Below are positions 1-43,993 of a DNA stretch of 43,993 nt, in pieces. Source of the DNA: a virus; IMG/VR virus record IMGVR_UViG_3300015195_000010, positions 1-43,993 of that record. One strand, 5' to 3'. A model generated the notes under the pieces. That model was not told where the DNA came from, ran no database searches, and saw only the letters and a list, made by a program, of their open reading frames with translations. The stretch's first letter is position 1; each line of letters begins with the position of its first letter. The translations under genes and the position numbers were made by a program.

Positions 1-152
1 CGTGGGTGGAAGATGAAGCGGCCAAGGCGGACGCCGAGCGGCAAGCCGGACTGAATGCCATGAGCCCGGCTGATCTGGCTGGCATGCTGCAGGGCCTGAT
101 CACCGAGCAAGCGGCGCGCGTCGATAATCTCCAGACGCAGGTTGAAGCGGCG
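1..152. repeat. Terminal direct repeat (copy at window start)
   Basis: Bases 1-152 are repeated at 43842-43993. Only two adjacent bases differ (AT at 127-128 against GC at 43968-43969). The reading frame of the gene entering at 43715 continues without a break into base 1, so the window closes into a circle. This can be a circular assembly with overlapping ends or a real terminal redundancy. The mismatches argue against a simple identical k-mer overlap and fit a mixed phage population. Confidence 0.9.
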
Positions 153-176
153 GTGCCGGTTAGCGGAGTGCTATGA
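1..176 (+). CDS. C-terminal part of a small protein that crosses the circle joint
   Basis: This is the 3' part of a gene that begins at 43715. Joined across the repeat it encodes about 100 residues. The last ~55 residues are rich in Ala, Gln and Glu and look helical, possibly coiled coil. The stop codon (174-176) overlaps the ATG of the next gene (173 or 176), a coupled arrangement common in this genome. I do not recognise a family. Its place between tailspike and lysis genes suggests an accessory virion or lysis role, which is only inference. Confidence 0.7.
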   Translation, partial: WVEDEAAKADAERQAGLNAMSPADLAGMLQGLITEQAARVDNLQTQVEAAVPVSGVL

Positions 177-820
177 TGGCCAGAAAAGAGAAAAACAGCA
201 GCGGCATGGCTGTGGACGCGAGCGGCGCTCCGGCCTTCGATCCAACCGATAATGTCCTCGATAAAATTGAGGATTTAGCCAACCGTATCGACGGTGTGTT
301 GGTGGCGGCTGAAAAGTTGAGCAACGTCAAGCACGGTCACTCCAAGGAAATCATAAAGCTCCATGCCGATTATGGGAAGGAGCTGCGTCTAGCCGAGTCT
401 AATCGACTTGATGCTATTCGGGATGTGGACGCGGCTACTGCTGCTCTCCGAGAGGAGCGGGCGGATCGAACAGCAACGTCATTGGCGAATCAAGTGGCGT
501 CCACGGCGGAAACTCTTCGAGCATTGGTAGCCACGACTGCTGCCGCAGCCGAGACGGCTGCTAACGCTGTCACTAAGCCGCTCGGGGATCGGATCGCCGT
601 TCTTGAAAAGGGCAGCTACGAGGGCAGCGGCAAAAGCGCGATCACCGATCCACTGATGCAGCAGATGGCCAATAATCTAGAAGCATTGCGGTTGAACGGG
701 GCCAACAAGACCGGGCGCGATGGCATGTCGCAATCGGTCCTGCTGACATTGATGGCGGCGGGCGGCGGGTTAGCCGTGTTCCTGATCGAAAACTTGCTCC
801 GCATGACGGGAGGACAGTGA
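173..820 (+). CDS. Coiled-coil protein with C-terminal membrane anchor
   Basis: A 215-residue protein. Residues ~25-145 are strongly helical with Ala/Glu/Arg-rich heptad-like stretches. A hydrophobic segment near the C terminus (about 190-208, SVLLTLMAAGGGLAVFLIENLL) looks like one transmembrane helix. Similar proteins (YxKELRxAExNRxDAIRxVD followed by ANQVAxxAETLRALV) are common uncharacterised neighbours of lysis genes in proteobacterial phages. ATGs at 173 and 176 are both possible starts. A tail-anchored coiled coil beside endolysin and spanins suggests an envelope role, but no function is established. Confidence 0.8.
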   Translation: MMARKEKNSSGMAVDASGAPAFDPTDNVLDKIEDLANRIDGVLVAAEKLSNVKHGHSKEIIKLHADYGKELRLAESNRLDAIRDVDAATAALREERADRTATSLANQVASTAETLRALVATTAAAAETAANAVTKPLGDRIAVLEKGSYEGSGKSAITDPLMQQMANNLEALRLNGANKTGRDGMSQSVLLTLMAAGGGLAVFLIENLLRMTGGQ

Positions 821-870
821 TGAACCACCCCAATTCATACTCCGACGGCGCGACGGAGGTGAACCAATGA
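820..870 (+). CDS. Possible 16-residue minigene
   Basis: The ATG at 820 overlaps the stop of the preceding gene. The frame runs 16 codons and its TGA overlaps the ATG at 867. A short frame locked by overlaps on both sides may serve to couple translation rather than to make a working peptide. A GGAGG-like sequence inside it (about 855-859) can act as the ribosome site for the gene at 867. Nothing in the peptide is recognisable. Confidence 0.3.
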   Translation: MNHPNSYSDGATEVNQ

Positions 871-1151
871 GAAACCGCGTCACCCTAGCCTCAATCGAAA
901 GGATATTAATTCACATGTCAGCACAACTCGACCGTCTCACGGCGTCTGTCGCCGCACTCAAAACCGTTGACGCAAGCGCGGCTGCAATGATCGCCGGCCT
1001 CGCCCAGCAAATCCGCGATGCGGGCACTGATCCTGTAGCGCTTGCTGCGCTTGCCGACGACATCGACGCTGACAAGGCTGCACTAGCCGCTGCTGTTGCG
1101 GCGAATACCCCTGCGGCTGTCACGCCGCCTGTCGCTCCTCCGGCAGCGTGA
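867..1151 (+). CDS. Small Ala-rich helical protein
   Basis: A 94-residue protein. Residues ~17-80 form an Ala-rich amphipathic helix pattern, followed by a Pro/Ala tail. The ATG at 867 has a good GGAGG upstream; an internal ATG at 915 (MSAQLDRLTASVAALK) is an alternative start that would give a neater coiled coil. This type of small protein is frequent near phage tail-end and lysis genes. Function unknown. Confidence 0.65.
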   Translation: MRNRVTLASIERILIHMSAQLDRLTASVAALKTVDASAAAMIAGLAQQIRDAGTDPVALAALADDIDADKAALAAAVAANTPAAVTPPVAPPAA

Positions 1152-1167
1152 TTGGGGAGGGCGCGTC

Positions 1168-1632
1168 ATGCTACTGATGATCGCATCAGCGGTTCTAGCG
1201 TGGGGTGGCGCGCCCGTTACCCCTTTGCCAACGGTCCCGGGCAAGGCAAACCCGAACGTCACCCAAGCCAATATCCGGCAAACTATCTGCGTCCCGTTGT
1301 GGACAAGCAAAGTCCGGCCGCCGACCAGCTACACGAACAAGATCAAGTTCGCGCTGATGGACGCCCAACATTACCCGCGTGCTGATGTTCGCCAATTTGA
1401 GCTCGATCACGCTCTGCCAATCGAGGATGGCGGCGACCCTTCCAGTCCTCAAAATCTTTGGCTCCAACCTTACCGTGGGGAATACTGCACTCAATGGTGT
1501 TCGCAGGACAAGGACGTTCTTGAGACGCTTTTGAAGCGCCTTGTCTGCAAAGGCGCTATCCCGCTCGCTGAGGCCCAGCATGAACTGCAAACCGATTGGG
1601 TCGCGGCCTATAAGCTGCGGGTCCACAAATGA
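1168..1632 (+). CDS. Putative exported HNH-type nuclease
   Basis: From the ATG at 1168 (preceded by GGGGAGGG at 1154-1161) the product has 154 residues and begins with a signal-peptide-like segment (MLLMIASAVLAWGGA). Residues ~88-103 hold the HNH-like signature ELDHALPIEDGG followed by NLW, with four later Cys residues (two in YCTQWC) that suit disulphides in an oxidising compartment. The frame stays open further upstream, but that would bury the signal peptide. It overlaps the endolysin start by four bases (ATGA). The inferred role is a periplasmic nuclease acting around lysis; the substrate is unknown. Confidence 0.72.
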   Translation: MLLMIASAVLAWGGAPVTPLPTVPGKANPNVTQANIRQTICVPLWTSKVRPPTSYTNKIKFALMDAQHYPRADVRQFELDHALPIEDGGDPSSPQNLWLQPYRGEYCTQWCSQDKDVLETLLKRLVCKGAIPLAEAQHELQTDWVAAYKLRVHK

Positions 1633-2144
1633 AAGAGAACTTCGCCGCGTCGCTCGCCGCTGTCCTTGTTCACGAAGGCGGCTACGTTTTCGACCCGGCT
1701 GACCCCGGAGGCGAAACCAATCGCGGCATCACCAAAGCGGTTTATGACGACTGGCGTATTGCCCACGGCATACCAAGGCAAAACGTCCGCCTGCTTAGCC
1801 AATTCGAGACTGAGGCGATCTATCGCAAACTCTACTGGGACGCGATCCGTGGCGACCAACTTCCCTCCGGCGTCGATTATTGCACCTTCGATTTCGCGGT
1901 GAACAGCGGCGTCAACCGGGCCTCGCGGTATCTCCAGAGGGCCGCTGGCGTAACCGATGATGGCCAGATCGGGCCGATGACGCTTGCCGCCGTGGACGCC
2001 AAACCCGCTGGCGAGATGATTGACGCGGTGTGTGACGGACGGCTCGCCTTCCTCAAACAATTACCGACATTCGACCACTTCGGGCACGGCTGGACAACCC
2101 GCGTCAATGACGTTCGCGCGATGGCCAAGGGCATGGTGGCATGA
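1629..2144 (+). CDS. Endolysin, glycoside hydrolase family 108 (N-acetylmuramidase)
   Basis: A 171-residue peptidoglycan hydrolase. The N terminus carries the GH108 signature HEGGYV with catalytic Glu16, then PADPGGETNRGITKAVYDDWR and FDFAVNSGVNRASRYLQRA, typical of the secretion-activator/GH108 fold. The C-terminal part (about 108-165) resembles a PG-binding 3 domain. No signal peptide is seen, so release through a holin is expected; a holin candidate overlaps its 3' end by four bases. Length fits the family. It cleaves the glycan backbone of the cell wall at lysis. Confidence 0.92.
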   Translation: MKENFAASLAAVLVHEGGYVFDPADPGGETNRGITKAVYDDWRIAHGIPRQNVRLLSQFETEAIYRKLYWDAIRGDQLPSGVDYCTFDFAVNSGVNRASRYLQRAAGVTDDGQIGPMTLAAVDAKPAGEMIDAVCDGRLAFLKQLPTFDHFGHGWTTRVNDVRAMAKGMVA

Positions 2145-2419
2145 CGTTCCTCCGCGACATCTTTGCCGGGATCGGGAACACGCACTGGGACATCGCTCGG
2201 CTGACCGCGCTGTGGGCCGTGCTGAGCTACAGCTTCGCCTTCCTCTACGCCCTGATCGTGCTTGGCAAGGTTCCAGACTGGTCAAGCCTCGGAATTGGTT
2301 ACGCGGCTGTCCTCGCCGGCGCCGTGGCGTTCGTCGCCGGCAAGGACATCGGCACCGCAAAAGCCATTGCGACAACCTCGGCGGTGGCAACCGCATCGGA
2401 CGCAGGAGTCGTGCCGTGA
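2141..2419 (+). CDS. Holin candidate (two membrane helices)
   Basis: A 92-residue membrane protein. Hydrophobic stretches at ~20-41 (LTALWAVLSYSFAFLYALIVL) and ~50-66 (GIGYAAVLAGAVAFVAG) predict two transmembrane helices, with a short polar N terminus and an Ala/Thr-rich tail. Size, topology and position directly after the endolysin (ATGA overlap) are those of a phage holin, which would open the inner membrane for the endolysin. No specific holin family motif was recognised. Confidence 0.75.
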   Translation: MTFLRDIFAGIGNTHWDIARLTALWAVLSYSFAFLYALIVLGKVPDWSSLGIGYAAVLAGAVAFVAGKDIGTAKAIATTSAVATASDAGVVP

Positions 2420-2583
2420 CCCGCCTCGCCATCTCCCTCCTCGCAATCGCGGTGACGGTTCTGACAATCGTCATCCTGGAGCGCTGGGGCGAGCCGCCGC
2501 GGATGCTGGTGGACGCGGCATGTGCGCTGCCCAACCCGTGCGCGACCGTGAACTGCAACCGCACCCTGTGGAGGATGGCCTGA
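2416..2583 (+). CDS. Small membrane protein of the lysis cassette
   Basis: A GTG start at 2416 overlaps the holin stop (GTGA) and the frame ends at 2583, giving 55 residues. One N-terminal transmembrane helix (about 3-21, RLAISLLAIAVTVLTIVIL) is followed by a short segment with four Cys residues. The stop overlaps the next ATG. Position and size suggest a lysis regulator (antiholin-like) or small envelope protein; no homologue is recognised. Confidence 0.55.
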   Translation: MTRLAISLLAIAVTVLTIVILERWGEPPRMLVDAACALPNPCATVNCNRTLWRMA

Positions 2584-3023
2584 TGTTCGGATTCTCAACC
2601 GCCAAACTGATCGCGTTTGCCGTCGCCGCGGCTGCAATTCTGTCATTCGTTTTGCTCGCCCTCCACTGGAAAAGCACGATGGAGGATCGCGACGCACAGC
2701 TCGCAACCATTTGCGCCTCTGTTCGCGCGGCAGCAAATAACCCGAAGATGGGTTGCAAGGCCGCCCCGCAACAAATCGGGCTTATGGGAACGGCGATCGC
2801 GGATCTGAAAACTGGCATTGCGGATCGCAACGCGAAGATCGTCGCGCAGGGCAAGGAAACGGTGCAGTGGAAGCAAATAGCCGCTGAGGCTTCGCTGAAG
2901 GCCCAAGGGAGAGCCAACGAGCATCAGAAGGTGTCCGCAGCCCTAGTCACTTCAGCGCGCTCTCCTGAGCGTTTAGCGAAGCCATGCGAGCCGAGCGCGA
3001 CACTGGTAGGAGCATGGAAATGA
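2583..3023 (+). CDS. i-spanin (Rz-like)
   Basis: A 146-residue protein with one N-terminal transmembrane helix (about 8-27, LIAFAVAAAAILSFVLLALHW) followed by a mostly helical, charged domain ending in LVGAWK. This is the topology and length of Rz-type inner-membrane spanins. The next gene, a small proline-rich lipoprotein-like protein, overlaps its end by four bases, which supports a spanin pair that disrupts the outer membrane at the last step of lysis. Confidence 0.75.
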   Translation: MFGFSTAKLIAFAVAAAAILSFVLLALHWKSTMEDRDAQLATICASVRAAANNPKMGCKAAPQQIGLMGTAIADLKTGIADRNAKIVAQGKETVQWKQIAAEASLKAQGRANEHQKVSAALVTSARSPERLAKPCEPSATLVGAWK

Positions 3024-3328
3024 AGCGCATCGCAATAATCATTCTCGCATTCGTGCAATTCGGGTGCGCTGGGACGCCGCCGATCAAAGATCGTGTCGTC
3101 GAAATAAAAGTGCCGGTCTCAACGCCGCTGCTCACGCCCGCCCAGGTACCAGCAGTCCCCGCGCCGCTTGGCCCGCGCCCGCAAAGTCTGTCGGCGGCGG
3201 CCGATACCTTGCTGGCGAAGGTATGCGAGCTCGAGGCTTACGTGCTTCGTGCGGATCCGCTGCTTCGCGTCTCCGCCGGCGAGAAGCCGAGCGAGGCGGC
3301 GGTTTATCCGGAGTGCGAAGGAAAATAG
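3020..3328 (+). CDS. o-spanin (Rz1-like) lipoprotein
   Basis: The best start is ATG 3020, seven bases after AGGAG (3008-3012), giving 102 residues. It begins MKRIAIIILAFVQFGCAG: a short signal sequence with Cys at residue 16 in a slightly non-standard lipobox. A Pro-rich segment follows (TPLLTPAQVPAVPAPLGPRPQ), typical of Rz1. An outer-membrane lipoprotein partner for the i-spanin just upstream is the likely role. Longer starts at 2984 or 3014 are possible but would put charged residues before the signal. Confidence 0.72.
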   Translation: MKRIAIIILAFVQFGCAGTPPIKDRVVEIKVPVSTPLLTPAQVPAVPAPLGPRPQSLSAAADTLLAKVCELEAYVLRADPLLRVSAGEKPSEAAVYPECEGK

Positions 3329-3357
3329 CGCGGGCCAGCGGTGGCGTTGACCCGCGC
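3328..3357. terminator. Possible bidirectional terminator between convergent genes
   Basis: GCGCGGG (3328-3334) pairs perfectly with CCCGCGC (3351-3357) around a 16-base loop, in the 35-base gap between the rightward lysis genes and the leftward gene at 3364. A clear T-run is missing on both sides, so this is moderate evidence. Confidence 0.45.
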
Positions 3358-3363
3358 CGAAGT

Positions 3364-3540
3364 TCAGGCGTGCGTCTTGTCGAACAGCTTGGCCACGGTC
3401 GGGTCGAGATTCTGCACGAACCGATCACGATAGGTCTGGTCGAGCTGCGCGATGCGGCCGGTGACGGCCTTGCCAACAGCCAAGAGGTCGTCGGGGCTCG
3501 CTTCGTTGATCCAAGTCTTGATTTGGTCGGTGGTCTGCAT
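3364..3540 (-). CDS. Small conserved-type protein next to attP
   Basis: From the ATG complementary to 3538-3540, preceded by GGAGGACAGG, the product has 58 residues (MQTTDQIKTWINEASPDD...). It is acidic, soluble and helical, without Cys. It resembles small hypothetical proteins of alphaproteobacterial phages, but I cannot name a family. It is the last leftward gene before the lysis block and lies beyond attP from integrase, so in the prophage it would sit at the opposite end from int. Confidence 0.65.
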   Translation of the reverse strand: MQTTDQIKTWINEASPDDLLAVGKAVTGRIAQLDQTYRDRFVQNLDPTVAKLFDKTHA

Positions 3541-3737
3541 CCTGTCCTCCATTTTTCCGGGGCCGAAGGTGCCCCACGAATCAACGCCAGAGCGGCAAAT
3601 TCGTTGCGAATGCACAGGGGCCGAAGGTTCGCGGCGAACCTCGGGCCGTGAACGCGGCGGGAACATAGCCCGTCAGAGCGCACTACGGCGCCAGCGAAAA
3701 GGCCGACAAATCAGCGCGTGCGTCTAGGGGCAACGCG

Positions 3738-3782
3738 TTCGGGAGGCAGGGGCCGGAGGTTCGAATCCTCTCTCCCCGACCA
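3738..3782 (+). other. attP core: 3' half of a tRNA-Pro(CGG) gene
   Basis: The 45 bases parse exactly as the 3' half of a tRNA: anticodon loop TTCGGGA (anticodon CGG), 3' anticodon stem GGCAG, variable loop GGGCC, T arm GGAGG-TTCGAAT-CCTCT, acceptor CTCCCCG, discriminator A and CCA. The 5' half is absent; upstream bases cannot pair with GGCAG. Such a fragment beside an integrase gene is the usual mark of a phage that integrates into a tRNA gene and restores its 3' end. The parse matches bacterial tRNA-Pro, e.g. the E. coli CGG isoacceptor. Confidence 0.88.
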
Positions 3783-3794
3783 ACGTTTCCGCCG

Positions 3795-3810
3795 TTTTTC
3801 ACGTGAAACA
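3795..3810. promoter_or_regulatory. parS-like palindrome
   Basis: The 16 bases TTTTTCACGTGAAACA match the bacterial chromosomal parS consensus TGTTTCACGTGAAACA at 15 of 16 positions. It lies 13 bases after the tRNA CCA end and 15 bases before the end of int. Host ParB proteins bind this palindrome in most bacterial phyla. Whether it is phage-owned or hitchhiked host sequence cannot be told from one genome. It could also be an unrelated palindromic operator. Confidence 0.7.
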
Positions 3811-3825
3811 CACAGGGGCCGGAGG

Positions 3826-4830
3826 TCACAGTTGAACCTCCGATGCCTCTAACGGCCGCCGCTGAACCGCGTTGGCGACCCGGCGAAGATGCCCCGGTGA
3901 GAAGCGCGCATAGTGCTTGCTGGTCGTGCCAGCGTCATCGTGACCCATGAATTGCGCGAGCTCGTCCATCGACACGCCAGCCTCGGCAGCCCAAACGGCG
4001 CCGGTATGCCGAAGCGTGTAGGGCGTGACGTGGATCCCGCTGCGCTCCGACGCCGCCTGGAATGCCTTCTTGATCGACTTGAGCGGTTGCCCGCCGCGCT
4101 CGATCACATGGCCGGACTGCCGCGCCAGATAGGCTTCGCGCAGCGCGGCTAAAGCATCATCGTTCAGCGGCACGACCGGACGGCGCTTGCGCGTCTGCCG
4201 GCGGCCGGCTGCGTTCAGGTCGACAGTTCCCCTTTCGAAGTCGACGCGATCCCATGCAAGCTCGAGCAGCGCGGTCGGCCGCGCCATCGTCGCCAGGCCA
4301 AGCTCGACATAGAGCCGCGCATGGGGCGCCTTCACTTCGCGGAACCAGCGTTCGAACTCGCCGCGGGTGAGATTGCGGACCTTGCGCTCGGGCGGATCGG
4401 GCCGCCACACGCTCGGTGCCTTGGCGATATGCCCGGCCTCGACCGCCCAGCGAAGGGCGACGGATAGCATCCCGAGCTCATAGCGCAGCGTGGCGGCCGC
4501 GACGGGGCGTTGCTTGGCATATTTCTGCGCCATCTCGCGGTCGATCAGGTCTGGCCTCGCATTCTCCCAAAATGATCGCATGGCCTTCCACGCGTCGCGC
4601 TGGCGGTTGGTCGAGGCAATCCCATCAGCCTCGCGATCGGCGATGTAGGCGTTCACGATCCCGGCCACGGTCCACGCTGAACTGTCGCCTTTGCGCCACC
4701 CGCGCCGAGCCTCTGCCTCCGCTCCAGGCCGATCGGGCGCGTATAGCCGGACTCGGTGCCGCAATCCTTTGTCGTCTCGCCACACGCAGGCGTAGCCGCC
4801 GCGGAATCGTTGGACGCTATAGTCTGCCAT
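3826..4830 (-). CDS. int: Tyrosine integrase
   Basis: A 334-residue tyrosine recombinase that would insert the phage at tRNA-Pro. The N-terminal part has a beta-rich arm-binding-like segment (1-50) and a core-binding SAM-like region (~52-140). The catalytic domain shows Arg184 (TMARPTALLELAW), a basic beta-hairpin (RRQTRKRRP, with the catalytic Lys about 213-216), the YTLRHT box with Arg274 and His275, His297 in MGHDD, and nucleophile Tyr307 (KHYARF). The His normally at the start of the HxLR box is Tyr271. The stop lies 44 bases from the attP core. The ATG overlaps the excisionase gene by 178 bases. Confidence 0.93.
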   Translation of the reverse strand: MADYSVQRFRGGYACVWRDDKGLRHRVRLYAPDRPGAEAEARRGWRKGDSSAWTVAGIVNAYIADREADGIASTNRQRDAWKAMRSFWENARPDLIDREMAQKYAKQRPVAAATLRYELGMLSVALRWAVEAGHIAKAPSVWRPDPPERKVRNLTRGEFERWFREVKAPHARLYVELGLATMARPTALLELAWDRVDFERGTVDLNAAGRRQTRKRRPVVPLNDDALAALREAYLARQSGHVIERGGQPLKSIKKAFQAASERSGIHVTPYTLRHTGAVWAAEAGVSMDELAQFMGHDDAGTTSKHYARFSPGHLRRVANAVQRRPLEASEVQL

Positions 4831-4979
4831 TGGAACCGCTCGACCTCCTCAGCGGGAATGCGGATCAGCGTGCCGATGCGAAAGCAGCCGAGCCGGCCAT
4901 CCGCAATCGCTTTGCGGATAACGCCTTCGGAGCATTCCCACTCATCGGCAAGCGATGCAACGGTGAAGGCTTTGGTCAT
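4653..4979 (-). CDS. xis: Excisionase / MerR-like HTH protein
   Basis: A 108-residue frame. The first ~52 residues (TVASLADEWECSEGVIRKAIADGRLGCFRIGTLIRIPAEEVERF) have the winged helix-turn-helix pattern of the excisionase/helix-turn-helix 17 family. The rest, which overlaps integrase in another frame, looks unstructured and may be dispensable. It starts four bases inside the preceding gene (ATGA) and precedes int, the usual place for a recombination directionality factor. It could instead be a transcription regulator. Confidence 0.78.
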   Translation of the reverse strand: MTKAFTVASLADEWECSEGVIRKAIADGRLGCFRIGTLIRIPAEEVERFQWQTIASNDSAAATPACGETTKDCGTESGYTRPIGLERRQRLGAGGAKATVQRGPWPGS

Positions 4980-5404
4980 TGAACCGTGGCCCCTTCCGCT
5001 GACTTAATCTCCAGCGGCGTGAATGTCGGGTGCTTCGTCGCCATGTGGCGCGCGAGCTGCTGGAAGGTCCGGTTGCAGCACGGGCAGACGCCAGCCTTGG
5101 CGCGCTTCGTCATTCGGGTCGCGTGGCCTTTGTAGCCGTTGGCCCGACGCTGCTCTCGCTTGGCTTCGTCCGCATAATAAGCGACATTCTGCTCGGCGCT
5201 TTGACGGAGCCGCCGTTCTCGGTCGAGCTGCTCTTGCAGCTTGTCGGCCTTTGATTTGGTGACGATTAGGCTGTGGCCATTTGGGCAGTGCCAACCGCGA
5301 TTTTCAACCGAGGCCGAGCCGTTACTGCGATATTCATAGAACGCGCGCTCTAGCCCGTAGATTATTCCGCAAACTGGGCAGGTTTTTTCAAGAAGCTCAG
5401 CCAC
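4976..5404 (-). CDS. Zinc-finger protein
   Basis: A GTG start at 5404 gives 142 residues. An N-terminal zinc-ribbon-like part (CPVCG near 10-14, then WHCPNGH near 37-43) is followed by a charged helical coil (about 50-100, KADKLQEQLDRERRLRQSAEQN) and a C-terminal C2H2-type finger (CPCCNRTFQQLARHMATKH). It probably binds nucleic acid as a dimer through the coil. It starts inside the preceding gene (5397-5582) and overlaps xis, so it belongs to the leftward early operon. The exact role is unknown. Confidence 0.75.
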   Translation of the reverse strand: MAELLEKTCPVCGIIYGLERAFYEYRSNGSASVENRGWHCPNGHSLIVTKSKADKLQEQLDRERRLRQSAEQNVAYYADEAKREQRRANGYKGHATRMTKRAKAGVCPCCNRTFQQLARHMATKHPTFTPLEIKSAEGATVQ

Positions 5405-5582
5405 GCCACCCCCGCTTCGCCCTCTCCGGCAAATACAGCGGCGGCGCACGATCACCGGTCACATGGCACCGCGCCCAGTCGCGCTTTGCAACGTCGGCGC
5501 GCACCATGTCGCCGATGTGGATTTCGGGCTCGGGCGGCTTGTCGGCTTCGACGATGCGCGGGATGAAGGCGGGCTTAGTCAC
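5397..5582 (-). CDS. Small unknown protein
   Basis: A 61-residue protein with a GTG start overlapping the stop of the gene before it. It is Pro-rich in the middle (EADKPPEPEIHIGDMVRADVAKRDWARCHVTGDRAPPLY) and has no membrane segment. The pattern GDMVRAD...CHVTG may be a small beta barrel. No family recognised. Confidence 0.55.
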   Translation of the reverse strand: MTKPAFIPRIVEADKPPEPEIHIGDMVRADVAKRDWARCHVTGDRAPPLYLPERAKRGWRG

Positions 5583-5815
5583 GCCCCGACTCCGAACTGG
5601 CCATCATCGCCACGGCCGTCTTCCTCGTGCCAGCGATCGACGTCAGCTTTGCACTCTGGAAGGGTACTCCCGTAGCACATCGCATCCTCGTGATCCTCGT
5701 GCTGGCCCTGCCAATCGTGGCGCCTGTCGGGGATAGGCGGAGGGTCGCAGCAAATGTTGAAGCTGCGATACTCGATCGGATTGCTCGTCGACGAGCCTGG
5801 GAGACGATCGCCCAT
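5579..5815 (-). CDS. Small Cys/His-containing protein
   Basis: From the ATG at 5815 (one-base overlap with the recT stop, TGATG) the product is 78 residues; GTG 5818 is an alternative. It has Cys and His residues spread through it (ICCDPPPIPDRRHDWQGQHEDHEDAMCYGS, CKADVDRWHEEDG) that might bind metal, but no standard finger spacing. It sits directly downstream of recT in the recombination operon. Function unknown. Confidence 0.5.
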   Translation of the reverse strand: MGDRLPGSSTSNPIEYRSFNICCDPPPIPDRRHDWQGQHEDHEDAMCYGSTLPECKADVDRWHEEDGRGDDGQFGVGA

Positions 5816-6942
5816 CACTCGGCCTCCGTTTCGGCCGCTTCACGCGCCTTCGTCTTCTCCTGCGCCGCCCTGATCTTCACGCGCTTCTGGTCCGCCGCAA
5901 TTTCGACAGCGATCGCCATCTTGTCGGGCATGGCCGCGATGTCGAGCGTGTGCCGCGTGAGAATGGCGGCGACGTCCAGGACCGCGTTCGTGGCCGGGTC
6001 GTTGATCTCGGCGATTATCGCGTCGGCGACGGCCTTGCCCGGGTGGTCGTCAGCCTCGGCTTCAATCTCGGCTTCGACCGCTTCCGCTTGCTCGGCGATC
6101 TCCGGCTGCTCGACCGGCACGTCCTCGATTACGCTGACCTCGCCGGTTTCCGCGTCGACCGTTTCGATCTGGCTTTCGATCGCGTCCAGGCGGGAGAGCG
6201 GGATGGGCTCGGCCACGATTTCGGGCGCGGCCGTTGACCGGGCTTCGGCTCCAGGTGTGTCGCGGTGACGGATCGTGTCGTCATTGGAGAACACAACCTC
6301 TAGATCAGTCGACTGTGGAAGCCTCTTGGCGTGCCGGCGCATCACCGTCTTGATCGCGCCTTCGTCATAGAACTTCGTCCACATCAGGCTATTCGGAGCG
6401 CGGCTCTGCTGGCGCGCGCGCTCGATGCGCCAGCGCGGCATGTAATCCTTGCTCTTGGTCCCGTCCTTGAACGTGACGATCGAATAGGCACCGGTCACTT
6501 CGCCAGGGTCGCCCTCGTCATAGGGCTCGTGGTGGATGCGCATGTCGTCGCCGAGCAACCTCTGGAACGTGTCCTTTTCAAACACGGCAACAGCATCCCA
6601 TGAGGAAATCTCGCCGGAGTTGCGGACCTTCTTTTGGATACCGCGAACCATCGGTTGCCACTGGACCTTGCCGCCATAGACAACCATCACGCCTTCTTCG
6701 CCGTCTGGGAGAAGGCCGCTCTGCGCCGCCTTCGTCAAAGCACCGAACAGCGACCTGCGATCGGCCTTGGTGAGCAAATCCGGAGTCTGCTGAACGGCGG
6801 TCACCGCGACACGGATGAACCGATCGACAGGGATATGTTCAGGCAGCGCCATCTTGAGCTGCTCGCGAAAGGCGGGCTGCGAAAGCGTCTGCCGGAATAC
6901 TACGACGGGGTCGGCGGAGCGTTCAGCAATTTGAGTGGCCAT
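5815..6942 (-). CDS. recT: RecT-family single-strand annealing protein
   Basis: A 375-residue protein. The first ~230 residues follow the RecT/Bet-like annealase pattern (FIRVAVTAVQQTPDLL, SLFGALTKAAQSGLLPDGEEGVMVVYGGKVQWQPMVRGIQKKVRNSG, then ARQQSRAPNSLMWTKFYDEGAIKTVMRRHAKRLP). The C-terminal ~140 residues are Glu/Ala-rich and probably flexible. It would anneal single strands made by the YqaJ exonuclease in the same operon, for recombination-driven repair and circularisation. An HNH gene lies between the two. The ATG lies 20 bases inside the upstream gene. Confidence 0.93.
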   Translation of the reverse strand: MATQIAERSADPVVVFRQTLSQPAFREQLKMALPEHIPVDRFIRVAVTAVQQTPDLLTKADRRSLFGALTKAAQSGLLPDGEEGVMVVYGGKVQWQPMVRGIQKKVRNSGEISSWDAVAVFEKDTFQRLLGDDMRIHHEPYDEGDPGEVTGAYSIVTFKDGTKSKDYMPRWRIERARQQSRAPNSLMWTKFYDEGAIKTVMRRHAKRLPQSTDLEVVFSNDDTIRHRDTPGAEARSTAAPEIVAEPIPLSRLDAIESQIETVDAETGEVSVIEDVPVEQPEIAEQAEAVEAEIEAEADDHPGKAVADAIIAEINDPATNAVLDVAAILTRHTLDIAAMPDKMAIAVEIAADQKRVKIRAAQEKTKAREAAETEAE

Positions 6943-7411
6943 TTTTCTTCCTTTTCGCTTTGAAACGGGCTTCGATTGTGGCGCGGCAAACCCGGCAGAT
7001 GCGGGAGCCGTCGGAACGGATGCGGAGATTATCGCCGCTCAGCGGGTGGCCGCGCTTGCAGTGCGTCTTGGCGGCATTCTCGGCGGGCCGGTTCATCAAG
7101 CGATGTCGGCCCTTCGCCACCATGTCTCGCATGTTCGCGGTAGTGTCCCCGACGAACAGATGATCTGGATTGCAACAGTAGGGATTGTCGCAGCGATGCA
7201 GCACTTGGTCGTCTGGCCCGACTGGCTGACCCAATGCCATTACTAGGCGGTGGGCATAGACTGTCTTGCGACGAAGACGGCCGCCAGTGCCAAAGTTGCC
7301 GTAGCCGTGTGACACCGCCGCCGACCAAAGCCAGCAGCCGCTGTTGGGCTCGGGCGAAACCTTATCCCAAAATCGCGTCGGAAGCCGCTCATCGCCGAAC
7401 TGAACCTGCAT
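6923..7411 (-). CDS. HNH endonuclease (homing-type)
   Basis: A 162-residue protein with an N-terminal FWDKVSPEPNSGCWLW element, then YAHRLVMALGQPVGPDDQVLHRCDNPYCCNPDHLFVGDTTANMRDMVAKGR, the HNH_3 core with metal-site His/Asn/His and structural Cys residues. A second Cys cluster (HCKRGH, CRVCR) at the C terminus suggests a zinc site. It lies between recT and the exonuclease with overlaps on both sides, as free-standing homing nucleases often do. It could also process phage DNA. Confidence 0.85.
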   Translation of the reverse strand: MQVQFGDERLPTRFWDKVSPEPNSGCWLWSAAVSHGYGNFGTGGRLRRKTVYAHRLVMALGQPVGPDDQVLHRCDNPYCCNPDHLFVGDTTANMRDMVAKGRHRLMNRPAENAAKTHCKRGHPLSGDNLRIRSDGSRICRVCRATIEARFKAKRKKNGHSNC

Positions 7412-8340
7412 CAGGCGACTTCCTTCACTGTGATGCGACGATAAGCCTTGCGGCCATTGATGACCTCGCCCGGCTCGGCGGTGCGCTCCGGAATAGCGGC
7501 GACAGTCGTGGCGCGAACCACGAAGCCGTTGAGCATTGCGACCGCGGCGGCGCCGAGTTTGTCCAGTAGTTCAGCTTTCGCCGCGTCCTCGTCCTTTGAA
7601 GCTTTGAGGCGCGCTTCCTTCGCCCAAAGATATGTGACCGCCGCGTCCTGTGCTGCATTGTCGCCGGTGAGGTCGATCGTGTTGTCGCCGCTTTCGCGAT
7701 ACAGGTCCGCGATCGTGTCGAGGTCGCGCGTGTAATCGGCCGGCGGCGGATCGTTGGCTTCGATGCTCTGCCAAAAGGCTTCGATGCGCTTCTCGATCTC
7801 GGCATAAATCTTCGGGCGAAAGTCGTAGCTGAAACGCTCAAGCTTGTTGCCGCCGACCAGCACCAGGACGTCGCCCCAGCTTACGCCGTCGAGCCCCTGA
7901 TAGGCTTGGCTCTGAATGAGATAATGCGACGGCGGCTCATCGCCCCAGCCCTTGCGCACCAACCAATCGGCCGTCTTGACCTCGAGGATGCCAGGCCCGC
8001 GCTTGGGGCAGATCACGCGCCGGTCAGGATGCCCGCCCAGGCCCTTGCCGTTGGACAGCCGCTCAACCTGTTCGCGGTCGACGTAGCCGTAGCGCTCTTT
8101 GGCGGCTTCGATGATCGCGGCTTCGAGCCTCACTCCCCAATAGATGCGCTCATTGTCGGGCGTTCCATCGTCAGCCATCGCGTCGAAGACGGGCGTGTCG
8201 ATGTTGCCTTGCTTGCGGTGCCAAAGCTCGAAGCGCGTGAGATATGGCGAGCAATCGAACAGAGCCGCAACCTCGCTGGCGCCGACGACGCTGGCGCGGA
8301 ATTGATCTTCGGTGAGGGCGACTTGGCCGGGTGCGTTCAT
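7411..8340 (-). CDS. YqaJ-type (lambda exonuclease fold) recombinase nuclease
   Basis: A 309-residue nuclease. VVGASEVAALFDCSPYLTRFELWHRK matches the YqaJ N terminus. The PD-(D/E)XK site is seen as GHPDRRV (Asp) and GILEVKTA (Glu-x-Lys), with a downstream Gln motif in HYLIQSQAYQGL. The C terminus (about 235-309) has a helical tail and a small beta part. It should resect double-stranded ends to give substrate for RecT. It overlaps the neighbouring starts and stops by four bases (ATGA). Confidence 0.9.
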   Translation of the reverse strand: MNAPGQVALTEDQFRASVVGASEVAALFDCSPYLTRFELWHRKQGNIDTPVFDAMADDGTPDNERIYWGVRLEAAIIEAAKERYGYVDREQVERLSNGKGLGGHPDRRVICPKRGPGILEVKTADWLVRKGWGDEPPSHYLIQSQAYQGLDGVSWGDVLVLVGGNKLERFSYDFRPKIYAEIEKRIEAFWQSIEANDPPPADYTRDLDTIADLYRESGDNTIDLTGDNAAQDAAVTYLWAKEARLKASKDEDAAKAELLDKLGAAAVAMLNGFVVRATTVAAIPERTAEPGEVINGRKAYRRITVKEVA

Positions 8341-8714
8341 GCTGCTTGCTCCAGAATGCTGTCGCCCATCCGCAGCCGGCGGGCGTCCTTCATCACTTGG
8401 TCGACCGGCGGCGCCTCAGATTCGGCCAGCTCGTTGGCCTCCCACCATTCCTCGGAATAAATCGGGAAGCCGGAGGCGTTGGCAAACGGCTCGATTACGT
8501 CATGCCGGAGATTATCCAGCTCGCTTTCAATGTCGGCTGCGTGGTTTGAGAACGCCCGGGACACATCGCCCCACTGATACCAGCGATCGGCCATGCGCTC
8601 CGCGGCGTCCATTTCGGCAAGAAGCTGTCGCGCCCGTTCTCCAAACGCCCAAGAGTTGATGGCATCAAGATCGCCCTGGCGCTGATCGTCCCGCATCTGT
8701 TTGACCGCGCCCAT
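8337..8714 (-). CDS. Acidic helical protein, unknown
   Basis: From the ATG at 8714 (TAATG overlap with the previous gene) the product is 125 residues, acidic and largely helical (INSWAFGERARQLLAEMDAAERMADRWYQWGDVSRAFSNHAADIESELDNLRHDVIEPF). It has many Trp residues and no Cys. The frame is open upstream but the coupled ATG is the sensible start. It lies just before the exonuclease; a recombination accessory role is only a guess. Confidence 0.6.
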   Translation of the reverse strand: MGAVKQMRDDQRQGDLDAINSWAFGERARQLLAEMDAAERMADRWYQWGDVSRAFSNHAADIESELDNLRHDVIEPFANASGFPIYSEEWWEANELAESEAPPVDQVMKDARRLRMGDSILEQAA

Positions 8715-8908
8715 TAAGCGGCAATCCTCGCCCAGCCCTTGCGCGCCGGAAGCTGCTCGACGTCGACCAATTGCTCGTCGGGTGTGAACGCCTTGTCGAT
8801 TGCCGCTTGAGCTTCCGGGGATAGCCGCGTTGGCGGGTGGGCTAAGCGGTAAAGCAGAGCGCGCAGTTCGTGCGGCGGCTCGATGGCGGGCCATGTGCGG
8901 AGCGTCAC
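8714..8908 (-). CDS. Small unknown protein
   Basis: GTG 8908 overlaps the stop of the preceding gene (GTGA) and gives 64 residues (TLRTWPAIEPPHELRALLYRLAHPPTRLSPEAQAAIDKAF...). An upstream ATG at 8953 would add 15 residues and a larger overlap. Helical with a Pro-rich link, no motif recognised. Part of the leftward early operon. Confidence 0.5.
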   Translation of the reverse strand: MTLRTWPAIEPPHELRALLYRLAHPPTRLSPEAQAAIDKAFTPDEQLVDVEQLPARKGWARIAA

Positions 8909-9111
8909 GAAAGCCACCCGCGCAAAAGCTGAAGCGCGAAATAGCCGATGCACCCGAGCGCCAGCCAGATCGCCAGCGTCCCGATGATGTGCTCCAACCG
9001 ATGCTGCCGGCGCGTCTCGACCTTTAACTGCTCGGCGCGAAGCTGCTCGAATAGATTGGGCCGCGTGTCATAATCGACCGGCGGGACGATGCGGAGGTCG
9101 GGGCGGGTCAT
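8905..9111 (-). CDS. Small protein with C-terminal membrane helix
   Basis: ATG 9111 overlaps the upstream stop (ATGA) and gives 68 residues. A charged helical N-terminal half (FEQLRAEQLKVETRRQHRLEH) is followed by a hydrophobic helix (about 45-63, IIGTLAIWLALGCIGYFAL). The layout suggests a tail-anchored inner-membrane protein. Small membrane proteins of early phage operons sometimes block superinfection, but nothing here shows that. Confidence 0.55.
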   Translation of the reverse strand: MTRPDLRIVPPVDYDTRPNLFEQLRAEQLKVETRRQHRLEHIIGTLAIWLALGCIGYFALQLLRGWLS

Positions 9112-9419
9112 GCCGCTAACTCCGGCAATAGCCAAATCGTCTTGAGCGGGCCGCAGCCAAAACCGCCGAGCGGGGCGTTCCAGTGGCCGCGCTTCTTGGC
9201 TAGCCGACCTTCCTTCGCCGCTTTGTTCAGCCGGCGAATGATCGCTGGCGGGACTTGGCCGATGTCAACGATGTAACCACGGTCACGAAGCATCCGCTCC
9301 GCTAGTTCGACGGTCCATTCGTTGAGCGCCTGCCGCGTCGCCTCACTGGCGGCAGGCTTGGGGGAAGTCGCGTTCTGGGAGGATTTAGAGGCGGCGACCG
9401 GGGAGGGATGCGTTTTCAT
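9108..9419 (-). CDS. First gene of the leftward early operon
   Basis: A 103-residue basic protein. The N-terminal ~28 residues are Ser/Ala/Pro-rich and probably disordered. The rest (ALNEWTVELAERMLRDRGYIVDIGQVPPAIIRRLNKAAKEGRLAKKRGHW) looks like a small winged-helix DNA-binding fold. The ATG lies only six bases after a predicted -10 element, with no clear Shine-Dalgarno, so the mRNA may be leaderless. As first gene under CI control it may be an early regulator. Confidence 0.65.
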   Translation of the reverse strand: MKTHPSPVAASKSSQNATSPKPAASEATRQALNEWTVELAERMLRDRGYIVDIGQVPPAIIRRLNKAAKEGRLAKKRGHWNAPLGGFGCGPLKTIWLLPELAA

Positions 9420-9425
9420 GCACCC

Positions 9426-9454
9426 CGTTTGTCCGATTATCGGAAGTTGGTCAA
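9426..9454 (-). promoter_or_regulatory. Predicted leftward early promoter pL with operator in the spacer
   Basis: On the - strand, TTGACC (9454-9449), a 17-base spacer and CAAACG (9431-9426) form a promoter-like pair. The spacer contains the perfect operator palindrome 9432-9444. The layout mirrors pR (TTGCGG-17-CATACG, operator in the spacer). The expected start point falls on or next to the ATG at 9419. Confidence 0.6.
9432..9444. promoter_or_regulatory. CI-type operator OL1
   Basis: TCCGATTATCGGA is a perfect 13-base palindrome and is followed by A, extending the arm to TCCGATTATCGGAA. Related sites lie 32 bases away (9464-9476) and in the cI-cro gap (10622-10634, 10656-10668). It is the best-conserved copy and lies inside the pL spacer. 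Confidence 0.72.
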
Positions 9455-9463
9455 GTCACTAAA

Positions 9464-9476
9464 TGCGATTATCGGA
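9464..9476. promoter_or_regulatory. CI-type operator OL2
   Basis: TGCGATTATCGGA differs from the OL1 palindrome only at its second base. It lies upstream of the predicted pL -35 element, 32 bases (about three helical turns) from OL1, which would suit cooperative binding of repressor dimers. Confidence 0.65.
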
Positions 9477-9483
9477 AAATAAT

Positions 9484-9942
9484 TCAGACCTTAGGGCAGA
9501 GATTAGGACTGCTGGCCTCCGACGGGAGCGTGATCGACCATTTGCTGTTGGCGAAAAACACCGAGTAGCCAACATAGCCCCCAAAGCCGTTCTTCGCATT
9601 GACCCAGCCGCAATAATCCAACGGCCCCCGGCGCCTAATGTCTCGAAACTGCGCCGAATCGGGGTCCCTGAGCTTGCCTTTGATTAGGTCCTTGACTGCC
9701 GCCTGAGTGTCAGCCGCTAGCGGTCGTGGGTCCGTTTCGATCGCAGCCTGAACGTCGATTTGCTGATCCCGCGTCATGGCGTGCCAGACGCCTTCGTCAA
9801 AATCCGCTGGCATGTGTTCGCGATCCCACTTCACCCTGTCCGCGGCGATGTCGCGCATCACTTCGTCAATCGTTTTGATGTGCACCTGCGCCAACGTTGG
9901 GGCCGCCACGAGTGCGAAAATCAAAGCCGCCGCGCGAACCAT
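9484..9942 (-). CDS. Exported protein co-transcribed with the repressor
   Basis: A 152-residue protein with a clear signal peptide (MVRAAALIFALVAAPTLAQ) and no other membrane helix. The mature part ends with a conserved-looking segment (DPDSAQFRDIRRRGPLDYCGWVNAKNGFGGYVGYSVFF), a pattern seen in secreted uncharacterised bacterial proteins. Its ATG lies 22 bases inside the 3' end of cI, so it should be expressed from the prophage. That position suggests a lysogenic-conversion or superinfection-exclusion protein in the periplasm; this is inference. Confidence 0.7.
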   Translation of the reverse strand: MVRAAALIFALVAAPTLAQVHIKTIDEVMRDIAADRVKWDREHMPADFDEGVWHAMTRDQQIDVQAAIETDPRPLAADTQAAVKDLIKGKLRDPDSAQFRDIRRRGPLDYCGWVNAKNGFGGYVGYSVFFANSKWSITLPSEASSPNLCPKV

Positions 9943-10586
9943 ACTGGCCTCCCTCGGATAGTCGTCTCGGTTTCCTCAATCTCGTAGGACGAATAGCGAG
10001 GATTCGCGCTGAAGATGCGATACCAGCCGCGTTTGCCTGGCACCCGTTCGACCAGCTTCAGCACATAGCCATCTTCGTCCCACAGCGCGAATGGCCCAGG
10101 CTGGCGAGGATCGCGGTCGCGGCGGTCGACAAGTATCTGGTCGCCGTGGAAGAAATCGGGCTCGGCGCTATCGCCGCGAATGTCGATCAGCTCAAAGTCA
10201 TCTGGCTTGCCGCGCAACTCCTCCTCAATTAGCCGCCGCGGCAGCTTGGCGACGATGTGATCACCCTCTCCGGTCCCGCCGCCGCCGGCCCCAACATAGG
10301 AGGGGAGCACGGCTATCTCGACATAGGCCAGGTCCGGAAAGGCGTCCGGCAAATCCGGCTCTAGCGGCCGGACGCCTCTGGCCTTGTCTTGCTCCCGCGC
10401 GTTCAGCCATTCCCGCGCGCGAATCACCTCGCCAGCCTTGAACTGGCGCTCGCCGATTTTCGCCTTCGAGATTTTGTTGTCTTCGAGCTTCAGCGCCATC
10501 GCCAAGTCGCGCTGTTTCAGTCCGAGCGCATCCAATCGCTCAAATATCTCGACCGCCTCGGGCTGCTGCGTCTTCAGGTCCGCCAT
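9921..10586 (-). CDS. CI-like repressor with S24/LexA-type C-terminal domain
   Basis: From ATG 10586 the protein has 221 residues; an ATG at 10682 in the same frame would overlap the operators and is unlikely. The N-terminal XRE-like helix-turn-helix is about 8-60 (FERLDALGLKQRDLAMALKLEDNKISKAKIGERQFKAGEVIRAREWL). The C-terminal part (~115-215) has the S24 peptidase/LexA pattern with Ser in RGDSAEPDFFHGDQILVDRRD and the Lys in GYVLKLVERV, preceded by a Gly-rich linker (GAGGGGTGEG). It should maintain lysogeny by binding the paired operators and be cleaved on DNA damage. Confidence 0.88.
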   Translation of the reverse strand: MADLKTQQPEAVEIFERLDALGLKQRDLAMALKLEDNKISKAKIGERQFKAGEVIRAREWLNAREQDKARGVRPLEPDLPDAFPDLAYVEIAVLPSYVGAGGGGTGEGDHIVAKLPRRLIEEELRGKPDDFELIDIRGDSAEPDFFHGDQILVDRRDRDPRQPGPFALWDEDGYVLKLVERVPGKRGWYRIFSANPRYSSYEIEETETTIRGRPVWFARRL

Positions 10587-10621
10587 GCGACCATTGAGCC
10601 GCGCTTTCCGAAAGTCGCAAT

Positions 10622-10634
10622 CGCGAATATCGGA
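10622..10634. promoter_or_regulatory. CI-type operator OR2
   Basis: CGCGAATATCGGA matches the TCCGATTATCGGA palindrome at 10 of 13 bases, with the right arm perfect (ATCGGA followed by AA). It lies 34 bases from the next operator and nearer to cI, where it could regulate the repressor's own promoter. Confidence 0.5.
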
Positions 10635-10643
10635 AAAATGCGC

Positions 10644-10672
10644 TTGCGGTTTAGTTCCGATTATCGCATACG
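10644..10672 (+). promoter_or_regulatory. Predicted rightward early promoter pR with operator in the spacer
   Basis: TTGCGG (10644-10649), a 17-base spacer and CATACG (10667-10672) form the promoter. The operator TCCGATTATCGCA (10656-10668) fills the spacer and touches the -10, so repressor would block polymerase. The ATG of the cro-like gene is eight bases after the -10, which implies a leaderless or nearly leaderless mRNA. Confidence 0.6.
10656..10668. promoter_or_regulatory. CI-type operator OR1
   Basis: TCCGATTATCGCA differs from the perfect OL1 palindrome by one base near its end. It overlaps the pR spacer and the first bases of the -10 element. Confidence 0.65.
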
Positions 10673-10680
10673 TCTCAATC

Positions 10681-10884
10681 ATGGAAACAGCAGCAGATCA
10701 GATCATCGACGCGCTTGGCGGCACCAGCGCCGTTGCGACGATGACCGAAGCGCCGACTTCGACCGTGCATAGCTGGCGGAAGATTGGCATCCCCCGCTCA
10801 CGTCTCGCCCATCTTCGGTTGCTTGCGGAAGCGCGGGGCATCCAACTGCCCGCCATCGAAGATGATGCGCAGGCCGCAGCATGA
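10681..10884 (+). CDS. Cro-like HTH protein
   Basis: A 67-residue protein (METAADQIIDALGGTSAVATMTEAPTSTVHSWRKIGIPRSRLAHLRLLAEARGIQLP) with a helix-turn-helix at about 9-47: helix DQIIDALGG, turn, AVATMTEAPTSTVHSWRK as recognition part. Small HTH proteins with this TSTVHSWRKIGIPRSR pattern occupy the cro position, divergent from an S24 repressor, in many alphaproteobacterial prophages. It should antagonise CI at the shared operators and favour lytic growth. No Shine-Dalgarno is visible at its start. Confidence 0.82.
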   Translation: METAADQIIDALGGTSAVATMTEAPTSTVHSWRKIGIPRSRLAHLRLLAEARGIQLPAIEDDAQAAA

Positions 10885-10988
10885 CCACATTCACGAACAC
10901 GCGCCCCCGTAACTCCTGTTCGGTCGCGCGTCAGGGCCGGAACAACACTCGGCCGGGTGCCGGCCCGTCCTTTTTGAACGAGCCTTGA
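10881..10988 (+). CDS. Doubtful 35-residue frame after cro
   Basis: ATG 10881 overlaps the cro stop (ATGA) and runs 35 codons. The product is Arg/Asn-rich and low in structure. The frame covers a strong terminator-like hairpin, so it may be a by-product of that hairpin rather than a gene. Confidence 0.2.
   Translation: MTTFTNTRPRNSCSVARQGRNNTRPGAGPSFLNEP
10934..10975 (+). terminator. Rho-independent terminator after cro
   Basis: GGGCCGG (10934-10940) pairs with CCGGCCC (10960-10966), with a further GC-rich hairpin possible inside the loop. GTCC and TTTTT (10971-10975) follow. It sits where lambda has tR1, just after cro, and would limit early rightward transcription. No antiterminator gene was recognised. 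Confidence 0.7.
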
Positions 10989-11129
10989 TCGGTGAGGACG
11001 GGGATCATCATGCGTTCGACGGCACCCGGCGATAAAGCCGGGGACGGGGGTCCGGGAAATAGACCGGGCACCGCCGGGACGCACACACATAATCGTCCTT
11101 CATCGCACTTGGACGGGAGCGCTCTATAG
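10989..11129 (+). other. GC-rich gap with hairpins and a doubtful 39-codon frame
   Basis: The gap holds repeated CCGGG words and a hairpin CCCGGC-GATAAA-GCCGGG near 11025-11042. A frame from ATG 11010 to TAG 11127-11129 directly abuts the GTG of the next gene, but its product (Gly/Pro/Thr-rich) looks non-coding. The region may be an mRNA leader that affects read-through after the terminator. Confidence 0.35.
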
Positions 11130-11444
11130 GTGGCTTCCGATCCGAAAATCTTCGGTGAACCGCAATCCAAGATCCTCGGCGACATCGGGACGGCGCTGCT
11201 CCAGGTGAAGAATGCGCGTGGTTTGACCGCTGAGGACATGCGCGTTGTGTTCGGCCTCAAGGTCGATGACATGGTTTCGAAATATATCGCTGGCGAGTCC
11301 GAGATGGGCATCGTTGCTTGGATGCGCGCCAATGAGGCGTGGCCGGAGTTAGCCGACAAGTTGGAGGAGACGGCCGCCGAGCGGGCGTTGCGGGCTCGCC
11401 AGGTAGCGCTGCCATTGGCTGGCGGGAAGCGGGGTCGAGGATGA
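11130..11444 (+). CDS. HTH-like early regulator candidate
   Basis: A GTG start gives 104 residues. Residues ~14-70 (KILGDIGTALLQVKNARGLTAEDMRVVFGLKVDDMVSKYIAGESEMGIVAWMRANEAWPEL) have the layout of an XRE-like helical DNA-binding domain, with helix 2-3 around TAEDMRVVFGLKVDDMVSKYI. Position after cro and the terminator is that of CII-type activators in lambdoid phages. No direct evidence for activation is visible. Ends with a basic tail (GGKRGRG). Confidence 0.7.
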   Translation: MASDPKIFGEPQSKILGDIGTALLQVKNARGLTAEDMRVVFGLKVDDMVSKYIAGESEMGIVAWMRANEAWPELADKLEETAAERALRARQVALPLAGGKRGRG

Positions 11445-11617
11445 CGGCCCGCCGCACCTGGACAAACCATGAGGCCGCTAAGGCTCGCCAGATGCGCGAC
11501 GAGGGCATTTCGTGGCGGAAGATTGGGCGCGCGTTGGGGCGGTCCGAAGGGTCGGTTTCCGGTTTCCTGCACTACAGCCACAAGCTCGTTCGAGTGCGGC
11601 AGGAGCGACCGCTGTGA
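11441..11617 (+). CDS. Small GcrA/Myb-like HTH protein
   Basis: ATG 11441 overlaps the previous stop (ATGA) and gives 58 residues. The core TWTNHEAAKARQMRDEGISWRKIGRALGRSEGSVSGFL follows the pattern WT-x6-LR-x-M-x-EG-SW-x-IG-x-LG-x-S-x-SV seen at the N terminus of GcrA-type and related Myb/SANT-like helix-turn-helix proteins. GcrA is an alphaproteobacterial sigma70 cofactor that acts at GANTC-methylated promoters. It lacks the C-terminal sigma-interaction domain of full GcrA, so it may be a competitor or a plain DNA-binding protein. Confidence 0.68.
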   Translation: MTARRTWTNHEAAKARQMRDEGISWRKIGRALGRSEGSVSGFLHYSHKLVRVRQERPL

Positions 11618-12627
11618 GCCGCCCCGCGACCAGCAGATTGAAAGTGAACCCGCCGCTGGGGACGCTGCCGGTGCTGCAGTATTGCGCGCCGGATCAGTTG
11701 CAGATTGATGACGCTTACCAGCGCAGCCTCGAGGCCAGCGGCAGCCAAGCGCTGGTCCGTCGCCTCGCCGTGCATTGGGATTGGGGGTTGTGCCAGCCTC
11801 TGTTCGTTGCGCGGCGTGATGACGGCAGGCTGTATGTCGTCGACGGCCAGCATCGGCTCGCGGCGGCCAAGCTTCGGGGCGATATTTGGCAATTGCCTTG
11901 CGTGGTCACCAGCTTCGCCAGCGCGGGTGACGAGGCGGCATCATTCGTTGCGCTGAACCAGCAGCGCCGGCCACTGACCGCACTCGATCTTTTCAAGGCG
12001 GCGCTGGCCGCTGGCGACAATGAGGCAGAGGCCGTGCTCGCCGCGATCACCGCCGCTGGGCTGACGCTAGCCAACACGACGAATAATCAAGTCATGCGCC
12101 CGGCATCGGTGATGAACATCGGCGGACTGCTGCGCTGCTACCGGCGCAATGGCGGCGAGGGCGTGTTACGCGCCGCACTCGCCGCGCTCGCACAAGCATG
12201 GCCCGGCGAAGTGCTGCGCTATGCTGGCACAATCTTCCCTGGCCTGGCGGCGATCGCGAGCGATGAGCTTCGGCTTCGCAGCGCCGCGGCAGAGTTCATC
12301 GGACCGCTGGCCACTCTCGCCGGAGCGCGCTCACAAACCGAGTGGCGGGGGATCATCAAGGCTTCAGTCGGAGAGTCGGGCGGCATGGCACGCGAGGCAT
12401 CCGAATTGGTGTTCCGCACGGCCTGGAGGTCGCGTCACTTAGCCGAGCCGCCGCCGACCAACGTGGTTCCGCTCGCCCCCCCCCCGCGCATCCCTTCGCC
12501 GAAGCGCAGCTTTGCCGAGCAGCTCGCCATGGTTGAGCGCGGCGAGGCGACCTGTTCGACGCATCACCGGATCCGTCGCCCCGATCCTGACCGGACGCTC
12601 GGCGGCGTCGCGGGGGAAATCCTGTGA
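11614..12627 (+). CDS. ParB/Srx-fold N-terminal domain protein
   Basis: GTG 11614 (GTGA overlap, AGGAG at 11601) gives 337 residues. The N-terminal half has a ParB-type nuclease-like fold: APDQLQIDDAYQRSL, then the hallmark DGQHRLAAAKLRG at about 77-88, and FVALNQQRRPLTALDLFKAALAAGD. The C-terminal part is helical (RAALAALAQAWPGEVLRYAG...) with a Pro-rich stretch (~290-305). No ParB-type helix-turn-helix is seen, so binding to parS is not expected. Proteins of this kind occur in phage early regions with unclear roles in DNA transactions. Confidence 0.78.
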   Translation: MSRPATSRLKVNPPLGTLPVLQYCAPDQLQIDDAYQRSLEASGSQALVRRLAVHWDWGLCQPLFVARRDDGRLYVVDGQHRLAAAKLRGDIWQLPCVVTSFASAGDEAASFVALNQQRRPLTALDLFKAALAAGDNEAEAVLAAITAAGLTLANTTNNQVMRPASVMNIGGLLRCYRRNGGEGVLRAALAALAQAWPGEVLRYAGTIFPGLAAIASDELRLRSAAAEFIGPLATLAGARSQTEWRGIIKASVGESGGMAREASELVFRTAWRSRHLAEPPPTNVVPLAPPPRIPSPKRSFAEQLAMVERGEATCSTHHRIRRPDPDRTLGGVAGEIL

Positions 12628-12890
12628 CTGGCCCAAGCGCTGGCAACGCGCCTTGGATCAAAGACCCGCAGCCGTCCGGTAAGGGCCTCTTCGCGGCGCC
12701 ATCGAGCAAGGGCATCCCGCTGCGCAATCGCAACCGCCGCAGAGCCCGCGCCAAGCTCGATGCGTTCGCTGAACTTCTCGCCGAAGGGCACGAGCCTGGA
12801 GCCGCCGCCGTGATGCTTGGCCATTTGCCGGACTATGGGCGCGTCCTGCTGCAGCGGATCGTCAAGAAGCTTGGGGAGCAGGCGCGGTGA
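12624..12890 (+). CDS. Small basic protein with HTH-like C terminus
   Basis: GTG 12624 overlaps the previous stop (GTGA); 88 residues. A flexible N terminus is followed by an Arg-rich stretch (LRNRNRRRARAKL) and helices AFAELLAEGHEPGAAAVMLGHLPDYGRVLLQRIVKKLG, resembling a simple helix-turn-helix. The next gene overlaps its stop. Possibly a DNA-binding partner of the replication or methylation genes downstream; function unknown. Confidence 0.6.
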   Translation: MTGPSAGNAPWIKDPQPSGKGLFAAPSSKGIPLRNRNRRRARAKLDAFAELLAEGHEPGAAAVMLGHLPDYGRVLLQRIVKKLGEQAR

Positions 12891-13627
12891 GTGTCCGGCT
12901 GATCCTTGGCGATTGCGTCGAAGCCATGCGGGGGCTTGCCGATCAGTCCGCCGACATGGTCCTGACCGATCCGCCATATGGGCACGGCAACCACGATGGC
13001 GACCTTAACTCGCGCTTGAACGATCACCGGGAGATTGAAAGCCAGCCCATCGCTAACGACAGGCCGGAATCATTCCGCGAAGTTATGGACGCGATGCTTA
13101 CCGAGGCCGCAAGGGTGCTCCGGCAAGACTGCTGCTGCTGCTGCTGCTGCTGCTGCGGCGGCGGCCCGCGCCCGACCTTTGCATGGGTCGCGGATCGCAT
13201 GGACCGCGCGGGCCTGACGTTTTTTCACTCGGTTATTTGGGACAAGCGCAATCCCGGCCTTGGCTGGCGCTACCGCCGACAGCACGAGATGATCATGGTC
13301 GCCCATCGCCAAGGCGGCAAGCTGGCGTGGGCTGACGACAAGGTGACGGCGCGCAACATATATTCCGAGATGCCACCCCGCGACCGCGTTCATCCGAACG
13401 AGAAGCCAATCAACATGATGCGGCACTTTATCCGGCTTCACACCAAACCAGGCGACCTCGTGATTGATCCGTTCATGGGCAGTGGAACCACGGGCGTGGC
13501 AGCAATTCAACTAGGCCGACGCTTCATTGGCATGGAGCTTGACGAGACCCATTTCGCCACCGCCTCGGAACGTATCGCTGAAGCTGTTGCAAGCCATCAG
13601 GGCAACCTTTTCGGAGAGGCCGCCTAG
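12887..13627 (+). CDS. DNA methyltransferase, beta-type motif order, with poly-Cys tract
   Basis: A 246-residue N6-adenine/N4-cytosine methyltransferase. Motif IV DPPY is at 28-31 (VLTDPPYGHG) and the AdoMet-binding motif I DPFMGSGTTG at 193-202, so the order is beta class. HPNEKP (168-173) is also typical. Residues 82-90 are nine Cys in a row, followed by three Gly, encoded by nine TGC and three GGC codons (13130-13165). Similar Cys-rich loops are known to me from some phage methylases. The target sequence is unknown. It has no paired restriction gene, so protection of phage DNA or gene regulation is likely. Confidence 0.9.
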   Translation: MSVRLILGDCVEAMRGLADQSADMVLTDPPYGHGNHDGDLNSRLNDHREIESQPIANDRPESFREVMDAMLTEAARVLRQDCCCCCCCCCGGGPRPTFAWVADRMDRAGLTFFHSVIWDKRNPGLGWRYRRQHEMIMVAHRQGGKLAWADDKVTARNIYSEMPPRDRVHPNEKPINMMRHFIRLHTKPGDLVIDPFMGSGTTGVAAIQLGRRFIGMELDETHFATASERIAEAVASHQGNLFGEAA

Positions 13628-13825
13628 ATGCGCCCGCCACGCCGCCAATTCGGAGCGAAGCAGCCGAGCAAGGCGAGCAGCCGCGCGTCCGCGATCATGT
13701 TCCTGCTTAACGCGCGGTCGATCGAGGGTGTGACTGCTGAGGGATTGGCGCGGCAGTATAGGCTCAAGCTCGGTGAGGCTGAGGCGCTACTCGTTAGTGC
13801 GAGGGAGCGGCGGGCCAATGGCTAG
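13628..13825 (+). CDS. Small HTH-like protein
   Basis: ATG 13628 directly follows the methyltransferase stop; 65 residues, basic N terminus (RPPRRQFGAKQPSKASSRA) and a helical C-terminal part (AIMFLLNARSIEGVTAEGLARQYRLKLGEAEALLVSARERR) with helix-turn-helix flavour. The stop lies eight bases inside the next gene. Function unknown. Confidence 0.55.
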   Translation: MRPPRRQFGAKQPSKASSRASAIMFLLNARSIEGVTAEGLARQYRLKLGEAEALLVSARERRANG

Positions 13826-14513
13826 TAAAGTGTGCCACCGATGCCGTCTGGCTAAGCCCTTTGACGCGTTCAGCCCCCGGCGCGATCGCGAGGGCCCCCT
13901 GCAAAGGTGGTGCAGCGATTGCTTCAATACATACAAACGCGAGCGTCTGGCCCGGCGATTTAGATTGAACCTGCCGGAAGAGCTCGAAAGCCTTCAATGG
14001 CGTCCGTGCCCTGGCTCTCGTGATTATGAAGTGTCGGAGCGGGGAGAGCTGCGCCGCGTCAGAAAGGCGGGCTCTAGTCGAGTTGGCACTATTCTATATG
14101 GCAACATCACCCCACGCGGATACCGGGCCGTGGCGGTCACGTCGTCACATCGCCAATCGCGTAAAATCCTTGTCCATCGCTTGGTCTGCGAAGCTTTCCA
14201 CGGTCCGGCGCCTACCCATAAGCATGAGGTCGCGCACCTCGACGGCGACAAACTGAACAACCGCGCCGAGAATCTGCGCTGGGTTTTTCACCGCGAGAAT
14301 GAGTATCACAAAAGGCAGCACGGCACCGACAATCGTGGCGAGCGCCATCCGTTCGCGAAACTAACTTGGGAGGCGGTAGGCCAAATCCGTGCCGAATGCG
14401 CCGGACTGAGAATAGCGCCCATTTCCAAGCTCGCCGAGCGCTATGGCGTTTCGATCCACTGCATTAGCGCAGTAGTGCGCGGCGCCACTTGGCGGTCCGG
14501 AGGTCCAGCATGA
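13818..14513 (+). CDS. NUMOD4-HNH homing endonuclease
   Basis: From ATG 13818 the product has 231 residues. An N-terminal zinc site (CHRCRLAKPFDAF...WCSDCFNTYKRER) is followed by a NUMOD4 element (WRPCPGSRDYEVSERGELRRV), the HNH_3 core (ILVHRLVCEAFHGPAPTHKHEVAHLDGDKLNNRAENLRWVFHRENEYHK) and a C-terminal helix-turn-helix (IAPISKLAERYGVSIHCISAVVRGATW). This is the standard layout of free-standing HNH homing nucleases. It sits inside the early operon, probably as a mobile passenger. Confidence 0.9.
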   Translation: MASKVCHRCRLAKPFDAFSPRRDREGPLQRWCSDCFNTYKRERLARRFRLNLPEELESLQWRPCPGSRDYEVSERGELRRVRKAGSSRVGTILYGNITPRGYRAVAVTSSHRQSRKILVHRLVCEAFHGPAPTHKHEVAHLDGDKLNNRAENLRWVFHRENEYHKRQHGTDNRGERHPFAKLTWEAVGQIRAECAGLRIAPISKLAERYGVSIHCISAVVRGATWRSGGPA

Positions 14514-14869
14514 AGGGCTCCTCTGAGATCGAGATTGTCACGCTTTTCCGATCGAGATGCAGGATTTTAGCTCCGGCGGTTTCGATAGTTTCCATCCCCA
14601 ACGCGGCCAAGCGGTCACAGTGGGCGGCGATGCAGGCGAAGCGCGAAGGGCTAGCCACCGGCTTTCCAGACGTTATGGCGCTTGCTCGGGGCAAGGTCGC
14701 GTTCCTCGAGTTCAAGTCCGCCGCGGGCCGTCTAAGCAGGCAGCAGGAGGAGTGGCTCGATCGGCTGCACGGCATGGGCTTCCCCTGTGGGGTGTTCCGC
14801 GATGCTGACAAGGCCGTCGAGTTCCTGCGCGGGAACGGCTTCCCATTCATCGGCAGGATCGCGGCGTGA
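14510..14869 (+). CDS. VRR-NUC domain nuclease
   Basis: ATG 14510 overlaps the HNH stop (ATGA); 119 residues. Residues ~47-90 hold the VRR-NUC/PD-(D/E)XK pattern GFPDVMALARGKVAFLEFKSAAGRLSRQQEEWLDRLHGMGFPCGVFRD, with Asp in FPDV, Glu-x-Lys in EFK and the conserved Gln. Stand-alone VRR-NUC proteins are proposed phage Holliday-junction resolvases. It would fit DNA branching or packaging needs near the helicase gene. Confidence 0.85.
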   Translation: MKGSSEIEIVTLFRSRCRILAPAVSIVSIPNAAKRSQWAAMQAKREGLATGFPDVMALARGKVAFLEFKSAAGRLSRQQEEWLDRLHGMGFPCGVFRDADKAVEFLRGNGFPFIGRIAA

Positions 14870-15075
14870 AGTTTCGATCAGACCCAATCGACGTCGGCGC
14901 TTTCACGGTGACGTTCACGTTCGACGGAAAATCCATGGGCTGCGAATGGGAGCCCGATGTCCCTTCTGGTAAATCGTTGGAGCAGGTGCTGTCAGCATAC
15001 ACCGCGGCCCGCAATAAATTCCTCACCGAGGTGGCTAAAAAGACCAACACCAGCATCGGGGTGGTTGAGCTATGA
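14866..15075 (+). CDS. Small beta-rich unknown protein
   Basis: GTG 14866 overlaps the previous stop (GTGA); 69 residues. The N-terminal half (PIDVGAFTVTFTFDGKSMGCEWEPDVP) looks like beta strands, followed by a helix (LEQVLSAYTAARNKFLTEVAKKT). No family recognised. The next gene overlaps it by four bases. Confidence 0.55.
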   Translation: MKFRSDPIDVGAFTVTFTFDGKSMGCEWEPDVPSGKSLEQVLSAYTAARNKFLTEVAKKTNTSIGVVEL

Positions 15076-15419
15076 ACGAGCCGATCCCCATCCGCCCGAG
15101 CCGTGATCGCTACATCCCGATCGTCCGGCAGCACGTCCCGACATGCCAGGGCAAGGAGATGGAACTGCGCTGCTCGCTGCTGATGGTGCGCGACCAATCG
15201 GCGTCGGCGCTCCGGCGGTGCAGTGAGGAAGCATATGGCATTCTCGCCGAAGTTCATCGGCTCGCGTCGGAAAATGCTTTTACGCACATGCCGCTTGCGG
15301 AACTGGCCGAGCTTCGCCGCCAACTCGTCCAACTAACCGCCTGCGCGAGCGGGCTCGAGATGTTCGCTTATCGGCGAGCATTCCCCAACGCTGCCGGGGG
15401 GACGAATGCAGGTGGCTGA
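15072..15419 (+). CDS. Small helical unknown protein
   Basis: A 115-residue protein with a Pro-rich N terminus (MNEPIPIRPSRDRYIPIV) and two likely helices (ASALRRCSEEAYGILAEVHRLASEN and LAELAELRRQLVQLTACASGLEMFAYRRAF). It overlaps the start of the helicase gene by 14 bases, which suggests coupled translation and perhaps a replication accessory role. Function unknown. Confidence 0.55.
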   Translation: MNEPIPIRPSRDRYIPIVRQHVPTCQGKEMELRCSLLMVRDQSASALRRCSEEAYGILAEVHRLASENAFTHMPLAELAELRRQLVQLTACASGLEMFAYRRAFPNAAGGTNAGG

Positions 15420-16794
15420 AGACGATTTCCCGTTTGCCGATGCCCCATGGCCTGGGCCGCTTGAAGACGCGCCCGACAACGTGCACGCTCTCCCCGGCGC
15501 CAAAGCGATCGAGGTCAGCGAGGATGCGATCGCGCTCGCCTTCACCCGCGAGTTCGGCGGGACCATGCGCTTCGACCACCACGCCGGCCGCTGGTATCAG
15601 TGGAGTTCAACCCACTGGCGCCGTCTCGATGTTCCCGCTGCGCTCCACTATGCCCGCGAGATCGGACGCAGACTTGGGTCCGGCAAGAAGGTCATCTGCA
15701 AGGCGTCGGTGGCCCGCGGCGCGGAAACATTCGCCCAGGCCGACCCCGAGCATGCCGTCACCAGCGAGATATGGGACGCGGACCCTTGGTTGCTCGGGAC
15801 GCCGAAAGGCACGCTAAACCTGAAAACCGGGAAGATGCACCAGCCGCGCCCAAGCGACTTCATCACCAAGATCAGCGGCTGCAACCCAAGCAGCAGGGAT
15901 CCCGAGTTGTGGATGAGGTTCCTGAACGATTCGACCCGCGGCGATGTTGGGATGATGACCTACCTGCAGCGCGTCGCCGGCTACTGCCTGACCGGTCTCA
16001 CTACCGAGCACGCTCTGTTCTTCATCTACGGACCAGGCGGCAACGGTAAGAGTGTGTTCCTCAATACCCTCGTCCACATCCTCGGCGATTACGCGACCAA
16101 CGCACCAATGGACACCTTCACCAGCTCCAAGTTTCAGGGCCACCCGACCGATGTGGCAATGCTCAAGGGCGCCCGCATGGTCACCGCCTCGGAAACCGAA
16201 GAAGGCCGGGCCTGGGCGGAAGGGCGCATCAAGGCGCTCACCGGCGGCGACCCGATCACGGCCAGGTTCATGCGCCAGGACTTTTTCACCTACCAGCCGC
16301 AGTTCAAGCTGCTGTTCGCCGGCAACCACCAACCGACCCTACACGGCATCGATGTGGCGATGCGCCGCCGGTTCAACATGCTGCCATTCATCTTTCGGCC
16401 GCCCGAGCCCGACTTCAAACTCGAGGAAAAGTTGCGCGAGGAATCGGAGCGCATCCTCGGCTGGGCGCTCAAAGGCTGTCTCGACTGGCAGCTACACGGA
16501 CTCGGCCGTCCAGCCATCGTGGCCGAAGCAACGGACGAGTATTTCGAAGAGCAGGACGTCTTCGGAATGTGGGTCGAAGAGCGGTGCGAAACTTCGCCGC
16601 AATACTGGGATCTGCCGGCGCTGCTGTTCAAGAGCTGGGCGGCTTACGCACGTGAAAGTGGCGAAGACCCAGGCACGATGGTCAGCTTTTCGACCAAGCT
16701 TAAAAAGCACGGAGGACAGCCGAGGAAGAGCAACGGCATCCGCTCATATCGCGGCATCAGGGTCAGGGCTGGAGCGTCCGAAAATGAACAATAA
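15406..16794 (+). CDS. SF3 (D5/P4-type) replicative helicase
   Basis: A 462-residue protein of the phage/plasmid primase P4-type C-terminal family. A D5_N-like region (about 50-195) precedes the SF3 ATPase: Walker A GPGGNGKS at 209-216, Walker B-like ARMVTASETEE around 256-266 and motif C Asn308 in FAGNHQP, then arginine-finger-like MRRRF. It is shorter than full P4 alpha-type proteins and has no visible N-terminal primase domain, so host primase is probably used. A repeat-rich non-coding region directly follows, as expected for an origin that the helicase might serve. Confidence 0.9.
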   Translation: MQVAEDDFPFADAPWPGPLEDAPDNVHALPGAKAIEVSEDAIALAFTREFGGTMRFDHHAGRWYQWSSTHWRRLDVPAALHYAREIGRRLGSGKKVICKASVARGAETFAQADPEHAVTSEIWDADPWLLGTPKGTLNLKTGKMHQPRPSDFITKISGCNPSSRDPELWMRFLNDSTRGDVGMMTYLQRVAGYCLTGLTTEHALFFIYGPGGNGKSVFLNTLVHILGDYATNAPMDTFTSSKFQGHPTDVAMLKGARMVTASETEEGRAWAEGRIKALTGGDPITARFMRQDFFTYQPQFKLLFAGNHQPTLHGIDVAMRRRFNMLPFIFRPPEPDFKLEEKLREESERILGWALKGCLDWQLHGLGRPAIVAEATDEYFEEQDVFGMWVEERCETSPQYWDLPALLFKSWAAYARESGEDPGTMVSFSTKLKKHGGQPRKSNGIRSYRGIRVRAGASENEQ

Positions 16795-17026
16795 ACTGCG
16801 CATTCTTGGGGAAAGGGTCGGGCAACCCGTCCCTCAGGGACAGGGTAAAACGTCAACCCGTCCCTTGAAATCTCTTTCAGTTTCAGAACGTTGTGGCGGG
16901 TTAAGCGAATTAGGGTCGGGTTGTAGGACATATAAGCATGATGCGCGCGATAAGCTCATAAAGGAAAACCCGTCCCTAACCCGCCACTCGACCCTGTCCG
17001 CTGAAGCAGCAGCGGGGCGGGGATGA
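16784..17026 (+). CDS. Doubtful 80-codon frame through the repeat region
   Basis: A frame from ATG 16784 (overlapping the helicase end by 11 bases) to TGA 17024-17026 (overlapping the next ATG) is open for 80 codons. The start and stop overlaps look gene-like. However the product has no pattern and the DNA is dominated by short repeats in both orientations, which fits a regulatory region better. Confidence 0.25.
   Translation: MNNKLRILGERVGQPVPQGQGKTSTRPLKSLSVSERCGGLSELGSGCRTYKHDARDKLIKENPSLTRHSTLSAEAAAGRG
16795..17022. repeat. Repeat-rich region: candidate replication origin or operator array
   Basis: AACCCGTCCCT occurs at 16824-16834, 16855-16865 and 16967-16977. Inverted near-copies AGGGTCGGGCA and AGGGTCGGGTT lie at 16814-16824 and 16912-16922. 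GGCGGGTTA (16895-16903) and TAACCCGCC (16977-16985) form a further inverted pair. AT-richer stretches lie between. Iteron-like repeats just after a D5-type helicase gene suggest an origin; binding sites for the winged-helix protein that follows are the main alternative. Confidence 0.55.
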
Positions 17027-17511
17027 TGGCTGTGGTTGTAGCTCGCAACCCCTTCGAGATCATGCGGGACCTCGCAAGCCCGTTGTCGCCGATCGAGCGG
17101 ACGGTGCTCGGCTACATCGAGCGCGCTGCCGCCCAAGGTGTGATTCTCGACGAGAACAGCGTGATTGCCGAAGACCTTGGGGTTCAAAGCACATCCAGTG
17201 TCAGCGATGTCCTGCGCCGCCTGGAGAATAAGGGCATCATCAGCCGCAAGCTCTACCAGCGTGGCCGGCAAGTCTGCATAACCGCGACAGGTGAATGCAC
17301 CGCCGAGCCGTCCAATCTCACTCCGCACTGGCGCTTCAGGGCCGATAGCGTTCCTGCGCCTTCGGTCAGCGAAATAAAGCAGCGAATGCCCAAGACAGCC
17401 ACAACAATGGAAGCCGAGGCCCGCTTGCTCGGGAAATCATTGAACGAGTTCCTATGCGATCTCGTCTATTGCGGATGGCACGATTATCAGGCGCGGAAGG
17501 ACGACGAGTGA
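17023..17511 (+). CDS. Winged-helix regulator candidate
   Basis: A 162-residue protein. Residues ~19-95 form a MarR/LexA-type winged helix: LSPIERTVLGYIERAAAQGVILDENSVIAEDLGVQSTSSVSDVLRRLENKGIISRKLYQRGRQVCITATG. The C-terminal part (~115-160) has a helix pattern (TTMEAEARLLGKSLNEFLCDLVYCGWHDY) that may dimerise. It lies between the repeat region and the first late-promoter-like element. It is therefore a candidate for the switch to late transcription or control of replication; that role is inference. Confidence 0.72.
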   Translation: MMAVVVARNPFEIMRDLASPLSPIERTVLGYIERAAAQGVILDENSVIAEDLGVQSTSSVSDVLRRLENKGIISRKLYQRGRQVCITATGECTAEPSNLTPHWRFRADSVPAPSVSEIKQRMPKTATTMEAEARLLGKSLNEFLCDLVYCGWHDYQARKDDE

Positions 17512-17513
17512 GC

Positions 17514-17542
17514 GCGATTCAAGCATGTCGCGCCTCGTTCTA
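17514..17542 (+). promoter_or_regulatory. Late promoter-like element a
   Basis: GCGATTCAA (17514-17522), 18 bases, TA (17541-17542). It starts three bases after the stop of the winged-helix gene and precedes the packaging genes. One of seven copies with identical spacing. Confidence 0.7.
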
Positions 17543-17557
17543 TGGTAAGGCCAGCCG

Positions 17558-17671
17558 ATGACCCTGACCGAAAGCCTCGTCAGTCTCGCCATAACGCTTG
17601 GCTTCCTGTGGTGGATCGCGTCAGACTCTGCTGAAGATTTGCGGCAATGGATAAGAAAATGGCGAAGGTAG
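17558..17671 (+). CDS. Small membrane protein before terminase
   Basis: A 37-residue frame. One hydrophobic helix (about 6-21, SLVSLAITLGFLWWIA) is followed by a charged tail (EDLRQWIRKWRR). It is the first frame after late promoter-like element a, with AAGG eight bases before its ATG, and overlaps the terminase small-subunit start by 25 bases. Plausible as a real small gene; function unknown. Confidence 0.5.
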   Translation: MTLTESLVSLAITLGFLWWIASDSAEDLRQWIRKWRR

Positions 17672-18087
17672 GTGCGCCCAAAGGATCAGGGCTCAAGCTT
17701 ACGCCAACCGTAGAGGAAATTATCCTACGGCGGCTAGCTGATGGTGAGGCATTGAACGCTATCTGCGACGATCCGAAAATCCCGGTGGCTGAAAGCACGG
17801 TTCGGCAGAGGGCGCTTGAACATGAAGAGTTTGGCGCGAAATACGCGCGCGCTCGGAGTGTCGGGTGGGACTGTCGCGGTGAGCGTACGGTCGAGAATAC
17901 CAAGACCAAGGATGCGGCAAAGAACCCCCAAGCTGCTCGCCTGATCTTCGATGCTGAGCGTTGGTATCTCGGTAAGATGAAGCCGATGACTTACGGCGAG
18001 AAGCTCGACCTAACCTCTGGCGGTGAGAAGCTTGGTCTGTCGATAGAGATCGAGGCGTCGCGGCGCCGGGCGGCGGATGAGTCCTGA
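17647..18087 (+). CDS. Terminase small subunit
   Basis: A 146-residue protein; ATG 17659 is an alternative start. The N-terminal region has a helix-turn-helix for pac/cos DNA recognition (LTPTVEEIILRRLADGEALNAICDDPKIPVAESTVRQRALEHEEFGAKYARARSVG), followed by a helical oligomerisation part (AARLIFDAERWYLGKMKPMTYGEK). This layout is typical of phage TerS-like proteins. The stop overlaps the large-subunit start by 11 bases. It should select phage DNA and load it on the packaging motor. Confidence 0.85.
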   Translation: MDKKMAKVGAPKGSGLKLTPTVEEIILRRLADGEALNAICDDPKIPVAESTVRQRALEHEEFGAKYARARSVGWDCRGERTVENTKTKDAAKNPQAARLIFDAERWYLGKMKPMTYGEKLDLTSGGEKLGLSIEIEASRRRAADES

Positions 18088-19591
18088 CCCCAACATCGAG
18101 CTCGCCCGCGACATCGGCAGCTTCGCCTACGATCCCTTGAAGCACTGCCTCTACGCCTTCCCGTGGGGCGAGCCAGGCGGGCCGCTCACCGAAGCGCCAA
18201 ACGATCGGCTCAGAGCTTGGCAGCGCGGCGTGATGGTGACGATCCGCGATCATCTCGCCAATCCGGCCACTCGCTACCAGCCTTGCCGCATTGCCGTGGC
18301 CTCTGGGCATGGTGTGGGAAAATCGGCCGAAATTGGAATGCTGAGCAAGTGGGCGCTCGATTGTTGGGTCGATGCCCGCGTGGTCATCACCGCCAACACT
18401 GAGGCACAGCTTATCACCAAGACCTCGCCGGAGGTCGCCAAGTGGCACAAGCTCGCGATCACCCGCGACTGGTTCAATCACGCGACGATGAAGATTTCGG
18501 CCAAGGAGCCAGGCCACACGGATAGTTGGAGGCTCGATTTCGTCACTTGGTCGGCCAACAATACCGAGGCGTTCGCTGGGCTGCACAACGTCGGCAAGAT
18601 CATCCTCATCATGATGGACGAGGGATCGAACATCGACGATCGCGTGTGGGAGGTTACAGAAGGTGCCCTGACCGACGAGGCCACGGTCATCATCTGGATC
18701 GTGTTCGGAAACCCGACCAGGAACTCGGGCCGCTTTCGTGAATGCTTCGGGCGGCAGAGGAACCTCTGGTATCGCCAGCAGATCGACAGCCGGGAAGTCG
18801 AGGGGACCAACAAGGCTTACCTCGACGAGCTGGTAGAAACCTACGGCGAGGAAAGCGACTTGGTGAAGGTCCGCGTGAGGGGCCTGTTCCCGTCCGCTTC
18901 ATCGATGCAGCTCATTCCCACGGGCGTCGTCACCGCGGCGAGACTGCGCGAGGTCGATCCGCTTTCGACCGATCCGCTGATCTTCGGGCTGGACTGCGCG
19001 AGGTTCGGTGACGACCAATCGGTTCTCGCCATCCGGGTCGGCCGGGATGCCAAGTCGAGACCGTGGAAGCGCTGGTCGGGCGTTGACGCGATGACGCTGG
19101 CCGGCGATGTGGCGCAACAGGCCGAGGTTCACCGCCCCGACGCGATTTTTGTCGACGCCGGGAACATCGGGGCTGCGGTGATCGATCGCTTGCGCCAGCT
19201 CGAGGTCAAGAACGTGTTCGAAGTGTGGTTTGGCGGAACCGGGAGGGAGGTTCTGCTGCCAGGCAATTTGAGGTTCCGCACGGCCAATAAGCGAACCGAG
19301 ATGTGGGTGAGGATGCGCTACTGGCTGGACGGAGGATCGATTCCTGTCGATGATTTGCTGGATGCGGATCTGACTGGCCCTGAGTATGGCTATGCCCGCG
19401 ATGAAACGACCCTGATCCTTGAGAAGAAGGAACACTCCAAGGCGCGCGGGTTAGCCTCGCCTGATGCCGCCGATGCATTGGCCTGCACCTTCGCCGAGCC
19501 GGTGATGCCGCGCCAGTTGCCAGACTATCTCGACCCGCAACGCTACCGAAAGGGCGATGACGATCTTTACGCCGAGTTGAGGGAACACTAG
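18077..19591 (+). CDS. Terminase large subunit
   Basis: A 504-residue packaging motor. The ATPase has Walker A GHGVGKS at 77-83 and Walker B ILIMMDEGS with Asp181-Glu182. The RNase H-like nuclease domain has Asp306 (FGLDCARFGDDQS), Asp360 (AIFVDAGNIGAAV) and a final acidic cluster in SPDAADALACTF. Length and motif order are standard. It translocates DNA into the prohead and cuts it. Its TAG stop is immediately followed by late promoter-like element b. Confidence 0.95.
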   Translation: MSPDPNIELARDIGSFAYDPLKHCLYAFPWGEPGGPLTEAPNDRLRAWQRGVMVTIRDHLANPATRYQPCRIAVASGHGVGKSAEIGMLSKWALDCWVDARVVITANTEAQLITKTSPEVAKWHKLAITRDWFNHATMKISAKEPGHTDSWRLDFVTWSANNTEAFAGLHNVGKIILIMMDEGSNIDDRVWEVTEGALTDEATVIIWIVFGNPTRNSGRFRECFGRQRNLWYRQQIDSREVEGTNKAYLDELVETYGEESDLVKVRVRGLFPSASSMQLIPTGVVTAARLREVDPLSTDPLIFGLDCARFGDDQSVLAIRVGRDAKSRPWKRWSGVDAMTLAGDVAQQAEVHRPDAIFVDAGNIGAAVIDRLRQLEVKNVFEVWFGGTGREVLLPGNLRFRTANKRTEMWVRMRYWLDGGSIPVDDLLDADLTGPEYGYARDETTLILEKKEHSKARGLASPDAADALACTFAEPVMPRQLPDYLDPQRYRKGDDDLYAELREH

Positions 19592-19592
19592 C

Positions 19593-19621
19593 GCGATTCA
19601 ACCCTTAGACCGCAGCGCATA
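19593..19621 (+). promoter_or_regulatory. Late promoter-like element b
   Basis: GCGATTCAA (19593-19601), 18 bases, TA (19620-19621). It follows the terL stop directly and precedes the portal operon. AGGAG (19632-19636) lies 10 bases before the next ATG, so the predicted transcript would keep its ribosome site. Confidence 0.72.
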
Positions 19622-19646
19622 GCGAGGGGCCAGGAGACTGGTCCCA

Positions 19647-19850
19647 ATGTGCATGCCGTCCTTCCACGCCCCCGCACCCACCAAAGCGCCACAGATCCCC
19701 GAACGCCAGGCGCTCAAGCTTCCCGACAACGGCTCGACGGCATTGCGGGCGGACGACATCGCGCGCCGCCGCCGGGCCATGATGGCGACGGCCTACACGG
19801 GCGCTTTGGGGTTGGGTGCACCCAATGTCTCGACCGCGCTGGGCGGGTAA
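19647..19850 (+). CDS. Small portal-proximal protein
   Basis: A 67-residue protein: Pro-rich N terminus (PSFHAPAPTKAPQIPERQALKLP) and a basic segment RADDIARRRRAMMATAYTGALGLGAPNVSTALGG. Small proteins with a basic RRRR patch and a LGAPNxxxxxLGG-type ending are regular neighbours upstream of podovirus portal genes. It abuts the portal start. A role in head assembly is likely but not known. Confidence 0.68.
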   Translation: MCMPSFHAPAPTKAPQIPERQALKLPDNGSTALRADDIARRRRAMMATAYTGALGLGAPNVSTALGG

Positions 19851-21521
19851 ATGGCCGAGACGTTAAGGGAGCATTGCGAGAAGAGACTGGCGGGGCTGAA
19901 ATCCGTCCGCTTGCCCTATGAGGCCGAGTGGAAAGAGATCGCGCAGTTCGCGCAGCCGTCTCGCTCAAGGTTCCTCAACAGCGACGGCAACCGCAATTTT
20001 CGCCGGCTGAACAAGGCGATCTACAACAGCCATGGCATTCTCGCGTTCCGGACGCTGGCTGGCGGAATGACCAGCGGCTTGTCGTCACCTTCAAGGCCGT
20101 GGTTCCGGCTGACCGGTTATGACGAAGACGCATCCGCCGACCAGGACGGCAAGGAGTATTATGCCGAGGTCGAACGGCGCATGTATGCCTTCCTCGCCCG
20201 CACGAACTTCTACGGCGCGGTCAAGTCTGGTTATTCTGAGCTGGGCATGTTCGGTACCGAGGCGTGTGTCATGGTGCCTCACCGCGAACCGAACGTGGTC
20301 GCGGTCTGCCATGCCCTGACGGCTGGCGAATATTGGATCGGGCTGAGCGACGCGGCCGTGCCCGACACACTTTACCGCAGGGTTCCGATGACGGTCATTC
20401 AGGCGGTCGGGTTCTTTGGCCTCGACAAGGTGAGCGATCGAGTGAGGGACCGCTACGAACGCTCGGATTACGAGCAACCGGTCGACATCATTCATGCGAT
20501 GGAGCCCAATTACGAACGCAGGTTCGATGCTTCGGACTTTCGCGGCAAGCCGTGGCTGTCGCTCTATTGGGACTGTGGCGATGGCGACCCGGAAAAAAAG
20601 ATGCTGCGTCAAGCGGGAGCCGAGGAACAGCCGTTCTGGGCGCCGCGTTGGGACACCGTTGGAGGGGACGCCTACGGCTTCTCGCCGGGCATGGAGGCGC
20701 TGCCCGATCTTCGCGAATTGCAGCTTCAGACCAAGCGCAAGACCGAGGCCACGGCTTTCCTCATCCGGCCCGAGAAGATCGTTCCTCCTCAAGTCAAGCT
20801 GACCGGGCAGGCGGGCAATGTGGTTTCAGCTTCGAGCGTCGATGCCCAAGGCGTCATCGTGCCCTACACGATCCCCTACCAGGCCATCGGCGAGATCATT
20901 CAGGACGTTCAGCGGTGCGAGGCCGCGGTCGACCGTTTGTCGTTTGCCGATTTGTTCCTCGCCATCACCAACATGGAAGGCATCCAGCCGCGCAATGTCG
21001 AGGAGATTGCTTCCCGCAATGAAGAGAAAATGACCCAGCTTGGGCCGGTGATCGAGCGGGTAAACAACGAGAAACTGGCAGTGGCGATCGATCGGACGTT
21101 CGGCATCATGCTCAGAGCAGGAATGCTGCCCGACGCGCCTGAATCGATCCAGGGCCACGCGATCAAGGTCGATTTCGTCAGCATCCTTTCGCAGATGCAG
21201 CGGATGGTCGGTATCGGCCAGACCGAGCGGGTTGTCAGCTTCATCGGCAATCTCGCCGCCGCCAACCCAGAGGCAATGGACAAGCTCAACGTCGATGAGA
21301 CGATTGACGATTATGCTGACCGCGCCGGGGCATCGCCGAAGATCATACGTACTGACAAGGAAGTCGAGGATATCCGTGCCGCCCGCCATCAGACCCAGCA
21401 GATGCAACAAGCCGCGGCGGCCATGCCGGCGGTCAAGGATGGTGCTGACGCCGCCCGGTTGCTCAGCGAGGCGGCCAAGAATGGCACCTTGCCCGGCCTG
21501 GGCGGGCAGATGGCGGCATGA
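19851..21521 (+). CDS. Portal (head-to-tail connecting) protein
   Basis: A 556-residue podovirus portal of the head-to-tail connecting family (PF12236-like). It begins ETLREHCEKRLAGLKSVRLPYEAEWKEIAQFAQPSRSRF and continues with LNKAIYNSHGILAFRTLAGGMTSGLSSPSRPWFRLTG, typical of the family. The last ~40 residues are Gln/Ala-rich. It forms the ring through which DNA enters and leaves the head, contacting terminase and then the tail tube. The four-base overlap with the next gene suggests coupling. Confidence 0.93.
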   Translation: MAETLREHCEKRLAGLKSVRLPYEAEWKEIAQFAQPSRSRFLNSDGNRNFRRLNKAIYNSHGILAFRTLAGGMTSGLSSPSRPWFRLTGYDEDASADQDGKEYYAEVERRMYAFLARTNFYGAVKSGYSELGMFGTEACVMVPHREPNVVAVCHALTAGEYWIGLSDAAVPDTLYRRVPMTVIQAVGFFGLDKVSDRVRDRYERSDYEQPVDIIHAMEPNYERRFDASDFRGKPWLSLYWDCGDGDPEKKMLRQAGAEEQPFWAPRWDTVGGDAYGFSPGMEALPDLRELQLQTKRKTEATAFLIRPEKIVPPQVKLTGQAGNVVSASSVDAQGVIVPYTIPYQAIGEIIQDVQRCEAAVDRLSFADLFLAITNMEGIQPRNVEEIASRNEEKMTQLGPVIERVNNEKLAVAIDRTFGIMLRAGMLPDAPESIQGHAIKVDFVSILSQMQRMVGIGQTERVVSFIGNLAAANPEAMDKLNVDETIDDYADRAGASPKIIRTDKEVEDIRAARHQTQQMQQAAAAMPAVKDGADAARLLSEAAKNGTLPGLGGQMAA

Positions 21522-21853
21522 CCGACCAGGAGCGCGCGGACCTCATCGACCTTATCGGGAAACCGGGGTTCTTGCGATTTCTCTTTCGCACGATTCAAAG
21601 TTCGGGGATATTCGATGCGACGGCCAATGGGTCCGATGGACGCAACCTCTACCTTGAGGGGCGCAGGAGCCTGGGGTTGCAGATACTTCGCGAGGTGGAC
21701 GAGGCCCAGCCCGTCCCATCACCCAGCGGCATTCCGATACTCACGCTGATCCAGGTGCTTCGCGAGGAAGCTCAATCCAACCCCAGGGAGACTACGAATG
21801 GCCGACGAAGCGACACCTACTCCGAACTCGACCGACCAGACGCCTCCGGCTGA
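21518..21853 (+). CDS. Conserved small podovirus head-operon protein
   Basis: A 111-residue protein. FLRFLFRTIQSSGIFDATANGSDGRNLYLEGRRSLGLQILREVDEAQP fits a short conserved pattern (R-x-IQ-xx-GIF ... EGRRSLG-xx-IL) seen in small proteins encoded between portal and scaffold in many podoviruses. It overlaps the scaffold gene by 56 bases in another frame, so the C-terminal ~19 residues are constrained by that overlap. Molecular role unknown. Confidence 0.75.
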   Translation: MTDQERADLIDLIGKPGFLRFLFRTIQSSGIFDATANGSDGRNLYLEGRRSLGLQILREVDEAQPVPSPSGIPILTLIQVLREEAQSNPRETTNGRRSDTYSELDRPDASG

Positions 21854-22493
21854 CACCGCTGTTGATGCGCCCGCCGACAAGGCCGTCGATGCACCGTCCG
21901 ACGCCACCGCGCTCGGCAATGGCCCGGAAGACAAGCCCGCTGACGCACTTGGCGATAAACCGGTGGATGCTCCGGGCGACAAGCCTGCCGATGAACCAGC
22001 GAAGGGGCCGCCCGAAGCTTACGATCTCACCGCGCCTGAAGGCATGACGCTCGACAAGGAAGCGATGGATGCGGCGGTCCCGATCTTCCGTGAGATCGGC
22101 CTGTCCAACGAGGACGCTCAGAAGCTCATGCCGGTCGCCAGCCAGTTCGCGCAGAAGATCGCGGACGGCCTCAACCAGCAGATTCTCACCCAGGTCGCGG
22201 TGGACCGCAAGGCATGGCTCGATGAAGCTAAGGCCGATGCGGAAATCGGCGGCGCCAACTGGGACAAGTCAGTCTCAACCGCGGCGGTGGCGCTCGACAA
22301 GCTCGGCTATCCCAAGGGCAGCAAGTTCCGCACGCTCCTTGATGACAGCGGCCTCGGCAATAACCCCGAGATGATCCGCGCCTTCAAGCGCATCGGCGAA
22401 GTGATCGGCGAAGACGCCTCGTTTGCTCGCGGCGACACCAACTCGGCCAAGAAGACGGACGCCGAGCTTTTCTACCCTGCCAAATCGGCATGA
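21798..22493 (+). CDS. Scaffolding protein
   Basis: A 231-residue acidic protein. Residues ~1-75 are a low-complexity Asp/Pro/Ala/Lys tract with repeats such as DKPADA, DKPVDAPGDKPADEP. The C-terminal two thirds are helical (NEDAQKLMPVASQFAQKIADGLNQQILTQVAVDRKAWLDEAKAD). Acidic disorder plus a helical end, directly before the major capsid gene, is typical of phage scaffolds. It would guide capsid assembly and then leave the prohead. Confidence 0.85.
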   Translation: MADEATPTPNSTDQTPPADTAVDAPADKAVDAPSDATALGNGPEDKPADALGDKPVDAPGDKPADEPAKGPPEAYDLTAPEGMTLDKEAMDAAVPIFREIGLSNEDAQKLMPVASQFAQKIADGLNQQILTQVAVDRKAWLDEAKADAEIGGANWDKSVSTAAVALDKLGYPKGSKFRTLLDDSGLGNNPEMIRAFKRIGEVIGEDASFARGDTNSAKKTDAELFYPAKSA

Positions 22494-22507
22494 GAGGAGT
22501 ATAAGTC

Positions 22508-23533
22508 ATGGCAGTTCTCGGCACCAGCGTCGTCACCCTGGTTGATATCGCCAAGCGGCTCGACCCCGACGGCAAGATCGCGCGCATCGCGGAACTCCTC
22601 AACCAGGAGAATGAAGTTCTCGATGATATCGTGTGGGCCGAGGGCAATCTGCCCACTGGCGATCGAACCTCTGTTCGCGCCGGACTTCCGGGCGTTAGCT
22701 TCCGGGCTCTCAATGAAGGTGTTCCCCGTTCCAAGTCGCTGGTCAGCCAGTTCGACGAGGGCGCGGCCATGCTGGAAGGGTTCAGCGAGGTCGACCGCAA
22801 GGAAGCGATCCTGTCCGGCGATGTCGCTCAGTTCCGCCTGTCCGAAGCTTCCGCCTTCATGGAAGCGATGAACCAGGCGTTCACGACCAACCTGTTCTAC
22901 GGCAACGCGTCGTCCTCGCCCAAGGCGTTTACCGGATTCTCGCCGCGCTTCGCGACGATTTCCGGCAACACCACCACTGGCCAGAACATCATTGATGCGG
23001 GCGGGACCGGCACCGACAACTTCTCGATCTGGATCGTGGTGTGGGATCCGATGAAGGTACGCTGCATCTACCCCAAAAACACCAAGGCGGGCCTGTTCCA
23101 CGAGGACGCATCCGATGTCACCGATGGCAGCGACGGCTATCCTCGCGGCACCGTGCTCTACGACGTGTCGGGCAATCCCTACATGGGTTACCGCGACCAC
23201 TTCGAATGGAACTGCGGCCTGTCGGTCAAGGACTACCGCTTTGTCGCCCGCGCCGCCAACATCAGCCGGGCGTTGCTGGTCAAGGATTTCGCGACTGGCG
23301 CCGACTTGCAGGACATCTTCATCCAGCTTGCAGAGCGGGTCCAGAACCTCAACGGCCGGGCTGCCTTCTACGCGCCGCGCGTCGTGACAAGCATGTTGCG
23401 CCGCCAGCTCGTTAACAAGAAGAACGGGTTCCTGTCGTGGGATGATATCGGCGGTCGCCGGACACTCAACTTCGACGGCATCCCGATCCGCCGCGTGGAT
23501 GCCATGAACGTGCAGGAAGCCCGTGTGGTCTAA
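22508..23533 (+). CDS. Major capsid protein
   Basis: A 341-residue HK97-fold major head protein of the BPP-1/epsilon15-like podovirus type. It begins AVLGTSVVTLVDIAKRLDPDGKIARIAELLNQENEVLDDIVWAEGNLPTGDRTSVRAGLP, with later segments EAMNQAFTTNLFYGNASSSPKAFTGFSPRF and LSVKDYRFVARAANI as in this family. GAGGAG (22493-22498) lies 9 bases before the ATG. No N-terminal protease target is apparent. It builds the icosahedral shell together with the cement protein downstream. Confidence 0.93.
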   Translation: MAVLGTSVVTLVDIAKRLDPDGKIARIAELLNQENEVLDDIVWAEGNLPTGDRTSVRAGLPGVSFRALNEGVPRSKSLVSQFDEGAAMLEGFSEVDRKEAILSGDVAQFRLSEASAFMEAMNQAFTTNLFYGNASSSPKAFTGFSPRFATISGNTTTGQNIIDAGGTGTDNFSIWIVVWDPMKVRCIYPKNTKAGLFHEDASDVTDGSDGYPRGTVLYDVSGNPYMGYRDHFEWNCGLSVKDYRFVARAANISRALLVKDFATGADLQDIFIQLAERVQNLNGRAAFYAPRVVTSMLRRQLVNKKNGFLSWDDIGGRRTLNFDGIPIRRVDAMNVQEARVV

Positions 23534-23557
23534 CTGTAGGGACGAGGGAGTAATACC

Positions 23558-23977
23558 ATGATCACCGATGCACAGACCCGGTTCTCCACCGCCCAGGCGG
23601 TCACGACCGGCACACAGCTTTCGACCAACAGCTACGATCTCGGCTCGGCCCGCGACGTGGGTGGAGGTCGGCGCCTCAAGGTGTTCTGCAACGTTGGCGC
23701 GACCTTTACCGGCGGCACCAGCTTGCAGGTCAATATCGTCGAGGACAGCGCGAGTAACCTTGGCACCGCCACGGTCGTCATCGCCGGGCAGGTCATCGCC
23801 GAGGCCAATCTGACGGCGGGCGCCAAGCTGCTCGACATCGATCTGCCCAAGACCACCAAGCGCTATGTCGGCCTTCAGTTCGTCACGGTCGGCACCCACG
23901 GCGCCGGAGCGGTCGACGCGGGCATCGTGCTCGATACCGACAGTGCCATCTACTATCCCGCCAACACCGGTTTCTGA
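23558..23977 (+). CDS. Bbp16-type capsid cement protein
   Basis: A 139-residue beta-rich protein. MITDAQTRFSTAQAVTTGTQLSTNSYDLGSARDVGGGRRLKVFCNVGATFTGGTSLQVNIVEDSA matches the Bbp16 family of capsid-decorating proteins, named after phage BPP-1. It follows the major capsid gene with GAGGGAG before the ATG. It should bind the outside of the mature head and stabilise it. Confidence 0.88.
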   Translation: MITDAQTRFSTAQAVTTGTQLSTNSYDLGSARDVGGGRRLKVFCNVGATFTGGTSLQVNIVEDSASNLGTATVVIAGQVIAEANLTAGAKLLDIDLPKTTKRYVGLQFVTVGTHGAGAVDAGIVLDTDSAIYYPANTGF

Positions 23978-23987
23978 GGAGGCTTGA

Positions 23988-24419
23988 ATGTCTGACAAGG
24001 CTGATAAAATGGTGCAGGCGCTGGTAACAAAGCCGACCTTCATCAACAACGTCCTCCACATGCCGGGCGAGATCGCGGACGTGAACCTGACCGAACTCGG
24101 GATCGACAATCTCGGCGAAGGCACGATCGAGGATTCCGACGGCAAGAAGGTCACGGTTGACCTGACGCCGGGCCTCGAGCCGTATAAGGCTGGCGATGGC
24201 GAGCCGATCGAGGTGGTCGAGGTGGCGGCGGTTGCTCCCCATGCGCCCAATCCGGCAATGCCGCAGGGCATTCCTCCGGGCACGGTCCAGTCCGGCACGG
24301 GCCGCCTGCTTAATCCGGCGACCGTCGATGACGAGGAAAACATTGCTCGCCAGATGGTCGCGCCGACCGATCCCAAAACGCGCAACCTCAAGGATCAAGA
24401 GCCGAAGGACGCCAAGTGA
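23988..24419 (+). CDS. Head-operon protein, unknown
   Basis: A 143-residue protein. Residues ~12-62 look like a small beta domain (ALVTKPTFINNVLHMPGEIADVNLTELG...GTIEDSDGKKVTVDLTPG), followed by a Pro/Ala-rich flexible part and an acidic/basic tail. GAGG lies just before the ATG. It may be a head completion or internal head protein. No family recognised. Confidence 0.65.
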   Translation: MSDKADKMVQALVTKPTFINNVLHMPGEIADVNLTELGIDNLGEGTIEDSDGKKVTVDLTPGLEPYKAGDGEPIEVVEVAAVAPHAPNPAMPQGIPPGTVQSGTGRLLNPATVDDEENIARQMVAPTDPKTRNLKDQEPKDAK

Positions 24420-24544
24420 TCGGCCAAGTCCTTCTCGTCATCGGAATCGTGCTGTTCATTCTCGCCGGCCTCAACGTCAACGTGAGGAGTTACAACCTCG
24501 TCGGCTTTGGGCTGGCCTGTCTCACGGCGTCGTTCCTGCTGTAG
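24416..24544 (+). CDS. 42-residue double-helix membrane protein
   Basis: GTG 24416 overlaps the previous stop (GTGA) and the frame ends at TAG 24542-24544. The product has two hydrophobic segments (QVLLVIGIVLFILAGLNV and LVGFGLACLTASFLL) joined by VNVRSYN, so a small hairpin membrane protein is predicted. Similar tiny membrane proteins lie in the head operons of other podoviruses. The stop codon overlaps late promoter-like element c. Confidence 0.65.
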   Translation: MIGQVLLVIGIVLFILAGLNVNVRSYNLVGFGLACLTASFLL

Positions 24545-24572
24545 CGATTCAAGCCTAAGCATGGGGTAGCTA
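24544..24572 (+). promoter_or_regulatory. Late promoter-like element c
   Basis: GCGATTCAA (24544-24552), 18 bases, TA (24571-24572). With the TA taken as the start of a -10 hexamer, the expected start point is at about 24583, which is the A of the next ATG. The element shares its downstream half with the hairpin 24559-24586. Confidence 0.72.
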
Positions 24573-24586
24573 GTCCTACCCCATGC
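24559..24586 (+). repeat. Perfect hairpin covering a start codon
   Basis: GCATGGGGTAG (24559-24569) and CTACCCCATGC (24576-24586) form an 11-bp perfect stem with a 6-base loop. The ATG at 24583 lies in the 3' arm. In a read-through mRNA the start codon would be closed; an mRNA starting at 24583 would lack the 5' arm. It may alternatively be a protein-binding palindrome. Confidence 0.75.
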
Positions 24587-25026
24587 AGAGGCCGCTCTAC
24601 CGGGGTCAGGGCAACCAGCCCTTCTACACCAACGTCGCCACGCCGCAGTCACGTCGCGGCCAGACCGTCCCTTATGACATCAACGGTTCGCCAACGGTCA
24701 CAACCCCCCCGCCGGGCGCGCTCAATATCTCGATTGTCGATTTGCCCCTGGCTAATGTCGCCGAGCCCTTGGTGCGGTTTCGGCTGACGCGGGATTATCT
24801 TTTCACGACCGGCGTGGCCGATGCGACCATTGGCGCCACCGGATCACCTGTCTTTCGCTTGAGGAAGAATGGCGTTGCCAGTGGGACGGTGACGTTCGCC
24901 GGAACAGTAGGCACGCTTGCATGGGGCGATTCAACCTATCCCAGCGGTGCGCTATTTGAACTCTATCCACCAGTGACGCCCGACGCGACGCTGGATCAGG
25001 TCTCGATCACTTTGAAGACCGCTTGA
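24583..25026 (+). CDS. Virion-operon protein, beta-rich
   Basis: A 147-residue protein. After a basic/polar N terminus (MQRPLYRGQGNQPFYTNVATPQSRRGQ) it is beta-rich (VRFRLTRDYLFTTGVADATIGATGSPVFRLRKNGVASGTVTFAGTVGTLAWGDSTYPSGALFELYPP). No ribosome site precedes the ATG, which fits leaderless translation from element c. Another late promoter-like element (h) lies inside the gene at 24926. Function unknown, probably head or neck. Confidence 0.68.
   Translation: MQRPLYRGQGNQPFYTNVATPQSRRGQTVPYDINGSPTVTTPPPGALNISIVDLPLANVAEPLVRFRLTRDYLFTTGVADATIGATGSPVFRLRKNGVASGTVTFAGTVGTLAWGDSTYPSGALFELYPPVTPDATLDQVSITLKTA
24926..24954 (+). promoter_or_regulatory. Late promoter-like element h (inside a gene)
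   Basis: GCGATTCAA (24926-24934), 18 bases, TA (24953-24954; context GCTATT). It lies inside the preceding gene, about 85 bases upstream of a cluster of small genes starting at 25040. Confidence 0.55.
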
Positions 25027-25039
25027 GGAGCGTGCCGAG

Positions 25040-25144
25040 ATGATTACCGAAACCGAAGTCCGCACTTGGGCGACTGCTCATCTCGTGGCCGCGAGCATCA
25101 TCGCGGCTGCGGTTGGTTTCTTGTTCGGCGCGCTGCTGTTTTGA
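25040..25144 (+). CDS. 34-residue membrane peptide
   Basis: GAGGAG (25025-25030) precedes ATG 25040 by nine bases. The product (MITETEVRTWATAHLVAASI...) is almost a single transmembrane helix at residues ~13-34. Small size and clear ribosome site support a real gene; role unknown. Confidence 0.55.
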   Translation: MITETEVRTWATAHLVAASIIAAAVGFLFGALLF

Positions 25145-25145
25145 C

Positions 25146-25325
25146 ATGCCCTTCACCAAACCCAAGTCCACGCTGAGCCTGACAGCGGCGGTGATGACGC
25201 AACAGGAGATCGTCACCAAGCGCAAGGACATGTGGGACGGCTGGATCGACCAGTGCGTGATGGCCCAGGAAGCTTTGATCGAGGGCATATTGTTTCAGAT
25301 ACCAGGAGCACGCGGAGATGAGTGA
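25146..25325 (+). CDS. Small helical protein
   Basis: ATG 25146 follows the previous stop by one base; 59 residues. Contains KPKSTLSLTAAVMTQQEIVTKRKDMWDGWIDQCVMAQEALIEGILFQIPG, a likely long helix. Overlaps the next start by eight bases. No family recognised. Confidence 0.55.
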   Translation: MPFTKPKSTLSLTAAVMTQQEIVTKRKDMWDGWIDQCVMAQEALIEGILFQIPGARGDE

Positions 25326-25533
25326 AGTCCCGTCTGAAATCGCGGCCCAAGGCTACTACGAGCCTCACCTGACGCTGGTGAAGCTGCCGCGCTGCCCCAA
25401 GTGCCTGACCAAGCATCCACTCGCCTATAGCCCGCCGAGAGACGCCTCGACCTGTCCTGAATGCGGCGGGCCAGCGGCGGAGGCTGAGCAGCCAATCGAA
25501 GTGGACGCCACCTTCGTCGGAGAAGCCCCATGA
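25318..25533 (+). CDS. Zinc-ribbon protein
   Basis: A 71-residue protein with two Cys pairs: CPKC (about 26-29) and CPEC (about 47-50), the spacing of a zinc ribbon. The N terminus has a short aromatic segment (GYYEPHLTLVKLP) and the tail is acidic. Overlaps the next gene by four bases. It may bind nucleic acid or stabilise a virion structure; role unknown. Confidence 0.65.
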   Translation: MSEVPSEIAAQGYYEPHLTLVKLPRCPKCLTKHPLAYSPPRDASTCPECGGPAAEAEQPIEVDATFVGEAP

Positions 25534-25748
25534 AACTCATCTATTCCGTCCACTCGGCGGTCGAGGACAAGGCGACGATCACCGCCCAGGTCAACGGCAA
25601 GGACCGCGAGGTTCAGATCGACGCGCTGGTGGTCGAGCTTGTCGGTAACGGCTCGGCGCTGACCTTCCGGTTTGACGAGCTCGACGAGGCGAAGAAGCTG
25701 TTCGTCGTGGGGAAAAACGTCACCCTTACATTCGGTGGAGCGAAGTAA
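25530..25748 (+). CDS. Small beta-barrel-like protein
   Basis: A 72-residue protein made of alternating strands (MKLIYSVHSAVEDKATITAQVNGKDREVQIDALVVELVGNGSALTFRF...KKLFVVGKNVTLTFGGAK) and no Cys. It directly precedes the next gene, whose ATG follows its stop. Probably a structural component; no family recognised. Confidence 0.6.
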   Translation: MKLIYSVHSAVEDKATITAQVNGKDREVQIDALVVELVGNGSALTFRFDELDEAKKLFVVGKNVTLTFGGAK

Positions 25749-26144
25749 ATGGCAGCCGTAGCCTTTGTGAACCTCGGGCCGTCATTGGTCACGAGCCGGA
25801 TGCTCAACACCGGCACCGCGCCCAAGAACATCGGTTGGGGCATCGGGACGACCGCCGCAGCCGTGACCCAGACCGCGCTAGTGACGGAGAGTGCGCCGAC
25901 GACAGCGGGCGGGCGCACGGCGGGCACTGAAAGCCAGACCACCGTTACCCAGACCAACGACAATTACCGCGTTGTCGGGACGGTCACGGCGGGATCGACG
26001 CTGGCGATCACCGAGGCTGGGCTGTTCGACAACGTGACGGCGGGGACCATGCTTGCCCGCGCCGACTTCGCGGCGGTCAATGTGGCCAGCGGCGATTCGA
26101 TTGCCTTCACCTTCGGCCTCAAGTTCGTACCAGCGGTCGTCTAG
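25749..26144 (+). CDS. Virion structural protein candidate
   Basis: A 131-residue protein rich in Thr, Ala and Gly. VNLGPSLVTSRMLNTGTAPKNIGWGIGTTAAAVTQTAL and TLAITEAGLFDNVTAGTMLARADF resemble phage tail-collar or fibre-associated proteins of the type GWG-GT...ITE-GLF. It probably folds as a beta-sandwich exposed on the virion. The next GTG overlaps its stop by one base. Confidence 0.65.
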   Translation: MAAVAFVNLGPSLVTSRMLNTGTAPKNIGWGIGTTAAAVTQTALVTESAPTTAGGRTAGTESQTTVTQTNDNYRVVGTVTAGSTLAITEAGLFDNVTAGTMLARADFAAVNVASGDSIAFTFGLKFVPAVV

Positions 26145-26704
26145 TGGCTGGCCTCACCCAGAATTATCACGAGACGATCGACCCGTTCGTCGCGCTCGAC
26201 GAATCGCCGGTCACGATCTTGGGCACCAATGTCGCGTTGCTCCCGGCTGCACGCTACAACTTGGGCACGCAATTCTTTAACCGCGTCGGTCGCAAACTGC
26301 GTATCCGGATGTTCGGCAAGATCACGACCGTCCTCACGCCGGGCAATTTCACCGGCACCATATTGTTCGGAACCGGCGTTGCGGCCAACGGCGTGTCCTT
26401 GGGTGCGACGGCGGCTGTGGCCCTGACCGCCTCGCAAACCAACCTATCGTGGGAAGCCGAGTTTTACGTCCATTGCCGCTCAGTCGGTGCTACGGGCACG
26501 TTATTCGCTACGGGGCGCTTCCTGTTCAACAATGCCGTGGTTGCTTCGACCCTTCAGCCTGTGTTCCTCCCGGCGTCGCTTGCGGTTGTATCGGGTGCTT
26601 GCGATCTGACCACCACGTTGGTCCCGTCCGTTCAAGTGCTTCGTTCGGGCTCGACGGCGGAGACGATGACGGTCCAGGACTACGACATCTCGCCGATGAA
26701 TTGA
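26144..26704 (+). CDS. Virion structural protein candidate
   Basis: GTG 26144 shares one base with the previous stop; 186 residues, beta-rich (ITTVLTPGNFTGTILFGTGVAANGVSLGATAAVALTASQTNLSWEAEFYVHCRSVGATGTLFATGRF). The pattern resembles proteins from phage head-fibre or tail regions with single jelly-roll-like folds. It lies upstream of the repeat protein, with which it may form an appendage. No named family. Confidence 0.62.
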   Translation: MAGLTQNYHETIDPFVALDESPVTILGTNVALLPAARYNLGTQFFNRVGRKLRIRMFGKITTVLTPGNFTGTILFGTGVAANGVSLGATAAVALTASQTNLSWEAEFYVHCRSVGATGTLFATGRFLFNNAVVASTLQPVFLPASLAVVSGACDLTTTLVPSVQVLRSGSTAETMTVQDYDISPMN

Positions 26705-26708
26705 GTCG

Positions 26709-28334
26709 ATGGCAATCGCGCCCAAGCTCCAGGGTGCCATGCAGCCCTTCGGCTTCGGGCCCGTTTTTCCAGAACGCGTTTCGCTTGGCGCTGCCAACCT
26801 AAACTGGACGCCCCTGCAGCTCGGCGCATTATTGAAGGGCTGGTATCAAGGCGACCGTCTGAGCAGCATCAACGGCGCTGCTGTCACCCGATGGAACGAC
26901 GACAGCGGCTCGGGGAATACCGCCGCAACCATTAGTCACGATCCGCCATTGGCGCTTCAGAATCTCAACAGGCTCAATGTCGTTCAGTTCGTCGCGGCGA
27001 GCACTCAGGGCCTGCAGCTTCCCACCGGATTTACCTCGGCATTCACGGAAGGGTCTGTTTTCTTCGTTGCCAAGGTGGCGACCGTTGCCACGGGATCGCC
27101 GGTCCAAGGGTTTGGGACCAGCGGTCTTGGCACCCATTATCCCTTCAGCGATAACCACGTTTACAGCGACTTCCTGTCCACGGCCAGGTCTGACACCGGG
27201 ATTCCTAGTGGGCTGACCTCCTGGCACATCGGCAGTTTCCAGTCGAAGACAAACGACTGGCGTTATGCGATCAACGGGGTGGATTTCTACACTACCGGAA
27301 CCAACACGGTTGCGGGCTCTCCCAATGTTACATTTTTGGGCAGCAATAACGGGGTTTACAATTACGACGGCAACATCGCCGAGATTGTCCTTTGCAATTC
27401 GTTTCTGACCACCATCCAAAGGCAGTTGGTCGAAGGCTATCTCGCGTGGAAGTGGGGCTTGCAGGCCAACCTTTCTGGCGGTCATCCTTACGCGGCTTCG
27501 CCTCCGATTTTGGGCACAATTCCTTATACGGTGGGGCTGCAAACAGCCTCTACGCCTGTTCCTGTCCTCGCCCGGTCTATCGGGAAATCGCTGGCGACGA
27601 CCTCCGCGCCTGTCCCGGTGCTGGCTCGCGCGGTCGGCAAGCCTCTAGCGACGGCATCAATACCAGTCCCAACGCTGGTTCGATCGACCAACAAGCCTCT
27701 GGCGACTACGAGCACCCCAGTCCCCACACTGACGAGAGCGAAGCAGACGGTCAAATCGCTACTGACAACATCTACGCCCGTGCCAACCTTGGTCCGTTCT
27801 ACGGGCAAGCCGCTTTCAACGACCTCAACTCCAATGCCCACACTTACGCGCGCAATGAGCAAATCGCTGCTGACCGCGACAACGCCCAGCCCCACATTGC
27901 TCCGGGCGATGGCGAAGGCGCTCAACACCGCGTCGGCACCCGTTCCAACCCTGGTCCGTTCGGCCGCCAAGAACCTTCAGGGATCGTCGACACCACTGCC
28001 GACGCTGGCAAAGGGACTGGCCTATACTAAGGCGCTGCAAGGGCAGTCCACTCCGGTTCCGACCCTCGTTCGCGCTGTGTCGAAGCCGCTTCAAACCAGC
28101 TCTACCCCAGTGCCGAAGATCGTCAGGCTGACGTCGAAGATGATGCAGGGCGCGTCCACGCCGGTCCCGACACTAGCTGTGTCCCGCCAGTATTCCAAGT
28201 CACTCCAGGCCATTACGACGCCTGTCCCGACATTGACCAAGATCAGGGTGTTCGTCAAAAATCTTCAAGCCTCGACCGGCGGCGTGACGGCTGGCGGCGT
28301 GGGCGGAGTCAAGGTCGCGGCCTTCTTCTCCTAG
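26709..28334 (+). CDS. LamG-like protein with 13 tandem STPVPTL repeats
   Basis: A 541-residue protein. Residues ~45-250 have a concanavalin/LamG-like pattern (LLKGWYQGDRLSS, VTRWNDDSGSGN, SVFFVAKVA, RYAINGVDF, YDGNIAEIVLCNSFLTTIQRQLVEGYLAWKWGL). Residues 277-518 hold about 13 repeats of 18-20 residues with consensus L-x-T-x-S-T-P-V-P-T-L-V-R-x-x-x-K-x. The final ~20 residues are Gly/Val-rich. An elongated stalk carrying a carbohydrate-binding-like head is the natural reading; it may decorate the virion and contact cells or surfaces. Confidence 0.78.
   Translation: MAIAPKLQGAMQPFGFGPVFPERVSLGAANLNWTPLQLGALLKGWYQGDRLSSINGAAVTRWNDDSGSGNTAATISHDPPLALQNLNRLNVVQFVAASTQGLQLPTGFTSAFTEGSVFFVAKVATVATGSPVQGFGTSGLGTHYPFSDNHVYSDFLSTARSDTGIPSGLTSWHIGSFQSKTNDWRYAINGVDFYTTGTNTVAGSPNVTFLGSNNGVYNYDGNIAEIVLCNSFLTTIQRQLVEGYLAWKWGLQANLSGGHPYAASPPILGTIPYTVGLQTASTPVPVLARSIGKSLATTSAPVPVLARAVGKPLATASIPVPTLVRSTNKPLATTSTPVPTLTRAKQTVKSLLTTSTPVPTLVRSTGKPLSTTSTPMPTLTRAMSKSLLTATTPSPTLLRAMAKALNTASAPVPTLVRSAAKNLQGSSTPLPTLAKGLAYTKALQGQSTPVPTLVRAVSKPLQTSSTPVPKIVRLTSKMMQGASTPVPTLAVSRQYSKSLQAITTPVPTLTKIRVFVKNLQASTGGVTAGGVGGVKVAAFFS
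27537..28262 (+). repeat. Degenerate tandem repeat, about 13 units of 54-60 bases
   Basis: This encodes residues 277-518 of the preceding protein. Most units are 54 bases (18 codons); some carry two extra codons. The protein pattern is conserved more than the DNA, so the repeats are old or kept apart by selection against recombination. Confidence 0.8.
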
Positions 28335-28335
28335 C

Positions 28336-28364
28336 GCGATTCAACGCCTAGGTGCTGGCGCGTA
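28336..28364 (+). promoter_or_regulatory. Late promoter-like element d
   Basis: GCGATTCAA (28336-28344), 18 bases, TA (28363-28364). It lies directly after the stop of the repeat protein. The predicted start point (about 28375) is one base before the ATG at 28376, which has no Shine-Dalgarno, so a leaderless mRNA is expected. Confidence 0.7.
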
Positions 28365-28375
28365 AGCCCGTCTTC

Positions 28376-29005
28376 ATGGCGGCGATCGACATTGACGTTT
28401 GCAATCTGGCGCTTGGCGAAGTTCGCGCGCCGTTCATTGTGTCGGCAGACGACGATACTCCAGAAGCCCGCGCTTGCAGCCGTTTCTATCCGATGTGCCT
28501 CCAATCGCTGCTGGAAGCTCACGACTGGGCTTTTACCAGCTCGATCGCCACACTAGCCCTGCTCGCCAACAATAACCGCGGCGATCAATGGGCCTATGCT
28601 TACCAGCTTCCGGCTGACTTCGGCTCTGCTCGGCGGCTGATCCTGCCGACAACTTTGGTCAGCGGCTATTATTACCCGTGGCCCTACACCTGGCCGCGGC
28701 CGCTTGGCTTCCAGGCTGACTTCGCGGTGGAAGGGACGACGCTCTACACCAGCCTTCAGTCGGCGGCCCTCGAATATAACAGCAACGACCTCACGAATAC
28801 GGCCATGCCGGCGATGTTCAAGAAGGCGCTGTCGCTCGACCTTGCCTCCTATCTCGCGGCCCAGTTGAGAGATGATAGTAAGATCAAAGGGGAACTGATC
28901 CAGCAGGCGGAGGTGGCCAAGTCCCGCGCGATGGCCGACGATATCAACCGTCAGCCGAACAGGCAGGATGCCGGATTTAATGAAGTCGCCTGGGCGAGAG
29001 CGTAG
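28376..29005 (+). CDS. Tail tubular protein A-like (gp11-type) adaptor
   Basis: ATG 28376 gives 209 residues; a GTG at 28352 lies inside the promoter-like element and is less likely. AAIDIDVCNLALGEVRAPFIVSADDDTPEARACSRFYPMCLQSLLEAHDWAFTSS and KKALSLDLASYLAAQLRDDSKIKGELIQQAEVAKSRAMADDINRQPNR match the podovirus gatekeeper family (T7 gp11-like). It forms the ring between portal and nozzle. It is followed directly by the nozzle genes. Confidence 0.88.
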   Translation: MAAIDIDVCNLALGEVRAPFIVSADDDTPEARACSRFYPMCLQSLLEAHDWAFTSSIATLALLANNNRGDQWAYAYQLPADFGSARRLILPTTLVSGYYYPWPYTWPRPLGFQADFAVEGTTLYTSLQSAALEYNSNDLTNTAMPAMFKKALSLDLASYLAAQLRDDSKIKGELIQQAEVAKSRAMADDINRQPNRQDAGFNEVAWARA

Positions 29006-29008
29006 GCA

Positions 29009-29674
29009 ATGGCTCTTAGGGTCGGTGGCTTTAACTTTACAAAAGGGGAACTCGCCGCCGAGCTTCTCGCCCGCGTCGATGTCCCGTCTTACGCCTCGGC
29101 CCTGAAGCGCGCTCGTAATGTTGTTTTGCTGAAATACGGCGGGGTAGCGAAACGTCCCGGCACTCGGTTCATCGCGGAAGTCTTCGACAACACCAAGCCG
29201 ACCAGGCTGATGCCGTTCCAATTCTCGCTGACCCAGACATACGCGCTGGAAATGGGCCAGGGCTATATGCGACCCGCCGCGTTGGGGGGGCTGGTTCTTG
29301 AAACTAATCTGACCGTACAGGCCGTGACGCGCGGGCCAACGACCAACATCCAGGCCGATTATCACGGCTATGTCGTCGGCGACCAATTGTTCTTCCAGGG
29401 AGTTCAGGGGGCGACCCAACTCAACGGCAAGTTCGGCCGCGTGATTTCGGTTCCGGATGCCAATCATTTTGTCGTCAATATTAATAGCAGCGGCTTTGGC
29501 GCGAGGACCGGCGATACCGGAGGCATCATTAACGTCGCGCCGCCCGCTCCTCCCCCGACCCCGCCGGTTGTTCCTCCGGTTGTTCCTCCGGCCACCCCTC
29601 CTGTTATCGGGGCGGGGAGCGTTTTCGTTGGTGTCCCCGACGACTGGCGCCCCATCTATCACAGCTATCTATGA
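29009..29674 (+). CDS. Tail tubular protein B-like, N-terminal part
   Basis: A 221-residue protein that matches only the start of the nozzle family (VGGFNFTKGELAAELLARVDVPSYASALKRARNVVLLKYGGVAKRPGTRFIAEV). It continues with a beta domain and a Pro/Val-rich stretch (PPAPPPTPPVVPPVVPP) and ends in VGVPDDWRPIYHSYL. Relatives are usually one polypeptide of about 800 residues. Here the stop overlaps the next ATG by four bases, so the nozzle seems to be made of two chains, or the frame is broken. Confidence 0.78.
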   Translation: MALRVGGFNFTKGELAAELLARVDVPSYASALKRARNVVLLKYGGVAKRPGTRFIAEVFDNTKPTRLMPFQFSLTQTYALEMGQGYMRPAALGGLVLETNLTVQAVTRGPTTNIQADYHGYVVGDQLFFQGVQGATQLNGKFGRVISVPDANHFVVNINSSGFGARTGDTGGIINVAPPAPPPTPPVVPPVVPPATPPVIGAGSVFVGVPDDWRPIYHSYL

Positions 29675-31461
29675 GCGTTGCGCGCGTCTATCGGGTGGGC
29701 TCACCCTACAATGGGGCCGATCTGGCGGATATCGATTTCGAGCAGTCCGCCGACACCATGTATCTGGCGCACATCGATCATGCGCCCGAGAAGCTGACTC
29801 GCGCCGCGCATACCAATTGGATTTTCTCAGGCCTGACTTTTCAGCCGGCTGTCGCGCCACCGACCAGCCTCGCGATCGTCGTCACCAATCCCAATCAGGA
29901 CGTTACCAACACCGGCAATGCCTATTTCCCGCAAGACGCCAAGTATCTCGTCACCGCCCTTTCCTCGAATAATCTACAGGAAAGCCGTCCGTCGAACATC
30001 GTGCTCGGGACCAACGACCTCACCCTGAAGCGCAACAAGAACACGCTCACTTGGGTCGCTGTCGCCGGGGCCGCGCGTTACCGCGTTTACAAGGCCGACA
30101 ATACGGGCGATTTCGGCTATATCGGAACAACCGGCCAGTTGAGTTTCATTGACGACAATATCGGCCCCGACTTCTCTGATGGCCCGGTGCAGGCTGAAAA
30201 CCCATTCCCCGGCGTCAATGATTATCCCTCGACCGTCAGCTTCTACCAGCAACGCCTGTTCTTTGCCCGGACCAACAATCACCCGAACGCCATCTGGGGC
30301 TCGAGGTCGGGAGATTATGAGAACTTCGACACCTCGCGTCCCTTGAAAGCGACCGACGCGATGTCGTTCGCGCTTGTCGCGGGGAGGGTGAACGCGGTCG
30401 ACCAACTGGCCTCGATGTCCGACCTTCTGGCCCTGACCTCGGACAGCATCTTCAAGATCAGCGGCGACCAGAACGGCTATGTTTCTCCGACCAATATCGT
30501 CACCAACCGTGAGAACGGGCGAGGGTCATCCCGGCTCAGCCCCTTGGTGATCGATACGGTGGTTTTCTACCAGACCTCGGTCGCCAACACGGTTCGCACC
30601 CTCAATTACTATTTCGACAATAACGGCTACAAATCGAACGATATCACGATCTACAGCCCGCACTTTTTCAAAGGGTTTAAGATTGTGTCGTGGGCTTATG
30701 CCCAGGAACCGCGCTCGGTTATCTGGGCGGCTCGGGATGACGGCAAATTGCTGTGCTTCACATGGGAGCAAGAACAACAAGTCTGGGGTTGGACGCTGTG
30801 CGATGTCGGCGGGAAGGTAACGAGCGTCTGCGCCATCTCGGAGAATAACGAGGACCGGCTTTACCTGATTGTCGAGCGAACGATCGACGGAGGGACCAAG
30901 CAATATCTTGAGCGCATGGCTGCGGCCCGCTGGGATGCGATCGAGAATGTTTGTTTCACAGATTGCTCCACGACCTATACGTTCGACACGCCCGGCACGG
31001 TGCTCAACAATCTCGAACATCTGGAAGGCCAGAACCTCGTCGCGATCGCCGACGGTAACGTGGTTCCCGATCTTCTTGTCGGCGGCGGCAAGGTGACGCT
31101 TCCAAGCGCCGCGACGGTCGTAACGATCGGCTTGCCCTACACCTCCCTCATAGAGACCTTGCCTCTCGCGATTCAAAGCCGGGCAGGATGGACCATCGCC
31201 AAGCTCCAACAGGCCGCGAAGGTGGTACTCAAGGTGGTCGACACGCGCGGGCTGCTGGTCGGGCCATCTGAGGGCCGTCTGGACGCCATCCGCAGCCGCA
31301 GCAACGAAGCATGGGGCGACCCTACAGCGCTGTTCACCGGGGATCTGGAAGCGACCATGGCGCCGGAGATCAACGGCGGAGTGAAGGCGGTTATCACGTC
31401 TCCGGACCCGTTGCCGATGACGATTACGGCGGTGTTGCTCGATCCTTCGATTTCCGAATAA
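29671..31461 (+). CDS. Tail tubular protein B-like, C-terminal part
   Basis: A 596-residue protein that continues the nozzle family where the previous gene stops: ARVYRVGSPYNGADLADIDFEQSADTMYLAHIDHAPEKLTRAAHTNW, then FYQQRLFFARTNNHPNAIWGSRSGDYENF and WAYAQEPRSVIWAARDDGKLLCFTWEQEQQVWGWTLCDVGG, all typical of podovirus tail tube/nozzle proteins. A fibronectin-like insert is likely at ~65-155. It should form the distal tail tube with the upstream chain. The start is coupled by ATGA. Confidence 0.88.
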   Translation: MSVARVYRVGSPYNGADLADIDFEQSADTMYLAHIDHAPEKLTRAAHTNWIFSGLTFQPAVAPPTSLAIVVTNPNQDVTNTGNAYFPQDAKYLVTALSSNNLQESRPSNIVLGTNDLTLKRNKNTLTWVAVAGAARYRVYKADNTGDFGYIGTTGQLSFIDDNIGPDFSDGPVQAENPFPGVNDYPSTVSFYQQRLFFARTNNHPNAIWGSRSGDYENFDTSRPLKATDAMSFALVAGRVNAVDQLASMSDLLALTSDSIFKISGDQNGYVSPTNIVTNRENGRGSSRLSPLVIDTVVFYQTSVANTVRTLNYYFDNNGYKSNDITIYSPHFFKGFKIVSWAYAQEPRSVIWAARDDGKLLCFTWEQEQQVWGWTLCDVGGKVTSVCAISENNEDRLYLIVERTIDGGTKQYLERMAAARWDAIENVCFTDCSTTYTFDTPGTVLNNLEHLEGQNLVAIADGNVVPDLLVGGGKVTLPSAATVVTIGLPYTSLIETLPLAIQSRAGWTIAKLQQAAKVVLKVVDTRGLLVGPSEGRLDAIRSRSNEAWGDPTALFTGDLEATMAPEINGGVKAVITSPDPLPMTITAVLLDPSISE

Positions 31462-31911
31462 ATGATTGAGTTCGTCCCGGCGACGCCGGCGCATTGCGGC
31501 ATCATCGCCTGCCGGATGCGCGAATGGGATCGGATTGAATGCCAAGCGCACGGCCTCACGCCCAAACAGGCGCTTCGTCTTGGTGTCGTGGGGTCAATCG
31601 ATGTCCTGACCGCTAAGCTCGATGGCCGCCCGGAAGCGATGATGGGGCTGTCTCCGATCAATGCGCTGACTGGCGAAGGGGCGCCGTGGATGCTCGGCAC
31701 GGACGCGATTTACGACCACCCACGAGCAATGCTCAAGATGGGGCCGGGGATCATCGCCCGGTGGCGCGATTCAACGCGAAGCCTGCGCTCGGTAGTAGCT
31801 GTCGAGAACGTGCGCGCTATCCGGCTTTTGCGGAGGTGGTCGTTCACAATAGGCGATGAGGTTCGCATGATCGGCCAAGTTCCGTTCGTTTCGTTTTGGA
31901 TGGAGGGCTGA
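31462..31911 (+). CDS. T7 gp13-like (GNAT-fold) protein
   Basis: A 149-residue protein. FVPATPAHCGIIACRMREWDRIECQAHGLTPKQALRLGVVGSIDVLTAKLDGRPEAMMGLSPINALTGEGAPWMLGTDAIYDHPRAML resembles the DUF2833/gp13-type proteins with an acetyltransferase-like fold, encoded just before the ejection proteins in T7-like phages. Catalysis is doubtful. A late promoter-like element (f) lies inside it at 31766. Confidence 0.78.
   Translation: MIEFVPATPAHCGIIACRMREWDRIECQAHGLTPKQALRLGVVGSIDVLTAKLDGRPEAMMGLSPINALTGEGAPWMLGTDAIYDHPRAMLKMGPGIIARWRDSTRSLRSVVAVENVRAIRLLRRWSFTIGDEVRMIGQVPFVSFWMEG
31766..31794 (+). promoter_or_regulatory. Late promoter-like element f (inside a gene)
   Basis: GCGATTCAA (31766-31774), 18 bases, TA (31793-31794; context GGTAGTAG). 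It lies inside the gp13-like gene, about 120 bases upstream of the three ejection-protein genes. Confidence 0.55.
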
Positions 31912-32418
31912 ATGTGCGTGCCGGTCATGGCGGCCGTCGCCATCGCCTCGACCGTCGCTTCCATCGGCGGCCAGATCGTCAAGGGCAGCGCTGAAGCTCA
32001 GCAGGCCAAAATGGAAGGCGGAATTGCGCGACAGAACGCGGCTCTGTCTAACGCGCAGGCCAAGGATTCGCTTGCCAATACCCAGATCGAGGCCAAGCGA
32101 CGCTATCAGGAAGGCGCTCAGCTAGAGGGTCAGCAGCAGGCCGCGATGGCGGCCAACGGAATTGACCTCGGGTTCGGCTCGGCGCTCCAAGTTCAGCGCG
32201 ATACCAAGATGATTACCGGCGAAGACGTCGGGCAAATCTACAAGGCCGGATATCAAAAAGCGCGCGGTTACGAGATCAACGCATTCAATTACAGCAGCCA
32301 GGCTGCCGCGGCCCAGTCGAAAGCAAGCGCGGCGGGGCTGGGCACGGTCTTTGGTGTCGCCTCGACTGCCCTTGGTGGGGCCAGCCAGGTGTACGGCATG
32401 ATGTCGAAGCCCCACTGA
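31912..32418 (+). CDS. Internal virion protein, gp14-like
   Basis: A 168-residue protein with a hydrophobic N terminus (VPVMAAVAIASTVASIGGQIVKG), long helices (AEAQQAKMEGGIARQNAALSNAQAKDSLANTQIEAKRRYQEGAQLEGQQQAAMAANGIDLGFGSALQVQRDT) and a Gly/Ala-rich end. This is the usual pattern of T7 gp14-type proteins, which are ejected first and form the outer-membrane part of the DNA channel. Confidence 0.85.
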   Translation: MCVPVMAAVAIASTVASIGGQIVKGSAEAQQAKMEGGIARQNAALSNAQAKDSLANTQIEAKRRYQEGAQLEGQQQAAMAANGIDLGFGSALQVQRDTKMITGEDVGQIYKAGYQKARGYEINAFNYSSQAAAAQSKASAAGLGTVFGVASTALGGASQVYGMMSKPH

Positions 32419-32419
32419 T

Positions 32420-34480
32420 ATGCCATCAGTCCCTCTTGCTCAGAACACGGTCGGGCTGGCCGAAGTCACCGATACCAAGCTGCAACCGGCGGATTTCGGT
32501 GCGGCCGGCGCGTATGTTGGCGGCGCGATCGATAAGGTTGGCCAAGCGGGGAGCGACTTCGCCGGCGAACTGGCGAAGCGCAATGAGGAAACTGCGGCGT
32601 TGCACGACAACGCGGCGACCAAGCAGGCGGCGACAGCGGCCAGCGGTTATTACGCTGAGCAGGGGTACACCGGCGCGGATCCGTACTTCAGCAAGGATGG
32701 CAAAGACGCCCTGTTAGCGAGGCCCGCGTTCGAGAAGGGCCTGGATGATGCCATTGCCACCGCTCGTTCAGGACTGAAGACACCTCGCCAGCAGACCATG
32801 TTCGACGAGGCGATGGGCGAGCAGCGCCAGCAGTGGGGCATTCAAATTGCTGAGCACGCCGACAAGGAAACGAAGCAATACGATGCTGATGAAACAACCT
32901 CGCGGGCGGGCATGTCGAAAGAGTTGGCGGTGGCGACGGCCATCACCGATCCGGTCCATAGCGATGAGCAGATTGCGACCGGCCTTTCGGAAGTGGCGAA
33001 CCTCGGAAAGTTGAATAGCTGGGGACCGGACCAGCTTAAGCTCGAAAGCCTGAAATACACGTCCGGCACCTATAAGGATATCGGGACGCGCCTTGCCAAT
33101 GAAGGGGGCGATAATGGCCCCAAATTAGCCGAAGCCTTGGTCGAGAAGCATGGCGATGCCATGACCGCCGATGATCGAGAGGCCGTGCTTACCCACGCTC
33201 GTGTTCAGACTAATGCCCTTGCCGCCGCCCAACGCCAGATTGAGGCCACCACCAGACGCGATGTGCGAGAGGCTAAGAGCGATGCGCGGAACCGCGCGAT
33301 CACGGCGGCCGAGAATATCGACCTCGCCATTCCGATGCGGCCGGCGGAATATGCCACGGCCTTGAACGATGCCCAGGCGTCCGGCGATGAAGGCTTAGTC
33401 AAGCGCATCCAGCGGGGCCAGTTCAAGAACAATCTGACCCAGCAATATGCCAACGCGACGCCGGCGGAATTGCAGGGCCGGATCGATCAACTCTCTGCTG
33501 GCGTCACAAAGGCGGGAGTGGACGCGAAGCCGGGCGACGTGATTGAGCGCGACCATCTTCAGACGATGCTCAACGCCAGCAATTCCGAGCTCAATACCGA
33601 TCCGTTGTCGTGGGGCGCACGGCACCTCGGCATCGCGGTTGCGCCATTGAACCTCAACGATCCGGCCAGCATTGCCCAGCGCGTTAGTGTTTCGACTCTG
33701 ATCGCCAACCGCACCGGCCACACGCCGCTTCCGCTTCACCCGGAGGAGATTGCTGCCCAGTCGTCGATTCTGTCCGAGGGAACGGTCCAGCAGAAGGTTG
33801 GGCTGGCGATGAAGCTGTCGCGGTTCGGGCCGCTGGCAGGGGCAGCAGCGGGGCAAATCACCAATAATCCGGGCTTCCTGAATGTCGTCGGGCTGGCTTC
33901 GCACCGCAACCGGGGCGTCGCGGCGAGCCGGGTCAACCAGGTCATCTCGGGCTATGAAGCGCTGAAAACCCGGCCCAAGCTGATCGACAAGACAATGGCG
34001 ACCCAGCAATTCAACGGCTTTGTGGGCAACGCGCTTCAATTCCTGCCGACCGTCAAGACCGGTGTTCTGTCGAATGCACAGGCGCTTCTGGCCAGTGAAG
34101 CGAACGACCACGGATGGGCTGAATGGAATGACGCCCAGCCTCGCTGGTTCGCCGCGGTCAATTCGGCGCTCGGGGCATACAGCAAGGACGGCCACCAGAT
34201 CGGCGGGCTCCACACTTTCAACGGTGGCACGACCGTTTTGCCGGAAGATGTCAGCGATACTCAGTTTGAGACCCACATCGCTCACGCGGTGGGGCCGGGG
34301 ATCAGGGCCGCGCAAAACGGAACGCCGACCTACGCCAACGGCAAACAGGCCACGGCGTCCGACATCAAGCGGATGCAATGGGTTCCAGTTCGCGACGGGG
34401 TTTACCGCCTGACCGACGGTAATTCCTTCCTGCATACCGACAGGGGCTTTTACGAGATCGATTTCAGGAAACTCCCCTGA
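32420..34480 (+). CDS. Internal virion (ejection) protein, gp15-like
   Basis: A 686-residue, mostly helical, charged protein (SDFAGELAKRNEETAALHDNAATKQAATAASGYYAEQGYTGADPYFSKDGKDALLARPAFEKGLDD...). Size, composition and position between gp14-like and the large ejection protein match T7 gp15-type core proteins, expected to form the periplasmic tunnel for DNA entry. No enzyme motif is visible. The stop shares one base with the next ATG (TGATG). Confidence 0.82.
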   Translation: MPSVPLAQNTVGLAEVTDTKLQPADFGAAGAYVGGAIDKVGQAGSDFAGELAKRNEETAALHDNAATKQAATAASGYYAEQGYTGADPYFSKDGKDALLARPAFEKGLDDAIATARSGLKTPRQQTMFDEAMGEQRQQWGIQIAEHADKETKQYDADETTSRAGMSKELAVATAITDPVHSDEQIATGLSEVANLGKLNSWGPDQLKLESLKYTSGTYKDIGTRLANEGGDNGPKLAEALVEKHGDAMTADDREAVLTHARVQTNALAAAQRQIEATTRRDVREAKSDARNRAITAAENIDLAIPMRPAEYATALNDAQASGDEGLVKRIQRGQFKNNLTQQYANATPAELQGRIDQLSAGVTKAGVDAKPGDVIERDHLQTMLNASNSELNTDPLSWGARHLGIAVAPLNLNDPASIAQRVSVSTLIANRTGHTPLPLHPEEIAAQSSILSEGTVQQKVGLAMKLSRFGPLAGAAAGQITNNPGFLNVVGLASHRNRGVAASRVNQVISGYEALKTRPKLIDKTMATQQFNGFVGNALQFLPTVKTGVLSNAQALLASEANDHGWAEWNDAQPRWFAAVNSALGAYSKDGHQIGGLHTFNGGTTVLPEDVSDTQFETHIAHAVGPGIRAAQNGTPTYANGKQATASDIKRMQWVPVRDGVYRLTDGNSFLHTDRGFYEIDFRKLP

Positions 34481-37400
34481 TGGGCGTGATCCCGTCCGGC
34501 CCCAATCCCGACGAAGGCACCGGGGCGACCTTGCCCGTCATGCAAGGGCCGACCGATCGCACGGGCTTTTTCGAGAATATCGGAGCTGGGTTTCGCCAAG
34601 CCGTAGCGGGCCCGCACTCAACCCGCGTTGGGCAGGCGATCTATGAGCAGAAGAATTACGACCAGATCATCAAGGCACTCAGCGCGGAAGGCGAGCAGGG
34701 TGAAGACCATCTCGATATTCTCCAAAACTCCCCGGCGATCAAGCGCCCGTTCCGCAACCCCTACGTCAGCGGGCCGTTGCAGAACCTGCTCAATCCCAAT
34801 CACAATCCGATTGCCGATCTATTCGGCGGTGGTGATCCGGCGGAGACGCAGCAGATATGGGCGGCGGTCAAGAGGGTCCGCCAACGCAAGCCTGACTTCC
34901 TCAAGGAGTTCCCCGACGAAGCCGCGCTCCATGATTTTTCAGTCAAAGCACGCCAGCGTGACGAAGCCGCGGCGCAAGCGGTCACGAGTAGAGCCGGGAC
35001 GGCCGGAACCGTGGGCGGGTTTATCGGCGGCATGGCTGGTTCCGTCAGCAGCATGGACCCGGAGAATGTTGTCGGTGGCCTTGGCGGGGCAGCGGGAAAG
35101 ACGATTGCGCGAACGGTCATCAAGCGGGCGATTGAAGGCGCTGGGGCCAATTCAGCGGCGGCTTTAATATCCGCGCCGGCCAGAGCGGCAGATGCGAACC
35201 ACTTGGGCCAGGAGACGACGCCCGGCGACGTGGTTCACCAAGTCGAACAGGGAGCGGCCATTGGCGCGCTATTCGGCGGGGCGCATGTCCTTGTTCCACA
35301 TGTTGTGGGCAAAGTCGGGGAAACCGTCGGCGCGGCCGCCGATAAAGTCTCCGCAATCCCGCCGGTCAGAGATGTCTTGGTGGCCGCATCGATCCGCGCC
35401 GGGACAGTTCAGGATCATGGGCTTATTAACGACTGGGCACGAACTCATAATCCGGGCGGCACGATCGATACTTCGACGCCTGACGAACGGGCCGCGGTGC
35501 ATGTGATCCAGAGGGACGCGACTGCTCGAGAGGCTTCCCCGCTTGAGCCAGCGTTTGCGGGCGCGAACGATCACCGGCTGGACGCGGTTGCTCAATCGCT
35601 TGGAGTTGACCTGTCGACCCCGGATATGCCGACAACAGCCCCGATCCAGACGGCGACGGTGAGGGATCGCAGCGGACCATCGCCTCGCCGTCCGGCCACT
35701 TTCGTTGAGGGCACCCATCAATCCGAAGGCACAGGCAAAAACCCGTTGAGTTCGGCGGAAGGCCACGGTCAGTTCATCGACAAGACCTGGCTATCGGTCG
35801 CTCCCAAAGTCACCGACACGTCGGGCATGAGCCGGACACAGATCCTCGGATTGCGCCATGACCGCGGCATCGCGGACAAGGCCACAACCTATTATGCCGC
35901 CCAGAACGGCGCCTACCTTCGCGCCAGAGGGCTGGAGGACAGTCCGGGTAACTTGAGCCTTGCGCACTTTTTGGGGCCAGAAGGGGCTTCCAGCGTCCTC
36001 AGGGCGGCTCCCGATGCGCCGATCGAGGGCTTGCTATCCGCCGAGGCTATTCGCGCCAACCGCACCGTCCTTGAAGGCAAGTCCGCGTCTCAGGTCATCG
36101 CATGGGCTCACAAGCGCATTGGAGCTGCGGTCGATACGCCGGTCGCTCGAGCTGATGCTGTCCCCGAATCCGACCCTCTCGACGCGGCGGACTACAGCGA
36201 CCTTCCCTATGAGCGTGCGACGTTCACCCCGGATCAGGTCGAGACCGACGCGGCGCTGATGCAATACAAGGCCGGTGGAGACACCGCTGGCGTGACCGGC
36301 AAGCTGAAAGACGTGACCGCTTGGAACCCGATCCATTCGTCCGAGGTGCTGGTCTGGGAGGGCAACGACGGGCGCCGGATTGTCGTCGACGGCCATCAGC
36401 GCGTCGGGCTGGCGAAGCGATTGAACGACCCGTCGATTGAGCTTCCGGCGATTGTCCTTCGGGAAGCGGATGGGATCACCGCCGCACAGGCGCGGACCAT
36501 CGGGGCCTTGCGGAATATCAATCTCGGCACCGGGACGCTGCTCGACAACGCCCGTGTCTTGCGAGACGCGCCCGAAGGAGCGAACCAGATCAAGGGCGCC
36601 GAGGACCGCCGGGCAATCGAGGGGCTGGCCAACCTCAATTACGAGGCGTTCGGCGCCGTCGCCAATGGCGTGATCGATCCTTCCATCGCGGCCGAGGTCG
36701 GACGAAACGCCCCGCCGGAATCGCACATGGCGATGGTCGATCTACTGACCAAAGAGCGCATCCGCAATCCGGCTGAAGCGGGCAATATCGTGCGGCAAGC
36801 GGTGGCCGATGGGTTCGGCACCCAGCAGGAACATCAGCTTGGGATGTTCGGGGATGCGCCCCAGCAGTCGCTTTATGTCCCGATCGCGCGTATATTGGAC
36901 GCCGCATCGAAGCGGTTGCGCGATGAAAAGCGCACATTCAAGGTCTTGGCGACGAAGGCCGGCAAGATCGAAGCGGCGGGGAATGTCCTTGACCGCGGCG
37001 CGAATGAAGGGAAGGTTATCGGAAGTGACGAAGCGCTCGCAATCCTCAACGCCACCGCGCACCGCGCCGGCCCAGTCCGCGACGCCCTCATTGCAAGCGC
37101 CCGAGCCGAGCTTTCCGGTACTCGACGCGCCGATGCCGTTGGTGGATTCCTCGACGCTCTTGCCGGGATCGACCTACGCACTGCCGCTGCCGGAGTGGAA
37201 CCAGGCCGTGGACTTGGCGAACCACCTGGCGAAACGGGAATCCGAGATGCCTCTAAGGCGTCGGATGAGTTCCTATCTGAAAGCCACGGGCCGCAGCTCT
37301 TTGACCACGCGGTAGCCGCACGGGATTTAGCCGAGCCGTTCAGCGATCCCGTAGGGCAGGCGGCGAAGGATCAGACGGCGATCCTTGAGCATGACCTGCG

Positions 37401-38139
37401 GGTGGATGCGGCCAACGATGCGCTCGACCTACCGGAAGCACTTAATTCCCTCACTTTCGCGCTCAAAGACAAGCGCCCGTTGGCGCAACTCTACGCGAAG
37501 GGCGACATACTTTCACTCGACGGCAAGGTGGGCGAGGTCGTTTCCGCAAGCGATGCCAGCCTAGTCATGGATTTTGACGGCGAGCAGCATATTGTTCCTC
37601 GTGACGATCCGTTGCTCGAACCCGCCCCGCCCGAGCGTTGGCAAACGGGAGGCGGGACCAAAGAAGCGCACCCGCGCCGTGTGACGGCAAGAGAAATCCC
37701 CGATGCGCCGCCCGCGATAGTCGAAGCTCTCTCGAATCCGATTGTGAGCGTTATCGACGGCGAGGCCGGGTTTGCCGGCGGTGGCGGGGAAACTGTTTTC
37801 TGGCGAGGCGGGAAACTTGAAATTATCGAACATGGAAGCGACCCCAAAATATCAGCTGACCGTGAGGGGAAGCGCTTCGCCCGCATGTTGGCCGAAGAAA
37901 CGCCAACAGACCCTAACCTTGCGGCGGTCGAAAAACAGAAGGCCGCGCTCAAAGCCGCGTCGCCTCTGCAATCCGTCGCCGAGCAGCAAGGCACGATGGG
38001 CCTGTCCTTGTTCGACGTGGCCGATCAGCCGACCTTCCGCTTGTCCGACGAAGGCGACGCCAAGCCGCTGCACGAAATCATGGCTGAAACCGAGGCTGAC
38101 ACGCTGGCCGCTCAAGCCCTTCGGGATTGCCTCAAATGA
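34480..38139 (+). CDS. Large ejection protein with transglycosylase-like and ParB-like domains
   Basis: A 1219-residue multidomain protein. Residues ~408-530 resemble a lytic transglycosylase (HQSEGTGKNPLSSAEGHGQFIDKTWL, candidate catalytic Glu416). Residues ~612-690 contain a ParB-fold domain (IHSSEVLVWEGNDGRRIVVDGHQRVGLAKRLND, DGHQR at 637-641, then ARTIGALRNINLGTGTLLDNARVLRDAPEG). The regions at ~175-235 and 260-290 are Gly/Ala-rich and may cross membranes. T7 gp16 also carries a transglycosylase, so cell-wall digestion on entry is likely. The ParB-like part recalls polyvalent proteins that travel with phage DNA. Confidence 0.82.
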   Translation: MGVIPSGPNPDEGTGATLPVMQGPTDRTGFFENIGAGFRQAVAGPHSTRVGQAIYEQKNYDQIIKALSAEGEQGEDHLDILQNSPAIKRPFRNPYVSGPLQNLLNPNHNPIADLFGGGDPAETQQIWAAVKRVRQRKPDFLKEFPDEAALHDFSVKARQRDEAAAQAVTSRAGTAGTVGGFIGGMAGSVSSMDPENVVGGLGGAAGKTIARTVIKRAIEGAGANSAAALISAPARAADANHLGQETTPGDVVHQVEQGAAIGALFGGAHVLVPHVVGKVGETVGAAADKVSAIPPVRDVLVAASIRAGTVQDHGLINDWARTHNPGGTIDTSTPDERAAVHVIQRDATAREASPLEPAFAGANDHRLDAVAQSLGVDLSTPDMPTTAPIQTATVRDRSGPSPRRPATFVEGTHQSEGTGKNPLSSAEGHGQFIDKTWLSVAPKVTDTSGMSRTQILGLRHDRGIADKATTYYAAQNGAYLRARGLEDSPGNLSLAHFLGPEGASSVLRAAPDAPIEGLLSAEAIRANRTVLEGKSASQVIAWAHKRIGAAVDTPVARADAVPESDPLDAADYSDLPYERATFTPDQVETDAALMQYKAGGDTAGVTGKLKDVTAWNPIHSSEVLVWEGNDGRRIVVDGHQRVGLAKRLNDPSIELPAIVLREADGITAAQARTIGALRNINLGTGTLLDNARVLRDAPEGANQIKGAEDRRAIEGLANLNYEAFGAVANGVIDPSIAAEVGRNAPPESHMAMVDLLTKERIRNPAEAGNIVRQAVADGFGTQQEHQLGMFGDAPQQSLYVPIARILDAASKRLRDEKRTFKVLATKAGKIEAAGNVLDRGANEGKVIGSDEALAILNATAHRAGPVRDALIASARAELSGTRRADAVGGFLDALAGIDLRTAAAGVEPGRGLGEPPGETGIRDASKASDEFLSESHGPQLFDHAVAARDLAEPFSDPVGQAAKDQTAILEHDLRVDAANDALDLPEALNSLTFALKDKRPLAQLYAKGDILSLDGKVGEVVSASDASLVMDFDGEQHIVPRDDPLLEPAPPERWQTGGGTKEAHPRRVTAREIPDAPPAIVEALSNPIVSVIDGEAGFAGGGGETVFWRGGKLEIIEHGSDPKISADREGKRFARMLAEETPTDPNLAAVEKQKAALKAASPLQSVAEQQGTMGLSLFDVADQPTFRLSDEGDAKPLHEIMAETEADTLAAQALRDCLK

Positions 38140-40616
38140 GCATGAAGCGCTGCATCCCTGAATTGCAGGGCCAGAACAAGCTCAGCAAGGATCAGGCTGA
38201 ACGCGTCGGCAATCTGTACGACGATCTCGAGCGGGACTATTCGACCAAGTTCGGCAAGCAGGCCGCCGATGCGATGGCGTCAGAGGAAGCGGTCAAGCGC
38301 TTCGAGGCCGAAACCGCGCTCAGGCGAAGGCAGGCTGCGCTTCAGGTGACGGCGCAACAGACGATTGCCGCCGATGTGCGACGGTTCTCCAAGGACAAGC
38401 CGGGCGCCGCGGCGGAGGCATTGCTGGCGTCCGATGATCGTTCGCCCTATTTCAATGTCGAGTTCCGTTCCAAAGCCATCTCGAACGAGCATCTGGCGAT
38501 GATGAACGGCATTCTCGAAAAGCACAGCCGCAATGTCGTTGGTCAGGTTAGGGACGTAGCGGCCCTTCACGACGTGGTGAGAGAAGCGTTCGGCGAACAC
38601 ACAGGAAACGAGAACGCGAAGGAGCTGGCCCAGGCGTGGGGCGATACGGCGGAAAGTCTGAGACTGCGCTTCAACGAAGCCGGGGGTGCGATCGGCAAAC
38701 TCGACAAGTGGGGGATGCCGCAAGTCCACAACATGCTCGCGGTGAGGGCCGTTCCCTTCGAGCAATGGCGCGATTTCCTGATGGGCGATGCGGCAACGGG
38801 GCAACCGCGCTTGCTTGATCCACAGAGGATGCTCGACGAGACCGGAAACCCCATGGCGCCAGGGCACATGGAACTCGCTCTCAAAGCTGTTTATGAAACC
38901 ATCGCTTCGGACGGTTGGAATGAGCGCAGGGCCGGAGCTTTCGCCGGTTCCAAACTGGGCAATCGTCATCAAGACAGCCGCTTCCTGATGTTCAAGGACG
39001 CGGATTCGTGGCTCAAGTATAGCGAGCGGTTCGGACGGCCATTGTCGAAACTCAGTTCAGGCTTCGATCCCGGCGCGCCGATTCTGGACGCGATGATTTC
39101 CCACGTTCACGGCATGTCGAGGGATATTGCGCTGATGCAGCGGCTTGGTCCTAACCCTGCGGCGACGGCGCGATGGATCGCCGACGGCCTCAAGATCGAG
39201 GCACACCAACTGAAACACGCTGGGACCAACCGGATTAAACAAGCCAAAGCGTCCTCGATCCGATTCAACAATATGTACCAGGAATTGACCGGCGGCTTTG
39301 ATATCGAAAACGAATCCCTCGCCAAATATGCCGGGGCGATCAGGACATTGGAATCCGCCGCCAAACTTGGTGGAGCTGTCCTATCGTCAACCGGCGACAT
39401 TGCCACCCAATATGTAACGCGGCGGTTCAACGGGTTGCCGGCGGCCAAAGTGCTGACAGACTATATTGGGAGCCTTAAGCCTTCGTCGGCAGCCGACCGG
39501 ACGCACGCGGCGCGTCAGCTATTCGTTGCCGATCGGGCCACGCGAACGATGGGCGCGTTTTCCCGCTGGACCGGGGAAACGATGACCGGCGAGATCCCGG
39601 CCCGTTTGTCGGACGCGGTGATGCAATTATCCTACCTTTCAAAGTGGACCGACGACGGGCAAAGGCTGTTTAATCATCAGGTCTGGAGTGCCATTACGGA
39701 CAATTCCAGTAAGGCATGGGGGACGCTCAACTCGCGCTTCCGGGGGATGTTCGAGCGCTACGGTTTGAACGAAAGCGACTGGAACACAATCCGTTCAACC
39801 CCGATGGAGGAGAGCCAGGGCACAAAGTGGATATTGCCGGACAATATCTCTGACCCCGGCCTTCGCACTCGCCTTGCCGAGATGATCCTGCAAGAAGGCG
39901 AGTTTTCGACTATCACCTCGTCCTTGAGAATGCGCGCCGCGGTGAATGCGCGGCTTCATAGAGGGAGCATTCCCGGTGAATTGGGCCGGTCGTTCCTTCT
40001 ATTCCGGGGCTTCCCGATGCAAATGTTCTGGATGCACGGCCGCAGAGCTTTACAGGCAGGCGGCGCAAGCGCACTCAAATACAGCGCGAGCCTGTTCGTC
40101 ACTTCCACAATCCTTGGTGGTTTAGCGCTCCAGCTTAAACAGATTGTTGCGGGCAAAGACCCGCTTCCCGTAGAAGACCCGACATTCTGGACACGAGCCG
40201 CGGCGCAAGGCGGCGGGGCGGGCATCATGGGTGATTTCGTCAATTCCGCCGTCAGCCGGTCGGGGCAGGGTTTCTGGACAACGATGGGCGGGCCAGTCGC
40301 CGGGTCAATCGACGATATGCGCCGATTCTTCTCGTTCGCCAAAAAGGACGACGGCATTCATATTCTGTCCGATCACAAGGGCAAAGCCTTACGCAACCTT
40401 GTCCAAAACAACCTCCCCGGTTCGTCGCTGTGGTATGCGCGCCTCGCGTTCAGCCGCGAGGTGCTGGATCAGATGCAGGCGCAGATTGACCCGGACTATT
40501 ACGACAGCTTCGACAAGATGGAGCGGCGGGCGCAGCAGGACCACACGGCGTTCTACTGGAAGCCCGGACACACGGCCCCTGACAGAGCACCCAATCTGGC
40601 GAATGCAGCCAAGTAG
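38136..40616 (+). CDS. Large internal virion protein
   Basis: ATG 38136 overlaps the previous stop (ATGA); 826 residues. Mostly helical with an N-terminal charged coil (KDQAERVGNLYDDLERDYSTKFGKQAADAMASEEAVKRFEAETALRRRQAAL) and family-like segments (FKDADSWLKYSERFGRPLSKLSSGFDPGAPILDAMISHVHGMSRDIALMQRLGPNP; PIARLSDAVMQLSYLSKWTDDGQRLFNH-type region). A hydrophobic stretch around 640-670 (KYSASLFVTSTILGGLALQLKQI) may enter a membrane. Such proteins follow the transglycosylase gene in related podoviruses and are expected to be ejected with DNA. Confidence 0.82.
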   Translation: MSMKRCIPELQGQNKLSKDQAERVGNLYDDLERDYSTKFGKQAADAMASEEAVKRFEAETALRRRQAALQVTAQQTIAADVRRFSKDKPGAAAEALLASDDRSPYFNVEFRSKAISNEHLAMMNGILEKHSRNVVGQVRDVAALHDVVREAFGEHTGNENAKELAQAWGDTAESLRLRFNEAGGAIGKLDKWGMPQVHNMLAVRAVPFEQWRDFLMGDAATGQPRLLDPQRMLDETGNPMAPGHMELALKAVYETIASDGWNERRAGAFAGSKLGNRHQDSRFLMFKDADSWLKYSERFGRPLSKLSSGFDPGAPILDAMISHVHGMSRDIALMQRLGPNPAATARWIADGLKIEAHQLKHAGTNRIKQAKASSIRFNNMYQELTGGFDIENESLAKYAGAIRTLESAAKLGGAVLSSTGDIATQYVTRRFNGLPAAKVLTDYIGSLKPSSAADRTHAARQLFVADRATRTMGAFSRWTGETMTGEIPARLSDAVMQLSYLSKWTDDGQRLFNHQVWSAITDNSSKAWGTLNSRFRGMFERYGLNESDWNTIRSTPMEESQGTKWILPDNISDPGLRTRLAEMILQEGEFSTITSSLRMRAAVNARLHRGSIPGELGRSFLLFRGFPMQMFWMHGRRALQAGGASALKYSASLFVTSTILGGLALQLKQIVAGKDPLPVEDPTFWTRAAAQGGGAGIMGDFVNSAVSRSGQGFWTTMGGPVAGSIDDMRRFFSFAKKDDGIHILSDHKGKALRNLVQNNLPGSSLWYARLAFSREVLDQMQAQIDPDYYDSFDKMERRAQQDHTAFYWKPGHTAPDRAPNLANAAK

Positions 40617-40620
40617 CGGC

Positions 40621-40649
40621 GCGATTCAAGCCTAAGCCACCGGAACCTA
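40621..40649 (+). promoter_or_regulatory. Late promoter-like element e
   Basis: GCGATTCAA (40621-40629), 18 bases, TA (40648-40649; context CCTAGAAC, close to the alphaproteobacterial -10 GCTANAWC). It precedes the tailspike gene. CCTCCG-AC-CGGAGG (40657-40670) forms a short hairpin that holds the tailspike ribosome site. Confidence 0.75.
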
Positions 40650-40676
40650 GAACGGCCCTCCGACCGGAGGCCGTGC

Positions 40677-42713
40677 ATGACGATCGCAGCGACGAATGCT
40701 TTTTCTGGGCCGTTTGCGCCTAACGGAACGACGACGGACTTTCCTTTCACTTTCGCTGCGATGTCGGCGAATGAGATACAGGTAGAGCGCCGCGCCTCTA
40801 ATGGAACAAACACGGTAATTGGCGGCTATTCGGTCGTCTTTGCCGGGCAAGGTGGGACTGTTCATTTCTCAGCCGCTCCTGCGGCCGGCGATCCGCTCTA
40901 TATCATCTCCAATCCATTCTTCGATCAGCAGGTTTCATTCGGTAACCAGGGCAATTGGTCGCCTTCCACGATGAACGGAGCGCTTGATCGAGCAGCAATT
41001 CGTGACGTGTTCCTACGTGACGCCTTCGGGCGGACCCTCCGTGGCGATCTGGGCGATTACGTTGGCCTGCTCCCCGCCTCCCTCGCGCGTTCGGGGATGC
41101 TCCTTGGCTTTGACCTTAACGGCAATCCCATTGCGACAACCGCGTCAGGGTCTGGGGCAAAAGGCGATCCGGGATCTCCTGGAGAAGGCTATGGGACACG
41201 CACTGCGATGGCCGCACGGGCCGCGCCAGCGCTCCTGGACGACGTGCACCTCAACGAGAAGGGCCGCGAAGGCAAATTCGTCGTCGATCTTGCGTCGAGC
41301 TGGACCGCCGCGATTACGGCTGACACGCGGCAAGGAACTTTCGTTATTTCCACCGCCGACGCGGCGAAGGTTTATCGGCGCGTTTGGACGGGTCGCGCCA
41401 ACGTGTGGTGGTGGGGCGTCTATGCCGATGGAACGACAGATGACAGCCCAGCCTTCACGGTCGCAATCGCCACCCTGAAGGCGCTCGCGGGCAACCTCGT
41501 CAACAGCTACTACATCGGCGGGCCAGGGCTCTTTATCCCGGCCGGCAAATATTATCTCGGCACGACCACCATCGACATTACGCACACGCTCATTATCGAG
41601 GGCGAAGGTAACGGCCAGAACGGCGGCGCTCCGACGTGGCTTAAGTGGGCCGTGAACACCACTGGAATACGCGCTCAGCGCTACAACACGTCCGGCGATC
41701 GGATCGTTGGGGCGACCCACAATGGTGCTGACGGCTCGATCATCCGCGGCCTCTATCTTCAGGGCGCCTATACGTCGTCCAACGGCCCCTATCATGGCAT
41801 CGACTCGAACGCGCGGATCACGGTTCAGGATTGCGCGTCGAACAACTGGCAGGGCAACGGGATCAATATCCTCGCGAACAGCTTGGGCGGTAGCGGTTCT
41901 CAGGGCAACGCCAACGGCTTCGCGGTCGAGCGCTGCATGCTCTATAGCAATCAGAACGGCATTCTCATCAGCGGTAGCGACGCGAACGCTGGATACACTC
42001 TCGGCTGCGATATTGGTTACAACCGTGCTTGCGGCATTCTTGACAGCTCGTTCCTCGGCAACACGCACATGGCCCATCAGACGGCAGCCAATGTCGGCGC
42101 GCCGTACAAGTCAACCGACCCCAACGCCCGCATTGTGTTCCTTAATTGCTATGCCGAGTCGGGGCAACCGAGCTGTTCGTTCGCGTCAGCCACGCTTGCG
42201 GTTGGCGGATTGCTTTCCGAGGTCGGCGTAACTGGCGGCGCGTGGATCAGAACCGAACTTAACGCGCTTCGCGTCGAGTCCTTCTATGGCAACACGGTTC
42301 AGATCGACACTTTAGATGTCGGCGCGAGCCAGAGCTTAAACTACGGCGCGGCGCTTGCCATCTATTCTGCTTTTCATACCGGGAACTCTCTTCTTCACGG
42401 AGTAGGTCTAAATTTCGCCGGGACCATTGGCATCGGGGTCAAGGCGGCTGGGGTCGCAGGCGATTTGCCACTGCGCCTTGGTGGTTCGACGGTCGAGTTC
42501 TACGCGGCTGGCGGCCATGCCGGTCTTTTCGATGCGAGCAGCCTTACCCTCGATGTCGGGAAAGTCCTGAAGATCGGCAGCAATAAGGTGATTGGCGATC
42601 GGCTCAGCGCCCTTCCCGCAGACGCGACCGATCTCGCCACCGCTTTAACATTGGTGAACGCAATCAAGGCTCGACTGAAAGTGACCGGCGGCCACGGGCT
42701 CGTTGCCGACTAA
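40677..42713 (+). CDS. Tailspike / tail fibre with beta-helix
   Basis: A 678-residue receptor-binding protein. The N-terminal ~155 residues resemble podovirus fibre attachment domains (NAFSGPFAPNGTTTDFPFTFAAMSANEIQVERR, PLYIISNPFFDQQVSFGNQGNWSPSTMNGALDRAAIRDVFLRDAFGRTLRG). A collagen-like GAKGDPGSPGEG follows (~160-172). From ~240 on a pectate-lyase-like beta-helix is seen (WGVYADGTTDDSPAFTVAIATLK, GGPGLFIPAGKYYLGTTTIDI, LIIEGEG, IRGLYLQGAY). It probably binds or cuts surface polysaccharide. The gene has its own late promoter-like element. Confidence 0.9.
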   Translation: MTIAATNAFSGPFAPNGTTTDFPFTFAAMSANEIQVERRASNGTNTVIGGYSVVFAGQGGTVHFSAAPAAGDPLYIISNPFFDQQVSFGNQGNWSPSTMNGALDRAAIRDVFLRDAFGRTLRGDLGDYVGLLPASLARSGMLLGFDLNGNPIATTASGSGAKGDPGSPGEGYGTRTAMAARAAPALLDDVHLNEKGREGKFVVDLASSWTAAITADTRQGTFVISTADAAKVYRRVWTGRANVWWWGVYADGTTDDSPAFTVAIATLKALAGNLVNSYYIGGPGLFIPAGKYYLGTTTIDITHTLIIEGEGNGQNGGAPTWLKWAVNTTGIRAQRYNTSGDRIVGATHNGADGSIIRGLYLQGAYTSSNGPYHGIDSNARITVQDCASNNWQGNGINILANSLGGSGSQGNANGFAVERCMLYSNQNGILISGSDANAGYTLGCDIGYNRACGILDSSFLGNTHMAHQTAANVGAPYKSTDPNARIVFLNCYAESGQPSCSFASATLAVGGLLSEVGVTGGAWIRTELNALRVESFYGNTVQIDTLDVGASQSLNYGAALAIYSAFHTGNSLLHGVGLNFAGTIGIGVKAAGVAGDLPLRLGGSTVEFYAAGGHAGLFDASSLTLDVGKVLKIGSNKVIGDRLSALPADATDLATALTLVNAIKARLKVTGGHGLVAD

Positions 42714-43303
42714 TGCTCCCGCGCACCGGCCAGCTCGATCAAATTAGCGCGCTGGCGATAGCTTGCGCGATGTTCGCCGCCTTGGCCGCTTGCAGCAACA
42801 GCTCACCGTCGCCGGCTCCTGGCTGGACTATCGGCCCGACTATCAGCGGCCACAATTACTCGACCGGCTCGGCCGCGGGCGATGTCATCACCGTGCAGGA
42901 CGTTCACTATGTCACGCGCCCGTCTGGGCCATTGGCCGGCACGATCAGTATGTCGTTCCACCTCGACAAGCCGTTGACCGGGACCGGTTGCGGCAAGTCC
43001 CCGGCCAGCGCGAGCCTCTATTTCCAGCGCAAGGGTGACGACTGGAACACGGACGGGTGGCGCTGGTGGGCGACATTCGCCACCGTCACGCTCGACCACG
43101 CCGGCGACTACAATATGGCGGCACCGCTCAATGGTCCGTGGACGTCGGTGTTCCATGAGACAGCGGCCGCTAACCCGGAGGACTTTGCCGGCGCCAAGGC
43201 TCATGCTTCTGTCGTCGGCTTCACGCTCGGCAATTGCACCGGCTACGGCCACGGCGCGACGGGGCCAGCGACGTTGGCCGTCACCAGCTTCCAGGTGCTC
43301 TGA
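42713..43303 (+). CDS. Lipoprotein downstream of the tailspike
   Basis: A 196-residue protein. The N terminus has a signal with lipobox AALAAC, Cys27 (SALAIACAMFAALAACSNSSPSP), so outer- or inner-membrane lipidation is predicted. The mature part is beta-rich with two further Cys residues (TGCGKSP, LGNCTGYGH). Its start shares one base with the tailspike stop (TAATG). A membrane lipoprotein made late may block re-adsorption or superinfection, as some phage lipoproteins do; no family is recognised. Confidence 0.68.
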   Translation: MLPRTGQLDQISALAIACAMFAALAACSNSSPSPAPGWTIGPTISGHNYSTGSAAGDVITVQDVHYVTRPSGPLAGTISMSFHLDKPLTGTGCGKSPASASLYFQRKGDDWNTDGWRWWATFATVTLDHAGDYNMAAPLNGPWTSVFHETAAANPEDFAGAKAHASVVGFTLGNCTGYGHGATGPATLAVTSFQVL

Positions 43304-43304
43304 C

Positions 43305-43373
43305 ATGACTGACGACATCAAACCGGACCCCGATCCGACGGTCCTGACGACGGGCGCGCTCCGCTGTGCTTGA
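43305..43373 (+). CDS. Possible 22-residue minigene
   Basis: ATG 43305 to TGA 43371-43373, product acidic/Pro-rich (MTDDIKPDPDPTVLTTGALRCA). It bridges the gap between two genes and overlaps the next start by eight bases. It may only couple translation. Confidence 0.3.
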   Translation: MTDDIKPDPDPTVLTTGALRCA

Positions 43374-43662
43374 ACTATTCGGCGTCCAGCTTGGCACCGT
43401 CTTTCAGGGCGGGACGCTCGCCGCGATGGTGGCCGTTCTCGGTTTCTTGCTGCGCTACCGGCTGGGCCTTCGCAAGCTACAGATCGGAGACGAGGCCAAT
43501 GTACGCGACCACTATTCGCTGGAAGTTAAACGCTACACCGAAAAACTGGCCGCGCAAGAAGTGCATTTCCGCGAACTGGAAGATCACTTGCGCGAAATGC
43601 TGGCGAAGAGTGACCGTCGCCATGACGAGTGCGAGCAGTTGCGCGCATTTCAGTGGGCGTGA
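43366..43662 (+). CDS. Membrane-anchored coiled-coil protein (holin-like context)
   Basis: GTG 43366 gives 98 residues: a hydrophobic segment (FQGGTLAAMVAVLGFLLRYRLG, about 13-34) followed by a charged coiled coil (RDHYSLEVKRYTEKLAAQEVHFRELEDHLREMLAKSDRRHDECEQLRAF). The same plan, LFGVQLGTVFQGGT... then a coil with DHY/E heptads, occurs in small proteins near the lysis genes of alphaproteobacterial phages. It could be a holin partner or envelope protein. Confidence 0.7.
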   Translation: MLELFGVQLGTVFQGGTLAAMVAVLGFLLRYRLGLRKLQIGDEANVRDHYSLEVKRYTEKLAAQEVHFRELEDHLREMLAKSDRRHDECEQLRAFQWA

Positions 43663-43718
43663 CCGGCGCTACCGAGGTGCACAGCGTCACCGGATCAATA
43701 TCGGTCGCGGCGCCATGA
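43659..43718 (+). CDS. Possible 19-residue minigene
   Basis: GTG 43659 overlaps the previous stop (GTGA) and its TGA overlaps the next ATG (ATGA). The product is VTGATEVHSVTGSISVAAP, with a repeated VTG/V-S pattern. Overlaps on both sides make it plausible as a translated linker frame. Confidence 0.35.
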   Translation: MTGATEVHSVTGSISVAAP

Positions 43719-43993
43719 TTTTGATCGAACTCAAGGGCGAGCGCCAACTAGTCGAAAGCCTCGACGGCTATGACGGCTGGACCGTGGTCGAGAAGGACGT
43801 CGGCCTGCCGCCCAGCGACCATTGTACGCGCGTCGGCGGGGCGTGGGTGGAAGATGAAGCGGCCAAGGCGGACGCCGAGCGGCAAGCCGGACTGAATGCC
43901 ATGAGCCCGGCTGATCTGGCTGGCATGCTGCAGGGCCTGATCACCGAGCAAGCGGCGCGCGTCGATAGCCTCCAGACGCAGGTTGAAGCGGCG
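43715..43993 (+). CDS. N-terminal part of the protein that crosses the circle joint
   Basis: From ATG 43715 the frame is open to the window end and continues at base 1, ending at 176, for about 100 residues in total. The N-terminal ~45 residues (MILIELKGERQLVESLDGYD followed by GWTVVEKDVGLPP) look like a small beta domain and the rest is a helix. Residue N or S near the end of the repeat differs between the two copies because of the two mismatched bases. Confidence 0.7.
   Translation, partial: MILIELKGERQLVESLDGYDGWTVVEKDVGLPPSDHCTRVGGAWVEDEAAKADAERQAGLNAMSPADLAGMLQGLITEQAARVDSLQTQVEAA
43842..43993. repeat. Terminal direct repeat (copy at window end)
   Basis: Second copy of bases 1-152, with GC instead of AT at 43968-43969. 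This changes one codon of the gene that crosses the joint (Asn to Ser). Confidence 0.9.

Follow-up and report, generated by a model that had tools for sequence, protein, structure and literature searches.

Start codons that are opened only in RNA made from a nearby promoter are known from phage T4, where genes e, soc, 49 and I-TevI are governed by the promoter-dependent loss of an inhibitory stem, and for gene e the long RNA gives approximately 100-fold less lysozyme (PMC3014915, PMC2988022). The same kind of lock is present in segB, and in mobE of phage Aeh1 (PMC3014915, PMC2988022). Leaderless mRNAs are initiated by 70S ribosomes at 5'-terminal AUGs (PMC9031893), and they are common, with 375 recorded, in Caulobacter, an alphaproteobacterium that translates mRNAs with no Shine–Dalgarno sequence (SD) well (PMC4117421). 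Literature searches on read-through locks and on late phage transcripts with no leader returned no paper matching all of the terms. The middle and late transcripts of Thermus phage P23-45 are reportedly leaderless, and we know of no read-through lock in that phage.

The phage and its late promoter

The window, by which we mean the whole stretch of DNA analysed, is a phage contig of 43,993 bases from IMG/VR. It encodes an integrase, a cI-like repressor, RecE/RecT-type recombination proteins and a primase, together with a BPP-1/epsilon15-like virion block that includes the terminase, portal, capsid, tail tubular and internal virion proteins. Judged from its sequence, the phage is a temperate BPP-1/epsilon15-like podophage, and it has the capsid, portal, tail and internal virion protein families in common with that group. 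A 152 bp repeat (99 % identical) is found at the two ends (window 1–152 and 43842–43993), meaning that the contig is either terminally redundant or circular. Scans for Rfam families and tRNAs found nothing in the window.

Five intergenic elements in the window (late promoters a, b, c, d and f in Table 1) have a common core consisting of GCGATTCAA, exactly 18 nt and TA, and each of them lies a few bases from, or shortly after, an upstream stop codon. The promoter is described here as GCGATTCAA, 18 nt and TAG, with +1 at the 40th base. As the TAG is −10-like but is not a canonical −10, +1 was deduced from the spacing, by setting the T of TAG at −12, which places +1 at base 40. In scans of whole records, most of the larger related contigs were found to contain three to six copies, nearly all on the same strand, and the reversed-pattern control gave zero matches. 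This survey drew on uncultured related contigs, some of which were recruited by the capsid protein alone, and these have the same element with an ATG at base 40 or 41. When the collection was scanned with no requirement for an ATG, 53 unique sites were recovered and 28 of them have an open ATG or GTG at +1/+2, where about three would be expected by chance. A strict form of the pattern has only three matches in 84,980 bacterial and archaeal genomes, which is not what a host promoter class would be expected to give, and a test for host sigma-70 promoters found no TTGACA/TATAAT-like match near element c. These findings support a conserved, phage-specific element. No paper describing GCGATTCAA-N18-TAG as a promoter of phages was found in a literature search.

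The −35 varies by phage in its first two bases, which are GC, TT (throughout G005; L006) or TC (throughout G006; L007). The variants look as if the promoter and its recogniser had co-evolved. The TT and TC variants were tried as a route to more genomes and set aside, as the 69 stretches recovered had one match each, which is the level expected by chance. It follows that many of the single matches in an earlier motif scan are also due to chance, and the tests reported here therefore draw chiefly on whole genomes in which the site is repeated. Outside the intergenic regions, one further copy lies within the coding sequence of an internal virion protein, and a copy was seen at the matching place in G005, G006, G004, G019, G026, G029 and G030. 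The internal copies of G005 and G006 bear the −35 variant specific to their own phage, which argues that the internal copy is also used.

Table 1. Positions in the window of the late promoters, the predicted locks and the associated genes
Feature	Position	Strand	Details
Winged-helix DNA-binding protein	17023..17511	+	162 aa; candidate late activator, putative recognition of GATTCAA
Late promoter a	17514..17542	+	Directly after the winged-helix gene; predicted +1 17553, ATG at +6 of a 37-aa ORF
Late promoter b	19593..19622	+	Predicted +1 at 19632
Lock b	19626..19645	+	GGGGCCAG-GAGA-CTGGTCCC; SD AGGAG at stem top and loop
Late promoter c	24544..24573	+	GCGATTCAA at −39..−31, 18-nt spacer, TAG at −12..−10
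Hairpin c	24559..24586	+	5' arm 24559–24569 (−24..−14), loop 24570–24575, 3' arm 24576–24586 (−7..+4)
Gene c	24583..25026	+	147 aa; ATG at predicted +1 (leaderless)
Late promoter d	28336..28365	+	ATG 28376 at +2, leaderless, no lock
Promoter copy within internal virion protein coding sequence	31766..31795	+	
Late promoter f, tail-fibre operon	40621..40650	+	Predicted +1 at 40660
Lock f	40652..40674	+	ACGGCC(C)TCC-GACC-GGAGGCCGT; SD GGAGG in 3' arm, 5' arm −8..+2, ATG 40677

Leaderless starts

Elements c and d share a leaderless geometry, with the AUG within about 2 nt of the predicted 5' end and no SD. This geometry was found at 41 of the 82 sites in whole genomes (the class being defined by an ATG at +1 or +2 of the predicted start); the other sites comprise 24 with an SD leader and 17 that are internal, due to chance or unassigned. 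An earlier note on this DNA had proposed, from the letters alone, that element d, like element c, directs a start next to an ATG with no SD, and the geometry at d agrees with this. No hairpin of the c kind is found at d (z +0.9). The tail tubular gene that follows element d has a start of leaderless type in all 13 phages compared, whereas at genes b and f the type varies between phages, some having a leaderless start and others an SD-led one. The leaderless starts overall show a weak excess of pairing (z −1.9, p 0.03 for the unselected set; z −3.2 for the selected set), and stems resembling that at c were found at leaderless starts in G005, G021 and G030.

At three places (L074:3258, L096:1419 and L110) a leaderless mini-ORF of approximately 8 codons precedes a gene that starts with GTG or TTG. 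This mini-ORF is possibly a leader peptide or a re-initiation device.

Starts with a Shine–Dalgarno sequence

The SD-led starts usually include a 5' arm that ends near −1 and is complementary to the SD, and the stem partners lie at −1 to −8 at most sites. When the 18 nt preceding +1 were paired with the leader, the energy was −10.6 kcal/mol for the native combinations versus −6.1 kcal/mol for swapped ones (z −7.4; 22 non-redundant sites), and the effect of swapping holds within the orthologues of f (11) and within the b-type starts (8), with p ~1e-4 for each. The corresponding values were −10.3 at the SD-leader sites and −5.5 when 305 ordinary SD starts from these genomes were taken (p 1e-8). 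The lock had first been noticed by eye, and the 24 SD-leader sites in which it was noticed are those on which it was tested. Further contigs examined as a held-out set supplied almost no new SD-leader sites, as nearly all of their starts are leaderless.

The 5' arms at the 24 sites include 21 different heptamers. As nearly all are distinct, it is complementarity and not sequence that is kept, and this covariation-like pattern is what a lock acting at the level of RNA predicts and what a common DNA operator would not. The stems might instead be DNA dyads that act on transcription, either as an operator or through recognition of a hairpin promoter, as by the N4 virion RNA polymerase, and the dyad at c is indeed centred near −10. 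However, besides the diversity of the arms, the centre of the dyad moves with the SD and not with the promoter, and there are promoters, such as d, that have no dyad, making this the least probable of the alternatives considered. The tracking of the SD by the 3' arm, across leaders of different length, also tells against the stems being terminators, or protectors of the 3' ends of the upstream operon, rather than locks on start codons. Though they lie right after upstream stop codons and some are strong and GC-rich, they have no U tract (the 8 nt that follow the 3' arm contain 2.2 T on average) and no terminator-like site was found near c, and we consider this origin improbable.

The mean probability that the SD is unpaired was 0.20 in RNAs that begin at −10 or −12 and 0.53 in RNAs that begin at +1. 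The SD opens between about −8 and +1, and the predicted +1 is thus placed where the lock opens. This shift also tells against a start of transcription 8–12 nt further upstream, which would make the stems ordinary hairpins in the 5' leader of the normal mRNA and which draws its appeal from the non-canonical TAG and the consequent reliance on spacing for +1. In that case the mRNAs of virion genes would keep their own SDs closed, and the conserved starts of leaderless type would be left with a short leader that serves no purpose and lacks an SD; we give such a start little chance. The SD is mostly open in read-through RNA at five of the 24 SD-leader sites.

In the window, the 5' arm of lock b is mostly upstream of +1, and in read-through RNA the ATG (19647) is paired as well, through an outer GCGCAU/AUGUGC helix. 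The z value is −3.9 in read-through RNA, and no such fold is found in RNA from +1. For lock f the probability that the SD is unpaired is 0.00 in read-through RNA and 0.25 in RNA from +1. In three relatives, L261 (G014), L252 (G029) and L249 (G031), the b gene seems to start with ATC behind a strong GGAGG Shine–Dalgarno sequence. Taken at the level of the family (b, f and their orthologues), the computed pairing strongly supports a promoter-specific lock at the SD-bearing starts.

Element c and its hairpin

Element c overlaps the upstream TAG stop codon (24542–24544) by one base, the final base of the codon being the first of the element. Its geometry is as the earlier note described it, with GCGATTCAA at 24544–24552, TAG at 24571–24573 and the predicted +1, 24583, on the A of the ATG. 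The perfect 11 bp hairpin that the note placed across this start, GCATGGGGTAG-CTAGTC-CTACCCCATGC, was also recovered; the ATG (24583–24585) is within the 3' arm, and the 6 nt loop includes part of the −10. Given the predicted +1, it can form only in RNA begun upstream. The claim that the start codon would be closed in such RNA agrees with computed folding, in which the probability that the ATG is unpaired is 0.0006 in read-through RNA and 0.40 in RNA starting at 24583, and the read-through RNA around the hairpin folds with z −3.7 relative to shuffled sequences.

No other perfect hairpin with a short loop in the window is as long as hairpin c. A first-order model predicts approximately 0.6 stems of at least 10 bp per window by chance. 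Hence, the existence of the hairpin is not extraordinary; its position is. When the spacer and the stretch from −9 to −1 were shuffled, five of 20,000 shuffles folded as stably as c, which becomes about 0.01 when multiplied by the 40 leaderless sites examined.

The product of gene c is tail-fibre-like, going by weak tblastn matches; a protein scan of viral contigs found no relatives of it, and no lysis family was found among the genes tested for a lysis function of operon c. Gene c has a start of leaderless type in all three phages where it follows this promoter. At the two orthologous starts (L115 and L057/G013) no stem covers the ATG, and the interaction energies are 0.0 and −2.9 versus −18.3 kcal/mol in the window. 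Loss of pairing in related phages is one half of the result that the earlier note had named as refuting its proposal, and it is seen here for this stem only. The promoter-specific translation switch that the note had suggested at c is strongly supported at the level of the family for the SD-bearing starts, where pairing between arm and SD is found at b, f and their orthologues; conservation of the hairpin at c is not supported.

Leaderless initiation could be the real device at c and the hairpin a chance or neutral palindrome, no lock being needed because an internal ATG with no SD is poorly used. The stemless orthologues, the little extra pairing seen in leaderless starts as a class and the number of stems expected by chance all fit with this, and if the ATG is silent in the long RNA anyway the hairpin is redundant. 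Against it are the rarity of equally stable folds among the shuffles at this site, the stems across +1 at b and f of the same genome and the comparable leaderless stems in the three other phages. Were non-SD mRNAs translated as in Caulobacter, which may not represent the host of this phage, the stem would have a job. On balance we find a chance palindrome unlikely, though a more serious contender than any of the other alternatives. A reasonable reading is that an SD-led start needs a lock in order to be promoter-specific and that a leaderless start largely does not. Hairpin c would then be a neutral palindrome or, about twice as probably in our view, a further lock belonging to this lineage.

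A candidate activator

The winged-helix (wHTH) protein is encoded just before the late block. In an all-against-all comparison it was the only non-virion family present in all 12 phages with the motif. It was also found in four of five further contigs with the motif, the fifth being a fragment of 24.9 kb, and in none of 11 capsid relatives that lack the motif, several of which are fragments. The model of the protein is a wHTH (pLDDT 84) and its nearest matches are domains of the ArsR/MarR/LexA type. Protein scans found no match to it in viral contigs or named phages (50,697 phage records), unlike the virion families that are shared with BPP-1/epsilon15-like phages. A sigma factor was considered as the recogniser and rejected, as sigma-70 region 4 was over the Pfam cut-off in none of 17 genomes, with two weak matches below it. 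On the basis of co-occurrence, the winged-helix protein encoded by the phage probably assists in recognition of the promoter.

Discussion

The recurrence of the promoter, its fixed spacing to the ATG and a complementarity between arm and SD that exceeds the controls can be read directly from the sequence. We propose that the late operons would be driven by the phage-specific promoter GCGATTCAA, 18 nt, TAG, set such that RNA would start at the start codon itself or immediately after a short stretch able to pair with the SD. RNA begun at the promoter would lose the 5' arm and be open for translation. Read-through RNA from upstream, the existence of which we infer along with the exact +1, the repressive effect of the hairpins and the role of the wHTH protein, would keep the arm and fold away the SD or the ATG (b, c and f), or at d would present an internal ATG with no SD. 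The first gene of each operon would then depend on its own promoter for translation, and hairpin c would be a leaderless instance of the lock, with the AUG in place of the SD. We put the probability of this whole explanation, namely promoter-specific translation through leaderless starts or SD locks from a promoter aided by the wHTH protein, at roughly 0.7. Whether promoter-conditional late translation is lineage-wide, with leaderless starts and SD locks interchangeable, a new promoter class, the wHTH protein as activator and both devices combined at c, appears to us evenly poised.

The predicted leaderless starts at c and d resemble the leaderless mRNAs of alphaproteobacteria (Caulobacter) in that the 5' end, here predicted, is at the A of the AUG and there is no SD; they differ in being tied to one phage promoter family. 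The likeness to Thermus phage P23-45 is in late promoters set directly at the start codon. The P23-45 promoters are of the Thermus extended −10 type, unlike the promoter in the window.

The closest parallel is with T4 genes e, soc, 49 and I-TevI, where a promoter near the ribosome-binding site gives RNA with no 5' arm and a longer RNA hides the SD or AUG. In silico, the SD and/or AUG is paired in the longer RNA at b, c, f and most of the 24 SD-leader sites and, given the deduced +1, the promoter RNA lacks the 5' arm. However, the T4 late promoter TATAAATA is not found at the site, the promoter being GCGATTCAA-N18-TAG. Hence, this system works like the T4 set and is not a member of it. It also belongs to a different type of phage, most of the SD-led starts of this promoter class carry the lock, the locks alternate with leaderless starts on orthologous genes, and at c the lock covers a leaderless AUG. 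Two further outcomes of the analysis are a promoter specific to the phage and a candidate late activator for which no relatives turned up in scans of named phages. The principle of the lock is known from T4; what is new is its combination with leaderless starts, on a different class of promoter and across a lineage. Locks on start codons that are opened by the choice of promoter have been described for only a few T4-type genes. In the temperate podophages studied here they appear to recur across a lineage, and the fact that orthologous genes exchange them for leaderless starts suggests that promoter-specific translation is itself under selection.
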